A DNA stretch of 64,000 nt from Spirochaetota bacterium (GTDB lineage Bacteria > Spirochaetota > Brevinematia > Brevinematales > Brevinemataceae), in contig JAGUQW010000002.1 in the NCBI GenBank assembly GCA_030154445.1, positions 1 to 64,000 of the forward strand, given 5' to 3'. The notes beneath the pieces are model-generated. The model was not told where the DNA came from, did no database searches, and saw nothing but the letters and a program-made list of their open reading frames with translations. Positions 1-64,000 of this stretch are shown one piece after another; the first letter of the stretch is position 1; every line of letters starts with the position of its first letter. The position numbers were made by a program, and so were the translations under genes.

Positions 1-1
1 A

Positions 2-58
2 TACTCTTTAGGGGGGAAAGTAGGTACTACCAGATTTTTATTTTTTTTATTTATTTGA
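2..58 (+). CDS. Possible 3' end of an upstream gene (partial)
   Basis: The first bases read open in one frame and end at a TGA. The last visible residues are YSLGGKVGTTRFLFFLFI, a hydrophobic end that would suit a membrane protein. A terminator-like hairpin follows about 55 bases later, consistent with a gene ending here. The stretch is too short to recognise a family, and chance openness cannot be excluded. Confidence 0.25.
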   Translation, partial: YSLGGKVGTTRFLFFLFI

Positions 59-113
59 TATGTGAATATTGGAATATATAAAAAAAATAAAAATTTATAA
101 CTTATATGATATG

Positions 114-141
114 AAAAACCACCTGTATAAGGTGGTTTTTT
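114..141 (+). terminator. Rho-independent terminator of the upstream gene
   Basis: An 11-bp perfect stem (AAAAACCACCT with AGGTGGTTTTT) closes a GTATA loop and runs into T residues. It separates the gene entering from the left edge from the abgT promoter. Confidence 0.8.
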
Positions 142-156
142 GTTCTTTAAATAATA

Positions 157-185
157 TTGTGATTTACAAAAATTTACTATATAAT
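157..185 (+). promoter_or_regulatory. Sigma-70-type promoter for abgT-pepT
   Basis: A -35 box TTGTGA (157-162) and a perfect -10 box TATAAT (180-185) are separated by 17 bp. They lie between the upstream terminator and the GGAGGGG ribosome-binding site of abgT. Confidence 0.65.
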
Positions 186-251
186 ATACTTTGAAAGTAT
201 TGAGTTTTATGTTATATATGTCTTTATCTGTAACATAAAAGGAGGGGATAA

Positions 252-1793
252 ATGATAGCTAAAAAAAACAATTCTTTTTTAGCAAAAATTGAATTAGTGG
301 GAAATAAATTACCAGATATTTCTATGCTTTTTTTATATGCTTTAATTTTTATTTGGGGATTGAGTTTTGTACTGTCTTTTGTTAATTTTGATTATTTTCA
401 TCCTACAACAAAAGAACAAATTATAATAATTAATATGCTTGCGCCCAAAGAGTTATTATTATTATTAACTAATATGGTAAAAAATTATGCTCTTTTTCCA
501 CCTTTGGCAATGACAGTTATAGTTACAATTGGAGTAGGAATAGCTGAAGGTAGTGGATTTTTAACAACGGCTGTAAAGAAAGGTATGTGTATTACTTCTA
601 AAAAATGGATAACACCTACTGTTGCTTTTGTTTCTATATTAAGTAATCTTATTTCTGATTCTGCATATGTTATTTTAATGCCTTTAGCTTCGTTAATTTT
701 TTATTTAGCTGGAAAACATCCTTTAGCAGGAATTGCAACAAGTTTTGCAGCTTTAGCAGGGGGTTTTTCAGCGAGCTATATCCCATCACCAATGGATCCT
801 ATTATGCAAGGATTTACTCAAAGTGCTGTTAATTTATTAGATAAATCTTATACAATAAATGTGTTATGTAATTATTTTTTTAGTGTTACTTCTACATTTG
901 CTGTAATTGGTGTTGTTTGGTTTATTACAGATAAAATTGTAGAGCCTAAATTATTTGCTACTATGCCTATTGAGTTAAGTAAAGAAGATCAAATAGAGTT
1001 AGAATCACATAATATTATTTCAGATCTTGAGACCAAAGCTTTTAAAATAACAATAATAGTAATAGGTATTTTAGCTACTTTATTGTTCTTTGCTTTGTTT
1101 CCAGAAAATTCTATTTTTAGAGCAGTAGATGGGAGTTTAACTTCTAGTAAAGCTCCTATTATGCAAAGTATCGTACCTATTATCTTTTTGTTTTTTGCTA
1201 TTCCTGGATTGGTTTTTGGTAGTATTATGGGAATTTTTAAAACATCCAAAGATGTTTCCAAATCAATGGTTAAAACAATAATGACTTTATCTGGATTTTT
1301 TGTATTTTCATTCTTTTGTTCTCAGTTCTTGTATGTTTTTGGAAAATCTAATATAGGGACGCTAATTGCTATTTCTGGTGCAGAATTATTAAAATCTTTA
1401 AATATGCCTCCTCAAATAACTATTGTTGGACTTATTTCTTTAACATCTATATTAAATTTGATTATTACTTCAGCCTCTTCAAAATGGGCAATTTTAGCAC
1501 CTATATTTGTACCTATGTTGATGGGGGTTAATATTGCTCCCGAATTAACACAAGCTGCTTTTCGTCTTAGTGATGCTGCTGTAAATGTATCTACCCCTAT
1601 GTTTGCGTTTTATCCTTTGATTATTTCTTATTGTCAGAAATATTGTAAGCAAACAGGGGTGGGCACACTGTGTTCTATGATGATTCCTTATACAATAGGA
1701 CTTCTTATTGTATTAACATCAATGTTGTTTCTTTTTTGGGGCTTAGGAATACCTCTAGGTATAGATAGCAATTATATTTATGTGCCTAAATAG
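252..1793 (+). CDS. abgT: AbgT-family transporter
   Basis: Polytopic inner-membrane protein of 513 residues, the usual AbgT length, with about a dozen hydrophobic segments. The family was founded on the p-aminobenzoyl-glutamate importer of Escherichia coli; other members export sulfonamides or are thought to move dipeptides. Family-like sequence is seen in the segment around residues 125-195 (ISDSAYVILMP, GGFSASYIPSPMDPI) and in the C-terminal half (SASSKWAILAPIFVPM). The ATG follows a GGAGGGG site. Peptidase T starts 9 bases after the stop, with its ribosome-binding site spanning the stop codon, so the two are co-transcribed. This context favours uptake of a peptide or glutamyl conjugate that is then cleaved, which is inference. 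Family assignment is firm, substrate is not. Confidence 0.9.
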   Translation: MIAKKNNSFLAKIELVGNKLPDISMLFLYALIFIWGLSFVLSFVNFDYFHPTTKEQIIIINMLAPKELLLLLTNMVKNYALFPPLAMTVIVTIGVGIAEGSGFLTTAVKKGMCITSKKWITPTVAFVSILSNLISDSAYVILMPLASLIFYLAGKHPLAGIATSFAALAGGFSASYIPSPMDPIMQGFTQSAVNLLDKSYTINVLCNYFFSVTSTFAVIGVVWFITDKIVEPKLFATMPIELSKEDQIELESHNIISDLETKAFKITIIVIGILATLLFFALFPENSIFRAVDGSLTSSKAPIMQSIVPIIFLFFAIPGLVFGSIMGIFKTSKDVSKSMVKTIMTLSGFFVFSFFCSQFLYVFGKSNIGTLIAISGAELLKSLNMPPQITIVGLISLTSILNLIITSASSKWAILAPIFVPMLMGVNIAPELTQAAFRLSDAAVNVSTPMFAFYPLIISYCQKYCKQTGVGTLCSMMIPYTIGLLIVLTSMLFLFWGLGIPLGIDSNYIYVPK

Positions 1794-1802
1794 GAGTAAT
1801 AT

Positions 1803-3038
1803 ATGAATAAGAAATATACAGATTTATTACAAAGTAATTTTTTTAGATATCTTAGTATTTCTAGTCAATCATTAGCATCTAATACAACACTTCCTAGTAG
1901 TGAAGGACAAAGAAAATTAGCTGAATTATTAGTAAAAGAATTAAAAAACTTAGGATTGAGTGATATTTGTATCGATGAATACGCTATTGTTACAGCTGTT
2001 TTGAAAGGGGATAAATCTCAAGTTCCTAAAATAGGATATATAGCACATTTAGATACGGTAGATGTGAATTTGAGTCCAGATATCTCCCCTCAAATTATTA
2101 ATTTCAAAGGGGAAGCTTTGGTTTTAAATAAAGAAAAAAATATTATTTTAGATCCTAAAAATCATCCAGAATTAAATAAATATAAAAATGAAAATATTAT
2201 TTTTAGTGATGGCACTAGTGTCTTAGGTGCTGATAACAAAGCCGCTATTTCAGTTATTATGACTAGTTTATATTATCTTATTGATAACAAAATTTCTCAT
2301 GGTGATCTATATGTTGCATTTGTTCCTGATGAAGAAATAGGTCTACGTGGTGCGAAAAAATTAGATTTGTCTCGTTTTCCTGTAGATTTTGCTTATACTA
2401 TTGATTGTTGTGAAATAGGTGAAGTGGTTTTTGAGAATTTTAATGCAGGATCTGTAAATATTCAAATACAAGGTATTGCTGCACATCCTATGTCTGCAAA
2501 AGGTGTATTAATAAATCCTTTATTAATAGCAGTAGATATTATTAACAAATTTGATAGAAACGAGACACCTGAATGTACAGAAAATAAAGAAGGATATATT
2601 TGGCAAACAGACTTGGTGTCTAATGCAACTAATGCAACTCTTAATATGGCAATTAGAGATTTTGATAAAACATCTTTTGAACAGAAAAAATTATATATCC
2701 AGTCTGTTATAGAAAAAACAAAAAAAAAATATCCTAAAGCTATTATAGAATATACAATTTCTGATGTATATAGTAATATCGCTGATAGTTTAACAGAGGA
2801 TAAAAGGTCGCTTGATGTTATTTTTGATTGTATGAAAGAGTTATCTATTCCTATCAATGTGCTACCAATGAGAGGTGGAACGGATGGAGCAGTATTATCT
2901 GCTAAAAACATTCCTACTCCTAATTATTTTACAGGAGCGCATAATTTTCATTCTAATTTTGAATTTTTGCCAATCACTTCTTTTGAGAAATCATTAGCAT
3001 TAACAATTGCTATTATTCAAAAAGTATCTACTTTATAA
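1803..3038 (+). CDS. pepT: Peptidase T (tripeptide aminopeptidase, M20B)
   Basis: Cytoplasmic di-zinc aminopeptidase that removes the N-terminal residue of tripeptides. At 411 residues it matches the family. The metal-site sequence is complete: His82 and Asp84 in AHLDTVD, Asp144 in LGADNKAA, the catalytic Glu177 and Glu178 in PDEEIG, Asp201 in TIDCCE, and His380 in AHNFHSNFEF. The dimerisation/lid domain lies at about residues 210-320. It is the second gene of a two-gene operon behind the AbgT-type transporter, suggesting that imported small peptides are its substrates. No terminator hairpin is obvious just after the stop. Confidence 0.95.
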   Translation: MNKKYTDLLQSNFFRYLSISSQSLASNTTLPSSEGQRKLAELLVKELKNLGLSDICIDEYAIVTAVLKGDKSQVPKIGYIAHLDTVDVNLSPDISPQIINFKGEALVLNKEKNIILDPKNHPELNKYKNENIIFSDGTSVLGADNKAAISVIMTSLYYLIDNKISHGDLYVAFVPDEEIGLRGAKKLDLSRFPVDFAYTIDCCEIGEVVFENFNAGSVNIQIQGIAAHPMSAKGVLINPLLIAVDIINKFDRNETPECTENKEGYIWQTDLVSNATNATLNMAIRDFDKTSFEQKKLYIQSVIEKTKKKYPKAIIEYTISDVYSNIADSLTEDKRSLDVIFDCMKELSIPINVLPMRGGTDGAVLSAKNIPTPNYFTGAHNFHSNFEFLPITSFEKSLALTIAIIQKVSTL

Positions 3039-3119
3039 TCAACTCTAAATAAATTATTTAAATATGAATATTGACTATTTATTTATTATGACTATATTTA
3101 TTAATAGAAGGAGTTGTTA

Positions 3120-3662
3120 ATGAATTTAATCAAATATAGTTTATTGGTAATTTTATTTTTGTCTTTATCGTCTAAAAATGTGTTTGCATACGATACTCAC
3201 CATGCTCCCAAAATATATGGAGTCCTTGGCACAGGTACAGTTTTATTTACTGGTGGGATAGGTTTTTCTTATACAGCTGAAATTACAGTTAATCCTGAAG
3301 ATAAAATTTTTCAAGCTGTTACTACAGATATGCAATTTTTAGGAATTTTAGAACCGTCTGCTTTTGAATATAATGTGTTAAGTACTTATGGAGTGGGTTA
3401 TAAATTTGAAAAAGGTCACAAATTAATAATTGATGTATTCGGAATAGGATTAAATTTGCGATCTAGTCCCTATATTACTGATACAGGTCAAAATATTTCT
3501 TATATTCCTCCTGCAGGATTTGTTTTTAATTTTCCAGGATTTCAATTTATTCATAAAAATAATTTTTATGCTGCATGGAGAAACAATTTTACTATCGGCG
3601 ATTTTATGGAATTTAAATCTTATTTTGCCATAGGTTTTGATTTTAGCAAAATATTTGAATAA
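3120..3662 (+). CDS. Exported beta-rich protein, possible small outer-membrane barrel
   Basis: Not a family I recognise. The 180-residue product starts with a clear signal peptide (about residues 1-23, cleavage near VFAYD). The rest is alternating hydrophobic/polar sequence rich in Gly, Phe and Tyr (GVLGTGTVLFTGGIGFSYTA, YGVGYKF, FAIGFDF), as in small outer-membrane barrels. An ATG at 3120 was preferred to an in-frame TTG six bases earlier, because AAGGAG at about 3107-3112 is correctly spaced only for the ATG. The tpx promoter lies just past its stop. Confidence 0.7.
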   Translation: MNLIKYSLLVILFLSLSSKNVFAYDTHHAPKIYGVLGTGTVLFTGGIGFSYTAEITVNPEDKIFQAVTTDMQFLGILEPSAFEYNVLSTYGVGYKFEKGHKLIIDVFGIGLNLRSSPYITDTGQNISYIPPAGFVFNFPGFQFIHKNNFYAAWRNNFTIGDFMEFKSYFAIGFDFSKIFE

Positions 3663-3667
3663 TTGTA

Positions 3668-3696
3668 TTGAATCTTATCACAAATTGTGCTATAAT
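3668..3696 (+). promoter_or_regulatory. Extended -10 promoter for tpx
   Basis: TTGAAT (3668-3673), a 17-bp spacer and TATAAT (3691-3696), with TGC directly before the -10 box (extended -10). It begins six bases after the stop of the preceding gene, so tpx has its own promoter. Confidence 0.75.
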
Positions 3697-3723
3697 TACA
3701 TACAATTAAAACAAGGGGTTTAT

Positions 3724-4221
3724 ATGTTAAACATCACTTTTGCAGGCGGTCCTTTGACTGTACCTGGAACACAATTACAAGTAGGGGATAAAGCACCCAA
3801 TTTTAGTGTTACAAAAAATGATTTGTCATCTATTTCATTAAGTGATCTTAGTGGTGTAAAATTACTTTCTATAGCACCATCTTTAGATACAGGGGTTTGT
3901 CAAATACAAACAAAAAAATTTAATAAAGAAGTTACTTCATTAAATGGAGTAAGTTTGATGACTATTTCTTTGGATTTACCATTTGCTCAAGCTAGATGGT
4001 GTGGTACAGAAGGATTAGAAAACTCTCTAACAGTATCTGATTATCAAAATAGAGATTTTGGTACTAAATATGCTCTTTTAATTGAAGAATTGAAATTATT
4101 AACTAGAGCTGTATTAGTTTTAGACAAAGATAACAATGTTAAATATGTTGAATATTTAAAAGAAATTACAGATGAACCAAATTATGCTGCTGCCGTAGCT
4201 GCTGTTAAATCATTAATCTAA
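3724..4221 (+). CDS. tpx: Thiol peroxidase (Tpx, atypical 2-Cys peroxiredoxin)
   Basis: Thioredoxin-dependent peroxidase of 165 residues that reduces alkyl hydroperoxides and H2O2. The peroxidatic Cys59 is in SLDTGVCQIQT and the resolving Cys93 in LPFAQARWCGTEG; both motifs are characteristic of Tpx. The reading frame stays open further upstream, but the ATG at 3724 gives the canonical Tpx N-terminus and follows AAGGGG at 3713-3718; an earlier start would overlap the promoter. The gene appears monocistronic, with its own promoter and terminator. In a fermentative or microaerophilic spirochaete it would serve peroxide defence. Confidence 0.96.
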   Translation: MLNITFAGGPLTVPGTQLQVGDKAPNFSVTKNDLSSISLSDLSGVKLLSIAPSLDTGVCQIQTKKFNKEVTSLNGVSLMTISLDLPFAQARWCGTEGLENSLTVSDYQNRDFGTKYALLIEELKLLTRAVLVLDKDNNVKYVEYLKEITDEPNYAAAVAAVKSLI

Positions 4222-4230
4222 AATAATAAA

Positions 4231-4282
4231 AGACTAAAAAAAGACTAAAAAAAGACATTGTATTATACAATGTCTTTTTTTT
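4231..4282. terminator. Bidirectional terminator with duplicated A-tract
   Basis: Stem GACATTGTA (4254-4262) with TACAATGTC (4266-4274), flanked by A6 on the left and T8 on the right, so it can serve tpx (+) and the convergent gene (-). An 11-bp unit AGACTAAAAAA is tandemly repeated just before it (4231-4252, continuing as AGAC), probably a slippage product. Confidence 0.85.
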
Positions 4283-4304
4283 ATTAATATATAGTTTGTT
4301 ATTA

Positions 4305-5852
4305 TTAATATCTAAAAGAATAATCAATACCAAGAAAAATAAACGGTGTAGTACCAATAGTATGAACATCATCAATAAAAGTTGACCCTACCCGACCATT
4401 TATTTTGATTAATACACCCCAATACATATTAGGTAACATATGATATTTTAGATTTATATCAATAACACTAAAATCAGGACCTAGAATATCATTAAATGTG
4501 ATTGTATACAGTGATCTTAATGTCCATTGAACAGAGAAGGATAGTTGTTTTAAAAGTACATTTCCGAGTGTGAATGATGCTGAAATCCAAAGATCTTCTT
4601 GTGAAAAATCTCCATAAAATTCTAATTGGAATAAGATAGCCTTTTCTACATTTTCAAATCCTATAGAACTTGTAAAATAAGTAAGATTAGGAGAAATTGT
4701 CATCAATTTGTTTTCTCGAAGGATACCGTCTTGATTTATATAAGGTCTATCAAGATAATAAAATATATTTACCCAACGAGGTTGCCAGTAATTGGATGCC
4801 TTAGATATTTCAAATTTAATGGGTAGTTTTTCAAGGAAAGTCATAATCAAACCACCTGAAATTCCACTTCCTGTCTTGATAGTAAAGAGATCTGTTTTAG
4901 CTCCAATAATTTGGGTATAATCTCCATATATCATCATTTTGAATATATTATTTTTACTAGTATATAGAGGAATATCGATTCCTATTTCAAACATAGAAAA
5001 TACAGGCGAATTTTTGTTAGGTGAAAATTCATACAGTGCAGAAGAGTATCCTTGAAAAGGATCTAAGTCCATTCCATAAATAGCATAAATTTTGAGATCT
5101 TTATAAGTTTGAAGTTTAGGATTTTTTAATCCTTGTAAAGGTTTTATAAAAATTTCTGCAGACATAAGATCAGGTTGTGCTATATTAGCTATTAAATAAC
5201 TAATACCGAAATAAGAAATATCTAAACTAAATTTTAAGGTTTTGAAGGGTTCATAAGGAGCATAGAGATTAGGATTGTAATCATAAAAAAATCGCCCATG
5301 ACCTTGAAATAGCTGCTCACCTTTGTAAATAGATGCTTGAATATGTCTGAAAATATGATTGGTTTTGGAGTAATATAGATCAACTTCTACTTTGGATATT
5401 AGTGCTGGGGTTGATGTCCACATTCTTGAAATAAAAGCACTATTCCAATCAAAACGAAGTGGTATTTCATATGCTATAAAAAAATATCCTATTTTCATGT
5501 AGGGAGATAAATAAATATCTGTATAAGGTAGTTTATCAAATTGTCCGTATTGAGCAGCAAAGGTAAGCCCAATATTAAATATAGACGAAGGACCAATAAC
5601 AGCATTAGTTTGACTTAGCAAACTTTCTCTATCTCGAGATGGTGGTAACACAACTGTTGGTGTTAATGTTCGTGGCATATATAATTGAGCATCTGGATTA
5701 AGGTTTTGCTCAGTTGGTGGTTTATATCCATCTCCAGATTCAATAATAGACTGACCAATAATTGGAGATATAGGAGCATCTTGAGCGTATATATTAGATA
5801 GGGATAAGTAAAATAATGAGTATATAAGATAAAAAATAAGTTTGTTGTTCAA
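4305..5852 (-). CDS. Predicted outer-membrane or surface protein
   Basis: Unrecognised 515-residue exported protein. It has a signal peptide (about residues 1-23, ending NIYAQDAP), a Pro/Ser-rich stretch to about residue 75, then a long beta-rich region with many aromatic, alternating segments. It ends FLGIDYSFRY, with an aromatic C-terminal residue as in many outer-membrane barrels. No enzymatic motif is visible. It is transcribed alone between a bidirectional terminator and a divergent promoter region. A porin-like or surface role is inference from composition and the C-terminus. Confidence 0.7.
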   Translation of the reverse strand: MNNKLIFYLIYSLFYLSLSNIYAQDAPISPIIGQSIIESGDGYKPPTEQNLNPDAQLYMPRTLTPTVVLPPSRDRESLLSQTNAVIGPSSIFNIGLTFAAQYGQFDKLPYTDIYLSPYMKIGYFFIAYEIPLRFDWNSAFISRMWTSTPALISKVEVDLYYSKTNHIFRHIQASIYKGEQLFQGHGRFFYDYNPNLYAPYEPFKTLKFSLDISYFGISYLIANIAQPDLMSAEIFIKPLQGLKNPKLQTYKDLKIYAIYGMDLDPFQGYSSALYEFSPNKNSPVFSMFEIGIDIPLYTSKNNIFKMMIYGDYTQIIGAKTDLFTIKTGSGISGGLIMTFLEKLPIKFEISKASNYWQPRWVNIFYYLDRPYINQDGILRENKLMTISPNLTYFTSSIGFENVEKAILFQLEFYGDFSQEDLWISASFTLGNVLLKQLSFSVQWTLRSLYTITFNDILGPDFSVIDINLKYHMLPNMYWGVLIKINGRVGSTFIDDVHTIGTTPFIFLGIDYSFRY

Positions 5853-6003
5853 TATATATTCCTTAATTATTGTTATATTATTATATAGTAAATTCTAATT
5901 AAATTCAAATTTGTAAAAGATTTTATCTTGTTATTAAATCTTGATTTTTTATAGAAATTAAAGTAATATAATAGAGATAATATCTTTAATAAAAGGAAAA
6001 AAT

Positions 6004-6735
6004 ATGATAAATACTTCTAGTCAAAAACAAACTTTTTTAATTATTGGATTAGGTGTTTTTGGATTTCAAATAGTTCAAAATCTAGCACAGTCTGAATCTG
6101 AAGTGATAGCAGTTGATAGTGATTTGGCTATGATTCAAAAAATGAAAGAACTTCCTGTTTTCCCTTTTCAATTAGATTCAACAGTTGAAGAAGCTTGGAA
6201 GGAACTTGATATTGCTTCTGTAGATTGTGTTATTGTTTGTATTGGTGAAAATATGATGACCAGTGTATTAACGACATTATTAATGAAAAAATTTAAAATT
6301 CCTAGAATTATTGCTCGTGCTAATAGTGCAGAACATGCTCAAATTTTGGAATTGATTAATGTTTCAGAAATCATTAGACCAGAAATTGAAAGTGCTGCAA
6401 AATTAGTTGGAACTTTAGTTGGTGGGTCTGGATTTGTATTATCTTATGAGCGAATTTGGAAAGATCATGCAATAATTGAAGTGCAAGTCAACAAACAGAT
6501 TGCTGGTAAAACTTTAGTTAATTTGGATTTACGAAATAAATATAAAGTTAATGTGATAGCGGTTAAACATCCTATTGTTAGAGTAAATGGTGAGTTTCAA
6601 AATAGTCATGAATATGAAATTGATGAAGTTCCTAACCCTCATGTGGAATTAGTAGTAGGTGATATTTTAATCATTCTAGGTAAATTATCAGATATTAAAG
6701 GCTTACAAGAATCTCCAATAGGCAGAATGCGATAA
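6004..6735 (+). CDS. ktrA: TrkA/KtrA-type potassium uptake regulatory subunit
   Basis: Cytoplasmic RCK protein of 243 residues that gates a membrane K+ channel subunit by nucleotide binding. The N-terminal RCK_N Rossmann domain (about 10-135) has the nucleotide loop GLGVFGFQIV and the acidic end of strand 2 (AVDSD). The C-terminal RCK_C domain spans about 150-235. Single-copy RCK and the length match KtrA/TrkA rather than the duplicated E. coli TrkA. No membrane partner (KtrB/TrkH) is in the window, so the exact subfamily name is uncertain. It is followed by thiL with one base between stop and start, so it heads the operon that runs to the S4 protein. Confidence 0.85.
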   Translation: MINTSSQKQTFLIIGLGVFGFQIVQNLAQSESEVIAVDSDLAMIQKMKELPVFPFQLDSTVEEAWKELDIASVDCVIVCIGENMMTSVLTTLLMKKFKIPRIIARANSAEHAQILELINVSEIIRPEIESAAKLVGTLVGGSGFVLSYERIWKDHAIIEVQVNKQIAGKTLVNLDLRNKYKVNVIAVKHPIVRVNGEFQNSHEYEIDEVPNPHVELVVGDILIILGKLSDIKGLQESPIGRMR

Positions 6736-6736
6736 T

Positions 6737-7714
6737 ATGATATCAGAAAATAATAATCTTAATTCAGAGTCTCAAATTATAGACGAGTTGCAAATACTGT
6801 TCAAATCTAGCAAAGGACGATTGGGTATAGGTGATGACGCAGCCGTGATAGAGCATAACCAACTTATTTCAACTGATGCTATGGTTGAAGGGGTTCATTT
6901 TATCCGAGGTAAAGCAACTTGGGGAGAAGTTGCTTACAAACTATTTGCTTCTAATGCTAGTGATATAGCGGCTATGGGTGGTTATGTTACGGGATATACG
7001 CTTACTTTATCCCTACCTGAATATTGGACAAATACAGACTTAAAAGATTTTATAGCAGGAATTAGACTATTTTTAACAGATCATCCAGCAGATTTATTAG
7101 GTGGTGATACGGTTAGATCTAAAGAATTTTTTGCTTCTGTAACTGTTTTTGGTCGTACTAGTGGTAGGCCTTGGTTGAGAGCTAATGCAAAAGAAGGTGA
7201 CTTTATTTATTGTACAGGAACTCTTGGTGATTCCAAACTTTGGTTGAATAGAGAACTAGGCAAAGCTAGTTTACCTCTGCAAGATCCTGAATATTTTAGA
7301 AATAGACATTACAAACCATTCCCTAGAAATAATCTTGTACCATTTTTAAAAAAATTTAATATAACATCAGCAATGGATATTAGTGATGGTCTTATTGAAG
7401 ATCTTCAAAAATTATGTAAAGCATCAAGTACTAATTTTTATATTGATGGGGATTCTATACCTATTAGTGAACAACAAGTTGGAATAGCAAATTTATTAGA
7501 ACACAAAATTTACTATCAACGAGAAGCTTTGATTGGTGGAGAAGATTATGAATTATTATTTACTAGTCCAGAATCTATTGATGAGACATCTCTAATGAAT
7601 AATACTGTTCGAATTACTAGAATTGGTCGGTTGTTATCAGCCAAAGATCATTCTTTTATTTTGCATGCAGGTCAGAGACTAAAACCAGATCAATTCAAAG
7701 GATTTCAACATTAA
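6737..7714 (+). CDS. thiL: Thiamine-monophosphate kinase
   Basis: Phosphorylates thiamine monophosphate to thiamine diphosphate with ATP, the last step of cofactor synthesis. The 325-residue protein has the ThiL signatures: GIGDDAAVI near residue 31, STDAMVEGVHF near 45, SDIAAMGG near 72, GGDTVRS near 115 and the C-terminal SDGLIEDL and GGEDYELLF segments. Its stop overlaps the start of the SprT-like gene by one base. No other thiamine genes are present, so the enzyme may act on salvaged thiamine phosphate. Confidence 0.95.
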   Translation: MISENNNLNSESQIIDELQILFKSSKGRLGIGDDAAVIEHNQLISTDAMVEGVHFIRGKATWGEVAYKLFASNASDIAAMGGYVTGYTLTLSLPEYWTNTDLKDFIAGIRLFLTDHPADLLGGDTVRSKEFFASVTVFGRTSGRPWLRANAKEGDFIYCTGTLGDSKLWLNRELGKASLPLQDPEYFRNRHYKPFPRNNLVPFLKKFNITSAMDISDGLIEDLQKLCKASSTNFYIDGDSIPISEQQVGIANLLEHKIYYQREALIGGEDYELLFTSPESIDETSLMNNTVRITRIGRLLSAKDHSFILHAGQRLKPDQFKGFQH

Positions 7715-8328
7715 TGGATAAGCTTTTAGTATTACAACAAGCACTCAATCGTGTTAATGATAGTTATTTTAATTATGAAAAATTACCTATAATAAAGCTT
7801 TCTAAAGGTCAAGATAAATCCAAAAGACGAGCAATCATATTTGGTACTTATCATGCTAAAAAAGATGAAATAAAAATTCATCCTGTATTATTACAAGAAC
7901 AGGTACAAAGCTTTGTTTTGGATTTTGTTATTTATCATGAAATGCTTCATTATCAAGATAGAGATATACTGCTTACTCGTAAAAAAGGTGAGAAGGTACA
8001 TACAAGAGAGTTCAGAAAAAGAGAGCAAAATTATCTTCATTATGAGGAATCTCAAAAAATATTAAAAAAAATTTTATATGGAAATGATATGAAAGAAGAG
8101 TCTACACAAAATTTACGATCTAATAAGGAAAATACCTCAAATAATAATACTAAAAAAAATACGAGAACTATTTTAAAAGGTGAAGCGCTAGAAAGTGCAT
8201 TAGCAGATTCTTTACAACGATTAGATCATATATTAATAAAATATAATATGAAAGAAGATAAAATCAAAGGAGCTAAGCGTGGTACCAAAAAGAAAAATGA
8301 TGAAAGCCAATTGGCTAGTAATGAGTAG
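7714..8328 (+). CDS. SprT-like zinc metalloprotein with charged tail
   Basis: The N-terminal 115 residues form a SprT/WLM-like metalloprotease domain: the zinc motif HEMLH (His75, Glu76, His79), followed by HTREFRKRE with a third probable ligand at His96. The C-terminal part (about 120-204) is rich in Lys, Asn and Glu and looks disordered or coiled. The role of bacterial SprT-like proteins is poorly defined; a housekeeping protease is inferred. The gene starts on the last base of thiL and its 3' end overlaps the next gene by 50 bases. Confidence 0.75.
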   Translation: MDKLLVLQQALNRVNDSYFNYEKLPIIKLSKGQDKSKRRAIIFGTYHAKKDEIKIHPVLLQEQVQSFVLDFVIYHEMLHYQDRDILLTRKKGEKVHTREFRKREQNYLHYEESQKILKKILYGNDMKEESTQNLRSNKENTSNNNTKKNTRTILKGEALESALADSLQRLDHILIKYNMKEDKIKGAKRGTKKKNDESQLASNE

Positions 8329-8506
8329 TGGATTATTGATTATTCTCTTAGGCTATGTTTTAGTAGCACCTATTACTAGAGATTATGAAACGCCAAAAGC
8401 TTTTTTTGCAATTTTAATATTAAATTTAGGATTGCTAGTAGTTATTTTAGGGCTTTCAGTTCCTTTTGATGCTCTTTTCAACAAATTTTCTAAAGAGGTA
8501 AAATAA
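8279..8506 (+). CDS. Small two-helix membrane protein
   Basis: A 75-residue protein with two hydrophobic segments (about 13-32 and 42-62) joined by a short polar loop (TRDYETPKA); family not recognised. The GTG start at 8279 is supported by a full AAAGGAG site (8266-8272) six bases upstream. This makes it overlap the end of the SprT-like gene by 50 bases in another frame. Downstream ATGs would shorten it but lack such a site. Its stop directly abuts the argS start, so it is probably co-translated with both neighbours. Confidence 0.65.
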   Translation: MVPKRKMMKANWLVMSSGLLIILLGYVLVAPITRDYETPKAFFAILILNLGLLVVILGLSVPFDALFNKFSKEVK

Positions 8507-10078
8507 ATGAGTCATCATTCTACTAAAAATAATATTAAAAATATTTTAGCAGAAACTCTGTCTTCTCTTGGAATAATAAATGATTGTATTGTAATAGAAT
8601 ATCCTGAAAATCAAGACCATGGACATTATTCGTCCCCTATAGCAATGTCATTAGCTAGAGATCTCAAAAAAAATCCTCGTGTAATTGCAGAAGAGATTCA
8701 CACTCTTATCAAAGACAATAAGATGTTTGATAAAGTAGAAATTGCTGGAGCTGGATTTTTGAATTTTTTTCTTAGTGAATCATACTTGCAATCAAAATTA
8801 AGCCAAATTTTAACAGATTCTTGTTTTGGGAAAAATAAAAGCTTAGCTAATCAGAATATCTTATTAGAATATATTAGTGCAAATCCAACAGGACCTTTAC
8901 ATATTGGTCATGGACGATGGGCAGCAGTCGGGGATAGTTTATCTAGGCTTTTGAAATTTTCTGGAGCAATGGTTTTTCGTGAATTTTATGTCAATGATGC
9001 TGGTGTACAAATAGCTCATTTAAGAGCCAGTGTTGAAGCTTTACAGCAAGGTAAAGAAGTTCCTGAAGATGGCTATAGAGGATCTTATGTGCAAGCATTA
9101 GCTGAAGAAGTAAGTAAAACAGGAATAGCTCCAGAAATACTAATGCAAGATTCTCAACGACAAACTTTAATAGCTTTTCGTACAGAATTTGATCAATGGT
9201 TTTCTGAAAAAAGTCTGCATATAGATAATACAATGGCAACTACATTTACTGAATTAGAACAAAAAAAATCTACCTATCTTCAAGATGGTGCTTTATGGTT
9301 TAAATCTACAGAATATAGTAAAGATGATAAAGATAGAGTTATCGTTAAAAGTGATGGAGATTTTACCTATTTTGCATCAGATATAGCTTATCATCGTAAC
9401 AAAATTCAAAGAGGATTTCCTATATTGATTAATATTTTAGGCTTTGATCATCATGGCTATGTAGAACGAATTAAAGCAGCTGTAAAAGTACTAGGAGGAG
9501 ATTTAACTGTTTTGTTAGGGCAAATGGTTAATCTTTTCCGTAATAATGAACCTGTGCGTATGAGTAAAAGAACAGGTGATATGATCACTCTAGATGAAGT
9601 AATTGAGGAAATTGGTACAGATGCTACACGATATCTTTTGTTAAGAAGACCTATGAATTCTACAGTAGATTTTGATTTAGAAATTGCAAAAACATCCTCT
9701 AATGATAATCCTGTTTTTTATATTCAGTACGCTCATGCGCGAATTGCTTCTATCCTACGAAATACTACTAAAAAAGCAGAATTCATTTCTTTTGCTCATC
9801 ACGATGAAAAATCATTACTATTAGAAATTATAAAATTTGAAGATTTGATTCTCGATCTTGCTCAAACTTATGAATTAAATAAAATTCCTAATTATCTGGA
9901 AGGACTTGCGGGAATATTTCATCGTTTTTATAGAAATTGTCGTATTATTGATGATACTCAAGAATCTTCACGCTTGGCTATTTGTCAAGCTACCAAGAAT
10001 ATTATTAGACAAGGTTTAGAATTATTAGGTGTTTCAGCTCCTGAAAAAATGAAGGGTGTACCGAGTAATGAGGCTTGA
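8507..10078 (+). CDS. argS: Arginyl-tRNA synthetase
   Basis: Class I aminoacyl-tRNA synthetase charging tRNA-Arg. The 523-residue protein is at the short end of the family. It has the N-terminal Add-1 tRNA-recognition domain (about 1-110), HIGH at residues 132-135 (ANPTGPLHIGH), the KMSKS-like loop RMSKRTGD near residue 349, and the DALR anticodon-binding domain (YIQYAHARI to the C-terminus). The ATG follows AAAGAGG. The S4-domain gene starts inside its last codons. Confidence 0.97.
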   Translation: MSHHSTKNNIKNILAETLSSLGIINDCIVIEYPENQDHGHYSSPIAMSLARDLKKNPRVIAEEIHTLIKDNKMFDKVEIAGAGFLNFFLSESYLQSKLSQILTDSCFGKNKSLANQNILLEYISANPTGPLHIGHGRWAAVGDSLSRLLKFSGAMVFREFYVNDAGVQIAHLRASVEALQQGKEVPEDGYRGSYVQALAEEVSKTGIAPEILMQDSQRQTLIAFRTEFDQWFSEKSLHIDNTMATTFTELEQKKSTYLQDGALWFKSTEYSKDDKDRVIVKSDGDFTYFASDIAYHRNKIQRGFPILINILGFDHHGYVERIKAAVKVLGGDLTVLLGQMVNLFRNNEPVRMSKRTGDMITLDEVIEEIGTDATRYLLLRRPMNSTVDFDLEIAKTSSNDNPVFYIQYAHARIASILRNTTKKAEFISFAHHDEKSLLLEIIKFEDLILDLAQTYELNKIPNYLEGLAGIFHRFYRNCRIIDDTQESSRLAICQATKNIIRQGLELLGVSAPEKMKGVPSNEA

Positions 10079-10463
10079 TAAATGGTTAAAAGTAGTATTA
10101 ATATACAAACAACGAAGTAAAGCTACAGAAGCTATTGATAGTAATAAAATTCGAGTGAATGGAGACATTGCTAAAGCTGCCAAAATATTGAAAATTGGTG
10201 ATCTTATAACTATCTCAAGAGAGCTAGGACATTATCAATATACGGTGCTTAAATTAGCTGAAAAAAACATCTCAAGAGAACAAGCTAAAGAAATGTATGA
10301 TCTTGTAACCCCAGAAGATACTGGTACAGAAGATGAAAAAATGATCAAAAAAGTAGAGCGTGTTCAAAAACAAGAAAATCGAAAAGATTGGAATAAAATG
10401 CATGATGATAAAAAAAAGCAACGGAAATTACGATCTTACAAATATAGATCCGATATAGAATAA
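10068..10463 (+). CDS. S4-domain RNA-binding protein (Hsp15-like)
   Basis: A 131-residue cytoplasmic protein that starts with the S4 fold typical of the heat-shock protein Hsp15 (MRLDKWLKVV, KIRVNGD). Hsp15 binds stalled 50S subunits carrying peptidyl-tRNA. The C-terminal third is very basic and rich in Lys and Gln. The ATG at 10068 was chosen over an in-frame GTG at 10056 because it gives the conserved N-terminus; GAAGGG lies upstream. It overlaps the argS stop and is followed by a terminator, so it ends the operon. Confidence 0.85.
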   Translation: MRLDKWLKVVLIYKQRSKATEAIDSNKIRVNGDIAKAAKILKIGDLITISRELGHYQYTVLKLAEKNISREQAKEMYDLVTPEDTGTEDEKMIKKVERVQKQENRKDWNKMHDDKKKQRKLRSYKYRSDIE

Positions 10464-10470
10464 TTATAAT

Positions 10471-10514
10471 ATAAACAAAAATCTTAGAGTTTAATCTAAG
10501 ATTTTTTTGTTTAT
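10471..10514 (+). terminator. Terminator of the ktrA-to-S4 operon
   Basis: Stem ATAAACAAAAATCTTAGA (10471-10488) pairs with TCTAAGATTTTTTTGTTTAT (10495-10514), with two extra T residues on the right arm and a T7 run in the distal arm. Confidence 0.8.
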
Positions 10515-10644
10515 ATTATTTGAATTTCTTTGAATGAAGAAAATTCAAAAACGGTATGTATCTATATAATGAATTTATAATTATTTGATTGTTGGTTATT
10601 ATATGAGTATTATAAATTATATAATTATTTAAAAGGAGTTTTTG

Positions 10645-12027
10645 ATGAGAAGATATACACGATATTTACCACTAGTAATTTATGCGCTCTTATTGGGGTG
10701 CCAGAAAAATAATTTGAATTCTGATGGAAATCTGAGAGAGTTAGTTACCTATACTTATCCTTATGTAGCGATATTTAATACTCTAAATAATTTGGTTGAA
10801 AAACCTCAAAATGGTAGTGTAGGAACTGATGGATGGAATAAGTTACTTATTCCTACTGGTTTAACAGATCATTTTATGACTGCTATTCCTAGACCTAATA
10901 ATGATAGTTTATATCTTATGGCATCTTTAGACCTTAGACAAGAACCTGTGGTGGTTGTTTATCCTAAGTTTGATTCAGATTATATAGTTTTAGAGGTTTC
11001 ATCATTAGACCACTCTATAGATGTTCCTTTATCCAGTACTAAAGGTGATTTTACAAATATGACCAAAGTATTATATTATAGTGATCAAACAGCACAATTC
11101 AAAGATTTTGATGCTACTAAGTATGACAAAGTTGTTAAATTAAATGGAGATTTAGGAATTTCTTTTTTAAGAATTATGCCTCATTTCTCTGATACCAAAA
11201 GATATGAAAACAATATTAAGTTAATAAAACAAACTACAATCAAAACTTATACAGAGTATAATAATTTACCAAGATTATCTCAAATTCCATTGAATGTTCC
11301 TGCTTTTGGCTCTGATATAAAAGTATATAGTAATAACTTGTTAGAAGTAATGCAATTTATTGTGAATCATTTGTCTTTCACCAAAAATATTCCTATTGAT
11401 AAAAAAATGCTTTCTATCTTAGCAAAATATGGTGTTAGTCCAAATAATACCAACACTTCTGAATTTGCAATATTAGATACAGAAAAATTAGTTACTATTA
11501 TGAAAGATCTAAAAATAGAACAATATGAGCGTTATGAAAATTTTACTATAGATGATATCCACAAAATATTTCTTCCTAATGAAATTTCTCAAATAGACAA
11601 TTTATTGTTAGCAACAACGGTAGGACCTCTAGGATTGCCTTCTACAGAAGCTATTTATCCAGATATTCTTACAGAAGATGGGGCGCCATTAAATGCATTG
11701 TATGATTATAAAATTTCTATGACAAAGGATAATTTACCTCCTGCTAATGCATTTTGGTCATTTACATTATATGATACAGAGAAAGGATTGTTTTTACCAA
11801 ATGATTATAAAAAATATAGTGTTGGTCAAAATGGTGGTATGAAATTAAATGAAGATGGTGGTATTGATATTTATATTTCTGAAATCAAACCAGAAGGTGT
11901 TGCTCCAGAAAACTGGCTTCCTGTCAATAGGATAGATCAACTATTAGATATAATATTAAGAATGTATCAACCTGATTTAGAAACATACAAAACTTGGAAA
12001 GCGCCACTTATTCAAAAAATATCTTAG
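10645..12027 (+). CDS. DUF1254/DUF1214-domain lipoprotein
   Basis: A 460-residue lipoprotein: signal sequence with lipobox LLGC and lipidated Cys19. The N-terminal half carries a DUF1254-like region (about 30-160; note the conserved-looking RPNNDSLYLMASLDL). The C-terminal part (about 340-445) is a DUF1214-like domain (ANAFWSFTLYD, then ENWLPV). In many bacteria these two domains occur together in exported proteins of unknown function, and the reaction is not established. The ATG was preferred to the preceding in-frame TTG, because AAGGAG is then correctly spaced. The gene stands alone between terminators. Confidence 0.8.
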   Translation: MRRYTRYLPLVIYALLLGCQKNNLNSDGNLRELVTYTYPYVAIFNTLNNLVEKPQNGSVGTDGWNKLLIPTGLTDHFMTAIPRPNNDSLYLMASLDLRQEPVVVVYPKFDSDYIVLEVSSLDHSIDVPLSSTKGDFTNMTKVLYYSDQTAQFKDFDATKYDKVVKLNGDLGISFLRIMPHFSDTKRYENNIKLIKQTTIKTYTEYNNLPRLSQIPLNVPAFGSDIKVYSNNLLEVMQFIVNHLSFTKNIPIDKKMLSILAKYGVSPNNTNTSEFAILDTEKLVTIMKDLKIEQYERYENFTIDDIHKIFLPNEISQIDNLLLATTVGPLGLPSTEAIYPDILTEDGAPLNALYDYKISMTKDNLPPANAFWSFTLYDTEKGLFLPNDYKKYSVGQNGGMKLNEDGGIDIYISEIKPEGVAPENWLPVNRIDQLLDIILRMYQPDLETYKTWKAPLIQKIS

Positions 12028-12063
12028 GATATTTGATTTTAATAGGAATATAAAATTTTAAAT

Positions 12064-12100
12064 AAAAAAACCTAAGCTCTAACTTAGGGTTTTTTATTTT
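12064..12100. terminator. Bidirectional terminator
   Basis: Stem CCTAAG (12071-12076) with CTTAGG (12083-12088), extended by an A7 run on the left and T6 on the right after one bulged G. It lies between convergent genes. Confidence 0.7.
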
Positions 12101-12119
12101 GTCTATAATAAGGTAGTGT

Positions 12120-12467
12120 TTATTTGAGAGCTTTCAAAGGCTCACCTTTAAAGTTGATACCTGTGGGTTTAAGAGCGTTTTCAATAGCTGCTAGAAAACC
12201 TTTACTAGTGAGAGATGCGCCACTAATAATATCAATATTGATATTATTAGTGGCTAGGATAGTTTTTGTCATCCTTGGATAAACAAACACTTTATCTTCT
12301 TTAGATTCTGTAACCTTAATTGCAGAGATAACACTATCAACAAGAGTTACTTGTACAGTGATTTTACCTCTTTTTCCTGTTGATGATCCTGTATAATCAC
12401 CATTATTACTAAAAGATTGTAAGGGCACTACTAAACAGCAGATTAATAAAATAGATTTGAAATTCAT
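12120..12467 (-). CDS. Exported FMN-binding-domain protein
   Basis: A 115-residue protein with a signal peptide (about 1-20) followed by a single FMN_bind domain. The motif DIISGASLTSKGF (about residues 79-91) resembles the S(T)GAT/S sequence in which a Thr is covalently linked to FMN by ApbE in NqrC/RnfG-type proteins; Thr87 is the candidate. Such small exported flavoproteins take part in extracytoplasmic electron transfer. No ApbE, Rnf or Nqr gene is in the window, so its partner is unknown. It is monocistronic and divergent from the PTS permease. Confidence 0.8.
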   Translation of the reverse strand: MNFKSILLICCLVVPLQSFSNNGDYTGSSTGKRGKITVQVTLVDSVISAIKVTESKEDKVFVYPRMTKTILATNNINIDIISGASLTSKGFLAAIENALKPTGINFKGEPLKALK

Positions 12468-12561
12468 TAAAGACTCCTTATGCTACAATCTAAGATATTA
12501 TAACATAATAATCTCTTAGGTGCAAATATAATATATAAACTACCTATATATATATTTATTA

Positions 12562-12589
12562 TTGACAAAAAAAATATATCTTATATAAT
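12562..12589 (+). promoter_or_regulatory. Strong promoter for the first PTS permease
   Basis: Consensus -35 TTGACA (12562-12567), 16-bp spacer and consensus -10 TATAAT (12584-12589). It is the closest match to the sigma-70 consensus in the window. Confidence 0.8.
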
Positions 12590-12605
12590 TAATATATATA
12601 TTAAT
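12588..12605. promoter_or_regulatory. Palindrome at the transcription start, candidate operator
   Basis: Perfect 18-bp palindrome ATTAATATATATATTAAT directly overlapping the end of the -10 box and the expected start of transcription. Its position suits a repressor site for the PTS gene. The A+T-only sequence in an A+T-rich genome weakens the case. Confidence 0.4.
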
Positions 12606-12619
12606 ATACAGAGGTTTAC

Positions 12620-14068
12620 ATGTTTACATATTTACAAAAAATAGGAAGAGCTTTAATGGTTCCTGTATCGGTTTTACCAGCTGCTGCTGTACTAATGGGT
12701 ATTGGCTATTGGATAGATCCTGTAGGTTGGGGTAGTGGTAATGTATTTGCTGCCTTTTTAATTAAATCAGGATCAGCTCTTATTGATAATATGGGTATTT
12801 TATTTGCTATTGGAGTTGCTTTTGGTTTGTCAAAAGAACAAGATGGTCCTTCAGCATTATCTGGAATTGTTGCATGGTTAATTATTACGACTTTATTATC
12901 ACCTAGTTCTGTTGTTCAATTACAAGGAATACCTATTGAGCAAGTATCACTAGCATTTAGCAAAATTAACAATCAATTTATTGGTATTCTTTGTGGTGTG
13001 ATCGCTGCAGAAACTTATAATAAATTTTATAAAACAGAACTACCTGCCGTATTAGCATTTTTTTCAGGTAAAAGATTGGTACCAATAGTAACAGCTTGTA
13101 TAATGTTAGCTGTATCATTTTTATTTCTATATATTTGGCCTATAGTTTTTGAAGCTTTAGTAGCTTTTGGGATTGTCATTTCTAAATTAGGTGCTATTGG
13201 GGCAGGATTGTTCGGATTTTTAAATAGAATGTTAATCCCTGTTGGATTACACCATGCTTTAAATGCAGTTTTTTGGTTTGATGTTGCTGGTATTAATGAT
13301 ATTGGTAATTTTTGGAGTGGAGCAGGGATTAAAGGTGTAACAGGAATGTATCAAGCTGGATTTTTTCCTATTATGATGTTTGGATTGTTGGGAGCTATTT
13401 GTGCTTTTATTCAAACAGCAAAACCTGAAAATAAAAATAAAATAAGTTCTATTATGATAGCATCAGGATTTGCTAGTTTTTTTACAGGTGTTACAGAACC
13501 TATTGAATTTGCATTCATGTTTTTAGCCCCAGGACTGTATTTAATCCATGCATTATTAACAGGATTATCTCTTTTTATTGCATCATCTCTACAAATAACA
13601 GCTGGATTTGGATTTTCAGCAGGATTAATTGATTTTATTCTTTCTTCAAGACTTCCTATGGCGAACAAACCTTGGTTATTACTTGTTCAAGGATTTTTAT
13701 TTTTTATTGTTTATTATATAATTTTTTATTTTGCTATTATAACATTTAATCTCAAAACTCCAGGTAGAGAAGATGCTATGATAGAAGAAAATGATGATAA
13801 TAATAAAACAACAACAAAGCACAGTGAAGTTGCTGAAATTTTGTTAATTGCTCTTGGTGGTAGTTCTAATATTATTGCTATTGATAATTGTGCAACTAGA
13901 CTTCGTCTTGAAGTTGTAGATTCAAGTGTTATTAATGATATACAAATTAAATCAGTATCTATTGGACTATTAAAAGGGTCTCAAACTTCTGCTCAAATCA
14001 TTATAGGACCAAAAGTTCAGTTTGTTGCAGATGAGTTAAAAAATCTTGTTAAATTAAATATGGAGTAG
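12620..14068 (+). CDS. nagE: PTS permease IICB, N-acetylglucosamine/glucose family
   Basis: Inner-membrane sugar permease of 482 residues. The IIC domain (about 1-375) has about ten hydrophobic segments; the C-terminal IIB domain (about 400-482) has the phosphorylated Cys424 in IDNCATRLRL. The IIC segment GLHHALNAVFWFDVAG and the TEPIEFAFMFLAPGLY motif match NagE/NagP-type N-acetylglucosamine transporters closely. There is no fused IIA domain, so a separate IIA must supply phosphate. It has a strong promoter with a palindrome at the start site. The TPR-YdcF lipoprotein starts five bases downstream in the same operon. Confidence 0.88.
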   Translation: MFTYLQKIGRALMVPVSVLPAAAVLMGIGYWIDPVGWGSGNVFAAFLIKSGSALIDNMGILFAIGVAFGLSKEQDGPSALSGIVAWLIITTLLSPSSVVQLQGIPIEQVSLAFSKINNQFIGILCGVIAAETYNKFYKTELPAVLAFFSGKRLVPIVTACIMLAVSFLFLYIWPIVFEALVAFGIVISKLGAIGAGLFGFLNRMLIPVGLHHALNAVFWFDVAGINDIGNFWSGAGIKGVTGMYQAGFFPIMMFGLLGAICAFIQTAKPENKNKISSIMIASGFASFFTGVTEPIEFAFMFLAPGLYLIHALLTGLSLFIASSLQITAGFGFSAGLIDFILSSRLPMANKPWLLLVQGFLFFIVYYIIFYFAIITFNLKTPGREDAMIEENDDNNKTTTKHSEVAEILLIALGGSSNIIAIDNCATRLRLEVVDSSVINDIQIKSVSIGLLKGSQTSAQIIIGPKVQFVADELKNLVKLNME

Positions 14069-14073
14069 TTGTT

Positions 14074-15150
14074 ATGCGTTATTTTTTAGTATTGATATTT
14101 TTATTTATTACGAGTTCTTGTTCGAAGACAAAAAATATATCTTTTTTTACAGAAGAATATTATCAAAATCAAGTTAAAATCACAGAATTAGTTCAACAGG
14201 GAATGTATTATTATTGGAATGGTGGTGATTATAAGAATGCAGAAAAAGAATTCTTCAAAGGAATTACTTTAAAGGGTAATTTAGATGTTGTAGAAAGATT
14301 TTTTCAAGAAGCTGTTACATTGAACAATTATCGATTAGATCTTCAGCATAGTTTAGCTTCTACTTATATTATTCAAGGTAAATTAGCAAAAGCATTTGAT
14401 ACCTATAACACTATTCTAAGTATAAATCCGCGAGATATTAATACTCAAATTCTTTATGCCGGGTATTCAAAGGTAAAAAAAGATCAGAATACTTATAATG
14501 AATATATTACTAAAGCACAACAAATCAATCCTGAAAAAACAGAATATTATTTACAAGCTTTTGATAGAATTGATATAATCAATAAAACTATATTTAATGT
14601 AAGTTCAGAAAAAAAATATAAAGATAACGAACATATCATTATTATTTTAGGCTATGCATTAGCAGAAAATGGAACGATGCAAGAAACATTGTACAAGCGT
14701 TTAGAAAAAGCTTTGGAATTGCACAAAATTTATCCAAATTCTAAAATAATTGTCTCTGGAGCTGTTCCAAAAGAAGGATATACAGAAGCTGGCTTGATGA
14801 AAGAATGGCTTGTAAAAAAAGGTGTTCCTGTACAAAATGTTTTTGTGGAAGATAGGGCTAAAGATACCATAGGAAATGCATTTTTCTCTGTAGATATCAT
14901 CAAAGCACAAAAAAATAAACCAAAATATGGGACGATTATTTCTAGTGCTTCTCATATGAGAAGAGCTTTGAATATCTTTACAGAAATGGGAGTAGTGAAA
15001 AATATTGATATAGAGTGGGATAATTTGGTTTATTTAGATTATCCTAACATGACAGAGGCTCAAAAAATTTCTGATAATGAAAAAATAGTTATTTATAGAG
15101 ATTTTTTTAGAGCCTCAGGTATTTGGGCATATCCAGGATTACAACAATAA
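14074..15150 (+). CDS. Lipoprotein with TPR repeats and a YdcF/SanA (DUF218) domain
   Basis: A 358-residue lipoprotein: lipobox around FITSSC gives lipidated Cys16. Residues about 40-160 contain TPR-like helices (GDYKNAEKEF, GKLAKAFDTYNTILSINP). Residues about 185-335 form a DUF218 domain of the YdcF/SanA type: IIILGYAL, the segment YPNSKIIVSGAVPKEGYTEA, RAKDTIGNA and SSASHMRRA. SanA-like proteins affect envelope permeability; a biochemical reaction is not settled. The fusion to a TPR module and a lipid anchor is unusual. It is co-transcribed with the IICB gene before it and ends at a bidirectional terminator. Confidence 0.8.
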   Translation: MRYFLVLIFLFITSSCSKTKNISFFTEEYYQNQVKITELVQQGMYYYWNGGDYKNAEKEFFKGITLKGNLDVVERFFQEAVTLNNYRLDLQHSLASTYIIQGKLAKAFDTYNTILSINPRDINTQILYAGYSKVKKDQNTYNEYITKAQQINPEKTEYYLQAFDRIDIINKTIFNVSSEKKYKDNEHIIIILGYALAENGTMQETLYKRLEKALELHKIYPNSKIIVSGAVPKEGYTEAGLMKEWLVKKGVPVQNVFVEDRAKDTIGNAFFSVDIIKAQKNKPKYGTIISSASHMRRALNIFTEMGVVKNIDIEWDNLVYLDYPNMTEAQKISDNEKIVIYRDFFRASGIWAYPGLQQ

Positions 15151-15162
15151 TAACAGAATAAC

Positions 15163-15197
15163 AAAAAAAAACACCACTATTAGTGGTGTTTTTTTTT
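15163..15197. terminator. Bidirectional terminator between the two PTS loci
   Basis: Stem ACACCACT (15171-15178) with AGTGGTGT (15182-15189), flanked by A9 and T8. The same stem arms recur in the terminator at 19926-19967. Confidence 0.9.
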
Positions 15198-15204
15198 GAA
15201 TATA

Positions 15205-16614
15205 TTATTTCATTGCATTTTTCATAGCGTCTGCTAAAAATTCAACATCAGATCCTATAATAATTTGTACAGAATCGTGTAGTTTCATAATACCTTTAGC
15301 ACCAAGTTTTTTGATAATTGCTTCATCAATAATATCAGTATTATTTAGTTTGATACGAAGTCTTGTAACACAATTTGTTAATTCTGTGAAATTATCTTTT
15401 CCGCCAAGTGCTTCAATGTATAAAGGTGCTACTTGAGTATAAGAATCAAGATCTTTTTTGGAAGAGATAGGAGAAGGTGACATTTCTTCAGGATTTCGTC
15501 CAGGAGTATTAAGATTTAGCATTTTAATAAGAGTATAAAAGACAAATAAATAGACTACAAAAAATCCTATTCCTAAAATAGGAATGAGCCATCCATTAGT
15601 GAAATATTTCCAAGATAACATGAGATCAATAATACCACCAGAGAAAGTAAATCCCGCTTTTAATCCAAGAATATTTGCAAGAGCAAAACTTGTTCCCATT
15701 AATATAGCGTGAATAAAATATAATAATGGTGCAACAAATAAAAATAAAAATTCAATAGGTTCTGTTACACCAGTTAATAATGAAGTCAATGCTACACTAA
15801 GGAATAACCCAGAAACAGCAGTACGACGCTCTTTTGGTACGGCTAGGTACATAGCAAGTGCCGCTGCTGGTAGTCCAAAAATCATTATAGGATAGAATCC
15901 AGCCATAAAGATTCCAGCACTAGGATCTCCAGCAAAGAAACGATGTAAGTCTCCAACTACTTGTGAACCATCAGTACTTGTATAAGTACCAAGAGCGAAG
16001 TAAGCATATTTTTCAATAATATGTTGCAAACCAAAAGGAATTAATAATCTATTGAAAACACCATAAAAAAACAATCCAATAGCACCTGCTCCTGTAATCC
16101 AGTTAGCAAGATTTTCAATTCCAGCACTAACTGTTGGCCAGATATTTCCAAGACCGATAGCGATTATTAAAGAAATTAGACCAGCCATAATAGGAACAAA
16201 TCTTTTTCCACCAAAGAAGGCTAAAAATACAGGTAATTGAGTTTTGTAAAAATGATTATATGTATAACCACCAATAAAACCAGCAATAACACCACCAAAA
16301 ATTAAGAGATTGTTATCAGGATTGATAACTTTAGTTACTGCTGTAAGAATCAAATAAGCGAGAGCACCTGCTAAGCCCGCAGCAATATCTCTATCTTTTG
16401 CTAGTCCTCCTGCAATGCCAATAGCAAATAATAAAGCTAGATTAGCAAAAATAGCAAGACCTGCTTCTGAGATAATAGGATTGTTTAATAAGTCTGCTTG
16501 TCCAAGTCTTAATAAAAGACCTGCAATAGGTAAAACCGCAATAGGTAACACTAAAGCTTGCCCTATTTTTTGAAGTTCAGATAATAAACTTCCAAAAAAA
16601 TTATTCTTTTTCAT
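15205..16614 (-). CDS. PTS permease IICB, N-acetylglucosamine/glucose family (second copy)
   Basis: A 469-residue homologue of the convergent IICB gene but clearly diverged. The IIC domain (about 1-370) shows FFGGKRFVPI, FGLQHIIEK, FAGDPSAG and TEPIEFLFLFVAP; the IIB domain has Cys415 in LTNCVTRLRI. The FFAGDPSAG..MAGFYPIMIFGLPAAALAMY region is like Bacillus NagP and glucosamine/N-acetylglucosamine carriers. It too lacks IIA. Sugar specificity cannot be fixed from sequence alone. It follows a lipoprotein gene by 19 bases and is probably the second gene of that operon. Confidence 0.88.
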   Translation of the reverse strand: MKKNNFFGSLLSELQKIGQALVLPIAVLPIAGLLLRLGQADLLNNPIISEAGLAIFANLALLFAIGIAGGLAKDRDIAAGLAGALAYLILTAVTKVINPDNNLLIFGGVIAGFIGGYTYNHFYKTQLPVFLAFFGGKRFVPIMAGLISLIIAIGLGNIWPTVSAGIENLANWITGAGAIGLFFYGVFNRLLIPFGLQHIIEKYAYFALGTYTSTDGSQVVGDLHRFFAGDPSAGIFMAGFYPIMIFGLPAAALAMYLAVPKERRTAVSGLFLSVALTSLLTGVTEPIEFLFLFVAPLLYFIHAILMGTSFALANILGLKAGFTFSGGIIDLMLSWKYFTNGWLIPILGIGFFVVYLFVFYTLIKMLNLNTPGRNPEEMSPSPISSKKDLDSYTQVAPLYIEALGGKDNFTELTNCVTRLRIKLNNTDIIDEAIIKKLGAKGIMKLHDSVQIIIGSDVEFLADAMKNAMK

Positions 16615-16633
16615 ATTGATTTCCTATTGTGTA

Positions 16634-17407
16634 TTAGTTGCTTTTCAAAACAACCATTTGATCCCAAGATTCGAGATATAAGCGAGAAACAGATGGATTA
16701 TCATTACTTGGTCTTTTGTCTAATGTATAGGCTGTTAGAGTATTACCATTAAATTTTAATAGTAGATATACAGAATATCCAATTTGTATATCAAGATCAG
16801 GATCAAAAGTACCTGATAAATCACGCTCTAAAATATTTTTCTCACTTTTTCTTGTCCAACTTGTGTTTTTAAATGGTCTCCATTTATTTGCTAAGCCCAT
16901 ACTATCTGCAACATAATTCTTAGATATCCATGTAGCACCTTCTTGAACTCTAACTCTATATGTTGTATAACCTTTTAATTCATCAGCTGTTAAGAGTTTG
17001 TCACTAGTATTAAAAGTTGGAGCTAAATAAATAGATTCTGTATTTACTTCAAGATCTGCTTCTGCTCTACAGATACGAACGATTTCGTTGTGAATTGCTC
17101 GACCATCATATGTTCCATTTATAAAAACACTAGAAACATATTTGAAAGTTTTCATATCTGGAGCAAAATATAAAGAATGGGATCTCATTTCCAAATATTT
17201 TCCAACAGTAGGGTCTACCACCATTATATCTGTTATCCATTCTTTAAGTCCAGATGAAATACTGAATTTACCATCGTCAAAAGCACTTTTTTTGGCTGCA
17301 TTTAACATAAAATTTATTTGATTTCCCTCTAAGTGTGTAAATATCTCATCTTTAGCAACAGAACAAGATGTTAAAAAAAATAAACTAATAAATAGTAATT
17401 TAGTCAT
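16634..17407 (-). CDS. Lipoprotein of unknown function
   Basis: A 257-residue protein with a short signal sequence and lipobox FLTSC (Cys15). The mature part is mixed alpha/beta without a recognised domain; it contains a cluster of Trp, Arg and Lys around WRPFKNTSWTRKSEK. AGGAG precedes the ATG. It lies directly upstream of the second PTS permease on the same strand, which hints at a role in the same sugar's uptake or sensing at the envelope, but this rests on position only. Confidence 0.65.
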   Translation of the reverse strand: MTKLLFISLFFLTSCSVAKDEIFTHLEGNQINFMLNAAKKSAFDDGKFSISSGLKEWITDIMVVDPTVGKYLEMRSHSLYFAPDMKTFKYVSSVFINGTYDGRAIHNEIVRICRAEADLEVNTESIYLAPTFNTSDKLLTADELKGYTTYRVRVQEGATWISKNYVADSMGLANKWRPFKNTSWTRKSEKNILERDLSGTFDPDLDIQIGYSVYLLLKFNGNTLTAYTLDKRPSNDNPSVSRLYLESWDQMVVLKSN

Positions 17408-17769
17408 TAGATACTCCTATATCTATAATATATTGTAATCCTAATATGTATTATACAATTTTTAATTAATCTATGTATTCTTAATAATATTTTATTTATC
17501 GTAATAATAGAGTCTGATATTAAGTGATTGCTTTATCAGTTAAGTATTTATAAAAAAAATACTACTGGTCTTATTCTTACTAAAAGAGATATAACAATAA
17601 TATATTTTTTATCGTAGGTAGTTTTCTTACTATTAGTAAAATTATAGTTAGAGATTTATTAAAATTTTCTTAATGCTAATTTGTTCTTAATTATAATATA
17701 TATTATAAAGATATGCAATAACTATTTCTTTTTACAATAGTAATATTCCAGTATTTCAATATTGTGAAT
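17408..17769. other. Long A+T-rich intergenic region between divergent genes
   Basis: About 360 bases before the eno promoter without a convincing reading frame. A 7-bp hairpin AGTATTT/AAATACT lies at 17543-17563. A TATAAT-like sequence for the leftward lipoprotein gene occurs near 17448-17453 on the minus strand. No tRNA or conserved RNA structure is recognised. Its length in so compact a genome leaves room for upstream regulation of eno or a small RNA. Confidence 0.4.
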
Positions 17770-17798
17770 TTGACTTTTTATTGAAACAAGTGTATGAT
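17770..17798 (+). promoter_or_regulatory. Promoter for eno
   Basis: TTGACT (17770-17775), 17-bp spacer, TATGAT (17793-17798); close to consensus and placed about 50 bases before the start codon. Confidence 0.75.
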
Positions 17799-17810
17799 AT
17801 TAGTAAGTAA

Positions 17811-19166
<1,356 letters not shown>

Positions 19167-19177
19167 ATTCTATAAAT

Positions 19178-19218
19178 AAAAAAAATCCTAGTATAATCTA
19201 TACTAGGATTTTTTTTAT
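19178..19218 (+). terminator. Terminator of eno
   Basis: Nine-bp stem TCCTAGTAT (19186-19194) with ATACTAGGA (19200-19208), loop AATCT, preceded by A residues and followed by T8. Confidence 0.9.
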
Positions 19219-19228
19219 TTAAAAAGTA

Positions 19229-19257
19229 TTGTAAATATTAGTAAAATAAAGTATAAT
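19229..19257 (+). promoter_or_regulatory. Promoter for the Asp/Asn-rich lipoprotein
   Basis: TTGTAA (19229-19234), 17-bp spacer, TATAAT (19252-19257), directly after the eno terminator. Confidence 0.65.
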
Positions 19258-19306
19258 GCCTCAATAGATATTATATATTAGTATTTATAAAAACAAGGAG
19301 AATTTT

Positions 19307-19915
19307 ATGAATTTTATATATCCTTTATTACTACTTTTTGTAGTAAGTTGTTCAGCAACACATAATAGTGAAGCTAGCGATAATACTAGTGACAATTTTA
19401 ATAATATTGTTGGTGACAGTTCAGACATTGTTACTAATGGTAATGGGGTGACTGATGATTCTAATCAAGGGTCTTTAGATGTTAATAGCGATGGTATTGT
19501 TACAAATCCTCCTGTAATTGATAAAAATACAGATGTTGATTTAGATTCACTTAGAAAATCTTTTATAGGTGGTTACAACTCTGATACTGATAAAACAACG
19601 GTAACAATTCGTACAGATCAGGGCGTTATTGCTTTTCAAAATGGATTTTTACAAATCTTAGAAGGTACTACTCATAAAGGAATAACTTTTTCTTTGACTA
19701 GCAGTTATCTAAATATGACACAAGATGATCAAATTAAAAACGCAACACTAAATATACATAGTGCAACAGCTTTCTCTATTTTAAATTTTGAAGCAAATGG
19801 CGTTGATGGACAAAAATTAACTGTGACTGAGCTTCGATTCCTAAAACAAGATAATGATCTTTTTGTATTGAATTCTGATGGTAATTATCAATTATTTGGT
19901 AAAAAAACTTATTAA
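19307..19915 (+). CDS. Lipoprotein with a low-complexity linker
   Basis: A 202-residue lipoprotein with lipobox FVVSC (Cys15). Residues about 18-85 form an Asp/Asn/Ser/Thr-rich linker, as in surface lipoproteins that need a tether. The C-terminal 115 residues look beta-rich (TVTIRTDQGVIAFQNGF, LTVTELRFLKQ). No family is recognised. AAGGAG precedes the ATG, and the gene has its own promoter and terminator. Confidence 0.65.
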   Translation: MNFIYPLLLLFVVSCSATHNSEASDNTSDNFNNIVGDSSDIVTNGNGVTDDSNQGSLDVNSDGIVTNPPVIDKNTDVDLDSLRKSFIGGYNSDTDKTTVTIRTDQGVIAFQNGFLQILEGTTHKGITFSLTSSYLNMTQDDQIKNATLNIHSATAFSILNFEANGVDGQKLTVTELRFLKQDNDLFVLNSDGNYQLFGKKTY

Positions 19916-19925
19916 AATATAATTC

Positions 19926-19967
19926 CAATCAAAAAACACCACTGTAATTAGTGGTGTTTTTTGATTG
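19926..19967. terminator. Bidirectional terminator with an 18-bp stem
   Basis: CAATCAAAAAACACCACT (19926-19943) pairs perfectly with AGTGGTGTTTTTTGATTG (19950-19967). It lies between convergent genes. Confidence 0.9.
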
Positions 19968-19988
19968 AATGGTAACTATTATGATAAT

Positions 19989-20315
19989 TTAATTTAATTG
20001 AAAAATAGGGTAGTTATTTTTATATATCATAGAACCGCGTACTTCATAGCTATCTGATCCAGATAGTCCTTGACTTAGTATAGAAAATATAATTTTACCT
20101 GAATGATCTACAATATTTGAACCTATTTTTTGATATATAATGCGTTCTGAAGAATCTTTAACAAAATTATCTGTATAAGTGTATTTAGTACTACCTGCAA
20201 ATTCACTGACATTAGAACTTGATAAGATATAATTTTTTTCACCATTTTGGCTATATGCTATAGAATATCCTGATAAAATATCCAGTGCCATTAACAATGC
20301 TAAAATTGAACCCAT
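19989..20315 (-). CDS. Small exported or membrane-anchored protein
   Basis: A 108-residue protein beginning with a hydrophobic stretch (about 2-20) that could be a signal anchor, followed by a polar beta-rich body (YEVRGSMIYKNNYPIFQL at the end). AAGGAG stands nine bases before the ATG. It is the third gene behind tmk and the Fn3-like protein on the minus strand. No family is recognised. Confidence 0.55.
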   Translation of the reverse strand: MGSILALLMALDILSGYSIAYSQNGEKNYILSSSNVSEFAGSTKYTYTDNFVKDSSERIIYQKIGSNIVDHSGKIIFSILSQGLSGSDSYEVRGSMIYKNNYPIFQLN

Positions 20316-20355
20316 AGCAGTAATCTCCTTATTGTATTCGTAAGTATATAAAATA

Positions 20356-21273
20356 TTATTCTTCCACTTCTAAGAGAGAACTTTTGAGTGCGTTTTCGTA
20401 TTGACTATCATCTAGCGGGTGTGCTGCAATATCCCAAGGAAGAGATACTAACTGACCGCCTTCTTGTTGTACTTCATAAGTGCCTCCAATAGCTTGCCCT
20501 TTATCTATAATAAGATTATGAGTAACAGCACCTTTGTAAATACCGTCTACATTGATAGTACCTACCAATTTTCCTTCTTGTGCGAATAATTTAAAAATCT
20601 GCACTTCGTAGGTTCCATTAATGGCAAGAACTTGATCTACAAAATTAGTATATTGTATCATTACACGAAATGGTTTTTTTATAATCCCTGTAGTTTTATA
20701 AATAAGGTAACCTTGACGCCAACCTTTTTTTTTCTCTCCAAAGAAATTGAGCATTTTCATTGTATTAATACGAGGTAAAGAAGACTCAATTGTTTTTTGG
20801 AATTCTAAAAAAAATTCTTGATCTGTAATTTTTCTATGTCCGACATCAGTCATATTTGTAATCATTACAATATTAGTAACCATTGGTATAGGGGTGAATA
20901 TCTGTTTTTTTTTATTTTCCCGCTCCCGCTCTTTCCGTTCACGATTACTTTCTTCTAGTTGAGTAACATTAGTTTTGTAAGCAGTAATTATATAAAGATA
21001 TTGCCCAAAAGGTATATTAGTATCTGTATAATTTGTTGTTGTTTGAGTAATAAGAGTATTAGTTTCTACAGGAATAATCTTTCCTAATTTAGAATTCTTA
21101 AGAGTATTATAAGCTCGCTGAATAGTGTAAAATTCTGCTTCAGGAACAGAATACCATTCTAAATCAACTTTGTTGTCGTAAATACCATCACTAACTTGTA
21201 AACTATATACTGGGGTTATATATGCCTGTATAATTGATGTTATAAATATAAGAAAATATAATAAAAATTTCAT
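20356..21273 (-). CDS. Exported protein with an Fn3-like domain
   Basis: A 305-residue exported protein. After the signal peptide (about 1-19), residues about 25-110 resemble a fibronectin type III domain: DGIYDNKVDLEWYSVPEAEFYTIQRA, then YTDTNIPFGQYLYIITAY. A charged Arg/Glu/Lys segment follows (about 118-130), then a beta-rich domain to the C-terminus. The ATG at 21273 follows AAGGAAG; a more upstream in-frame ATG lies before that site and would bury the signal peptide. The gene sits 34 bases behind tmk. Function unknown; the domain call rests on pattern only. Confidence 0.65.
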   Translation of the reverse strand: MKFLLYFLIFITSIIQAYITPVYSLQVSDGIYDNKVDLEWYSVPEAEFYTIQRAYNTLKNSKLGKIIPVETNTLITQTTTNYTDTNIPFGQYLYIITAYKTNVTQLEESNRERKERERENKKKQIFTPIPMVTNIVMITNMTDVGHRKITDQEFFLEFQKTIESSLPRINTMKMLNFFGEKKKGWRQGYLIYKTTGIIKKPFRVMIQYTNFVDQVLAINGTYEVQIFKLFAQEGKLVGTINVDGIYKGAVTHNLIIDKGQAIGGTYEVQQEGGQLVSLPWDIAAHPLDDSQYENALKSSLLEVEE

Positions 21274-21307
21274 AACGCTTCCTTTTTTTAAAATAAATAA
21301 ATACAAT

Positions 21308-21925
21308 TTATAAAAATCGAGTATCTGTTTGCTGTAATTCTATTAGAATTTGTTTGTGTATAGTATCTGGATCGAGGTCACCATCAATAATACTAATATA
21401 GTTGTATTGTGATGATAATTCTATGTAACCATCGTAAATTCTTTGATGAAAATCAGTGTTTTCTAATTCTATTCTATCCAAGCCTGATGTCATTTTTTCT
21501 TGAAGACGCCGAGTTGTCGTTTGAAAGCTTGGTTTGAGCAAAAATGTTTTAGAAGGTTGGAGTTCTAAAGTAGCCTTTTTGGATATTTCTTGTAAATCTA
21601 GTATATTCAAATTTCGTCCATAACCTTGATATACTAAGGAAGAATGAAAATATCTATCACAAATCACAATAATTCCTTCTTTTAATTTTGGTTGAATAAT
21701 TGTTTCTGTAAGCTGAGCACGAGATGCAGATAAAATAAAAAATTCAGTAAGTGGGGTACAATATTGAGTAAGAAGAATTTTACGAAGTTGTTCCCCAACA
21801 TCTGTAGTGCCTGGCTCTCTTACTAAGATAGCTGGAATATTTTTTTGATTACAGTATTCAAGTAATTTTTTACTTTGCAATGTTTTTCCAGAACACTCTA
21901 CACCTTCAAATGTAACAAACAACAT
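21308..21925 (-). CDS. tmk: Thymidylate kinase
   Basis: Phosphorylates dTMP to dTDP with ATP. The 205-residue protein has the P-loop FEGVECSGKT (residues 6-15), the DR-E motif LREPGTTDVGEQLR, and DRYFHSSLVYQGYGR with the substrate-binding Arg and Tyr. The usual Gly before SGKT is a Cys here (ECSGKT rather than DGSGKT), a tolerated position. GGGGAAA precedes the ATG. It heads a three-gene minus-strand unit with two exported proteins that have no obvious link to nucleotide metabolism. Confidence 0.93.
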   Translation of the reverse strand: MLFVTFEGVECSGKTLQSKKLLEYCNQKNIPAILVREPGTTDVGEQLRKILLTQYCTPLTEFFILSASRAQLTETIIQPKLKEGIIVICDRYFHSSLVYQGYGRNLNILDLQEISKKATLELQPSKTFLLKPSFQTTTRRLQEKMTSGLDRIELENTDFHQRIYDGYIELSSQYNYISIIDGDLDPDTIHKQILIELQQTDTRFL

Positions 21926-22026
21926 ATTTTCCCCATAGTGTGAATTATAACGAATATTATAATGTAAATATATTGTTATGTCAAGATAGTTATATATACA
22001 ATATTATTATAATTCATTGAAAATAG

Positions 22027-22055
22027 TTGACCAAAATCATATTCTTTTTTATAAT
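22027..22055 (+). promoter_or_regulatory. Promoter for the TPR protein
   Basis: TTGACC (22027-22032), 17-bp spacer, TATAAT (22050-22055), followed by an A/T repeat and a TAGGAG ribosome-binding site. Confidence 0.75.
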
Positions 22056-22088
22056 AGTATATATATATATTATTATAGGAGTTTTTAA

Positions 22089-22763
22089 ATGAAAAAATAT
22101 TTATTATTTGTGATTATTTTGATATCAAATGTTACGTACACGAGAGTTAATAATATAGTAGAAATGATGTCGCCTACAGATAGATATAATTTGTTTTTAT
22201 CTACCAAAGAAGTAGCTGATGCTTACAAAAATCAAGGACGTATTCAAAAAGCAGATAGTTTTTATCGATTAGCTGTAGATATTTATCCTATTGGTGATGA
22301 AACACATCAATTAGCAAACGAATTAAATATTTCTCTTAATGATGAACAAACATATACTAATTTTATAGAATTAGGAGACAAAAATCTTCAAAACAAACAA
22401 TATAGAAAAGCTCAAATAAATTATTTTATGGCAAATAAACTGTCTAGTTCTTCAGAATTATATGTTAAAATAGCTAATACTTACGAAGGATTAGGAAATA
22501 CAACAGAGGCTATATATTATCAAGGATTAAGTGAAAATCAATTTTTTTCTGAAACTGCTAATATGAAGTTAGAACAAACAGAAGCAGAACAAGATGCAGA
22601 AGTAGCAAGTATATTGTTAGAGGAATATTTGTTAGAAGAACATGAATTGTCTGATGAAGATGAAATGTTGTTCGAAAAATCTCCATCAAATGAAAAAAAT
22701 ATGGTAAATACAAGTGATCTGAACGCTATTATAGAAATAGATTATGAAGAACAATTAAATTAA
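22089..22763 (+). CDS. Exported TPR-repeat protein with acidic tail
   Basis: A 224-residue protein with a signal peptide (about 1-18) and no lipobox. Residues about 35-150 carry TPR-like helix pairs (AYKNQGRIQKADSFYRLAVDIYP, LYVKIANTYEGLGNTTEAIYY). The C-terminal 70 residues are strongly acidic (EEYLLEEHELSDEDE). It is probably a periplasmic scaffold protein; no partner is evident. It is monocistronic with a near-consensus promoter. Confidence 0.7.
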   Translation: MKKYLLFVIILISNVTYTRVNNIVEMMSPTDRYNLFLSTKEVADAYKNQGRIQKADSFYRLAVDIYPIGDETHQLANELNISLNDEQTYTNFIELGDKNLQNKQYRKAQINYFMANKLSSSSELYVKIANTYEGLGNTTEAIYYQGLSENQFFSETANMKLEQTEAEQDAEVASILLEEYLLEEHELSDEDEMLFEKSPSNEKNMVNTSDLNAIIEIDYEEQLN

Positions 22764-22777
22764 TTAAAGATCAATAA

Positions 22778-22819
22778 TTATAAAATAAGCTACACTATAG
22801 TGTAGCTTATTTTATAATA
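22778..22819. repeat. 42-bp perfect palindrome, terminator-like
   Basis: Positions 22778-22798 are the exact reverse complement of 22799-22819 (21 bp per arm, core CTACACTATAGTGTAG). It follows the TPR gene and may terminate it, but it lacks a true T-run and has almost no loop, unlike the other terminators of the window. Confidence 0.7.
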
Positions 22820-22860
22820 CGATTTATACTAAATACGATGTTATTATAAGGAAGAGACTA

Positions 22861-25800
22861 ATGCCATTAACTTTTGAAGATCCTAGTATTGTTTTTAATG
22901 TTAATCAAGGGATGATTTTAGAAGCATCTGCAGGAAGCGGTAAAACAACTATCTTAACAGAGCGTTGGTTATCGTCTTTTTTGTATCTTATAGTGTGGGA
23001 ACAAAAAACAGTTTCAGAAGCACTACAATCAATTACAGCCCTTACTTTTACCAAAAAAGCTGCTATAGAAATGAAAAATCGTATTAGAGAAAGAATAGAA
23101 GAATTATGGCAGGATAATGAACTGGAATATATCTTAAATAAGTTAACACAATTTGTAGGGGAATATCCTACTAGTTTGGCTCAAATTACTAGTCATTTAG
23201 AATCTCAGCGAAATCAAATAGATGATCTTCTTTCCAGTGCCAAAGTAATGACTATCAATTCGTATGTCCTTCAATTATTACGAGCGCATCCTTTGGAATT
23301 AAATATCGATATTGGACTTACTCCCGAAGAGGGTAGCTATGACATATCTTCTACAGAACAAGAAGCACAATTGAATTTATTACGCAAATTACTACTACAA
23401 GAATACCCAAAACATCAAGCTATTTTTCAATTTGGTGTCCACTTATTAGGTCTTAACAAGTGGGTATCTTTGTTAGAACAAATACGCAAATTAGTTTTTC
23501 AATATGGCGATAGAGCAATTAAAGAAGGCTTGGATAATTCTGTCTATTTTTTATACGAAAAGGAAATGCTAGAAGTAATAACAAAAGAAGATACTCTGAA
23601 TCGTGTTTTTGCTATCATTAGTCCCTCTATTAATGCATTAATAGAAACATTAAACATAGAAAATAATCATAAAACATTAACTAAAGGTAATACCAAATTA
23701 TATAAATCTTTAAAAAATATTAATAAAGACAATCTGTTGAATTTGTTTTCTAAAGATTTATTGGGAGTTTACGACGAGAGTAATCCAGTCAAAGACGAAG
23801 TTTTGAATGAATTAAGAAAAAATTCATATTATGCGTATCAAAGTTTTATTGATGGTTTGTATAGAATTATTATACCATTAATGATGCCGATTTCTGACCT
23901 GTGTACTCAAGAACTCAAAAAAACTCAAGCAGAATATGGAGAGATTTCTTTTGGTGATAGTGAGATTATGTTATTGGATGCTTTAAAAAATAAAACTTTT
24001 TTAGATAAGATTACGAGACATACAAGATTTTTCTTTGCTGATGAATATCAAGATACTTCTGATTTACAAAAAGAAATTTTTGATTCTATTATTGCAGATG
24101 ATACTATTATTCCATTTTTTGTGGGTGATCCCAAACAATCTATTTATAGTTTTCGTAGAGCAAATGTTTATGTTTTTGCTAATACTGTTAGTGAATTTAT
24201 ATCTTGTAATTATGAACATAAATTATTGAATACTAATTATCGTTCTTCGAAATCACATGTAGATTTGGTAAATTATCTCTTTACAGATATTTTTCACAAT
24301 GATCACGCTGGTATCAAATATCAAAATCAACTCTCCAAAAAAGAAGACGAGGGAAGTTTTGCTTATACTTTGGCATTGGGGATAGAGGATGATGAAGAAA
24401 GCAAAAGTCTTACCAAAGATAAACTAGATAAAGCTTATCACGAAGCTTTATTTATGGTGAATGATCTTATTCTCCAAAAAGTTAATCCTGGTGATATCAT
24501 GATTCTCTTTAGAAACAAGGCGTCTATTTTAGATTTTTATCGTTTATCAAAAGAATATTATCCTCAATTACCTTTGTCGTCTTCTGTTCGTAATATATTG
24601 TGGGACAACAGTTATATTACTCCTATATTAAGCTTTTTAAAAACACTATTAAATCCTCATCATAATTTGACGATGATAGAATTATTAAAAACGCCTATCT
24701 TTAGAAAAACAGATATAGAAATTAATGAATTACTTATTAAAGCTCAAGAAAATGACAAATCGTTATTTGAGATACTTGAAGGACATGAATATAATATTCT
24801 TAAAGAATTTATTATTTTGAGAGATAGAATTTCTTTGGAAGAATTGATTTCTCTGTTAATCAAAGAACTATATTATGAAGAATATCTTGATCTTATTTCT
24901 GAAACAGGTGATGCAAAAGCTACTTTATCTTTATTCATTGATGAAGCTCAAAAATTACAAGAAAAAAGAGAAATGAGTTTGGGAGATTTTATTAAGTATA
25001 TAGATCAGAAAAAAACAACTACAGAAGAGGCTGAATTTTCAGGAGAAGAAGGCGAAACACTACGCTTGATGACAGTACACTCTTCTAAAGGATTAGAATC
25101 GCCTTATGTTATTTATATTCATAAAGCTAATGTTAATGAAAAGAATGTTCGTTACCCTATTTATCAAAAAAATCAAATAGCTTTTGATATTTTAGGAAAA
25201 GGTATCATCGCAGAAAATTTGAGTAAAGAAAAATTAAAAGAAGAAACTGCTGAAGAAAAAAGATTGGCTTATGTAGCGATTACAAGAGCAAAAAAGAATT
25301 TTGTTTTTTGTGCTTTACCAACAATTAGAAAAGACAATAAAACAGAATCAAAACTTTTTGAAACACAGTGGGCATCATTTATTAATAAAGAATTAATTGA
25401 AAAAAATCAGGCTTATGCTTCACGAAAATTAAAACTGAATATAACTATAGAAAAGCAGCAAAAGAATACAATATCTGAAGACACATCTTTGTATAATCAA
25501 CGCTATGAGTGGCTTCTAAAAAAAGACAATGCCTTTATAAGACAAGAACTTCCTCAATTTTTGTCCGTATCTTTATTACTAGATGCTGAGTTCAATCCAG
25601 ACAAATTTTATGATAAATATATCAGACATTCTTTTAATTTATTAGATTCTTTAAGAGAGCTAGGGGAAGAGGAGTTTACACTGTACACTCCTTCTCAGCA
25701 AGATATAGGATCGCTGGTGCATTTACTATTACAAGAGTTCAACAATCCTACGCGTCAAGAGGTTCTTGAATATCTTCAAGTATACCACCATGAAAAAAAA

Positions 25801-26268
25801 GAAGTGTTTAATTTAGCGATATCTTATGCTTATGGATATTGGGAGTCAGAATTTTATCAAGGCTTATTAACAAATAGTTCGGCTACTGATAAAGAGAGGC
25901 AAGTATTGTATCTCTTACCTAATGAAATCATGATGAGGGCTACGGCTGATTTGTATGTTTCTTCTCGAGATAACAAGCATACTATTGTTGATTATAAACT
26001 GTCTGTAGGTAAAAATAAAGATAGATATCATAGACAGTTATCATATTATGCTTTATTATCAGAAAAAGCACATCAGCAAGTAGATAATATTGTTTTATTT
26101 AGTTTAAAAGAAGCGAAAGAATATTATTTAATCTGGGATAGAGAGGAAACAGAACAATATTTTAATAAGGCTGTTCAGGTAGCGATGAATTTTCTTACAA
26201 ATAATGAAATTCAAATAAATAATTTAAAACCTTCTATTGATTGGGAAGAAAAAAGCACTCTTTTTTAA
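22861..26268 (+). CDS. addA: AddA/RecB-like helicase-nuclease
   Basis: A 1135-residue UvrD-superfamily (SF1A) helicase fused to a RecB-family nuclease. Walker A is ASAGSGKTT at residues 22-30; FTKKAA is motif Ia; FFADEYQDTSD near residue 391 is the Walker B; GDPKQSIYSFRRA, LNTNYRSS and TVHSSKGLE are later helicase motifs, with RLAYVAITRAKK as motif VI. The C-terminal PD-(D/E)XK nuclease has ADLYV (about 1028), IVDYKLS (about 1042) and QLSYYALL (about 1058). It is the right size for AddA, which processes double-strand breaks for recombination with AddB. No addB or recC/recD is in the window. Confidence 0.88.
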   Translation: MPLTFEDPSIVFNVNQGMILEASAGSGKTTILTERWLSSFLYLIVWEQKTVSEALQSITALTFTKKAAIEMKNRIRERIEELWQDNELEYILNKLTQFVGEYPTSLAQITSHLESQRNQIDDLLSSAKVMTINSYVLQLLRAHPLELNIDIGLTPEEGSYDISSTEQEAQLNLLRKLLLQEYPKHQAIFQFGVHLLGLNKWVSLLEQIRKLVFQYGDRAIKEGLDNSVYFLYEKEMLEVITKEDTLNRVFAIISPSINALIETLNIENNHKTLTKGNTKLYKSLKNINKDNLLNLFSKDLLGVYDESNPVKDEVLNELRKNSYYAYQSFIDGLYRIIIPLMMPISDLCTQELKKTQAEYGEISFGDSEIMLLDALKNKTFLDKITRHTRFFFADEYQDTSDLQKEIFDSIIADDTIIPFFVGDPKQSIYSFRRANVYVFANTVSEFISCNYEHKLLNTNYRSSKSHVDLVNYLFTDIFHNDHAGIKYQNQLSKKEDEGSFAYTLALGIEDDEESKSLTKDKLDKAYHEALFMVNDLILQKVNPGDIMILFRNKASILDFYRLSKEYYPQLPLSSSVRNILWDNSYITPILSFLKTLLNPHHNLTMIELLKTPIFRKTDIEINELLIKAQENDKSLFEILEGHEYNILKEFIILRDRISLEELISLLIKELYYEEYLDLISETGDAKATLSLFIDEAQKLQEKREMSLGDFIKYIDQKKTTTEEAEFSGEEGETLRLMTVHSSKGLESPYVIYIHKANVNEKNVRYPIYQKNQIAFDILGKGIIAENLSKEKLKEETAEEKRLAYVAITRAKKNFVFCALPTIRKDNKTESKLFETQWASFINKELIEKNQAYASRKLKLNITIEKQQKNTISEDTSLYNQRYEWLLKKDNAFIRQELPQFLSVSLLLDAEFNPDKFYDKYIRHSFNLLDSLRELGEEEFTLYTPSQQDIGSLVHLLLQEFNNPTRQEVLEYLQVYHHEKKEVFNLAISYAYGYWESEFYQGLLTNSSATDKERQVLYLLPNEIMMRATADLYVSSRDNKHTIVDYKLSVGKNKDRYHRQLSYYALLSEKAHQQVDNIVLFSLKEAKEYYLIWDREETEQYFNKAVQVAMNFLTNNEIQINNLKPSIDWEEKSTLF

Positions 26269-26320
26269 TAACTTCTTATAGATGATAAAATAAAAATAAC
26301 CCTATATCAAATATTAATTA

Positions 26321-26349
26321 AAAAAACCTTCTAATTTTAGAAGGTTTTT
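26321..26349. terminator. Bidirectional terminator
   Basis: CCTTCTA (26327-26333) pairs with TAGAAGG (26338-26344), flanked by A6 and T5, between the convergent addA-like gene and the yaaR-like gene. Confidence 0.85.
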
Positions 26350-26378
26350 GTATGGAAGTGCTTTGATGATATAAGTAT

Positions 26379-26852
26379 TTAAGTGATAATATCTAATATT
26401 AATCCTTGTAATTGATTAGTAATTTTGAGAATTTCCATTCTATTTTTTTCATCGTTGAGAATTCGTTGTGCTAGCTGTGCTAATGCTTCGTCAATAGCTT
26501 GTGCGGTGCGAAATAGTTTGGTTCGTGTGAGACCAGATCTAGCTGTTGTTTCTCGTATTTCTATATTACGAATAGCACCTTTGAGAAGAAGACGAATATG
26601 TTTTTTGTATCGATTAAAAATTTCAGGCAACGGTTTTTCAGCAAGTTCTTGACCTATCTTATCTAATTCATCTGCTAATACAGAAATATTACTCAATACA
26701 TGATCTGGATTACTAAAAAGACTTTCTAAAATAGGTTCATCAGGGGTATCTTCTATCATTTTAGAAAATGAAGTTGAGGACATAGCTTTGGTTTTTGATG
26801 ATTTCAATTTAGCAGGATGATTTTTGTTAGAACCGTGAGGAATAATTTTCAT
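26379..26852 (-). CDS. YaaR-family (DUF327) protein
   Basis: A 157-residue soluble, mostly helical protein. The segment from about residue 50 to the end, with FNRYKKHIRLLLKGAIRN, matches the YaaR/DUF327 pattern known from Firmicutes and spirochaetes; its function is not established. The N-terminal 40 residues are basic and Ser/Lys-rich. It is the last gene of ptsI-ruvA-yaaR, starting 13 bases after the ruvA stop, and ends at a bidirectional terminator. Confidence 0.7.
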   Translation of the reverse strand: MKIIPHGSNKNHPAKLKSSKTKAMSSTSFSKMIEDTPDEPILESLFSNPDHVLSNISVLADELDKIGQELAEKPLPEIFNRYKKHIRLLLKGAIRNIEIRETTARSGLTRTKLFRTAQAIDEALAQLAQRILNDEKNRMEILKITNQLQGLILDIIT

Positions 26853-26865
26853 ATATAAGAAATCC

Positions 26866-27477
26866 TTAACGAGATGATAATTGTACTAAAAATTCGGAAA
26901 CAAGAGTCTCTGTGTTTTTAGAGCTAGTATCAATAGTTTCAAAAAAATTATCAAGAGGCTTTTTGATCTCTATATCTGAATATCCTAATGCACGCATTGT
27001 TAATAACACTTCTGTTTTTTTCTTAGAGGAAGGATTTGTAGTAGTGATATGAGTATCTAATTCACCTATAGTTTTTTTCATTTTACTTTGTAAGTCCAAG
27101 ATCAACTGTTCTGCTTTTTTGGTAGAGATACCTTTGACTTTACTGAGACTGACTATATCCCCAGACACAATAGCCATACGCAAATCGATGCCAGAAAATT
27201 CTTCTAATATTTTGATACCTTGTTTTGGACCAACACCTTTTGCGGTGATTAGAATTTCAAAGAGATTTTTTTCAGCTAAGGATAGAAATCCTACCAAATA
27301 CATTTCTTGTTCTCTAACAATAAGCGATGTATATAAAGTCGTCTCTTGTCCTATTTCAGGAAGGTCAAGAAGGATAGTGTTTGAAACTAATACCTCATAC
27401 CAAACCCCAGAATTTGTTTGGATAGTAGCTTTTGGAGCAGTTTTGTCATAAATTATTCCTGTAATTCCTGCAATCAT
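26866..27477 (-). CDS. ruvA: Holliday junction DNA helicase subunit RuvA
   Basis: Tetrameric junction-binding protein that targets the RuvB motor. The 203-residue protein starts MIAGITGIIYDK (OB-fold, domain I), has the helix-hairpin-helix pair in domain II (TAKGVGPKQGIKIL, LSKVKGISTKKAEQLILDL) and domain III at the C-terminus (MRALGYSDIEI). The ATG at 27477 overlaps the ptsI stop as ATGA; open frame further upstream lies inside ptsI. No ruvB is in the window. Confidence 0.96.
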   Translation of the reverse strand: MIAGITGIIYDKTAPKATIQTNSGVWYEVLVSNTILLDLPEIGQETTLYTSLIVREQEMYLVGFLSLAEKNLFEILITAKGVGPKQGIKILEEFSGIDLRMAIVSGDIVSLSKVKGISTKKAEQLILDLQSKMKKTIGELDTHITTTNPSSKKKTEVLLTMRALGYSDIEIKKPLDNFFETIDTSSKNTETLVSEFLVQLSSR

Positions 27478-29258
27478 GAAGACCTCGTCACAGTACTTGT
27501 AGTATTGATAATACAATTATCAAAATAAGCATTTTGCTTGGTTAAAAATGTCACAAGATCTTGATACAAATAATCTTCTATTTGTTGTGTATGCTGCATA
27601 GGAATAATATCTTTTACAATCTGTTGACATTCTTCATGAGTACTATTTGCTAAAATATAACGAGCCATAGGAATACCAATAGGAGACATGCTTAGCGTTG
27701 AAATTCCTAGCCCATAAAGTAAGCGAATAAAATAAGGCTCTTTTGCCATTTCTCCACAGATGGATAGAGGTATATTGTGTTCAAGACATTGTTGACCAGC
27801 ATAATATAATAATCGAATAATAGCTGGATGGGCAGAGTTATGGTAATGAGAAACATAATTATTATTTCTATCTGTAGCTAATATATATTGGGTTAAATCA
27901 TTTGTTCCTATGCTAATAAAATCAATATGTGGAAAATAATCTGGTAAACAAATTAATGCCGAGGGGACTTCTGCCATTATTCCAATAGGAATAGTAAAAG
28001 GTGTCGTATATAATTCTTTATAGCATTCTATAATAATAGCTTTTAAAGTAAGTAAATCATCTAGCGTGGTCACAAAAGGTATTATTATTTTGATATTAGG
28101 ATTTAAGTGATAGGATCTTAATAATGCTCGGATTTGTTTTTTGAATTCTTGTGGATCTCTAACAAATTGACGGGTAGATCTAAATCCTAAAAATGGATTT
28201 CCTTCATCAAGCGGTGTTATAGAAGAATTTTTAATGGTTTTATCTCCACCCAAATCTAAAGTTCTTATAGAAATGGGTAAGTTTTTAGTTTCTTTGAAAA
28301 AAGACTCGTAATAGAGCGTTTGCTCTTCTTCGCTAAATAATTGTTCTTGTAACAAAACCATCGTTTCAGTGCGTAATAATCCTACCCCATCAGCATTGTA
28401 TTTGTGAATTAGATGAATATCATACAGATTTCCAATATTAGCTAAAATAGAAATAGGGTACCCATCTTTAGTTGTATGACAATTTTTTGCAGAAGCTATT
28501 ATATTTTCTTCATATTGAATATGGCGTTGAATAAGATTGTGATAAAATATACAAGTTTTAGGGAGAGGATTTATAATAACATCTCCACCATAACCATCCA
28601 TAATAATTTTATCTCTTCTATTAATATGTTCAATAATAGTTTTTACACCAAAAATAGCTGGGATATCTAATGCTTCAGCAAGAATGGCTGCATGTGAAGT
28701 TGCGCCACCATCAGCTGTGATAATTCCTTGTATATATTCTAAAGGAAGATGTAAGAGATCGGCTGCAGAGATACTTTCAGCAACAATTATCTTGGGTTTA
28801 TTTATACTTCCATAACCACGAGAACCTGTAAGTCTTTCTAACAGTGTATAACCAATAGATTGGAAGTCATCAAAACGAGAGCGAAAATATTTATTATCAA
28901 TTTTAGCAAATTCTTGTTTTATTGTTTCTATATTTTGCAGTATAATATATGTTGCAGGTATTTTTTGTTTTTCAATATGTTCTGGAATTCTTTTTTTAAA
29001 TACAGGATCATTAAGAATTGCTATGTATAAATCAACCATCTGTTGATTTGTATTATTAGATAATGCGATATTATTATATTTTAATTGTTGGAATTCATGT
29101 TGTAAGGTAGTGATAATTTTTAGATAATTATCAATTTCTATAGTAGGATCTATAGTGGTACATTTCTTTTTGAGAAGTGTTTTTATAGGATTAACTTTTA
29201 TAAAAACAGTACCTTCTGCAATCCCTTGATTTATAGGGATACCTTTTAGTTTTAACAT
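27474..29258 (-). CDS. ptsI: PTS enzyme I (phosphoenolpyruvate-protein phosphotransferase)
   Basis: Cytoplasmic first enzyme of the PTS; it takes phosphate from phosphoenolpyruvate and passes it to HPr. At 594 residues it is slightly longer than average. The active-site His189 lies in GGATSHAAILA; further signatures are GVGLLRTE, RTLDLGGDK, the TIM-barrel motif IGTNDLTQYILATDR and the Cys loop CGEMA. It serves the two IICB permeases of the window. HPr and IIA are absent here. It heads an operon with ruvA and yaaR, an unusual grouping. Divergent from the cvpA-like gene. Confidence 0.97.
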   Translation of the reverse strand: MLKLKGIPINQGIAEGTVFIKVNPIKTLLKKKCTTIDPTIEIDNYLKIITTLQHEFQQLKYNNIALSNNTNQQMVDLYIAILNDPVFKKRIPEHIEKQKIPATYIILQNIETIKQEFAKIDNKYFRSRFDDFQSIGYTLLERLTGSRGYGSINKPKIIVAESISAADLLHLPLEYIQGIITADGGATSHAAILAEALDIPAIFGVKTIIEHINRRDKIIMDGYGGDVIINPLPKTCIFYHNLIQRHIQYEENIIASAKNCHTTKDGYPISILANIGNLYDIHLIHKYNADGVGLLRTETMVLLQEQLFSEEEQTLYYESFFKETKNLPISIRTLDLGGDKTIKNSSITPLDEGNPFLGFRSTRQFVRDPQEFKKQIRALLRSYHLNPNIKIIIPFVTTLDDLLTLKAIIIECYKELYTTPFTIPIGIMAEVPSALICLPDYFPHIDFISIGTNDLTQYILATDRNNNYVSHYHNSAHPAIIRLLYYAGQQCLEHNIPLSICGEMAKEPYFIRLLYGLGISTLSMSPIGIPMARYILANSTHEECQQIVKDIIPMQHTQQIEDYLYQDLVTFLTKQNAYFDNCIINTTSTVTRSS

Positions 29259-29400
29259 ATATAAATCCTAATAATATAATATTTATTGTATATATTATAC
29301 ATCGTTTTTTAAAAAAATCAATTATGAAAACATTTATATAAAAAAATATTTTAATTAAATAAATTGCCGATAATATTATTAAATATCTAAGGAGATAAAA

Positions 29401-29889
29401 ATGGGTCAAATTATAGAATACTTAGTCATTACTTTCGTTATATTAGGAGTATTATTTGGGTTTGTAAATGGGTTCATAAGAGTTTTTTTTTCATGGTTTA
29501 GTGTTTTAGTAGGGGCAATTATAGCAATGAATTTTTCTTATGGGTTTACTAAATCATTTTTTCCAAATTATGCAAACAATATAATTCTGATATTTTTTAT
29601 AGGTGTAGTATTATTTTCTATTGTCTATTTAGTTATAACACAAATAGCTCACCTTTGTTCAAATGCTTTTCAAACAAAAAATATGGGAGGATTAGAAAAT
29701 CTTCTTGGAGGTTTTTTTGGAGGTATTCAAGTAATGATCGTAGTAGGTTTAGCGATATATTGGATTATGGCTTTAAATATAGTTGATATGTCTCAATATC
29801 CTATATCAATGTTTTCAGCATATTGGGCTGAAAAATTTATATTATTAGTTGGATCTCAAGTAGATGTTGCTAATCATCTTTTAAAATAA
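29401..29889 (+). CDS. CvpA-family membrane protein
   Basis: A 162-residue inner-membrane protein with four hydrophobic segments (about 5-28, 31-50, 60-82, 105-127). The last helix begins after GGLENLLGGFFGGIQ, a pattern typical of CvpA (colicin V production) proteins. Their role is unclear, with links to envelope stability and secretion. AAGGAG precedes the ATG. A separate promoter follows before the tolC-like gene. Confidence 0.75.
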   Translation: MGQIIEYLVITFVILGVLFGFVNGFIRVFFSWFSVLVGAIIAMNFSYGFTKSFFPNYANNIILIFFIGVVLFSIVYLVITQIAHLCSNAFQTKNMGGLENLLGGFFGGIQVMIVVGLAIYWIMALNIVDMSQYPISMFSAYWAEKFILLVGSQVDVANHLLK

Positions 29890-29916
29890 TTTTCATTATT
29901 TTGCTTATCAAATATC

Positions 29917-29943
29917 TTGACAAATTATTGTATAAATTATAAT
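29917..29943 (+). promoter_or_regulatory. Probable promoter for the TolC-like gene
   Basis: Consensus TTGACA (29917-29922) and TATAAT (29938-29943), but with a short 15-bp spacer; an alternative TATGAT starts at 29943 with a 20-bp spacer. Confidence 0.5.
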
Positions 29944-29982
29944 ATGATAAATACCAATGTTTTTTATAATTAAAGAGGAATA

Positions 29983-31464
29983 GTGAACTTAAAATATAGT
30001 GTTTTTTTTCTTATAATAATTTTGACTTCTTTGTCTTTTACACAAGAGAATGACAATGCTTCTCAAGTTGATCCAGACATTGTTTATTTTTCAGATTATG
30101 TATATACGGTAATTAATAAATTGCCAGATATACAACTAAATAAATTGAAGAATATAGAAGCTTCAGTAAATCTTTTAAAAGCTTTGAAACAAAAAGAATG
30201 GGAATTTAATGTAAGAAGTGGTGCTTTTCAAGAGAGTGATTTCACAGGAAATATTGATTCTCCATTTATATTTCAAACAGGTTGGGAAGCAGCTTCTTCG
30301 TTAAGTAAAACCTTTGTAAATATCGGTGGACGAATGAATTTGGATTTTGTCTTTAGACAATTTATTGCTAGAGGGGTTGTTGATGGAATTATAGAAAAAA
30401 GAGAATTTTTTGTTCCAACATTAACATTTAAATATGCTCAACCTCTACTTAAAAATGCTTTTGGATTATTAGATCGTTCACCAATTGCTTTGGCTGGATT
30501 AGATAAAAGAATGGCAAGTTGGACCGTAGAAGAAGAAAATGCCTATTTATTAGCTAATTATAAAAAAATATATATGCAATGGATTGTATACGCTCAAATC
30601 CAAGAATTTTTGATAGAATCTTTGGATAATTCAAAAGAATTAGAAAAAATTAGTAAAGCTCAACGAGATATTGGTTATATAGATGAAATTGATTACCAAA
30701 ATGCAAAAATGCTTAGTCTAGAAATCGAAAGTGAGTTATTAGATGTAGAAAGAACTTATACAAATCTTTTGTATCAGATTTCTTATTTAGTAGATAATAC
30801 TAATATTAAACCCGATCTTGGCGAATGGGATATATTAACAGCAGCATTAAATAATGAAAGTTTTCAAGGAATTCCTTTTACTGATACCAGACAAGCGTTG
30901 ATTTTGTCTTTTATGCAAAATAAGATCAAACACTCTGTTGGAGCTTTACGTAATTCAGCATTACCAGAATTAAATTTATTATTAACAGCAGCGATGGAAG
31001 TATATTCTACAAATAGTACATCACAAATCAATCAAATGATTTTAGTGCCAGCATACTATGTTGGACTACAATTTAAATATCCTTTAGGTGATATGGATTA
31101 TAAAGCTAATTCAACAGAGTTACAAAAATATCAATTAGAGTATCGATTTTTAGTAACAAAATATCAGAATGAATTTGATTACAAAATGAGTGAAAAAGAA
31201 AGAAATCTGACATTTTATAATCAAAAAATTAATAATAGACAGATTGTTAGAAAAGCATTAGAAAAACGCTATACTTCTCAATACAAAGGTTTTTTACAAG
31301 GTAGAAATATATTAGCGAATCTTATTGATACAAGAAATAAAATGTTACAAAATAGAATTGAAGAAGCAGATATGCAATTACGATTGATTTTTGAATATTT
31401 TGATTTTATAGCAATGAATAATAGAGATGAGATTTCTATGGGACAGTCTATGTCTTTAGACTAA
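29983..31464 (+). CDS. TolC-like outer-membrane efflux protein
   Basis: A 493-residue exported protein: signal peptide (about 1-19, ending SFTQEN), then long amphipathic helices and coiled-coil segments (DIGYIDEIDYQNAKMLSLEIESELLDVERTY split by shorter beta parts), the layout of the OEP/TolC family. TolC trimers form the outer-membrane tunnel of efflux pumps and type I secretion. The start is a GTG with a GAGG site four bases upstream. No inner-membrane pump or adaptor lies nearby. The family call is from the helical pattern and length. Confidence 0.7.
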   Translation: MNLKYSVFFLIIILTSLSFTQENDNASQVDPDIVYFSDYVYTVINKLPDIQLNKLKNIEASVNLLKALKQKEWEFNVRSGAFQESDFTGNIDSPFIFQTGWEAASSLSKTFVNIGGRMNLDFVFRQFIARGVVDGIIEKREFFVPTLTFKYAQPLLKNAFGLLDRSPIALAGLDKRMASWTVEEENAYLLANYKKIYMQWIVYAQIQEFLIESLDNSKELEKISKAQRDIGYIDEIDYQNAKMLSLEIESELLDVERTYTNLLYQISYLVDNTNIKPDLGEWDILTAALNNESFQGIPFTDTRQALILSFMQNKIKHSVGALRNSALPELNLLLTAAMEVYSTNSTSQINQMILVPAYYVGLQFKYPLGDMDYKANSTELQKYQLEYRFLVTKYQNEFDYKMSEKERNLTFYNQKINNRQIVRKALEKRYTSQYKGFLQGRNILANLIDTRNKMLQNRIEEADMQLRLIFEYFDFIAMNNRDEISMGQSMSLD

Positions 31465-31510
31465 TAGAATATTTATCTAACAGAGAATATAAGTAGAACA
31501 CTAGATAATA

Positions 31511-31545
31511 AAAAACAAGCTCAAATTATATAGAGCTTGTTTTTG
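31511..31545. terminator. Bidirectional terminator reaching into the end of glyQ
   Basis: AAAAACAAGCTC (31511-31522) pairs with GAGCTTGTTTTT (31533-31544). For the minus strand the stem begins inside the last codons of glyQ, whose stop codon is in the loop. Confidence 0.85.
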
Positions 31546-32431
31546 TTTGTAAGGAAGTAGATGTTTTTTTTGATTCTAAGCGATCTACCCAAGATTTTGC
31601 AACTTTAGCAGTCATGGCTCTTACTCGTAAAATGTAAGATTCTCTTTCTGTTACGGAAATAGCTCCTAATGATCCTAAAGTATTGAATATATGAGAACAT
31701 TTAATAGCTAGATCATAAGCTGCAAAAATTGCGTTTCCTTGAATTGCTCGGAAAAATTCTTTTTCAAAATCATTAAATAATCTAAAATAAAGTGCTTGAT
31801 CTGCAATTTCAAAAGAATATGTTGAATAATCCCACTCTGAATCTAAATGTAAGTCTCCATAAGTTGTTGTATCATTCCATTGAATATCTTTAAAATGTTC
31901 TACATCTTGAAGATACATAGCTAGTCGTTCGGTACCATATGTTAATTCAGCAGGGACAGATGGCAGTGAAATACCACCGATTTGTTGAAAATATGTGAAT
32001 TGAGTTACTTCCATACCATCAAGCCATACTTCCCAACCTAATCCCCAAGCTCCAAGGGTGGGTGATTTCCAATCATCATGAACAAATCGAAGATCATGTT
32101 TTGTGATATCAATACCTAGATATTCCAAACTTTGAATATATAAATCTAAAATATTAGCAGGAGCTGGTTTTAGTAATGCTTGAAATTGATAATAAAATCC
32201 CATTCGATTTGGATTAGTTCCATAACGCCCGTCTCCAGGTCTACGACAAGGTTCTACATATGCTACACGCCAAGGTTCATCCCCCAAAGATCGCAAAAAA
32301 GTATCTGGGTTAAAAGTTCCAGCACCTTTTTCTAAATCGTAAGGTTCACGAATTAAACAATCTTGTTTTGCCCAGAATTCTTTTAATTTAAAAATAATAT
32401 CTTGAAATGTAAGTGCATTGGGATTTCTCAT
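31526..32431 (-). CDS. glyQ: Glycyl-tRNA synthetase alpha subunit
   Basis: Catalytic alpha subunit of the bacterial (alpha-beta)2 glycyl-tRNA synthetase, a class II enzyme. The 301-residue protein shows FTFQDIIF-like start ([14 protein letters not shown]), the [12 protein letters not shown] segment, class II motif 2 around [13 protein letters not shown], and [24 protein letters not shown] at 32431 is preferred to an in-frame GTG nine bases earlier, because AAAGGTG is well spaced only for the ATG. The beta subunit gene (glyS) is not adjacent. It lies 64 bases behind sua5. Confidence 0.96.
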
Positions 32432-32495
32432 AAGTTTCACCTTTAATATTAATATATATTAATTATATCATAATTATTTATAAATCTCAAGTATG

Positions 32496-33416
32496 TTATT
32501 GAGATGCTTTGATGAGCCTATCTCTTAATGCTACGCCTTGTCCGTGATTCGGAGGGAGTTCACAATATATCGTAGAAATATTAAGTTTATCACATTGGAA
32601 GAAAGTATAGTATAAGGCATGAGCATAATCAATAGCATTATCAAAATGAAAAACATGTTGATATGAGGATAAATCCCTATCATAGTTAATAAATAAAAGA
32701 GCTGAATTGTCACATGCTTTGGGAGGTGTTCCTTCAAAAGCAATAATAGTTGCTTTAGGTTTGTAATGAGTGAATTGTGTTCCTGGAGAATGGTGCTCTT
32801 GAGAAGTGTTTGTACTTGGTACAATGCCTATTTGGTCAGCGATCATCTCTGCTGTAATAAAGCCTGATCGTAGAATATAAATTTTATTTCCATCAGTTTT
32901 TACAACAGTGGATTCTATTCCTATATCCAAAGTCCCTCCATCTAAAATAATAGCTTTATCTTCCATATAAAATTTTGCCATTTCATAAGTAGTTGGAGAT
33001 GGTTGCCCAGAAATATTGGCAGAAGGAGCACAAATAGGCAAATTCACAGCAGATAAAAATTCCAAAGCTATAGGGTGGTTTGGAATTCTTACACCAACAG
33101 TGTTTAGTCCACAAGTAACATTAGATGAGATTTCTTTTTTTTTGGGTAAGATTAATGATAGAGGTCCTGGAGAAAATTTTTCAAAGAGTTTTTGTTCAAG
33201 AGGAGAAAGAGAAGTTGTAACACTGAGTATTTGATCTATAGTTGCGATATGAACAATCAGAGGATTAGAAGGGGGGCGATTTTTTAATTCAAAAATACGA
33301 GACACACTTTGATGGCAAAAAGCGTCAGCACCTAGTCCATAAACTGTTTCTGTAGGAAAAACAACACATTCTTTGCTAAGAATAGCATCAATAGCTAATT
33401 GTAAAGATTTGTTCAT
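32496..33416 (-). CDS. sua5: Threonylcarbamoyl-AMP synthase, Sua5 type
   Basis: Makes threonylcarbamoyl-AMP from threonine, bicarbonate and ATP for the t6A37 modification of ANN-decoding tRNAs. The 306-residue protein has a YrdC domain (about 1-190: FPTETVYGLGADAF, KNRPPSNPLIVH, CAPSANISGQPSPT) followed by the Sua5-specific C-terminal domain (about 215-306) linked by HHSPGTQFTHYKPKA. The extra domain distinguishes it from TsaC. It starts six bases after the DUF58 gene and is co-transcribed with it. Confidence 0.93.
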   Translation of the reverse strand: MNKSLQLAIDAILSKECVVFPTETVYGLGADAFCHQSVSRIFELKNRPPSNPLIVHIATIDQILSVTTSLSPLEQKLFEKFSPGPLSLILPKKKEISSNVTCGLNTVGVRIPNHPIALEFLSAVNLPICAPSANISGQPSPTTYEMAKFYMEDKAIILDGGTLDIGIESTVVKTDGNKIYILRSGFITAEMIADQIGIVPSTNTSQEHHSPGTQFTHYKPKATIIAFEGTPPKACDNSALLFINYDRDLSSYQHVFHFDNAIDYAHALYYTFFQCDKLNISTIYCELPPNHGQGVALRDRLIKASQ

Positions 33417-33422
33417 AACAAT

Positions 33423-34310
33423 TTAATGTTTTGTATGTTTACGAAGAATTTGGTCAATAATCTTCAAATAATTTGAAGAACTATCTATGGTAGCATGAAC
33501 TAGTCCTAATTTTCTAAAAATTCTATTATATTGGAGTGTAAAAGTATTACTATCTGTAATAGAGTTCTTACCTAGTGTTCTTAAGATAGTTTGATTAGAT
33601 TCCATATCTTCTAGTTCTGCGATAATTGGTAGGATATAAGGACTTGTAAAATTTTGTTCAATAGGATCTGTGATAACAATAGGAATGATCTCGTGTTTTT
33701 TTGAAAGAGTTCCTAAAGCGTGTTCATACGAGTCATCAAAAAAATCACTTAATATAAAAATGATAGCTTTTTTTTTGATAAGATGATTTGCTTTTCGAAA
33801 TACATTATTAAGATCAGTTTTTTTTGAGGTAGAAGGATGATAAAATACATCTCGAATAATTCTAAGAATATGAGAATAATTATGCATAGGTGGAATAATT
33901 TTCTCTATTTTATCTGAACTTAAAATCAGTCCTGTTTTGTCATTAGCAAAGAAAGAGGTAAAACCAAGTAAAGCAGTAATTTCTGCCATAAGATGTCTTT
34001 TGGATTTTACACTACCAAAATCACCTGATGCTGAAATATCAACGATGAAATATGTTTGTAACTCACGTTCTTCAATAAATGTTTTGATGAAAGGTTCGTT
34101 CATACGAGCAGTCACATTCCAATCAATATCTCTAACATTGTCTCCCGGAGTATAGGCACGAACTTCATCAAATTCCATACCACGACCTTTGAAGGAGCTT
34201 TTATAATCACTTTGTAAAGAGCTATTAACCATTTTTCGAGCTTTAATCGCTAGGTGTTTTGTTTGAGCAACAATCTCAGAAATAGAAAATTTTTCAATGT
34301 TTTCAGCCAT
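33423..34310 (-). CDS. DUF58-domain protein
   Basis: A 295-residue cytoplasmic protein of the DUF58 family: SSFKGRGMEFDEVRAYTPGD (about 40-58), DIDWNVTARM, then a von Willebrand A-like domain with MIDAS-type FIVDISASGDFGS (about 88-100). In spirochaetes and other bacteria such genes usually sit with a MoxR AAA+ ATPase and Bat proteins in an aerotolerance-type operon. Here they are replaced by two small membrane proteins upstream, with sua5 downstream. Function not established; the MoxR partner is missing from the window. Confidence 0.8.
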   Translation of the reverse strand: MAENIEKFSISEIVAQTKHLAIKARKMVNSSLQSDYKSSFKGRGMEFDEVRAYTPGDNVRDIDWNVTARMNEPFIKTFIEERELQTYFIVDISASGDFGSVKSKRHLMAEITALLGFTSFFANDKTGLILSSDKIEKIIPPMHNYSHILRIIRDVFYHPSTSKKTDLNNVFRKANHLIKKKAIIFILSDFFDDSYEHALGTLSKKHEIIPIVITDPIEQNFTSPYILPIIAELEDMESNQTILRTLGKNSITDSNTFTLQYNRIFRKLGLVHATIDSSSNYLKIIDQILRKHTKH

Positions 34311-34325
34311 AACAATCCCTTAATA

Positions 34326-34610
34326 TTATTTTTTTTCTTTTTCAAGAGTAGTAGAATCTATGTAATCGATAGGATCGTTTTGACTTTTTGTTTGTTCAAA
34401 AGGATCTTGGTAAGCTTTAATATTCACAACTTTAATATTAAAATTTGGCGATTTACCTCTGATACAAGCTATAATTAATACGACAATAATATAGAAAAAA
34501 AACCCAACTATTAAAATAACAAACAAAGGCAACCATAAATAAATTAATAAAAAAATACCGATAATAAAAGAAACAAAAGAGTAAAGTGGTGAATTAATAA
34601 TAAATTTCAT
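34326..34610 (-). CDS. Small membrane protein next to DUF58
   Basis: A 94-residue protein with two adjacent hydrophobic stretches (about 8-28 and 30-50), then a hydrophilic tail rich in Asp, Glu and Lys. It is placed between another membrane protein (three bases) and the DUF58 gene (15 bases), so it is translated as part of that operon. The family is not recognised; no strong ribosome-binding site is seen and translation may be coupled to the gene before it. Confidence 0.6.
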   Translation of the reverse strand: MKFIINSPLYSFVSFIIGIFLLIYLWLPLFVILIVGFFFYIIVVLIIACIRGKSPNFNIKVVNIKAYQDPFEQTKSQNDPIDYIDSTTLEKEKK

Positions 34611-34613
34611 TTT

Positions 34614-35075
34614 TTAAAAGAATGGAAAACGATATAATATAGCATGAAGGAAAGTAGTTAATAAAGTTAACCATCCAGCAATAGGGGTTATTTTTTCTAA
34701 TATAGGAGTTAATTTCTCATTAAAAGATGCAAATGGAATCAAATCTAATAACTGTGGATAAAGAATTAAAGCATCTAAAAATAAAATAGTAGCAGGAATC
34801 AAAGCACCTATTAAAGGTAGTCCCCCATAAATAGAACCGAAATTAGGTCCAAAAAAATTCCATACTGCAAACAACAGAGCCATATAAGCCATATTTTTTT
34901 TTACAATTTCAATTTGTAAGAACAATAAAAACTCTTGTATTTTTAATAGTAAATCTGATGTTTTAGCTTGTTTGGATATATATGATGATAGATAATTTTC
35001 TATTTGATTTGCTAATAGAATAATGGAAAATGTTGCTAATATAACTAATAATAATAATACACCTAAAATTGACAT
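34614..35075 (-). CDS. Membrane protein, first gene of the DUF58 operon
   Basis: A 153-residue protein. An N-terminal hydrophobic helix (about 2-20) is followed by an amphipathic segment (IENYLSSYISKQAKTSDLLLKIQEF), then three further hydrophobic segments (about 60-75, 85-105, 130-150). The ATG at 35075 follows AAAGGAGT; upstream in-frame codons run into the A/T inverted repeat and lack a site. The family is not recognised. It begins the minus-strand operon ending at glyQ. Confidence 0.6.
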   Translation of the reverse strand: MSILGVLLLLVILATFSIILLANQIENYLSSYISKQAKTSDLLLKIQEFLLFLQIEIVKKNMAYMALLFAVWNFFGPNFGSIYGGLPLIGALIPATILFLDALILYPQLLDLIPFASFNEKLTPILEKITPIAGWLTLLTTFLHAILYRFPFF

Positions 35076-35097
35076 AATGAACTCCTTTGTATATATT

Positions 35098-35139
35098 ATA
35101 TATACTATATATATTTTAGTCAATATATATAGTATATAT
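35098..35139. repeat. A/T-only inverted repeat in a divergent promoter region
   Basis: Seventeen-bp perfect arms (35098-35114 and 35123-35139) around TTTAGTCA. It lies between the leftward DUF58 operon and the rightward oxidoreductase, and could form a cruciform or bind a regulator. Confidence 0.55.
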
Positions 35140-35169
35140 AAATAAATTATTTTTATTTATATATAGTAC

Positions 35170-35198
35170 TTGATAATAAATTAGTTATATAGTATAAT
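35170..35198 (+). promoter_or_regulatory. Promoter for the Gfo/Idh oxidoreductase
   Basis: TTGATA (35170-35175), 17-bp spacer, TATAAT (35193-35198). Confidence 0.75.
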
Positions 35199-35259
35199 TT
35201 ATTTATTGCACTGATATCAAGTGTAATTCTATTTTTTGTATAGTATGTAGGGAGTATAT

Positions 35260-36267
35260 ATGAGTGCAATAACAACAGAGAGAAACCCTATAAATATAGG
35301 TGTTGTTGGTACAGGTCATATGGGACGATACCATATTAATTTATTAACTAAAATTATACCTAATGAATATGTTTATATTTATGATGTTAATACAACATTA
35401 AGTTCTAAAATAGCAAAAGAATATGATGTAACTCGCTGTTCTTCTTATGAAGAATTATTAAGCAAGGTAGATGCGGTTGTGGTTGTCGTTCCAACTTGCT
35501 TGCATTATGAATATTCAATGCAAGCAATGCGTGCTAATTGTCATGTTTTGGTGGAAAAACCTATATCAGATAACTTAGAACATGCACAATTAATGATGAG
35601 CTATGCAGAAGATAATAATTTAATACTACATATTGGGCATATTGAGCGTTTTAATGGAGCTGTGCAAGCATTGAGAGAATTTGTTGATAATCCTCATTAT
35701 TTTCAAACACAACGGATTGGGTCAGTTTCTCGTATTCAAGATGTTGGTGTTGTTTTAGATTTAATGATTCATGATATTGATATTATTTTATCTTTGGTAG
35801 ATGCTCCTGTAAAAGAAGTTACTGCTTATGGAGAATCTATTATTACTAATTTTGAAGACTATGCTTTGGCTACACTTTATTTTGAGAATGGAGTGATTGC
35901 ATCATTAACAGCTAGTCGTGTATCAAGTTACAAAGCAAGAAATATTATTTTATCTCAAGAAAAAAATTATATTGATCTAAATTATGCTACTAATGATCTG
36001 CTAATATATCGTAATCAAGATAACCAATATGATATTTCTCAAGATCAAATCACTTACAAAGAAGGTCATTTGGTAGACAGAGTTTTTGTTCATAAAGACA
36101 ATCCGCTCAAAGCTGAGTTAGAATATTTTATAGATGATATTAATAATGATACTGGAGGGGATAAATATAAAAACATTCTGTGGGATGCACATTCTAATTT
36201 GTATACTATGGAAATTGCTTTTAAAATTTTACAAGAAATTGAAAGAAATAAAAAAAATCGAACATAA
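35260..36267 (+). CDS. Gfo/Idh/MocA-family NAD(P)-dependent oxidoreductase
   Basis: A 335-residue cytoplasmic dehydrogenase. The N-terminal Rossmann fold has GVVGTGHMGRYH (about 12-23); EKPISDN holds the family Lys; the C-terminal alpha/beta domain includes GHIERFNGAV and the DLMIHDIDIIL segment with the likely catalytic His. The GHxERFN motif is frequent in members that oxidise UDP-N-acetylglucosamine at C3 for amino-sugar lipid A or glycan precursors, so such a role is possible but unproven. It stands alone, convergent with pncC. Confidence 0.85.
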   Translation: MSAITTERNPINIGVVGTGHMGRYHINLLTKIIPNEYVYIYDVNTTLSSKIAKEYDVTRCSSYEELLSKVDAVVVVVPTCLHYEYSMQAMRANCHVLVEKPISDNLEHAQLMMSYAEDNNLILHIGHIERFNGAVQALREFVDNPHYFQTQRIGSVSRIQDVGVVLDLMIHDIDIILSLVDAPVKEVTAYGESIITNFEDYALATLYFENGVIASLTASRVSSYKARNIILSQEKNYIDLNYATNDLLIYRNQDNQYDISQDQITYKEGHLVDRVFVHKDNPLKAELEYFIDDINNDTGGDKYKNILWDAHSNLYTMEIAFKILQEIERNKKNRT

Positions 36268-36278
36268 TTAAAAAAAAA

Positions 36279-36803
36279 TTAAATCTCTCTTGCGTCTCTC
36301 AAACGCAAATCAAAAAAATCATCTTCTAGTTCTGTGGCTAGTAACATTTTCAATACTAATTCTACACTTTGTGTACGGATTTCTTCTCTATTACCCTCTA
36401 ATAAAAATTTCTGAGACCAACCACCATCTTGTGATAAAATAGCAGTGTATATAGTGCCTATAGGCTTTTCTATAGTTCCTCCCTCAGGCCCTGCTATCCC
36501 TGTAATAGAAATAACATAATCTGCTTGTGAAATTTGTAATGCCCCTTTAACCATTGCTATAGCACATTCAAAACTCACCGCTCCATATTTTTCTAATATA
36601 GTAGAATCCACGTTTAAAATAGATTCTTTAATACTATTATTATAAGAAACTATGCCACCGAGTAAAACTTTTGAGGCACCTGGAATATCCGCAAGACTTG
36701 CCGATACCAATCCAGCAGTACAACTTTCTGCTGTGAATAAAGTTTTATTGTTTTTGCCTAATATTGTAATAATATCTTTTGTTATTTTTGAAACTTCTGT
36801 CAT
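36279..36803 (-). CDS. pncC: Nicotinamide-nucleotide amidase (PncC/CinA C-terminal family)
   Basis: Hydrolyses nicotinamide mononucleotide to nicotinate mononucleotide and ammonia in NAD recycling. The 174-residue protein is a stand-alone CinA C-terminal domain: TAESCTAGLVSASLADIPGAS near residues 20-40, YGAVSFECA, and SITGIAGPEGGTIEKPIGTIY. The N-terminal CinA nucleotidase domain is absent, as in E. coli PncC. The last 15 residues are charged. No terminator is evident between it and the convergent oxidoreductase. Confidence 0.9.
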   Translation of the reverse strand: MTEVSKITKDIITILGKNNKTLFTAESCTAGLVSASLADIPGASKVLLGGIVSYNNSIKESILNVDSTILEKYGAVSFECAIAMVKGALQISQADYVISITGIAGPEGGTIEKPIGTIYTAILSQDGGWSQKFLLEGNREEIRTQSVELVLKMLLATELEDDFFDLRLRDAREI

Positions 36804-36886
36804 GACTACCTTCTTGAAAATAAAATAATTTTTTATAAAGTCTTTTATTTATAATCGTATTAAATTTCCTTTTTATTAATAGTAAG

Positions 36887-36915
36887 TTGGTATTATAAAT
36901 AAAATGTAGTATAAT
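36887..36915 (+). promoter_or_regulatory. Promoter for pgi
   Basis: TTGGTA (36887-36892), 17-bp spacer, TATAAT (36910-36915), about 30 bases before the start codon. Confidence 0.7.
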
Positions 36916-36943
36916 ATATATATAATTAAATTAGGAGTAATAA

Positions 36944-38602
36944 ATGCTGTTAAATAAAAACCCTCTTACTTTAAAATCTTGGAAAAAATTACAAGATCAT
37001 TTTGAACAGATTAAAGATATAGAAATGAAAACTATGTTTATGACAGAAGACAAACAAAATACAACAAGATTTGATAAATTTCATATTCAATTTGAAGAAT
37101 TGTTATTTGATTTTTCAAAAAATCGTATTAATGAAGAAACGATGACACTATTAATTGATTTAGCAAAAGAAGTTAATCTACAAGATGCTATTACTAAACA
37201 AATTTCTGGTGATTTTATTAATGTTACAGAACAACGATCAGTACTACATACAGCCTTGAGAAATAAATCTAATTCGCCTGTGATAGTTAATGGACAAGAT
37301 GTTATGCCTGAGATTAATGCCGTTCTTAATCGTATGGAGATTTTTACAGAAAAAGTTCGCTCTGGTGAATGGAAAGGCTATACAGGTAAATCAATTACAG
37401 ATATTGTAAATATTGGTATTGGTGGTTCTGATTTAGGACCAGTAATGGTTGTTGAAGCATTGAAATACTATAATACAAAATTAAATATACATTTTGTTTC
37501 TAATGTAGATGGAACTCATATTATAGAAACCATGAAACATTTGAATATGGAAACCACATTATTTATTATTGCTTCAAAAACTTTTACGACCCAAGAAACA
37601 ATGACTAATGCGAATACAGCAAGAGTCTTATTTTTAGAAAAAGCTTTTGATGAATCTTTTGTCTCTAAACATTTTGTTGCTGTATCTACTAATAAAGATT
37701 TAGTTACTCAGTTTGGTATTGATACTGCTAATATGTTTGGTTTTTGGGACTGGGTAGGGGGGAGATATTCTCTTTGGTCTGCGGTAGGTCTTCCAATAGC
37801 TTTAGCATTAGGATTTGACAAATTTGATGAGCTTCTTCAAGGGGCTCATACTATGGACAAACATTTTGTTAGCACTGCTTTCGATAAAAATATCCCTGTT
37901 ATCATGGCCTTATTAGGTATTTGGTATAACAATTTTTTTGGAGCTGAAAGTTCAGCTATTTTGCCTTATGATCAATATTTACATCGTTTTGCAGCATATT
38001 TTCAACAAGGAGATATGGAATCAAATGGTAAATCTACGGCACGAGATGGATCAACTGTTACTTATCAAACAGGTCCTATTATTTGGGGAGAACCAGGAAC
38101 AAATGGACAACATGCTTTTTATCAATTAATTCATCAAGGTACCAAATTAATCCCTTGTGATTTTTTAGCTCCAATTCAAAGTCTTAATAAAATTGGTAAT
38201 CATCATGATATTTTATTATCTAATTATTTTGCACAGACAGAAGCACTCATGAAAGGTAAATCCAAAGAAGAAGTTGTTGCAGAATTACAATTATTAGGAA
38301 AATCCGAAAAAGAAATTCAAGATTTAGCTCCTTATAAAGTCTTTACTGGTAATAAACCGACAAATTCATTTTTATTTACAAAAATGACTCCCTATATCTT
38401 AGGAATGTTAGTTGCGATGTATGAACACAAAATTTTTGTCCAAGGTGTGATTTGGAATATTTATAGTTATGATCAGTGGGGTGTAGAACTCGGTAAAATA
38501 TTAGCAAGTAAAATTCTTCCTGAATTAGATGGTACTAATGCAATTAATACTCATGATTCTTCTACTAATAATCTTATTAATCAATTCAAAAAATATAAAT
38601 AA
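36944..38602 (+). CDS. pgi: Glucose-6-phosphate isomerase
   Basis: Interconverts glucose 6-phosphate and fructose 6-phosphate. At 552 residues it matches the long E. coli-type enzyme. Signatures: [14 protein letters not shown], the first PGI signature [28 protein letters not shown] with the catalytic His, and the second signature [14 protein letters not shown]. It links the PTS and ROK-kinase products of this window to glycolysis (eno) and to glycogen-type storage (glgC). Monocistronic, with its own promoter and terminator. Confidence 0.97.
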
Positions 38603-38616
38603 TATATAATAAACAT

Positions 38617-38652
38617 AAAAAAAGACTTCCAAATTTGTTGGGAGTCTTTTTT
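38617..38652. terminator. Bidirectional terminator
   Basis: AAAAAAGACTTCC pairs with GGGAGTCTTTTTT (one G-T pair) around a nine-base loop, between pgi and the convergent exported-protein gene. Confidence 0.85.
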
Positions 38653-38680
38653 ATACCTTAATATTATAGATGTAAAATAA

Positions 38681-39274
38681 TTATCTTACAAAATGAAAAC
38701 TACCTACTTTGATATCAGGCTTTACATAAGTTCCATTAATTTCATATTGAAGCATGATATTTTTAGTAGGTGATATGTCTAAAAATGTTTCAAGAGTAAT
38801 TTGACCAAGTTCATTAAAATCATAATGTGTAAAAGGTTGAGCAAGTATTTCACCTTTTTTATTAACATATGCTAAAGCAAAGGAACTTGTTTTTTTAGAG
38901 ATACTATAAATATCGAGAATTCCTTGAAAATTATGGCCAGAATTTCTATCAATAAAAAATACTTGATTGGCTTGAGGTTTGTCAGAATTGATAATCTTAT
39001 GATGACCGATGATTTTATTTTTAGTATTATAAAACACAAGTGCTAAAAATTCGTCGTTTGGAATATCTTTAATTCCATTTATTACTCTAATAATTCTATA
39101 AGTTTTCAATGATTTTTTTTCGATCTCTTCTTGTTTTTGAAGAAGATAATATTTTTTTGGAGCTTGTGAAGGAGCATCAAAATTAATCGATATCCCACTA
39201 GGATACAATTGTATACCATAAGAAATATTAATTTTGCATAGTGTTATAAGTAGTGCTAAGAATAAGCGTTGCAT
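38681..39274 (-). CDS. Exported protein, paralogue A
   Basis: A 197-residue exported protein with a signal peptide (about 1-20). It is clearly paralogous to the next upstream gene. Shared features are YPSGISINFDAP just after the signal peptide, FFIDRNSGHNFQGILDIY near residue 110, a PTxxMLQ segment near the end and the C-terminal FHFVR. The body looks beta-rich. No known family. The ATG at 39274 follows TAGGAGA; more upstream in-frame ATGs lie before the site. Confidence 0.65.
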   Translation of the reverse strand: MQRLFLALLITLCKINISYGIQLYPSGISINFDAPSQAPKKYYLLQKQEEIEKKSLKTYRIIRVINGIKDIPNDEFLALVFYNTKNKIIGHHKIINSDKPQANQVFFIDRNSGHNFQGILDIYSISKKTSSFALAYVNKKGEILAQPFTHYDFNELGQITLETFLDISPTKNIMLQYEINGTYVKPDIKVGSFHFVR

Positions 39275-39418
39275 AAAGTCTCCTAAATTATATAACACAA
39301 TTATTTTACAAAAAAATATATCAATTATTACTATTTTATTTTTAGTCTTAATATTTTGATAAAGTATAATTTAGGAGAAAGTGTATAGTAATTTAATATT
39401 TATATGTTGAATAGGGTG

Positions 39419-40039
39419 TTATTTCACAAAATAAAATGCACCGATTCTTGTTAATATATTTTGTTTTTGCCCTAATAATTCTATTTGTAGCATCGTTGGT
39501 CTATTGGGAGAAAGTTTGTTGTAATCTAATATTTGTATTTTATTATCTTTCCCAAAATCTGGGTGAGAAACTGTAGATATTCTAATATTATCTTCGTTAA
39601 AAAAACCTATAAGAAAATATTGAGCATTATCTGGGATATGATAAATATCTAAAACACCTTGAAAATTACGACCTGAATTTCTGTCAATGAAAAAAATATG
39701 TTTAGGAGAAGGTTTAATAGAGTTAGTTATTATTTCTTCAGAAATAACTTCATTTATATTATTATAAAAAACAAGCTTTAGTGTGGTATCTTCTGAGTAT
39801 TTTATGCTATTAACAATACGGATAAATTTTTTAAATTTTTCCGTAGTGATAATTACAGGTTCTATAGGAGTACCTTTCTTTTTATACCAAGATTTTTTGA
39901 TTGCTTTGTCTACAACTATAGCTTTGGGAGGAGCATTGAAATTCACTGTGATACCACTTGGGTAAATTTTAATTTTGGAAATATCTGAATACATTGCGAA
40001 TGGATTAAGTAACAATCCAAGAAAAAAAATTTTTTTCAT
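39419..40039 (-). CDS. Exported protein, paralogue B
   Basis: A 206-residue paralogue of the preceding minus-strand product. It has a signal peptide (about 1-18), then KIYPSGITVNFNAPP, a Lys-rich insert (KKSWYKKKG), FFIDRNSGRNFQGVLDIY near residue 118, PTMLQIE and the C-terminal FYFVK. The strict conservation of these blocks in otherwise diverged sequence suggests a folded beta-rich domain with a common function. It is separated from paralogue A by 144 bases and from mutS2 by 20 bases, so it may be transcribed with mutS2. Confidence 0.65.
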   Translation of the reverse strand: MKKIFFLGLLLNPFAMYSDISKIKIYPSGITVNFNAPPKAIVVDKAIKKSWYKKKGTPIEPVIITTEKFKKFIRIVNSIKYSEDTTLKLVFYNNINEVISEEIITNSIKPSPKHIFFIDRNSGRNFQGVLDIYHIPDNAQYFLIGFFNEDNIRISTVSHPDFGKDNKIQILDYNKLSPNRPTMLQIELLGQKQNILTRIGAFYFVK

Positions 40040-40059
40040 AATACCTCTTTATTTAATGT

Positions 40060-42348
40060 TTAATTAAGAAAAGATACAATAGTTTTACCTACACCTCCAT
40101 CTTGGGGTTTAGCAAAGTAATATTCTTTTACCTCTGATATAGTTTTTAAATATTGGTGTATAGCTTTTTGTAAAATCCCAGTTCCTTTACCGTGAATGAT
40201 AGTAAATTCATGAAGTCCAGAAACCATAGCACTATATAAATGTCTGTCTATTTCAGGTAGAGCTTCATCAACAGTCAATCCATGAACATCTACTTGATGA
40301 GATATATCATTAGTGTATTGTTTTTTTGTTTGATAGTGATTTTGATTAATATTTGAATCAGTTTCAAATATATCGGATCTTTTTACAGATATTTTAATAA
40401 TACCAACTCTTATTACAATAAAATTATCTAAAATATCTTCAACAATAGCATCTTTATTAAGAGAAGCCACGAATACTTTTTCACCTATAGTAATGGAAGT
40501 CTTTTTTTTACGATAAAGATTTGTTATATCTTCTTTTTTTTGATTAATTAACTCTTGTACTTTTTTCAATTTTTTTGCATTTTGTTGAGGATTTTTGATA
40601 ATATCTTTTTGAATAGCACTTAATTCTCTAAGACAATAATTTAATTCTTTGTCGACTTGAGCTAGTCCATGTTCTTTGATTTTCGTAGACTGGTTCAAAA
40701 GAAGAGCTTTTTGACTTTGTAAATGACTTTGTTCAATATCTAATTTATTTTTTTGCTCTGTCAATAGTTGTTCTTTTTGTCTTAATTTTTTTTCATAATC
40801 TTCAATATTAGATAGTATTATTTCAGAATCGTTTTTATTTTGATCTAATAATTTTATAGCAGATTGAATAATATTAGGATTTAATCCTATTCTAGTTGCA
40901 ATATTCAACGCATAACTTTCTCCAATGGTATTTGGATAAAGAACGAATTGAGGACAAAGATTTTTGATATCAAATCCTGTTGCGTATGTTTTGATATATT
41001 GATGTTCAAAACTTTTGATTTTAACTTGTTTGTAGTGAGTAGTGATAGCAAAAAAAGTTTCTTTTTTGATTAATTCATCAATAATAGCACATGCTAAAGC
41101 CTCTCCTTCAATAGGATCTGTAGCATGTGCTATTTCATCTATAAGTACTAAAGTATTAGAATTACAATTTTTCAATATTTTTTTAATACTATACAGATGT
41201 CCTGAAAAGGTAGATAAATCATCATCTAAATTTTGAGAATCACCTATTTCTATAAGAAGGTCTGAAAATAATGGTAAAGAAGCTACTTCAGCTGGAATAG
41301 GAAGACCTTTGAGGAACATATCTGTACAAATAGCCAGTGTTTTTAAGGCGGCACTTTTACCACCAGCATTTGGACCAGAAATGATGATACCGTTTTTATT
41401 TGGCTCTAATTCTATAGAAATAGGTACTACATTCTTTTTACCTTTTTTAATTAGAAGAAAAGGATTATAAATATTAATTAAAGAAATTTCTTTATTTGTA
41501 TTGATACTTCCAAGAGTTGCATTGTATTTTGTAATAAAATGATACTTAGCAAATAATATTTCTAATTCTGCAGATCTATTCATAATAAAAATTATATCTG
41601 ATATGTTTTCTGATATAATTTTACTCCATTGACGAAGAAGACGATTGATTTCTTGGTGTTCCAAATCATCAACAGAAAGAAGTTCGTTGTTTAGAGAGAT
41701 GACTTCAGGTGGTTCTATATAAGTAATTAAGCCTGTAGAGGAAAATCCGTGAACAATACCATCTGTACGATTCTTAGCAACACTTTTGATAGGTAATACA
41801 TAGCGATCCTCTCTAAAGGCTATCCGTTTTTCTGCAAGATCTTCATTATTTTGAAGTTTTGATCCTAGTATTTTTTCGATTTTTCTTCGTAGTGTTTGTT
41901 TCATGCTTCTTATACGCTTGAGCTCTGATGATGCTGAATCTGATATATTGCCTGTGCTATCAAAAGATTTGTTCCAGTAGGATAATAGCTGAGTAGAGAA
42001 ATTAATTTCTTGAATAAAATTATAAAGAATTGGATAGTCTTTATGAAGAATATTCAATGTAGTTATAGTGTACCATTGTTTTAAACTTTGATAAGTAAAA
42101 AAAATATCTGTGGTATCTAGGATATAATCTTTTATACTAAATTCAATATTTTCACGAATATCAGGAATATCTAAAAAATTAAAAGACATGTATTCTTGAC
42201 AGTAATTGATTGTTTCTTGAGACAAATTGATATTATATTGCAAATCATCAATGTTAGAAAAATAAGATTGTTTTTTGAATGAATTTTTAGCAATATCACT
42301 CGCTAATAGTGAAATAAAATATTCTTGTATAAATAATAACTCTTGCAC
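40060..42348 (-). CDS. mutS2: MutS2 family ATPase with Smr domain
   Basis: A 762-residue MutS2 protein. It lacks the mismatch-recognition N-domain of MutS. The core/lever helices (about 1-300) precede the ABC ATPase: Walker A SGPNAGGKSAALK near residue 325, STFSGHLYSI signature, and LVLIDEIAHATDP. A long coiled coil (about 515-630) leads to the C-terminal Smr nuclease domain (VDVHGLTVDEAL near residue 686, HGKGTGIL). MutS2 suppresses recombination or rescues collided ribosomes, depending on the organism. The canonical Smr LDLRG is VDVHG here. Confidence 0.93.
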   Translation of the reverse strand: MQELLFIQEYFISLLASDIAKNSFKKQSYFSNIDDLQYNINLSQETINYCQEYMSFNFLDIPDIRENIEFSIKDYILDTTDIFFTYQSLKQWYTITTLNILHKDYPILYNFIQEINFSTQLLSYWNKSFDSTGNISDSASSELKRIRSMKQTLRRKIEKILGSKLQNNEDLAEKRIAFREDRYVLPIKSVAKNRTDGIVHGFSSTGLITYIEPPEVISLNNELLSVDDLEHQEINRLLRQWSKIISENISDIIFIMNRSAELEILFAKYHFITKYNATLGSINTNKEISLINIYNPFLLIKKGKKNVVPISIELEPNKNGIIISGPNAGGKSAALKTLAICTDMFLKGLPIPAEVASLPLFSDLLIEIGDSQNLDDDLSTFSGHLYSIKKILKNCNSNTLVLIDEIAHATDPIEGEALACAIIDELIKKETFFAITTHYKQVKIKSFEHQYIKTYATGFDIKNLCPQFVLYPNTIGESYALNIATRIGLNPNIIQSAIKLLDQNKNDSEIILSNIEDYEKKLRQKEQLLTEQKNKLDIEQSHLQSQKALLLNQSTKIKEHGLAQVDKELNYCLRELSAIQKDIIKNPQQNAKKLKKVQELINQKKEDITNLYRKKKTSITIGEKVFVASLNKDAIVEDILDNFIVIRVGIIKISVKRSDIFETDSNINQNHYQTKKQYTNDISHQVDVHGLTVDEALPEIDRHLYSAMVSGLHEFTIIHGKGTGILQKAIHQYLKTISEVKEYYFAKPQDGGVGKTIVSFLN

Positions 42349-42455
42349 CTATTCTCCATTTATGATAAATAATAACAAATTATAAGATAAAAAATATTAA
42401 TTGTCAATTACAATAATTAATAGTAATTTATAATTATATAATAGAGAGGTGTCAT

Positions 42456-43259
42456 ATGCTAGAAATTAATAATAAAGTAGTATTAATGGGAAGTGTAGTA
42501 ATATATTCAATAATATTCTTTGCGTCGGTTTTTACGAATTATCTACATGTTGGAGATACTGCCAAGAGTCCTGTTAGCTCTATTTCAGTAATATCTGACA
42601 AATATTTCACAAATATTACTCCTGCTAAATATACTTTTAGTATTTGGGGGATTATTTATAGTGTAGGAGTCTTAGTATTAATGTTGTTATGGCGTTTAGC
42701 AATCAATAGTAACTTTGAAGTGTTCAATAAAATTAGTTTGTTAGTTTTATTATCTTCTATTATTACGGTATTAAATCCTTTGTGGATTCTCGCATGGGTA
42801 AATGAAAAAATACTTCTTTCTTGGTTAGTGATGATTAGTTTATTAATATTATTAATTATTTCCTCTATAATATCTCGTTCATTAATTGATTCTCAGACAA
42901 TGATATTTAAGGCATTTATTAATATATATTTGGGGTGGATCACTGTTGCTTTTTGTATTAATACATGGGCTTTATTGATTTATTATGGAGTAGATCCTTT
43001 TAGTATAACAAGTATGTATGCGTCATTAGTGGTATTGACAACAGTAGGATTAATTGCTTTATGGATGCTTTTTGGTCAAAATAATTTGTTTTTTATTTTA
43101 GTGATAGCATGGGCTTTTTTAGGATTATATATGCAAAAAGATATAAGAGTTGATGAATATACACAGATCAGAAACTTTTCTTTAAGTTGGATAATAATTT
43201 TTGGAGCATCTATAATGTACTATATTATAGTGTATTTAAAAAAGATACCGACGAAATAA
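42456..43259 (+). CDS. TspO/MBR-like membrane protein
   Basis: A 267-residue inner-membrane protein with about seven hydrophobic segments. The segment ITPAKYTFSIWGIIYSVG near residues 54-71 resembles the conserved 'P.gyvFsIWgiIY' signature of TspO-related and tryptophan-rich sensory-type proteins of the longer, seven-helix kind. Function in these longer relatives is unknown. It stands alone; its stop codon lies in the loop of a hairpin. Confidence 0.65.
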   Translation: MLEINNKVVLMGSVVIYSIIFFASVFTNYLHVGDTAKSPVSSISVISDKYFTNITPAKYTFSIWGIIYSVGVLVLMLLWRLAINSNFEVFNKISLLVLLSSIITVLNPLWILAWVNEKILLSWLVMISLLILLIISSIISRSLIDSQTMIFKAFINIYLGWITVAFCINTWALLIYYGVDPFSITSMYASLVVLTTVGLIALWMLFGQNNLFFILVIAWAFLGLYMQKDIRVDEYTQIRNFSLSWIIIFGASIMYYIIVYLKKIPTK

Positions 43260-43271
43260 ATTCGTCGGTAT
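43245..43271 (+). terminator. Hairpin over the stop codon of the TspO-like gene
   Basis: ATACCGACGAA (43245-43255) pairs perfectly with TTCGTCGGTAT (43261-43271); the TAA stop is in the loop. The T-run that follows is short (TTTG), so termination may be weak. Confidence 0.6.
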
Positions 43272-43280
43272 TTGAAAGAG

Positions 43281-43330
43281 GTTCCGGAGGGGAGATTGGT
43301 TGAATATTATTCATACTCGCCATCCGAAAC
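43281..43330. other. G+C-rich imperfect hairpin, candidate structured RNA
   Basis: GTTCCGGAGGGGAG (43281-43294) pairs with CTCGCCATCCGAAAC (43316-43330), with two mismatches and one bulged A. Inside, TGAAT (43301-43305) pairs with ATTCA (43309-43313). The stretch is markedly richer in G and C than its surroundings. No known RNA family is recognised; it could also be the remnant of a repeat element. Confidence 0.45.
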
Positions 43331-43429
43331 AGGGAATTATTTATATAATATTATCTATAATAGTATCGTCGTTCTAATAAAAAACTTTATAATTAATAAT
43401 AAATTTAATATTTTATTAAAAAGCTTAAA

Positions 43430-45532
43430 TTATACATCACGATATTTTTGCAAACTATTATAAATTTTTTTATATTTATGCTTTGATGGAATAAGACTTT
43501 GTGAAAATTGGCTACTTATATTTTGTATAGTTTGTGTATCTTTGGTCTTAAAAACATTGACCATAGTGGATAATAATCTTTCGGTATCATGGACATTATT
43601 TAAAGAATTTGAAACCTGATTACTATTATTCTCGATTTGAGAGATAGTTTTATCTAGATTAGTAAAAATTTGATTTAAATTTTCAAAAGAACTTTCTTGA
43701 TAAATCATGGAAGAACGAAATTCTTCAAAAAATATAGATAGATCTTGCATTTTTTGTTGAAAATTATTAGTGAGTTCTCCTTGATAATGAGCTAATTTAG
43801 TTGCATTTTCTGTGATAAAGCCGAGTTTTTTAAAATTATCTATCATTACAAGAATTACTTCATTAGCATTAGAAACAAGTTTGTTATTTTCTTCTGTTAC
43901 AGCAGAGATTGTAAGTGTTTGAGAGACAGATTCTCGAATAACTTCTTGGATATTAATTAACTTTTGAGATATTTGATTGACAGCTAAGCTAGATTCTGTA
44001 GCAAGAATGCGCACTTCATTAGCAACAATAGCAAATCCTTTACCTGAATCTCCAGCATGAGCAGCTTCAATTGCAGCATTGATAGAAAGAATATTGGTTT
44101 GTTCAGCAATATCTTGTATGATAATTAAAATTTCATCAATATGCTCAGCTTCTTGCCCTGCAAGCTGTATTTTATCAGAAATAAGAGTCATAGAATTAGA
44201 TACAGTTATACTTTTTTGTAAGGATTTTTTAATTTGATTCATAACAATACTAGAAATAGATAGGCTATTAAAACTATGTTGTTTAATACTTTGAAATAAT
44301 ATAATAATTCTATCAATCCCTTTAGAAATAGAATGAATGATTTGCAAATTATTATTAGTTTCTTCATAACGATCTTTTACAGAAGCAACTAATTTTTGCA
44401 TTCCTGAAGAAATTTTTGAAACAGCTTTTTGAATAGGAATAATCTCTTGTTTATCTTTTATAGTATTATTAATAATGTTGTCTAAATTAGATCGAATATG
44501 TTGAATAGTACTATTAATATCAATTGTAAAATTCTGCAAACGAATTATTTGACCTTGAAATTTCTGTAAAAATTTGTTTATCCAACTTGTTATAATACCC
44601 ATAAAACTTCTATTATTAATATTAAAACGATATGCAAGATCTGCATTACCTTGTGAAAGAGCTGTAAATTGATTTTTTAGAGGAGTAATAATAGTAGATT
44701 GTCTATATATTAAAAATAAGAAAAATATTAAAACAATAATAGATAAAATAATAATGAAGAAAAATATTACAGGAAGATGAGCGTATAACGAATCTAATGA
44801 ATTGTTATAAATATAAGTTTTTATATAGTAACTAATTCTTATATAACTAGATAAATATAATATAAAAGAAATAATTAAAGTAAAATAAGATGACGCATTT
44901 TCTATAGAGTCAATCTCTCGAAGAGACATGTGATGTGTTTGCATAATTTTTTGTATAGGTAGAATAAATATTTTACCTACTTGTAAAAAAAGATAAGAAA
45001 AAATAAACCAAATAGCACAAAGATACAATAAGTCTGTTATAAGATATAAAAAGGGATTATTTAAAAAATACATGGATTCTCTAACATTAATAAAATTGAC
45101 ACATAATATAATCAAAGATGGCCAAAAAACGAGAGCGAATCCTTTGAATAAATATTGATTAATATTTTTAGTATAAGTTCCTGTAGTTAAAAATTTGAAT
45201 ACAGGTTGAATATATATCAAATAAATAATTAATTGTAGAATATGAGCAAAAATTAATACAATAAAACTAAAACCAATTATTTTATTATTTAAAAATGGAA
45301 TATTAGATGATGTAACAGATACTAAATATGAAACACGGTCTAATCCAAATTTATAAAAATCAATAGAAGATAAATAATTCCAGCTATAAATAGCTAGAGT
45401 ATTTAAAGGTAAAAATAAGAATAATTGAACAATAGTTAATTTTATAATTATAGATTTTATATATTTTTTATGTAAATTAATTTGTGGAATAGTAAAGATA
45501 ATCTGATTGGTTTTATTCATTATTATACTCAT
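43430..45532 (-). CDS. Methyl-accepting chemotaxis protein with polytopic membrane sensor
   Basis: A 700-residue chemoreceptor. Residues about 25-285 hold six to seven membrane helices with only short loops, so no periplasmic ligand-binding domain. A HAMP-like segment ([28 protein letters not shown]) leads to the helical signalling domain, whose hairpin tip reads [34 protein letters not shown] (split motifs near residue 490). No C-terminal CheR-binding pentapeptide. The start overlaps the end of the other receptor gene by 20 bases; an ATG 12 bases later is an alternative, and neither has a clear ribosome-binding site. Confidence 0.85.
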
Positions 45533-47504
45533 TTTTTTTATTTACAAGAGTGTTTTCTAATGTAAATTCTTGAAGAATTGATTTTAAATAATTTTCAATA
45601 ACACTTAATTTTTCAACACCAGTTTCAATATGATACAAAGAAGATCGACCTTGTTTGAAATTTTTAATCATAGAATTAAAATTAAGGGACATGAGCACAG
45701 TACTAGCACTTTCTTCACGAAGTTCTTTTGTTAGATGCTGAAGGAAATTTTTCATATCTTTTATAACATTTTGATATTGAATAATTGATTCATTTTGATT
45801 AATTGTAATAGGATCAGCTTGTTGAGAAATTTCAAATAAATCAGTAGATGTTGTAGAAACTTGAGTTATGGAAGTTCTTAATTGCTCTCCTATTTTAATA
45901 CTAGAGCTAGATAAATACATATTTTCTTTAGAAATATAATAAGCATCATTAATATATTCTGTAATATTAGAAAGTCTTAAAGCAATTTTATTAACAGATT
46001 CTTGGGACATATGAGCTAATTTTCTAATTTCTTCTGCAACTAAAAAAAATCCTTTTCTTGAAGAATCTCCATGAGCAGCTTCAATCGCAGCACTCATAGA
46101 TAGTAAATTAGTTTGTTCGGAAATATTTTTAATAATACTTAATACATCATCAATAGCAGATATTTCTATACCAGCAGTTTTAATTTTTTGATGAATATTA
46201 ATAATATGAGTATTCATTAATTTACTTTTTTCTAAGGAATCTTCTACAGCAGAGATCGCTTTATTATTAGACAGTTGACCGAGTTGATTTTCAGCTGTAA
46301 TTAAAGTAAATGTTTCTCTAATATTGTTCGATCCTTCTATCAGATTATTTAAATTTTCTTGTTCATTTTCTAAAACTTTAGATTGTTTGCCAACTTCTGC
46401 AAGAAGATATTGTACGGTAGATCCTGTGTAGTTAGTAGCCATATTCATTTGAGTAACATTTATTTCTTGTTGTGTTAATGCTGCTATTAATTCAGAAGTG
46501 TTTTGTCCTAATATGTTATTTTCTTTGTGTAATACGGTAGTAGAAGAATTAATTTGCATAATATCATTTTTCAAATGGTCAATAAATTGATTGTATTCAG
46601 AAATAAATGATCCTAAATCATTTTGTTCATAATAGGTACTTTTAATACTTAAATTACCATTATTTACTAATTTTTTAACATCTTTATAAATAAACTGTTT
46701 AATATTATTATTAATATTTTGTTGACAAAAAAGTAATACATTAGCATATAGGATACAGATAGATAAGGTAGAAATCCCCCATAACAGTACAAAGTCAATG
46801 TAAGCTTCTGAGATCTTATTCTTAATTCCATGATCTAAAAGATTAAATATTTCAAGAATAATTAAGATAAAACCTAGAAGTTGAAGGATAAGAAAAATAA
46901 AATCTTTAGAAATAGCAAATAGCACTCTTTGATGTTGTGGGAATGTATAAAGCCCTAAGGTATTTCGTAAAGATTTGTTGATGCTGAAAAAAAATAAAAT
47001 TATTAGTATAAAAGAGAATACTTGCCATATGATTTTGAATAAAAATAAATGAATTAAACTATCTATAGGTATAGAAGAGATATGTGCATAATCTAAAATT
47101 AAATTGATACTGTTACTGATATTTGGGAGTATTAAAAAATACAATATTGATGGTAAAGGATTGATAATCTTTTTTTTGATATTTTCAATATTTTGACCTG
47201 TTTTGAGATATTTATAATATGGAAATAAAAAGATAAATAGTCCTATATGAGATAGGACTATAAAAATTAAATAAGTATGAGTGATATAATGTTGATTGAA
47301 ATATGTTTGAATAATTTGTAAAATAGGAGTATTTATATTATCTATATCAATAATATAGGGTACAATAAATATTTCTTGTGCAATAGTAATAGGAGTCAGT
47401 ATAAAGAATAAAAATAGATGCATTTTGATAGAGATACTATTTTTTAGAGCTCTACGCTCTATTATAGATAAAGATTTGATTTCACTGTACTCAGTATTAT
47501 CCAT
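45513..47504 (-). CDS. Methyl-accepting chemotaxis protein with polytopic membrane sensor (tandem copy)
   Basis: A 663-residue chemoreceptor and paralogue of its downstream neighbour. About six membrane helices occupy residues 25-260; both proteins share a segment of the form 'F/YKYLKTG....NI......P' between the second and third helices. The cytoplasmic domain tip is [37 protein letters not shown] (shown in part; about residue 480), where the usual GxxGRGFAVVA is [12 protein letters not shown]. No CheR pentapeptide. The two genes overlap and form one transcription unit, probably with glgC upstream. Confidence 0.85.
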
Positions 47505-47528
47505 ATAGAATATCTAACCTCTTTAAAA

Positions 47529-47632
47529 AATAAGTTATTTTTCTTTTAAGTATCGATTATTATTAAAAAAAACTCAATACTTTTTTGAAAAATAACTTAT
47601 TAGAAACAATTTAAAGATAATTTTATCTTTTA
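47529..47632 (-). promoter_or_regulatory. Nested inverted repeats between glgC and the chemoreceptors
   Basis: AATAAGTTATTTTTC (47529-47543) is the exact reverse complement of 47587-47601; inside it AAGTAT (47548-47553) pairs with ATACTT (47577-47582). A second small hairpin, AAAGATAA/TTATCTTT (47613-47630), touches the glgC stop codon. Read on the minus strand the large stem ends in TTTT, so it can act as a partial terminator or attenuator before the receptor genes. Confidence 0.55.
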
Positions 47633-48925
47633 AAGGGCAAAATTATCTGGAATGATAGCTTTGGCTGGAATCACAATAATATTATCTCGAATAACATAAT
47701 TATCATTATGAATATTGTTTATCTTTTTTGTGTTTAATAAAGTAACATTATTACCAATACGGGAATTTTTATCAATAATAGCATTATTAATAGTACAATT
47801 ATCACCAATGCCAATATTAGGAATTTGCTGTTTTATATTTTCGTTTCTATCTTCTTGTGTTTCTATCCAATCTGCACCCATAATCACTGTATTTTCTATT
47901 TGAGAATTTGACCCAATAATAGCTCTTTGACCAATCACACAATTTTTGATAGAACATTTTTCCAAACGAGACCCCTCTCCAATAATTGATTCTGTAATAT
48001 TACATTTTTTTAGAGATGTTGGAGGAAGTAAGCTAGGGCGTGTGAGATTTGGCCAACGAGGATCATAAAGATCAAATCCATTAGTTTCAAAAGTAAGATC
48101 TAGATTTGCTTTGTGAAAATTATCTAATGTTCCAATATCTTCCCAATATCCTGTATGAACTACAAATTTAACCTGATGATTTTTGATAATATAAGGTATG
48201 ATTTCTTTTCCAAAATCCATCATTTCATGTTTTTTTTGTAATATTTCATCTAATAGAAGTAATTTTATTAAGTATATACTCATTGAAGCAAAGACAAAAT
48301 CTTTGGTAAGATTATATTTTTTTTGCAATTTTTCTGGAATATACCAATCATCATCTAAAATAGTATCGCCAGGTTTTTCCCAAAAATCAATTATCTGATT
48401 TTGATTATTAACTTTTACAATACCAAAAGAATTTGCAGCAGATCTGGGAACAGCTACAACCCCTAGGGTGAGGTCAGCATTGTATTCAGAATGAACGTGA
48501 CGTAATTCTTGAAAATCCATCCTATACAACTGATCCCCAGCTAAAATAAGAGCATGATTAGCGTTTCTAATACTTTTTAAATGATGTAAGCCTTTTCTTA
48601 CGGCATCAGCAGTACCTTGTGAAAATCCAGTATTTTTAAGATCTTTTGATGCTTCACTTGCTATAATATCTACAAAAGAATCATGAAAAAAATCAAATTT
48701 GTATGTTTGGGTAATATGTTGATTTAATGATGCAGAATGAAATTGAGTTAACACAAATATTTTACCGACACCAGAATTGATACAATTAGTGATAGGAAAA
48801 TCAATAATTCTATATCTTCCTCCAAATGGGACTGCTGGTTTGGATCTAAAATTTGTTAATGGTTCTAAACGAGTTCCTTGACCACCTGCTAAAATAATGC
48901 CTAAAATTTCATTCATATGAATCAT
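47630..48925 (-). CDS. glgC: Glucose-1-phosphate adenylyltransferase (ADP-glucose pyrophosphorylase)
   Basis: Makes ADP-glucose for glycogen synthesis. The 431-residue protein has the nucleotidyltransferase domain (LAGGQGTRLEPLT, SKPAVPFGGRYRIIDF, AGDQLYRMD, the EKP segment WEKPGDT) and a C-terminal left-handed beta-helix (repeats such as IGEGSRLEKCSIKNCVIGQ). The ATG at 48925 has AAGGAG six bases upstream; an earlier in-frame ATG does not. Glycogen synthase (glgA) and branching enzyme are not in the window. It follows sdaA by about 28 bases. Confidence 0.95.
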   Translation of the reverse strand: MIHMNEILGIILAGGQGTRLEPLTNFRSKPAVPFGGRYRIIDFPITNCINSGVGKIFVLTQFHSASLNQHITQTYKFDFFHDSFVDIIASEASKDLKNTGFSQGTADAVRKGLHHLKSIRNANHALILAGDQLYRMDFQELRHVHSEYNADLTLGVVAVPRSAANSFGIVKVNNQNQIIDFWEKPGDTILDDDWYIPEKLQKKYNLTKDFVFASMSIYLIKLLLLDEILQKKHEMMDFGKEIIPYIIKNHQVKFVVHTGYWEDIGTLDNFHKANLDLTFETNGFDLYDPRWPNLTRPSLLPPTSLKKCNITESIIGEGSRLEKCSIKNCVIGQRAIIGSNSQIENTVIMGADWIETQEDRNENIKQQIPNIGIGDNCTINNAIIDKNSRIGNNVTLLNTKKINNIHNDNYVIRDNIIVIPAKAIIPDNFAL

Positions 48926-48953
48926 CGTATGCTCCTTAAACATATAATATTAA

Positions 48954-50222
48954 TTATGTACCTTTTTCTCGGCAAGTACAAGACTTTATATTTGTAAAAG
49001 CACTTTGTTCTTGTAATTTTCTGTTATAATATTTAGCTAACCCACCCGTAGAGGTTTCTCTGTAGGCTTCTTTCATATCTTTGCCGGTTTCCATCATCGT
49101 GTGGATCACTTCATCGTAAGAAATAAGATGATCAGATCCTGTAAAATACACATAATAGGCAGATTGTAAAGAGCGAACTGCAGCAGCAGCATTTCGTTCT
49201 ATACAAGGGATTAAAACATAACCACCTAAAGGATCACATGTCATTCCGAGGTGATGTTCCATGGCTACTTCCGCTGCATTTTCAATATGATGTATATCAT
49301 ACCCTAATAAATACGCAGCAGCACCAGCTGCCATAGAACAAGCTACACCAACTTCAGCTTGACAACCAGCTTCAGCACCAGAAATAGAAGCATTATGTTT
49401 TGCTATTAATCCTAAAATACCAGCCACGGCAAGAGCATTACAAATTTCTTGATCTGTTTTATTGTAAGTTTCTTGTAAATAACGAAGTACAGCAGGTAGA
49501 ACACCACAAGCACCACAAGTTGGGGCTGTAACAACTTCTCCCATAGAGGCATTTTGTTCGGATACAGCCAGAGCGTAAGCCGAAACCAATCCATTTTCTC
49601 TAATAATAGGGTTTACTTCTTGCATTGATTTTTTGTATACTTCTGGAGATTTGTAACTATATTTAAGAGGGATAGGAATATATTTGTCAGTAGTTTCCAA
49701 TCCTTTAGTAATAGATCTCATCATAATTAAACGCATATCTTCGAGGTAATTCCAAATATCTTCTGAATCAAATTTAGTTACATATTCTGGTAATGTCAAA
49801 TCATTTTGAATACAATAACTTATAATATCAGATAAATAATGGTGAGGGTAACAATGAACACCTGTATTAATATCTTGTCCAGCATCTACTAGTGCGCCAC
49901 CACCTACAGAAAAAACATTCCAAGTTTCAATAATTTGAATATTATGATCCAAAGCTTCTAAGATCATTCCATTAGGATGTTGTTCAGGCCAAATATCATC
50001 TCTCCAAATAATTTCTATAGGATAAGTACCGAAAGCACGCTCCAATGCTTTATCTGTAAAATGACCTCTTCCTGTTGCTGCAAGACTTCCTTGTAATGTA
50101 ATACGAAAACTAGCTGCTTCTGGATTTTTTTCTCTAAAAATATTTCCTGCACGAAAAGGACCTATAGTATGGGAGCTTGACGGCCCTAATCCATTACGGT
50201 ATAATTCTTTTAATGAATACAC
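48954..50222 (-). CDS. sdaA: L-serine ammonia-lyase (iron-sulfur type)
   Basis: Deaminates L-serine to pyruvate and ammonia using an oxygen-sensitive [4Fe-4S] cluster, an anaerobe's route to energy from serine. The 422-residue chain contains both domains: N-terminal beta domain (LYRNGLGPSSSHTIGP at the start, VFSVGGGALVDAG) and alpha domain with cluster Cys candidates in TCGACGVLPAVL, MTCDPLGGYVLIPCIERN and GCQAEVGVACSMAAGA. The GTG at 50222 gives the standard MYSLKELYRNG start and follows GGAG seven bases upstream; the frame further upstream overlaps the HAD gene. Confidence 0.95.
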   Translation of the reverse strand: MYSLKELYRNGLGPSSSHTIGPFRAGNIFREKNPEAASFRITLQGSLAATGRGHFTDKALERAFGTYPIEIIWRDDIWPEQHPNGMILEALDHNIQIIETWNVFSVGGGALVDAGQDINTGVHCYPHHYLSDIISYCIQNDLTLPEYVTKFDSEDIWNYLEDMRLIMMRSITKGLETTDKYIPIPLKYSYKSPEVYKKSMQEVNPIIRENGLVSAYALAVSEQNASMGEVVTAPTCGACGVLPAVLRYLQETYNKTDQEICNALAVAGILGLIAKHNASISGAEAGCQAEVGVACSMAAGAAAYLLGYDIHHIENAAEVAMEHHLGMTCDPLGGYVLIPCIERNAAAAVRSLQSAYYVYFTGSDHLISYDEVIHTMMETGKDMKEAYRETSTGGLAKYYNRKLQEQSAFTNIKSCTCREKGT

Positions 50223-50244
50223 GCTTATTCTCCATTGATTTTGA

Positions 50245-51063
50245 TTATAGTGATAAAATAACATCAATACATTCTGCAACACTTTTAACCGTGTGAGAAG
50301 CATATTTTGTTAGAGATGATTCTCCATTTGCCATAAGAAAAGCATTGGATTTTCCAACTGTTTCAAACATAGGTAAATCATTAAAAGAGTCGCCTACACT
50401 GTAAATTTCTATATCGTGAGGTAAATGAGATTGAAATTTTATAATTCCATTACCTTTCGAAGCATCTTTGGGTGCGATATCGATAAAATATTGATTTCTA
50501 AAAGCTGTTACATGGTCACCCCATTTTTCTAAAATAGTTTTTTTTGTTTGTTCTGCTTCTTCCAAAATACAAGACATAGGTGTAGCTCCTATAGTTACAA
50601 AATTAGTAGTTTGTGTTAAGGCCTCTGTGATATTTATATGAATAGAGTGATTTTCTTGAATAATCGTAGATATTTTTGATAATAATCGATCTGCTATTTC
50701 ATAGGTCATTGTGCCATCATCCCAATAGATAGTATAATTTTTTAAATGATAAAAATATTCTAGTATTTCTAATCCTATTTTGTTAGAAATACTACTATTT
50801 TCAATTTCGACAATATTTAATAAGGAGTTAGGATTTGTTTTGTAAATCATAGAACCATTACACAAAATTAGTCCATCTGTTTGTACTTCAAATTGTTCTA
50901 TTAAAGGTAGTGTCCATACTAAAGTACGACCAGTACATAATGTAAATAAATTACCAGCTTCTCTAAATTTTTTGATAGCATCTAAATCTTCTTTACTAAT
51001 AAATTGTTTGTGATTGTGTACTAAAGTCCCATCAATATCACAAGCAAGTAATTTCTGTTTCAT
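50245..51063 (-). CDS. HAD-superfamily phosphatase, Cof subfamily
   Basis: A 272-residue cytoplasmic phosphatase of HAD type IIB (Cof). Motif I is ACDIDGTLV (nucleophile Asp9, acid Asp11), motif II CTGRT near residue 43, the Lys and motif III/IV lie in the ASKGNGI and VGDSFNDLPMF segments (about 205-235). Cof enzymes dephosphorylate sugar phosphates, flavin or other small phosphates; the substrate cannot be read from sequence. It is the first gene of the sdaA-glgC-receptor unit on the minus strand. Confidence 0.9.
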   Translation of the reverse strand: MKQKLLACDIDGTLVHNHKQFISKEDLDAIKKFREAGNLFTLCTGRTLVWTLPLIEQFEVQTDGLILCNGSMIYKTNPNSLLNIVEIENSSISNKIGLEILEYFYHLKNYTIYWDDGTMTYEIADRLLSKISTIIQENHSIHINITEALTQTTNFVTIGATPMSCILEEAEQTKKTILEKWGDHVTAFRNQYFIDIAPKDASKGNGIIKFQSHLPHDIEIYSVGDSFNDLPMFETVGKSNAFLMANGESSLTKYASHTVKSVAECIDVILSL

Positions 51064-51151
51064 AGTAACTCCTACTTTTTATAATATATATATATGGTAT
51101 AAACTACTTTACATAAATAGTCAAGTTCGTATATGTATTATGATTTAGTAC

Positions 51152-51179
51152 TTGTTTTAAATTTAAATTTGTATATACT
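51152..51179 (+). promoter_or_regulatory. Probable promoter for the ROK kinase
   Basis: TTGTTT (51152-51157), 16-bp spacer, TATACT (51174-51179); an overlapping TATAAT at 51179-51184 is an alternative -10. Confidence 0.5.
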
Positions 51180-51236
51180 ATAATAAGTGGATATTATTTT
51201 ATATAAGATTTACCCCGAGTGATATAGGAGTGTAGG

Positions 51237-52145
51237 ATGAATTTTTTAGGAATAGATTTAGGTGGAACTAGTGTAAAATATTCGTTAATTGATATTGATG
51301 GAAATATGTCTGTTGAAGGAACATTCCCAACTGTTTCAAAAGATGCTGATGAGCTATTACAAAAATTAATAAAAATAGCAGAACAATACAAAACAAAATA
51401 TAACATTCAAGGGATAGGTATTGCCTGTCCTGGAATTATTCATCCTTATGAAGGACGAGCTTTGTGGGCTAATATGAATATGCCTAAAGGTTGGCACGAA
51501 GTAGTTATAAAAAAAACTTTAGAAAGTATTTTGAAAATTCCTGTAGTCGTTGATAATGATGTTAATTGTGCAGCCTTGGGTGAAAAATGGCTAGGAGCAG
51601 GTCAAGATTATCATACTTTTATTTGTATTGCTATGGGTACAGGAATAGGCTCAGGAATAGTTATCAATGACAAATTATATTATGGAGCAGGTTTTCAAGC
51701 GGGTGAGATTGGTTATATTAGAGCTAATAGAGGATCAACTGTATTTTGGGAAAAGAATGCATCAACATTAGCTTTGGTAAAACGTATAAAAGATACAATA
51801 AGGATCTCTAGATCTTATGCCGAGGAAGAAATCATACAAATAGATGGAAAATGGATTTTTGACAAATATCATAGTGATCAACAAATTGCTTTTGTTGTAG
51901 ATGATTGGGCTGACATCTTGGCTGGTGGTATAGCAGATGCTGTAAGTATTTTAAATCCTCAGGCAGTTATTTTAGGTGGTGGAGTATCGGCTCAAGAACA
52001 AAAGTTACTAGATTTAATTGTTCCGAGGGTGTCTTCTTATTTGCCTAAAGGTTTTATGATAGAGATTGTAATTGCCAAAACAGGTAACAATGCAGCTCAA
52101 TTAGGTATCATCAAACGGCTATTAGATGAATATATTAATAAATAA
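51237..52145 (+). CDS. ROK-family sugar kinase, lacking the zinc motif
   Basis: A 302-residue cytoplasmic kinase, likely for glucose or an amino sugar. The phosphate-1 motif is GIDLGGTSVKYSL (residues 5-17); the catalytic Asp is in VVDNDVNCAALGE (about 103-115); GMGTGIGSGI and LGGGVSAQ complete the ATP site. After GEIGYI the family's CxCGxxGC zinc-binding sequence is absent and replaced by RANRGSTVFWEKNAST. This places it in the zinc-free ROK branch, and makes an assignment as NagK or Mlc-like unsafe. AGGAG precedes the ATG. Monocistronic. Confidence 0.88.
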   Translation: MNFLGIDLGGTSVKYSLIDIDGNMSVEGTFPTVSKDADELLQKLIKIAEQYKTKYNIQGIGIACPGIIHPYEGRALWANMNMPKGWHEVVIKKTLESILKIPVVVDNDVNCAALGEKWLGAGQDYHTFICIAMGTGIGSGIVINDKLYYGAGFQAGEIGYIRANRGSTVFWEKNASTLALVKRIKDTIRISRSYAEEEIIQIDGKWIFDKYHSDQQIAFVVDDWADILAGGIADAVSILNPQAVILGGGVSAQEQKLLDLIVPRVSSYLPKGFMIEIVIAKTGNNAAQLGIIKRLLDEYINK

Positions 52146-52167
52146 AAAATTTATTTTTTGAAGTGGT

Positions 52168-52575
52168 TTATTTGAATATAAATGAAAGTGCCTTAGAGGG
52201 TAATTCTTCAGCTATTTGTTGAGGTATATTTTTGTCTTTTTTTAGTTTCAATCCACCAATATCATTATTACTAGTGACATATATTTTATCACCATTGATT
52301 TGAAACCCAGTATAGAAAATATTAAACATATGATATCCTTTATAGATAGCGATATCTCCGCACATTTTGATAAATTCATGATTGTATCTACCAGTATTAT
52401 CGCGAAGTATAGCGGTATTACCATTTTGTGTAAATGTATAGATTACTTGTCTCCCTTTTATAGATTTACCAATAATAGTTTGATTTTTGATTTGATTTTT
52501 AAAGTCTTCTTCCAAAGATTGTCCAAAAATATTAATACTTAGTAATAAAAATAGGCTAAATAATAGATTATTCAT
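52168..52575 (-). CDS. Small exported protein
   Basis: A 135-residue exported protein with a signal peptide (about 1-18, ending NIFGQS) and a polar mixed body (GKSIKGRQVIYTFTQNGNTAIL, YVTSNNDIGGLKLKKD). No family recognised. The ATG at 52575 follows TAGGAG; upstream in-frame codons overlap the preceding gene. It is the third of three tiny exported proteins in a row on the minus strand. Confidence 0.6.
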   Translation of the reverse strand: MNNLLFSLFLLLSINIFGQSLEEDFKNQIKNQTIIGKSIKGRQVIYTFTQNGNTAILRDNTGRYNHEFIKMCGDIAIYKGYHMFNIFYTGFQINGDKIYVTSNNDIGGLKLKKDKNIPQQIAEELPSKALSFIFK

Positions 52576-52594
52576 AATAACTCCTATATGATAT

Positions 52595-53059
52595 TTATGG
52601 GACAATAATTTTTTGAAAATTAGGTCCGTCTACAGAATTTTGAACATTGACAAGATATCTAGTAATATCTTGAGGAGTTGTATATACTTGAAAAACAGCA
52701 GAAGTACCATCAACATTAATAAACCAAACTAGCATATATTGGTACAATACACCACCAGGAGATCCACTTTTTAGTCTGAATACAGCTTGATTTTGAGGAT
52801 TAGGTGCAACCGTACCAGTAATTTCATAAGGTTCCCAATCATAGTATAAAGTACTACCACGAATAGAGTTAACAATTTGTGCATCATCCATAAAAAACCA
52901 TCTTCTATAAGTACCATCAAAATCAGTTTCAATCTCTTGCCATGTACTACCAATCAATGTTGTTTGAGTGATTCCACCTGTATAATCTGAAGTTAACCCC
53001 ACTTGACAATAAGTAAACCCAAGCATTAAAATACATAATATAATAATTGGAAATTTCAT
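52595..53059 (-). CDS. Exported protein, possible lipoprotein
   Basis: A 154-residue exported protein. The signal peptide ends LGFTYC; Cys18 could be lipidated if spirochaete lipobox rules are relaxed (FTYC). The mature part is beta-rich with many Trp/Tyr/Phe (GSTWQEIETDFDGTYRRWFF), reminiscent of small lipocalin-like barrels, but no family is recognised. Its ATG overlaps the stop of a 39-residue lipoprotein gene as ATGA, and no strong ribosome-binding site is present, so its translation probably depends on that gene. Confidence 0.6.
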   Translation of the reverse strand: MKFPIIILCILMLGFTYCQVGLTSDYTGGITQTTLIGSTWQEIETDFDGTYRRWFFMDDAQIVNSIRGSTLYYDWEPYEITGTVAPNPQNQAVFRLKSGSPGGVLYQYMLVWFINVDGTSAVFQVYTTPQDITRYLVNVQNSVDGPNFQKIIVP

Positions 53060-53175
53060 AATGAAGATATTCCAATAATATTAGTGTTATCTAAAATATC
53101 ATACTGACAAAAATCAGTAGATTCACAAGCTCCAAGTATTAATGCACAACATGCTATTAATATAATTTTAAGCAT
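53056..53175 (-). CDS. 39-residue lipoprotein
   Basis: A very small gene with every mark of expression: AAGGAG seven to eight bases before the ATG, a lipoprotein signal sequence with lipobox LGAC (lipidated Cys17), and a 22-residue mature part (CESTDFCQYDILDNTNIIGI, then SSL). Its TGA overlaps the ATG of the next gene, implying translational coupling. Three more Cys (9, 10 and 23) are present, of which only Cys23 would remain in the mature protein. No known family; it may be a membrane-anchored peptide or serve mainly as a leader for the downstream gene. Confidence 0.65.
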   Translation of the reverse strand: MLKIILIACCALILGACESTDFCQYDILDNTNIIGISSL

Positions 53176-53246
53176 ATTTCAACTCCTTATAATATAATAT
53201 ATATATATATATTATATATATATTATTGAATCGTCAAAATAAACAC

Positions 53247-53278
53247 AAAAAAAAACTCTCATAAAGAGAGTTTTTTTT
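53247..53278 (-). terminator. Terminator of the Arg/Lys-rich exported protein gene
   Basis: ACTCTC (53255-53260) pairs with GAGAGT (53266-53271), flanked by A8-9 on the left and T8 on the right; on the minus strand the stem is followed by a T-run. Confidence 0.85.
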
Positions 53279-53295
53279 AAGAATAAATAACATTT

Positions 53296-54006
53296 TTATT
53301 TTGGTCTTTGTCTTGAACGCGGTATCTTTGAAGTTGGTTTTGGTTTTGGTTTTGTTAATGTAGGGATAGGGACTATTACTAAATTATCAAATGTAACACC
53401 TAATAAACGAAGAGTACCTTTGGAAGAAAGAACACGATTAAAAACTTGTTTGTTTTGGTTAGTGTACTGTATTTCATAAAGATTATTTAATATAGGATAG
53501 GCAGGTAAAGAATTTGAACATATTATATCACCATTATCTAAATAGACATCATCTTTAATCTCAGTGAGAGTTTTTATATAAGTTTGTTGTCTATTGGTAT
53601 TAAGCATAACTCTTTGATTTGGTCTTAAATTACCTACATATAATAACGATGTTTCGATGATAGAAGGTTCAACAAGTGCTTCTCTATTATCTTCAGGATC
53701 TAAGGTATATTGAACATTCTTAGCTACTACCATATTAGCAAAATAAGATTTCTTGGTATTTGTATTGTAATAAATAGCAGAATATTGAATTTGTCCTGTT
53801 TCTGGATAAGAAAGATACATTTCCCATGTTCTAAAGTTACTGCTTAATAATAACAACGGTTCTTTTCTTTGTTTTTTAGCTATCAGTATTTTAGGTTTAG
53901 CTGGTCTTGAAGAGCTTGCAGGTGCTCTTCTTGCATTTTGTCTTTTTTGAGCTTGTAGATCAATAAAACTAGTTGAAAATAGTAATAAGAGTAAAAAATA
54001 TTTCAT
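53296..54006 (-). CDS. Exported basic protein of unknown function
   Basis: A 236-residue exported protein. After the signal peptide (about 1-19, ending LQAQ) come two very basic, low-complexity ends: residues 20-50 (KRQNARRAPASSSRPAKPK) and the last 25 residues (KPKPKPTSKIPRSRQRPK). The middle, about 50-205, looks like a beta-rich domain with repeated 'Y..NTN' turns. The basic tails might bind peptidoglycan, lipopolysaccharide-like polymers or nucleic acid; that is inference. It stands alone between trmI and a terminator. Confidence 0.6.
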   Translation of the reverse strand: MKYFLLLLLFSTSFIDLQAQKRQNARRAPASSSRPAKPKILIAKKQRKEPLLLLSSNFRTWEMYLSYPETGQIQYSAIYYNTNTKKSYFANMVVAKNVQYTLDPEDNREALVEPSIIETSLLYVGNLRPNQRVMLNTNRQQTYIKTLTEIKDDVYLDNGDIICSNSLPAYPILNNLYEIQYTNQNKQVFNRVLSSKGTLRLLGVTFDNLVIVPIPTLTKPKPKPTSKIPRSRQRPK

Positions 54007-54096
54007 GTATGATACCTCTCGTAAAGTAGTATTTTCTTTAATTATAAAGATTTTATGTAATTAAGTCAATAGATAGAAGCTCAATCAACAGTGCTG

Positions 54097-54894
54097 TTAG
54101 ATACTACTTTGTTGATTGCTAGAACTTGCAAATAATAAGTACACGGTATGAGCAACCATTCTATCGTAAGGACGGGTACGACCAGGAGTAGGGCGTATAC
54201 CACGCTCAAATATTTCTTTAGCTCGAATTCTAGTAAATCCATGTTTGGGTAATTCTCTGACAACATCAGCTAATTGTTCTACACAAGGAATAATAATAGC
54301 AATATTTCCACCAGGGGTAAGCACCTCTTTGGCTGCCCATAACAAACCACCTGGCTCAGGTACATCAAGATAGATAGTATCCATTTTTAGATCTAATCCA
54401 AATCCTGTTTCATGAACATCATCTTTCAAAATAAATTCAGCATTTTGAAAACGAGCTAATTTTTCAAAATTTTTAATAGCAATTTTTTGATGCTCAGGTC
54501 TACGCTCAAAGCTATATATTTTACCAGTTGCACCTACGATACTAGAGATAGCAATAGCAAATCCAGCAGATCCAGTGCCAATTTCTAAAATATTAGCACC
54601 AGAAAAGATGTCTGTTTCCATAATGACAGCACCGATATCTTTTGGATAAGAAATAGTAGTGGCTCGTTTGACTTTCATTAATCTATCGGATATTGTTGGA
54701 TGAAGTATAGTAAATTCTTCTGTATCGGTGTGATTTTTAATCGTATCACCCCAATATTGATTCTCTCCAAATTTAATCTCTCCTTTGTTTGTTGAAAGAT
54801 TTCCATTAGGAGTGAAAGGAATCATAAAAGATATTTTTTCATGAGCCAAATAAATAAGTTCACCAGCTTGTATAGGTTTTTTATCGAGAGACAT
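54097..54894 (-). CDS. trmI: tRNA (adenine-58-N1)-methyltransferase
   Basis: S-adenosylmethionine-dependent enzyme that makes m1A58 in the T loop of tRNAs. The 265-residue protein has the N-terminal beta domain (about 1-70), the characteristic RATTISYPKDIGAVIMETDI segment (in parts, about 92-112), the SAM-binding ILEIGTGSAGFAIA near residue 117, and YLDVPEPGGLL, the catalytic Asp region. The usual GSG is GSA here. A GAGGAA site inside the end of xseA precedes the ATG one base after the xseA stop, so the genes are coupled. Confidence 0.9.
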   Translation of the reverse strand: MSLDKKPIQAGELIYLAHEKISFMIPFTPNGNLSTNKGEIKFGENQYWGDTIKNHTDTEEFTILHPTISDRLMKVKRATTISYPKDIGAVIMETDIFSGANILEIGTGSAGFAIAISSIVGATGKIYSFERRPEHQKIAIKNFEKLARFQNAEFILKDDVHETGFGLDLKMDTIYLDVPEPGGLLWAAKEVLTPGGNIAIIIPCVEQLADVVRELPKHGFTRIRAKEIFERGIRPTPGRTRPYDRMVAHTVYLLFASSSNQQSSI

Positions 54895-54895
54895 G

Positions 54896-56023
54896 TTATT
54901 CCTCTATTTGTTCTATACTATTAATAGTAGCATAGATAATTTTATTTTTTGTCTTTATGGTAATAGTATTACCTGATTGAAGAGAAGAATCTGTGCTTGT
55001 AATAGCGGCAAATCCTTTATTTAGTATTCTTTGAACATTATTTTCTTGTAATTTTAGTGATAAAAGAATCAAGGCTTGTTTTTCTGTATCAATATATTTC
55101 TGATAAGTAGTAACCAGTTGATTTTTAAGATAATTTATTTCTAAGTATTTTTCTTTGATTAGATAATTTAATCCTGAAGAAAATTGTTGTTTAATTTGAG
55201 ATAATTCTTGTAATAATTCATTTTTATCAGGAAGAAGTATCATCGCAGCACCAGTAGGTGTTGGAGCTGAAAAATCGGCAACATAATCGATGAGCGTTGT
55301 ATCTACCTCATGTCCTACAGCTGCAATAATAGGAGTATTAGCTTGTGCTACAAGTCTTATTAATTGCTCGTTATTGAAGGCATTGAGATCTTCACTACTC
55401 CCACCACCACGCCCTATAATGATAGCATCCAAATTATTTTTTAAGGCGAGGGATAAAGAATCATAGAGTGATTGAGGTGCATCAGTTCCTTGAACAATAG
55501 AGGGGAAAATAGATATTTGAACGAAGGGATATCTATCTTGTGCGACGCGTAAAATATCTTGTAATACAGCACCATCGGCAGAAGTAACAACCCCTATATG
55601 TTCAGGATATTTAGGAAGTGGATTTTTCCTGGATTCTTCAAACAGCCCTTCTTCGTAAAGTTTTTGACGAAGTTTTTCTAAAGTAGAATGAAAGACCCCT
55701 TCTCCAAGCTTCATCATTTCATCTGTGAAAAAGCTAATTTGTCCATATTTAGTATAATAACTAGGTTGAGCAAAAATAATAACTTCATCACCATCTTGAA
55801 GATGGGATAGTAGTTTTGCAGCATTACTAGAATTATGCGTAAGACAATCTATTTTGGCTTTGTCATCTTTTAATGAAAATCGAATGTAAGCAGAATGTTG
55901 CCTTAGTTGGAGATTGGATATTTCGCCTTTAACTAAGACAGGCCCAAGTTGATCTTTGATTAAGCCTGAAATAAAAAAAGCAACGGCACTCACAGAGAGT
56001 GCCGATTTTTCTAAACCTTTCAT
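54896..56023 (-). CDS. xseA: Exodeoxyribonuclease VII large subunit
   Basis: Catalytic subunit of exonuclease VII, which degrades single-stranded DNA. The 375-residue protein has the N-terminal OB-fold (about 1-100: LVKGEISNLQLRQHSAYIRFSLKD in part), the catalytic domain with GVVTSADGAVLQDI and the signature IIIGRGGGSSEDLNAFN (about 200-216), HEVDTTLIDYVADFSAPTPT, and a shortened C-terminal coiled coil. At 375 residues it is shorter than the usual ~400-450. The small subunit gene xseB is not in the window. It lies in an rpmE-xseA-trmI unit. Confidence 0.95.
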   Translation of the reverse strand: MKGLEKSALSVSAVAFFISGLIKDQLGPVLVKGEISNLQLRQHSAYIRFSLKDDKAKIDCLTHNSSNAAKLLSHLQDGDEVIIFAQPSYYTKYGQISFFTDEMMKLGEGVFHSTLEKLRQKLYEEGLFEESRKNPLPKYPEHIGVVTSADGAVLQDILRVAQDRYPFVQISIFPSIVQGTDAPQSLYDSLSLALKNNLDAIIIGRGGGSSEDLNAFNNEQLIRLVAQANTPIIAAVGHEVDTTLIDYVADFSAPTPTGAAMILLPDKNELLQELSQIKQQFSSGLNYLIKEKYLEINYLKNQLVTTYQKYIDTEKQALILLSLKLQENNVQRILNKGFAAITSTDSSLQSGNTITIKTKNKIIYATINSIEQIEE

Positions 56024-56068
56024 GAAATAAAGAATCCTAATATAATTTTTGATGATTAATAAATAAGA

Positions 56069-56272
56069 TTACTTTTGAGCTGTATAACGATTTTTGAAAC
56101 GTTCAACCATTCCACCACGTTCTGTATTACGATTACTTCCTGTATAAAAAGGATGGCATTTTGAACATACTTCAACAGTCATTTTATCATTAACAGTTTT
56201 GATTTGAAAAGTTTCGCCACAACTGCATGTTACAGTAGTGTCTTTGAGTTCGGGGTGAATCCCTTTTTTCAT
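56069..56272 (-). CDS. rpmE: Ribosomal protein L31 (zinc-binding type)
   Basis: A 67-residue 50S protein starting MKKGIHPELKDTTVTCSCGE. The four zinc ligands of the C+ form are present: Cys16, Cys18, Cys36 and Cys39. CSKCHPFYTG is the family signature. Zinc-type L31 can act as a zinc reserve. It has its own near-consensus promoter and is likely followed by xseA after 45 bases. Confidence 0.97.
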   Translation of the reverse strand: MKKGIHPELKDTTVTCSCGETFQIKTVNDKMTVEVCSKCHPFYTGSNRNTERGGMVERFKNRYTAQK

Positions 56273-56307
56273 AGCGTAAGCTCCTAAGACTTATTTAATT
56301 ATATAAT

Positions 56308-56337
56308 ATTATATAACATATTCTCTAATTTTGTCAA
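56308..56337 (-). promoter_or_regulatory. Promoter for rpmE
   Basis: On the minus strand TTGACA (56337-56332), 18-bp spacer, TATAAT (56313-56308); fits a highly expressed ribosomal gene. Confidence 0.75.
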
Positions 56338-56369
56338 GTATTTTATCAAGTATATAGAATACATTTTTT

Positions 56370-56394
56370 CTATACAAACAATATATTTGTATAG
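56370..56394. promoter_or_regulatory. Inverted repeat upstream of the glycosyltransferase promoter
   Basis: CTATACAAA (56370-56378) and TTTGTATAG (56386-56394) form 9-bp arms around CAATATA, 15 bases before the -35 box of the glycosyltransferase operon. It is a candidate regulator site. Confidence 0.4.
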
Positions 56395-56408
56395 ATTATA
56401 TATTTTGA

Positions 56409-56437
56409 TTTACAAAAGATAATATTTGATCTATAAT
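56409..56437 (+). promoter_or_regulatory. Promoter of the glycosyltransferase operon
   Basis: TTTACA (56409-56414), 17-bp spacer, TATAAT (56432-56437), 46 bases before the first start codon. Confidence 0.65.
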
Positions 56438-56466
56438 ATTAACTTAAAGATATATTAATAAAGTAA

Positions 56467-57603
56467 AAAAGGTTAAAAAAATAATGCAAATTTCAATAAT
56501 TATACCTGTCTATAATACAGAAAAATATTTACCAAAATGTTTAGAATCTGTCATTAATCAAACATATAAAGATATTGAGATAATCGTAGTTAATGATTGT
56601 TCCTCAGGTAATTGTGAAGAGATCGTAAAATCTTATCAAGAACAAGATGATAGAATTATTTATTTGAAACATCATGTTAATAAAGGATTGTTTGGTGCAA
56701 GAGAAACAGGGGTTAAAAAATCTAGCTATGAGTATATATTACATGTGGATAGCGATGACTGGATAGAATTAGATATTTGTGAAAAATTACAAGAATCAAT
56801 AAATTATTCTCCAGATCTTATAGAATTTGGATTTCAAATAATCGATGATTCTTTACAAGAGCCTGATATGCCTAAAATAGATTTATTGCAATGTTCACAA
56901 CAGGAACTATTTACTCGATTTATAACTTTACAAAATGAGCCTTGGTTTGTGTGGCGTTATTTACTCAAAAGAGATATTGCCTTAAAAGTTTATGAAGAAT
57001 TACAGATTAAAGATCATATAATTATTCATGAAGATGTTCTTTTTCTTATTAGCTATAGTTATTATATAACAAAAGCTATTAGTGTAGCTGTTGTAGGATA
57101 TAATTACAATTGGAATAATATGAATAGTGCTATGAGAGAAAAAAGAACAGTAGAAGTTCTTCAAAAAGAGTTAAATGTAACTTCTGTAGTGATATCTCAT
57201 TTGGAGCATTTTTTTGATATTCATCAATTAGATAACAAACTATTATTTCATATAAAATATAATTTATGTAAATCTTTTTTAGGTAACTTACAATTTTATG
57301 AAAGAGATCAAAAAACAATGAATAGTATAATGGATAGTATTTTAAAGCAAAGTATTGATATTTTTGGTAGTGATATCTTCACACTTTTTATCGTGGCAAA
57401 ACCAGAATTATTACCAAATTGGATTAGAACGCTACTAAAAATACAAGATCAATTTTTTCCTAAAGATCAGGCTCTTTTTAAAGTATTAAAAAAGATATAC
57501 TACAAAATCAAAAGGTTAAAAAAATAATGCAAATTTCAATAATTATACCTGTCTATAATACAGAAAAATATTTACCAAAATGTTTAGAATCTGTCATTAA
57601 TCA
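56467..57603 (+). repeat. 94-bp direct repeat at the 5' ends of two glycosyltransferase genes
   Basis: Positions 56467-56560 are identical to 57510-57603: 17 bases before the ATG plus the first 77 coding bases. A second block of 74 identical bases, from ATGATTGTTCC to TTATTTG, lies about 60 bases further inside each copy. The third gene at 58564 carries the same blocks with a few changes. Confidence 0.85.
56484..57527 (+). CDS. Family 2 glycosyltransferase, tandem copy 1
   Basis: A 347-residue GT-A-fold glycosyltransferase. The GT2 domain (about 1-115) has SIIIPVYNTEKYLPKCLESV, VVNDCSSGN (the metal/nucleotide Asp-rich site) and the DXD motif VDSDDW near residue 91. The C-terminal half is helical with KVYEELQIKDHIIIHEDVLF in parts. 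It probably adds a sugar to a lipid-linked surface glycan on the cytoplasmic face of the membrane. The ribosome-binding site is weak (AAAGGTT). Copy 2 starts on the last base of its stop codon (TAATG). Confidence 0.88.
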   Translation: MQISIIIPVYNTEKYLPKCLESVINQTYKDIEIIVVNDCSSGNCEEIVKSYQEQDDRIIYLKHHVNKGLFGARETGVKKSSYEYILHVDSDDWIELDICEKLQESINYSPDLIEFGFQIIDDSLQEPDMPKIDLLQCSQQELFTRFITLQNEPWFVWRYLLKRDIALKVYEELQIKDHIIIHEDVLFLISYSYYITKAISVAVVGYNYNWNNMNSAMREKRTVEVLQKELNVTSVVISHLEHFFDIHQLDNKLLFHIKYNLCKSFLGNLQFYERDQKTMNSIMDSILKQSIDIFGSDIFTLFIVAKPELLPNWIRTLLKIQDQFFPKDQALFKVLKKIYYKIKRLKK

Positions 57604-58555
57604 GACTTATAAAAACATAGAAATTATCATTGTTGATGATTGTTCCTCAGGTAATTGTGAAGAGATCGTAAAATCTTATCAAGAACAAGATGATAGAATT
57701 ATTTATTTGGAACATAATGTTAATAAAGGACTTTATGTAGCTCGAGAAACAGGGGTAAGACATGCTAATGGTACTTATATTACTCATTTAGATAGTGATG
57801 ATTGGTTAGCCTTAGATATTTGTGAATTGGGAATGAAAGCACTCAAAAATAATGAAGATGCTATATTTTTTAATTATATTAGAGTAGAGACGGAAAGGAA
57901 TATTTCTGTAATTTTATATTCTCAAACAATATTAGAAAATCATTTGTTTGATTCTCTAATAGAATTAAAAAGAGACCATTGGAATATGTGGGGTGCTTTC
58001 TACAAAAGAGATTTGGCACTTAAAGTGTATGAAGAATTACAAATAACTCAACATATCGTTATGTCAGAAGATCTCTTGTTTTTTCTTCCTTTTTCTTATT
58101 ATTGTAAAAATGCTGTCAGTATTTCACCTATAGGATATTATTATACCTGTACTAACGAGAGTAGTGCTACCAAAACTGTTCCTACTGTAGAATCTTTGAC
58201 AAATGATTTAGAAGTTTATCAATTTGTCATGCAAACTCATAAATGTTTTTGTGAAAAACATAAAATATATACTAAGAAGTTGTATAAAATTCAACAAAAA
58301 TTATGTCAATTTCATTTAGAGCAAATGACAATTCTTCAAGAAGATAAATTAGCAATGGATCAATTGTTACCAAAAACAGTAGAAGTTTTTGGTGGAGATA
58401 CCGTAGCTTCTTTTATATATGATGTTTCTATGACTCCTAATATGATTTTTACACAAAGAAAATTATATAAAAAAATTGATAATTTTTTTATTAAAATACA
58501 GAATCATTTTTGTTTTGTATTTCTAAAAAAATTATATCAAATAATTAAAAAATAG
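57527..58555 (+). CDS. Family 2 glycosyltransferase, tandem copy 2
   Basis: A 342-residue paralogue with a nearly identical first 70 residues to copy 1 and more diverged C-terminal half. GT2 motifs: VDDCSSGN near residue 36 and LDSDDWLALD near residue 91. The segment LALKVYEELQITQHIVMSEDLLFF shows that the helical half is also homologous. The divergence after about residue 100 suggests a different acceptor or donor. Its promoter-proximal sequence is copied within the end of copy 1, evidence of tandem duplication. Confidence 0.88.
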   Translation: MQISIIIPVYNTEKYLPKCLESVINQTYKNIEIIIVDDCSSGNCEEIVKSYQEQDDRIIYLEHNVNKGLYVARETGVRHANGTYITHLDSDDWLALDICELGMKALKNNEDAIFFNYIRVETERNISVILYSQTILENHLFDSLIELKRDHWNMWGAFYKRDLALKVYEELQITQHIVMSEDLLFFLPFSYYCKNAVSISPIGYYYTCTNESSATKTVPTVESLTNDLEVYQFVMQTHKCFCEKHKIYTKKLYKIQQKLCQFHLEQMTILQEDKLAMDQLLPKTVEVFGGDTVASFIYDVSMTPNMIFTQRKLYKKIDNFFIKIQNHFCFVFLKKLYQIIKK

Positions 58556-58563
58556 GACTTATT

Positions 58564-59616
58564 GTGAAAATTTCAATAATTATACCTGTCTATAATACAG
58601 AAAAATATTTACCAAAATGTTTGGAATCTGTCATTAATCAAACATATAAAGATATAGAAATTATTGTTGTTGATGATTGTTCCTTAGGTAATTGTGAAGA
58701 GATCGTAAAATCTTATCAAGAACAAGATGATAGAATTGTTTATTTGAAACATAATGTTAATAAAGGACTTTATGCAGCTCGAGAAACAGGGATAAGACAT
58801 GCTAATGGTAGTTATGTTATTCATTTAGATAGTGATGATTGGTTAGGGTTGGAATTAGCTCAGAAGATCAATGATGCGTCTTCACAAGATGCAGATCTTT
58901 TTATTTATGATACGATAAGTGTTCGAGCTCAAGGTAAAGAAAAAGCAATATGGACGAATAAAGGTGCTAATAATTTTGATAATACAACTTTATTTACAGC
59001 TCTATGTTCTCGTTCGTTTAGCTCTTGGGCTACTTGTGGTAAAGTATTCAAACGAACTGTAGTATTGGATATTTATAACAAAATTAATATAAATTCTCAT
59101 CTTACAATGGCAGAAGATTTATTATTTTTCTTTTATTATGCATATTTTTGTAAAAATGCTGTTCATATTCCTTATGATGGGTATTATTATAATTTGACCA
59201 ACATTAGTGTGAATAGAATTTCTTACACATTAGAAAAATCTCAATCACATTTGCAAAATTTGCATATTGTTATCGAGCGAATAAAATCTTTGATGCAAGA
59301 CCAAGATATTAATTTTTCTGTATACAAACCTATTATACAAGAATTAGCACAGAGTTATTTTATTAGATTAAATGAGTTGTCGATAAATGATAAAAAAACA
59401 ATTTTCACACTGTTAGTTGATGTGTTTGGAACAGAAATTTTAGTAGATTATATTTCGACACAAGCTCAATTTAGAGATGACAAAATCAGAGTAACTAGTG
59501 ATCAATTAATAACAAAGATATTTCCTAAAAATTCTAAACAATATAATATATTAAGAATGATAATATTACAAATGTACAATATATTTCACTATATATTAGA
59601 TAGAGATAAAAAATGA
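58564..59616 (+). CDS. Family 2 glycosyltransferase, tandem copy 3
   Basis: A 350-residue member of the same set. The first 70 residues match the other copies with a few substitutions (SLGNCEE for SSGNCEE), and residues about 55-95 match copy 2 best (NKGLYAARETGIRHANGSY, LDSDDWLGLE). The C-terminal half is the most diverged, with TMAEDLLFFF conserved. The start is a GTG at the position equivalent to the ATG of the other copies. Its TGA overlaps the ATG of the HD-domain gene. Confidence 0.88.
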   Translation: MKISIIIPVYNTEKYLPKCLESVINQTYKDIEIIVVDDCSLGNCEEIVKSYQEQDDRIVYLKHNVNKGLYAARETGIRHANGSYVIHLDSDDWLGLELAQKINDASSQDADLFIYDTISVRAQGKEKAIWTNKGANNFDNTTLFTALCSRSFSSWATCGKVFKRTVVLDIYNKININSHLTMAEDLLFFFYYAYFCKNAVHIPYDGYYYNLTNISVNRISYTLEKSQSHLQNLHIVIERIKSLMQDQDINFSVYKPIIQELAQSYFIRLNELSINDKKTIFTLLVDVFGTEILVDYISTQAQFRDDKIRVTSDQLITKIFPKNSKQYNILRMIILQMYNIFHYILDRDKK

Positions 59617-60236
59617 CAAAAATACAACAATATCAACAATTATTAATACCAAATATGGTATATTCTCCAGAATTATTAATAACTTTATTAGAACAAGTTC
59701 TTTCTGAAAAAAGATATGCACATGTGATAAGAGTATTAAATACTGCAAAAATATTAGCGAATAAATTTCAAGTTTCTAAAAAAGAACAAGATCAGATTAT
59801 TCAAGCAGTATTATTTCATGATCTTGCAAAGGGAATGAAAGATGAAGAGCTGTTTGAATATGCGGAAATATACTCTATCTATTTAGGAGATGTACCTGCT
59901 CCTATTTATCATGCTATTGTTGGAGCTTGGATGATGGAATATTTTTTTGATATTAATGATAAAAAAGTATTAGAAGCTGTTTATTATCATACAACAGGAT
60001 ATATTAATTTTTTAACTAATCAAATTGGAGCGATTTTGTTTATAGCAGATTATTTAGAGCCAGCGCGTTCTTTTGAAAAATTACATATAGAAATTCATAT
60101 TCCTAGTAATATAAAATTGGCATTACTAGAAATAGTAAAAGATAAAATATCTTATGTTATTCAAAGAAATAGAGTAATTGATTGTAAAAGTGTAACTTTT
60201 TATCATGGTTTGTTAAAAGAACAAGGAGATAATTAA
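59613..60236 (+). CDS. YqeK-like HD-domain phosphohydrolase
   Basis: A 207-residue cytoplasmic HD protein of the YqeK type, which hydrolyses diadenosine tetraphosphate symmetrically to ADP. Metal ligands and motifs: His37 (RYAHVIRV), His69-Asp70 with Lys73 (LFHDLAKG), His100 (IYHAIVG), His126 (YYHTTG) and Asp146 (IADYLEPAR). YqeK usually sits with nadD and rsfS; here it overlaps the third glycosyltransferase (ATGA) and the next membrane-protein gene (TAATG), so it is translated with a glycan cluster. A nucleotide by-product of sugar transfer is a possible substrate, as inference. Confidence 0.85.
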   Translation: MTKIQQYQQLLIPNMVYSPELLITLLEQVLSEKRYAHVIRVLNTAKILANKFQVSKKEQDQIIQAVLFHDLAKGMKDEELFEYAEIYSIYLGDVPAPIYHAIVGAWMMEYFFDINDKKVLEAVYYHTTGYINFLTNQIGAILFIADYLEPARSFEKLHIEIHIPSNIKLALLEIVKDKISYVIQRNRVIDCKSVTFYHGLLKEQGDN

Positions 60237-61585
60237 TGATGAAATACTTAAAACTATCTAAGTTTGAATTTATCAATATTGGTATTTTCACTCTTTTAAT
60301 ATTTATATTAGGATTGATTTTACCTATTTTTTATGGAGATGATATCAATTATGCTATAGATCAAGGTTCTTTTATTGTACAGCAAATTCAAGAGTACAAA
60401 ACATGGCATGGTCGATTTCTGACTCATATTTGGGTTAGAATAATCTTACAATATCCTTATACTTCAGATCTACTAATAAGTTTTTTTGTAGCATTATTTT
60501 TTTATGCTTCATGGAAATCTATCAATCCTCATCATACTGCTTCAGAAAAAAATAATCAAAGAGTGCTTTTAGTTGTTCTTTGTTTTGCTTTAATTTTATT
60601 TTTTACACATGGATTTTGGATTGCTATGCTAAGAGTAACACATTTTCTAAGTTATCGTTTTACGGTAGCACTAGTTTTATTATTTTTAATACCTTATTTA
60701 AAAATATTTGCCAATAAGGAAGACAAACCTTCTTTAAAAATATTTATTCCTCTGTCTTTTTTAGCGGGAGCAACGCATGAACAAGTCGTGATTGTTATTC
60801 CATTATTATTAATGATGGGAATAATAGGGAAATTTTTAAAGAAAAATATACCTTTATGGTATTGGCTAGGTATCATTGTTTTTGTTATAGGTTGTGCTAC
60901 TGTATTTTTATCACCTGCAGGATTGTCAGAAGAAAAAATTATAACATATGGAAATGCATTAGAATGGGATTTTTTTGGACAAACTCTAAATTGGTTAGAG
61001 CTAGGCTGGAAACGATATTTTTATAGTTTAATTAAAGTATTGTCAATATGGATTCCTCATAGTATAGGATTTATGATTTTTTTTATCATCTTATTGATAT
61101 TATCAATTAAAAAATTAAATTCTTTCTCTTATGAATTAGTTCCTTCAATTTTTTTATTTTTATTAAGTCAGGCTATTATTTTAGTAATGATGTTTTCTCC
61201 AAGATTCACATCAGGTCCTATGGCTTTAGGTAGTGATCTTATAGTGATATCGTGTATATCACTACTATCTTCTTATTGGAAAATTATAAAATTTGATGTA
61301 CGAACAAAAGAAAAATTAATTATGAAAATAGTATATAGTATTACTTTTATTACATGGATTTTACAGATTCCTCCAGTTTTATCATATAGAGTTGAATATA
61401 ATCATATGATTAAAATAGTTGGACAAGCTATAAAAAAAGGTGATTCAGAAATTATAATACCAAAATTAAAGAGGCAGGGAATAAAAACACTTTTTGGTTA
61501 TATTAGAATTATTCACCCACCAGAGGTAAACACTCTTATAAAATATAAGTATCCTAATACAACAATTACTATTATAGAAAAATAA
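60236..61585 (+). CDS. Polytopic membrane protein (DUF6056-like)
   Basis: A 449-residue inner-membrane protein with about ten hydrophobic segments. After the first helix, FYGDDINYAIDQG and KTWHGRFLTHIW resemble the conserved acidic and 'GRF' elements of DUF6056-type and other GT-C-like membrane proteins that use lipid-linked sugars; THEQVVIVIP near residue 180 is also typical. A role as glycosyltransferase or flippase-associated protein in the same glycan pathway is inferred from the operon. The first of two adjacent ATGs is best spaced from AAGGAG. It ends the operon at a terminator. Confidence 0.7.
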   Translation: MMKYLKLSKFEFINIGIFTLLIFILGLILPIFYGDDINYAIDQGSFIVQQIQEYKTWHGRFLTHIWVRIILQYPYTSDLLISFFVALFFYASWKSINPHHTASEKNNQRVLLVVLCFALILFFTHGFWIAMLRVTHFLSYRFTVALVLLFLIPYLKIFANKEDKPSLKIFIPLSFLAGATHEQVVIVIPLLLMMGIIGKFLKKNIPLWYWLGIIVFVIGCATVFLSPAGLSEEKIITYGNALEWDFFGQTLNWLELGWKRYFYSLIKVLSIWIPHSIGFMIFFIILLILSIKKLNSFSYELVPSIFLFLLSQAIILVMMFSPRFTSGPMALGSDLIVISCISLLSSYWKIIKFDVRTKEKLIMKIVYSITFITWILQIPPVLSYRVEYNHMIKIVGQAIKKGDSEIIIPKLKRQGIKTLFGYIRIIHPPEVNTLIKYKYPNTTITIIEK

Positions 61586-61587
61586 AT

Positions 61588-61624
61588 AAAAAACACTCAT
61601 CTAATTTAAGTGAGTGTTTTTTTT
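61588..61624. terminator. Bidirectional terminator of the glycosyltransferase operon
   Basis: AAAAAACACTCA (61588-61599) pairs with TGAGTGTTTTTT (from 61611), loop of 11 bases, T8 at the end; it also faces the convergent lipoprotein gene. Confidence 0.85.
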
Positions 61625-61643
61625 ATAAATAGATAAAATATTT

Positions 61644-62123
61644 TTAATTTTCAGTAATTTCAATAAACCAAATCTCTTCTGATTGAAGGATTCCTTCAGG
61701 ATTATAAAGACGAATTTTAATTTGACCAGATTTATCAATAACTGTAAATGTTAATTTTCCTTGTTTAGGAGTACTCTGATCAGCTTGATAAATAATACCT
61801 GGACTTGAGTAATAAGGCGATGCAAAAAGATAGTTTTTAGTATTATTCTTAATACTAAAAGTTGAATCTTTAATCACTTGTTTGGTATGAAATGATTGTT
61901 GAATAATAAGTTGTTTTTTTGCTAAAGTACCTGTAGGATAGCTAGTATTTGATATAGGAGATTTTGTTATTATATTAGTTGGATTGATTAAACCAACTTC
62001 AAGTAACATAGACTCTAATGACATAAGCGGGAGTATAGGAGGTGTTTTAATATAAGAGACAAAATTCTGTGTACAATTTGTTAGTAAAAGAAATATTCCA
62101 AAGAGGAATAAATTTTTGTTCAT
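61644..62123 (-). CDS. Lipoprotein of unknown function
   Basis: A 159-residue lipoprotein with lipobox LLTNC (Cys17). The mature part begins with a Pro/Leu-rich stretch (KTPPILPLMSLESMLLEVG) and ends with a beta-rich region (GKLTFTVIDKSGQIKIRLYNPEG). No family recognised. AAAGGTG precedes the ATG. It is the last gene on the cheX-cheY-TPR strand, 66 bases downstream of the TPR gene. Confidence 0.65.
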   Translation of the reverse strand: MNKNLFLFGIFLLLTNCTQNFVSYIKTPPILPLMSLESMLLEVGLINPTNIITKSPISNTSYPTGTLAKKQLIIQQSFHTKQVIKDSTFSIKNNTKNYLFASPYYSSPGIIYQADQSTPKQGKLTFTVIDKSGQIKIRLYNPEGILQSEEIWFIEITEN

Positions 62124-62189
62124 TATTACACCTTTATAAGATATAAATATCTATTATATTATCGAATGAAATAGGGTAGATCTTTAATA

Positions 62190-63056
62190 TTAGAGATTTA
62201 AATAGTACCATGCTTCTGCAAGATTTTCATTCAATCGAAGAGATGCTCTATAGTAACGATAATGTAGATCACTATAAGACTTGGTACGAAGTATTTTTCC
62301 AATTTGAAAATTTAACTCAGCTTGATAAGGATTTAAATTCCATGCTTGCATATAATATTTTTCAGCTTGTTTAAGATTTTTTTCTTTTACAAGTATATTT
62401 CCTAAATGAAAATAACTAAGAGATTTCAATTTATTGTTAGTACTGATATTGATAACATTTTTAAATGTTTTTTTAGCTTGATCGAATTGATTCAAATTTT
62501 GTAGAGCGATTCCTTTAATATATATTAAGTCAGAACTACTATCTGTAAGATCACTAGCATTAAGATAAGCAAGAGCTTCTTGATATTTTTTTAATCTAGA
62601 TAGAGAATGTGTTTGGATTATAAGGCGTAATTGTTCTATTTTTTTTTCTTGAAAGGGAATACGAGGAAGAATAAATAAAATATTTTGATAATCAATATCT
62701 GTTTCAGCTGATAAAAATCTTATCCAAGATCGAGATAAAAAATTCCAATTAGTCATTATTTGAGGGATATCTTTTAATAAAGCTTCATCTAATAAAGGAA
62801 GATAAATAGCAACATCTGATATAGCAAGATGTAACAACACTTTCAATTCTCTTTCTTGATAAGAAAGAGAATTGAAAGTGTTGTTATTTTTTAGATATTC
62901 ATAAGCTTTATCATATTCTTGATTGTAATATAATTTATCAAAAATTTGAGTATTACTACATTTAACAATAGTTAAAAATAAAAATACAATAAACATTATT
63001 TGTTTGATATTTTTTATGTAAGGAGTTAATGTGAGATTATTAATAGTTAAATTCAT
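62190..63056 (-). CDS. TPR-repeat lipoprotein
   Basis: A 288-residue protein. A hydrophobic segment at about 20-33 ends IVKC, a possible spirochaete lipobox. It is followed by tetratricopeptide repeats: QEYDKAYEYLKNN, a degenerate middle, then clear repeats (NQFDQAKKTFKNVINIS, GNILVKEKNLKQAEKYYMQAWNLNP, YRASLRLNENLAEAWYYL). It probably scaffolds an envelope complex. The first ATG gives a 20-residue pre-signal extension; an ATG 60 bases later would give a normal signal peptide but has no ribosome-binding site. It starts two bases after the cheY stop. Confidence 0.7.
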   Translation of the reverse strand: MNLTINNLTLTPYIKNIKQIMFIVFLFLTIVKCSNTQIFDKLYYNQEYDKAYEYLKNNNTFNSLSYQERELKVLLHLAISDVAIYLPLLDEALLKDIPQIMTNWNFLSRSWIRFLSAETDIDYQNILFILPRIPFQEKKIEQLRLIIQTHSLSRLKKYQEALAYLNASDLTDSSSDLIYIKGIALQNLNQFDQAKKTFKNVINISTNNKLKSLSYFHLGNILVKEKNLKQAEKYYMQAWNLNPYQAELNFQIGKILRTKSYSDLHYRYYRASLRLNENLAEAWYYLNL

Positions 63057-63058
63057 AA

Positions 63059-63481
63059 TTATCCAAAAATTTTACCAATACGCTCTAAAACTTTACCTCG
63101 ATCTAGAGGTTTGACGATATAACCTTTAGCACCAAGTTTGATTGCCTCTTTTACTGTTTCAGCAGTTCCAAGTGCAGTTACCATAATAACATTCACTTCA
63201 GGATTGAGCTCTTTTAATTTTTTAAGAGCTGTTAGTCCATCCATTTCTGGCATTGTAATATCTAATGTTATTAAATGAATATTTTCTTGATTTTCTCTAT
63301 ACTTAATAAGTGCTTCAGCACCATTTAAAGCTGTATCTATAACTTTAAATTCTCTAGAAATGAAAATTTGTGACAATTGTTTTAAAATAAACTTAGAATC
63401 ATCTACACAAAGTACGCCAATTTGTTGACCTAATTTTGTTAATCCTGTAGGTAATCCATCTTCATTGAAAATAATTTTCAT
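63059..63481 (-). CDS. cheY: CheY-like response regulator
   Basis: A 140-residue single-domain receiver with a 20-residue N-terminal extension. The acidic pocket is Asp27-Asp28 (LCVDDSK), phospho-acceptor Asp74 (TLDITMPEMDG), switch Thr102 (MVTA) and Lys124 (IVKPLD). It is phosphorylated by CheA and signals to the flagellar motor. AGGAG precedes the ATG. A cheX-type phosphatase gene lies directly upstream, an arrangement frequent in spirochaetes and Thermotoga. Confidence 0.92.
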   Translation of the reverse strand: MKIIFNEDGLPTGLTKLGQQIGVLCVDDSKFILKQLSQIFISREFKVIDTALNGAEALIKYRENQENIHLITLDITMPEMDGLTALKKLKELNPEVNVIMVTALGTAETVKEAIKLGAKGYIVKPLDRGKVLERIGKIFG

Positions 63482-63519
63482 AAGTACTCCTATATTTTCT
63501 TATATATGAATTTGTATAA

Positions 63520-63981
63520 TTAATTTTTTAGAGCAATGTTAATATCTATTATACCTAAAGATGTATCAATAGGGATGATTAAAGCTTCTATATTATCACT
63601 CTCAAATATGGTAATATGATTACCTACAATTAATGTTGGTGGACTAAAATTAAAGAATTTAGATTCTTTTGATAATTTGGTAACGGCACGAGCTGTAACC
63701 ATATTACCTATTTCAGAAATTGTTCCTCTTACAAGATCATTTACTTCTATAAAATGTTCGTCATTTAGTTTTCCTGCAAGAGCTAAAGCTGTTTCTTCAG
63801 TCATATCAAAAACAATACGCCCATAGACTGCTCCTGTTACTCCAATAATAACAGTAAATCCTTTCATTCCATCACCAAGTTTTTTTAGTTGTAATTGTTG
63901 TCGTGAAATAGAAGTATTTAGAATTTCACTCATGATTTCGAATGCTGATTCTACAAAAGGGTTGATATAATCAATTAACAT
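63520..63981 (-). CDS. cheX: CheX-like chemotaxis phosphatase
   Basis: A 153-residue CheC/CheX-family protein that dephosphorylates CheY-P. The catalytic Glu90 and Asn93 are in the helix ISEIGNMVTARA, matching the ExxN motif of CheX. The rest follows the family fold, with a flat beta sheet (FTVIIGVTGAVYGRIVFDM and PPTLIVG). GGAG precedes the ATG close to the right edge of the window. It is the first gene visible in the cheX-cheY-TPR unit. Confidence 0.92.
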   Translation of the reverse strand: MLIDYINPFVESAFEIMSEILNTSISRQQLQLKKLGDGMKGFTVIIGVTGAVYGRIVFDMTEETALALAGKLNDEHFIEVNDLVRGTISEIGNMVTARAVTKLSKESKFFNFSPPTLIVGNHITIFESDNIEALIIPIDTSLGIIDINIALKN

Positions 63982-64000
63982 AAATTCTCCAATTTTATAA

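What the first reader, a model, noticed from the sequence alone, without database searches (positions are those of the whole stretch)
56467..59616. Three tandem GT2 genes with copied 5' ends and diverging 3' halves
Copies 1 and 2 share a perfect 94-bp block (17 bases upstream plus the first 77 coding bases) and a second 74-bp perfect block, while the later parts differ. The third copy carries the same blocks with few changes. Identity including synonymous positions is more than function needs. This suggests recent duplication or ongoing gene conversion that keeps the donor-binding half constant while the acceptor half diverges, so recombination could create hybrid enzymes and vary a surface glycan.
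Basis: partly seen in the sequence, partly recalled or inferred. Interest (0 to 1): 0.55.

Follow-up and report, generated by a model that had tools for sequence, protein, structure and literature searches.

The report
Tandem sugar-transferase genes sharing copied front ends
Three neighbouring sugar-transferase genes in a Brevinema spirochaete have had their front ends overwritten by one another while keeping old, separate back halves; the copying is well supported, but the pattern resembles one already described in Helicobacter pylori and no shuffling between strains was shown.

Summary
Genes g1 (56484-57527), g2 (57527-58555) and g3 (58564-59616) are intact GT2 glycosyltransferase genes; g1 and g2 share exact blocks of 94 and 74 bp at the stated places. 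The first 94 codons of g2 and g3 differ at about 9% of synonymous sites, while their tails are near saturation.

A congener (uncultured Brevinema sp., L035) supplies the decisive comparison. The g2 and g3 tails have their closest relatives in the congener (72% and 76% amino-acid identity), so the tails separated before the species did. Over codons 1-94, g2 matches its neighbour g3 against its own orthologue at 51 sites to 7; over codons 101-282 the ratio is 36 to 183, and it flips at codon 94/95. This is short-tract gene conversion of the 5' ends, not recent whole-gene duplication and not protein constraint. The g2/g3 tract covers the nucleotide-sugar-binding half of the predicted GT-A fold and stops just after the DSDDW motif.

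Two other Brevinemataceae genomes hold a single gene (g3) here. Active shuffling of a surface glycan is untested; purifying selection on the tails argues against fast variation. Closest precedent: H. pylori HP1105 tandem alleles.

The parts
56484..57527 (+). g1, GT2 glycosyltransferase (347 aa); tail has no orthologue found in congener
   Evidence: Pfam Glycos_transf_2 E=2.8e-34; tail search
57527..58555 (+). g2, GT2 glycosyltransferase (342 aa); orthologue in congener (72% aa)
   Evidence: E=8.8e-37
58564..59616 (+). g3, GT2 glycosyltransferase (350 aa, GTG start); the single GT2 at this locus in two other Brevinemataceae genomes
   Evidence: E=9.3e-35
56467..56560 (+). 94-bp exact block, copy in g1 (17 nt upstream + 77 coding nt)
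57510..57603 (+). 94-bp exact block, copy in g2 (its first 17 nt lie in the end of g1)
56593..56666 (+). 74-bp exact block, copy in g1
57636..57709 (+). 74-bp exact block, copy in g2
58568..58622 (+). 55-bp run in g3 identical to g1 and g2
58686..58737 (+). 52-bp run in g3 identical to g1 and g2
57527..57808 (+). homogenised codons 1-94 of g2 (shared history with g3)
   Evidence: site-pattern test 51:7
58564..58845 (+). homogenised codons 1-94 of g3
56766..57524 (+). divergent tail of g1 (from codon 95)
57809..58552 (+). divergent tail of g2 (orthologous across species)
58846..59613 (+). divergent tail of g3 (orthologous across species)
59613..60236 (+). HD-domain YqeK-like hydrolase, overlaps end of g3; same operon by position
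   Evidence: TIGR00488 93.1 bits, cut-off 70.15
60236..61585 (+). DUF6056 protein, last gene of the run; not found by tblastn on the congener stretch searched
   Evidence: PF19528 E=8.1e-36
56409..56437 (+). promoter-like site upstream of g1 (11 of 12 matches); consensus match only
   Evidence: 54 sites found in the region, 49.4 expected by shuffling

Best explanation
g1-g2-g3 are three old, probably functionally distinct GT2 paralogues in one operon-like run. Their 5' ends (first ~60-94 codons, the nucleotide-sugar-binding half) have been repeatedly overwritten by short non-reciprocal exchanges between the copies (ectopic gene conversion) since this species split from its congener. Shown: the 5' ends of g2 and g3 share a more recent ancestor than the species split, the tails do not, and the switch is at codon 94/95; g1 shares two shorter patches. 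Inferred: RecA-type homologous recombination does the copying, tracts stop where homology runs out and/or where overwriting the acceptor half would destroy a needed specificity, and the three enzymes use the same or similar sugar donors on different acceptors.
For: Site patterns against the congener's g2 orthologue: codons 37-94, g2 agrees with g3 against the orthologue 42 times and with the orthologue against g3 2 times; codons 95-100, 0 against 9; codons 101-282, 36 against 183 (p=7e-25). For g1/g2: codons 37-61, 19 against 0; codons 62-94, 18 against 20; codons 101-282, 51 against 174. Synonymous change over codons 1-94 is 5.0 of 55.8 sites for g2/g3 but 27.2 of 56.0 for g2/orthologue (Fisher p=6e-6). 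Eight flanking genes give dS 0.64-1.15 between the same two genomes, so g2/g3 5' ends are far younger than the split. The tail tree groups g2 with its orthologue (95/93) and g3 with its orthologue (92/93), and rejects a g1+g2+g3 clade (p-AU 1e-50). GENECONV-like permutation on third positions: g2/g3 run of 30 matching sites, codons 35-94, p=1e-4; g1/g3 p=1e-4; g1/g2 p=0.01. g3 is a mosaic of g1-like and g2-like sites at codons 26-36. The model of g2 (pLDDT 88) puts b1-a1-b2-a2-b3-a3-b4 plus DSDDW in residues 1-93.
Against: The 5' tree alone (282 columns) is unresolved: its best topology puts g2 beside the congener orthologue (support 47/46) and a g1+g2+g3 clade is merely not rejected (p-AU 0.276, lnL 4.79 lower). 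So the case rests on distances and site patterns. For g1 over the whole of codons 1-94 the synonymous contrast is not significant (18.2/54.5 against 27.2/56.0, p=0.13; codons 1-74 p=0.015). Codons 1-36 alone do not favour either history (9:5, p=0.42). Permutation p values on fully silent sites are only 0.010-0.032 for the paralogue pairs, uncorrected. The congener is one fragmentary MAG (79% complete) and lacks the 5' half of its g3.
Confidence: 0.88

Rival explanations
1. Recent tandem duplication of one gene followed by very fast divergence of the 3' halves (positive selection on the acceptor part).
For: One copy (g3) at this locus in two of the three other Brevinemataceae genomes examined, against three here, so copy number differs. 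g1 has no orthologue found in the congener.
Against: g2 and g3 tails each have their own orthologue in the congener at 72% and 76% amino-acid identity while only 27-29% alike to each other. A g1+g2+g3 tail clade is rejected. Tails are under purifying selection between species.
Confidence: 0.05
2. Functional constraint: the 5' DNA is kept alike by selection on the protein's donor site or on mRNA structure, with no exchange.
For: GT2 N-termini are conserved: median within-locus identity over 191 pairs is 56% (5') against 44% (3'). The thrS-adjacent single-copy GT2 keeps 82% amino-acid identity in its first 94 codons between species and 39% in its tail.
Against: The same 5' segment differs between g2 and its orthologue at about half of synonymous sites (pS 0.53, codons 1-74) while g2/g3 differ at 0.11. 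Any constraint would act on both comparisons.
Confidence: 0.03
3. Active diversification system: shared 5' ends are selected as recombination handles so that acceptor halves can be shuffled or swapped and a surface glycan varied within a population.
For: Gene content at the locus differs between congeners: a GT2+GT4 fusion gene stands in the first GT2 place after L31 in the congener, and DUF6056 was not found there. GT content beside rpsD also differs. Two of the 36 contig ends of this assembly (18 contigs) cut GT2 genes in or just after the N-terminal part.
Against: No hybrid or missing copy was seen; no strains or long reads to look in. Tails of g2 and g3 are stable orthologues under purifying selection. 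Three intact frames, no silent cassettes, no simple-repeat switch.
Confidence: 0.12
4. Assembly artefact: reads of different copies were merged at the 5' ends.
For: Blocks of 94 and 74 bp can confuse short-read assembly; the assembly method is unknown.
Against: The three 5' ends carry distinct, linked differences. The run lies inside a 318-kb contig, and tails and flanks fit the order seen on the congener's contigs.
Confidence: 0.03

Closest known systems
Helicobacter pylori HP1105 (beta-1,3-GlcNAc transferase) alleles, PMC6892558 (section 12 read)
   Same: Tandem copies of one glycosyltransferase; N-terminal part highly conserved; alleles told apart by the C-terminal half; copy number varies between strains; N/C hybrids known but rare.
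   Different: In H. pylori many strains show the variation and the pathway product is known. Here there is one genome per species, three copies, no known product, and the evidence is synonymous-site history.
Helicobacter pylori JHP0562/JHP0563 locus, PMC6892558 (section 12 read)
   Same: Neighbouring glycosyltransferases with N and C modules; intragenomic recombination proposed to diversify a surface glycan.
   Different: There the N modules also differ, and frameshifts at a homopolymeric tract occur. No such tract was found in g1-g3.
Neisseria lgtABCDE locus (relatedness of its genes recalled; passages of PMC10327513 seen mention the locus and phase variation, not exchange between its genes)
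   Same: Tandem glycosyltransferase genes for a surface glycan, with related members (recalled).
   Different: Switching there is by phase variation; no repeat of that kind seen here.
pilE/pilS gene conversion in Neisseria (passages of PMC10327513, and PMC11130364)
   Same: Non-reciprocal copying between homologous genes, with conserved parts serving recombination.
   Different: There silent copies overwrite one expressed locus and the variable part is what moves. Here three intact genes exchange the constant part.

Membership tests
Glycosyltransferase family 2 (GT-A fold) | Pfam Glycos_transf_2 above curated cut-off | tested here: met
   g1 118.9, g2 127.1, g3 120.5 bits, cut-off 23.3
Glycosyltransferase family 2 (GT-A fold) | DxD motif and a conserved downstream acidic pair | tested here: met
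   D89, D91, D92 and D182 invariant, E181 in at least 90%, in 37 sequences; present in g1-g3. Catalytic roles are recalled, not tested.
Glycosyltransferase family 2 (GT-A fold) | GT-A fold with solved relatives | tested here: met
   Model pLDDT 88; Foldseek best 5hea_A E=9.6e-18; also K4 chondroitin polymerase, RmlT, TarS, TarP
Ectopic gene conversion / concerted evolution between paralogues | Paralogous segments within a genome closer to each other than to their orthologues at synonymous sites | tested here: met
   g2/g3 codons 1-94: 5.0/55.8 against 27.2/56.0, p=6e-6
Ectopic gene conversion / concerted evolution between paralogues | Different history in the rest of the same genes, with defined tract ends | tested here: met
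   switch at codon 94/95; tail tree
Ectopic gene conversion / concerted evolution between paralogues | 5' tree groups the paralogues with support | tested here: inconclusive
   282 columns, unresolved; clade not rejected, p-AU 0.276
N-constant/C-variable tandem GT locus (H. pylori HP1105 type) | Tandem copies, conserved N-terminal half, divergent C-terminal half | tested here: met
N-constant/C-variable tandem GT locus (H. pylori HP1105 type) | Copy number and allele set vary between strains of one species | not testable with these tools
   one genome per species; between species the content does differ
Antigenic variation with silent cassettes (pilS type) | Incomplete silent donor copies | tested here: not met
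   all three reading frames intact with start codons and conserved motifs
Phase-variable glycosyltransferases | Long homopolymer or simple repeat in or before the gene | tested here: not met
   no run of 8 or more A/T or 6 or more G/C in g1-g3; tandem arrays touching a GT gene are 2.0 copies of 12 bp in g1 and about 3 copies of 8 bp at the g3 stop; also 2.2 copies of 12 bp at 56328-56353, upstream

The most novel reading that the evidence does not exclude
In Brevinema, and perhaps other bacteria with tandem GT2 genes, the donor-binding 5' third of GT2 genes serves as a constant recombination handle. Exchange at this handle keeps the donor half uniform and lets acceptor halves, and whole GT units, be gained, lost or re-paired at glycan loci, as a modular diversification system for surface sugars. 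Hints beyond this array: weaker examples of the same 5'-alike/3'-different pattern in L030, L036 (Brachyspira) and L101 (Endomicrobium), different GT content at the xseA and rpsD loci in congeners, and contig ends falling in the N-terminal part of GT2 genes.
Probability: 0.13. Interest if true: 0.5.

Novelty: new member of a known kind. Interest (0 to 1): 0.33.

Why it matters
It is a clean case of gene conversion confined to one structural half of an enzyme: the tract in g2/g3 stops just after the DSDDW motif. If general, trees or function transfer based on the N-terminal Glycos_transf_2 domain can mislead, because that half does not share the history of the acceptor half. It also names a locus where strain comparison could test whether a little-studied spirochaete varies its surface glycan by recombination.

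Tried and rejected
Whole-gene recent duplication and pure constraint were tested against the congener and rejected. A 5' tree was built hoping for a clean g1+g2+g3 clade; it was unresolved and is reported as such (three GT2 rows, G003_C3a, G003_C3b and G002_C8, were left out of both trees, and the congener's g3, which has no 5' half, out of the 5' tree). Silent-cassette and phase-variation models were checked and not met. No RNA family match in the window. The 60 bases upstream of g1, g2 and g3 were compared: only the last 17 of g1/g2 are identical, the rest is AT-rich and was not informative. The direction of conversion (donor gene) could not be settled: all three 5' ends are about equally far from the G002 g3 orthologue (71-73% nucleotide identity), and g2 and g3 equally far from the congener's g2 (78-79%; g1 73%). 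The congener's own g3 5' half is missing from its assembly, so whether conversion also acts there is unknown; its fusion gene and g2 do not show it (5' dS 0.82). Literature: in the open-access library showed in their listings no paper on this array or on GT gene conversion in Brevinema; subscription journals are mostly not held. PMC8116685 (Brachyspira recombination) was searched by terms and held no occurrence of 'glycosyltransferase' or 'gene conversion'.
Full report
WHAT IS THERE. The window is bases 1-64000 of contig C2 of a 1.50-Mb, 18-contig genome. The genus is Brevinema (Spirochaetota): contig C2 of same-genus genome G001 has the length (24162 bp) and the match of the named record CAMRBT010000002.1, 'uncultured Brevinema sp.'. 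At 56484-59616 lie three GT2 glycosyltransferase genes on the + strand, g1, g2 and g3, followed by a YqeK-like HD hydrolase and a DUF6056 protein. Neighbouring genes overlap by one to four bases or lie 8 bases apart, so they look like one operon. A promoter-like site precedes g1, but such sites are hardly commoner in the region than in shuffles. Divergently upstream lie ribosomal protein L31 and xseA.

THE OBSERVATION. The 94-bp and 74-bp exact blocks are at the stated coordinates. Identity over codons 1-94 is 86% (g1/g2), 85% (g1/g3) and 94% (g2/g3), and 55%, 46% and 49% over the tails. Among 191 distinct within-locus pairs of GT2-like genes (225 distinct ORFs kept of 239 found, in 104 loci, 63 of which gave pairs), the three window pairs are the top three for 5' identity; only 4 of 191 have 5' identity at or above 85% with 3' identity at or below 60%, the fourth being in L030. 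The medians are 56% (5') and 44% (3'), so N-terminal conservation is usual but this degree is not. That set is biased: most loci were fetched for similarity to these proteins.

WHY IT IS CONVERSION. The congener G001 keeps the same neighbourhood, on two contigs: ROK kinase, methyltransferase, xseA and L31, then a 769-aa GT2+GT4 fusion gene and a g2 orthologue cut by the contig end; and on another contig the 3' half of a g3 orthologue, then HD, lipoprotein, TPR, CheY and CheX genes. Between the species, g2 codons 95-282 are 72% identical in amino acids and the g3 tail 76%, while g2 and g3 tails are 27-29% alike. The tails are therefore older than the species. In codons 1-94 the relation is reversed. 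Counting sites, g2 sides with g3 against its own orthologue 51:7 in codons 1-94, and 36:183 in codons 101-282; codons 95-100 give 0:9. The change is thus located within a few codons. Synonymous differences are 5.0 of 55.8 sites for g2/g3 and 27.2 of 56.0 for g2/orthologue (p=6e-6), against dS 0.64-1.15 for eight flanking genes between the same genomes. Protein or mRNA constraint cannot explain this, because it would act on the orthologue too.

g1 IS LESS COMPLETE. g1 and g2 are identical over codons 1-25 and nearly so over 37-61 (19:0 sites), then the signal is lost (62-94, 18:20). Over all of codons 1-94 the synonymous contrast for g1/g2 is not significant (p=0.13); over 1-74 it is (p=0.015). 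Between codons 26 and 36 g3 matches g1 first and g2 afterwards. I infer that at least two, probably more, separate short exchanges are needed.

WEAK POINTS. The 5' tree is unresolved (282 columns). Its best topology has g2 beside the congener orthologue with support 47/46; holding g1, g2 and g3 together costs 4.79 log units, p-AU 0.276. On the tails the same clade is rejected (p about 1e-50), with g2+orthologue at 95/93 and g3+orthologue at 92/93. Permutation tests in the style of GENECONV on third positions give p=1e-4 (g2/g3, codons 35-94; g1/g3, codons 40-65) and 0.01 (g1/g2); on sites silent in all four sequences 0.017, 0.032 and 0.010, not corrected for testing several pairs and site sets.

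HOW THE LOCUS GREW. Genomes G002 (same genus) and G003 (same family) have a single GT2 gene between L31 and the HD gene: an orthologue of g3, 54% and 42% identical. g3 is thus the likely resident of the locus; g1, g2 and the congener's fusion gene were added upstream of it, or lost in the others. Yet the g2 tail is further from the g3 tail (27%) than the G002 g3 tail is (48%), so g1 and g2 are old paralogues or arrivals, not fresh copies. In the tail tree g1 stands beside g2 (86/92).

STRUCTURE. The AlphaFold model of g2 from 37 sequences has pLDDT 88 and pTM 0.83. Residues 1-93 hold b1-a1-b2-a2-b3-a3-b4 and the DSDDW motif, the nucleotide-sugar-binding half of a GT-A fold (role assigned from general knowledge of GT2 enzymes); the divergent rest carries the remaining strands, the conserved E181-D182 pair and a helical C-terminal part. 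Foldseek's matches include 5hea (best), RmlT, the K4 chondroitin polymerase, a Leptospira glycosyltransferase, TarS and TarP. Donor and acceptor of g1-g3 remain unknown: sequence matches to solved structures are partial, and no NCBIfam model reaches its cut-off for them.

MECHANISM. Most likely, homologous recombination between the copies occasionally copies a stretch of a few dozen to about 280 bp from one to another. It can start only where the copies are alike, so the 5' ends keep themselves alike while the tails, already diverged, stay out of reach; conversions reaching the acceptor half would also destroy a specificity that selection maintains (dN/dS about 0.26 and 0.14 in the tails). Shown: the copying, its place and its relative age. 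Inferred: recombination machinery, direction, and cause of the stops. I put the conversion reading at 0.88 and active glycan diversification built on it at about 0.12.

KNOWN RELATIVES. The closest described case is H. pylori HP1105: tandem copies, conserved N-terminal half, alleles defined by the C-terminal half, rare N/C hybrids (PMC6892558, section 12 read). JHP0562/JHP0563 in the same paper is a second precedent. What is new here is the organism, the three-copy array and a synonymous-site demonstration with a tract end at a domain edge. Hence: new member of a known kind, moderate interest.

Noticed in passing
G000 C11 about 113147-114200 (L024 7148 on) and G001 C138 (L032 2035-3054): A single-copy GT2 gene beside thrS in both congeners has an N-terminal part 82% and a last stretch of ~30 residues 77% identical, but much of the middle only 13-47% per block of about 30 residues: the constant-ends, divergent-middle pattern without tandem copies; either fast acceptor-domain evolution or a past swap.
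   Followed up: partly
G000 C13:1-110 (L132), G000 C17:1-2023 (L130), G001 C107:2 on (L131), G002 C74:1 on (L033): Contig ends cut GT2 genes in or just after the N-terminal third (about codons 31-105) in three Brevinema assemblies, which may mean more shared 5' ends than the assemblies show; not tested for significance.
   Followed up: partly
L130 2-3639 and L131 2-1801: Upstream of the gene I take for rpsD the two congeners carry different glycosyltransferases: a GT2+GT4-like fusion and another putative glycosyltransferase in the window's genome, a plain GT2 gene in G001 (names by eye).
   Followed up: no
L025 864-3173 (G001 C2): A 769-aa GT2+GT4 fusion gene occupies the first GT2 place after L31 in the congener; no close counterpart in the window's genome, the best match being the truncated fusion on C17 at 27%.
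   Followed up: partly
L030 3866-10561, L036 6766-9155, L101 716-7074: Weaker 5'-alike/3'-different tandem GT2 genes in another spirochaete (unnamed G026), a Brachyspira MAG and an Endomicrobium MAG; orthologue tests for conversion were not done.
   Followed up: no
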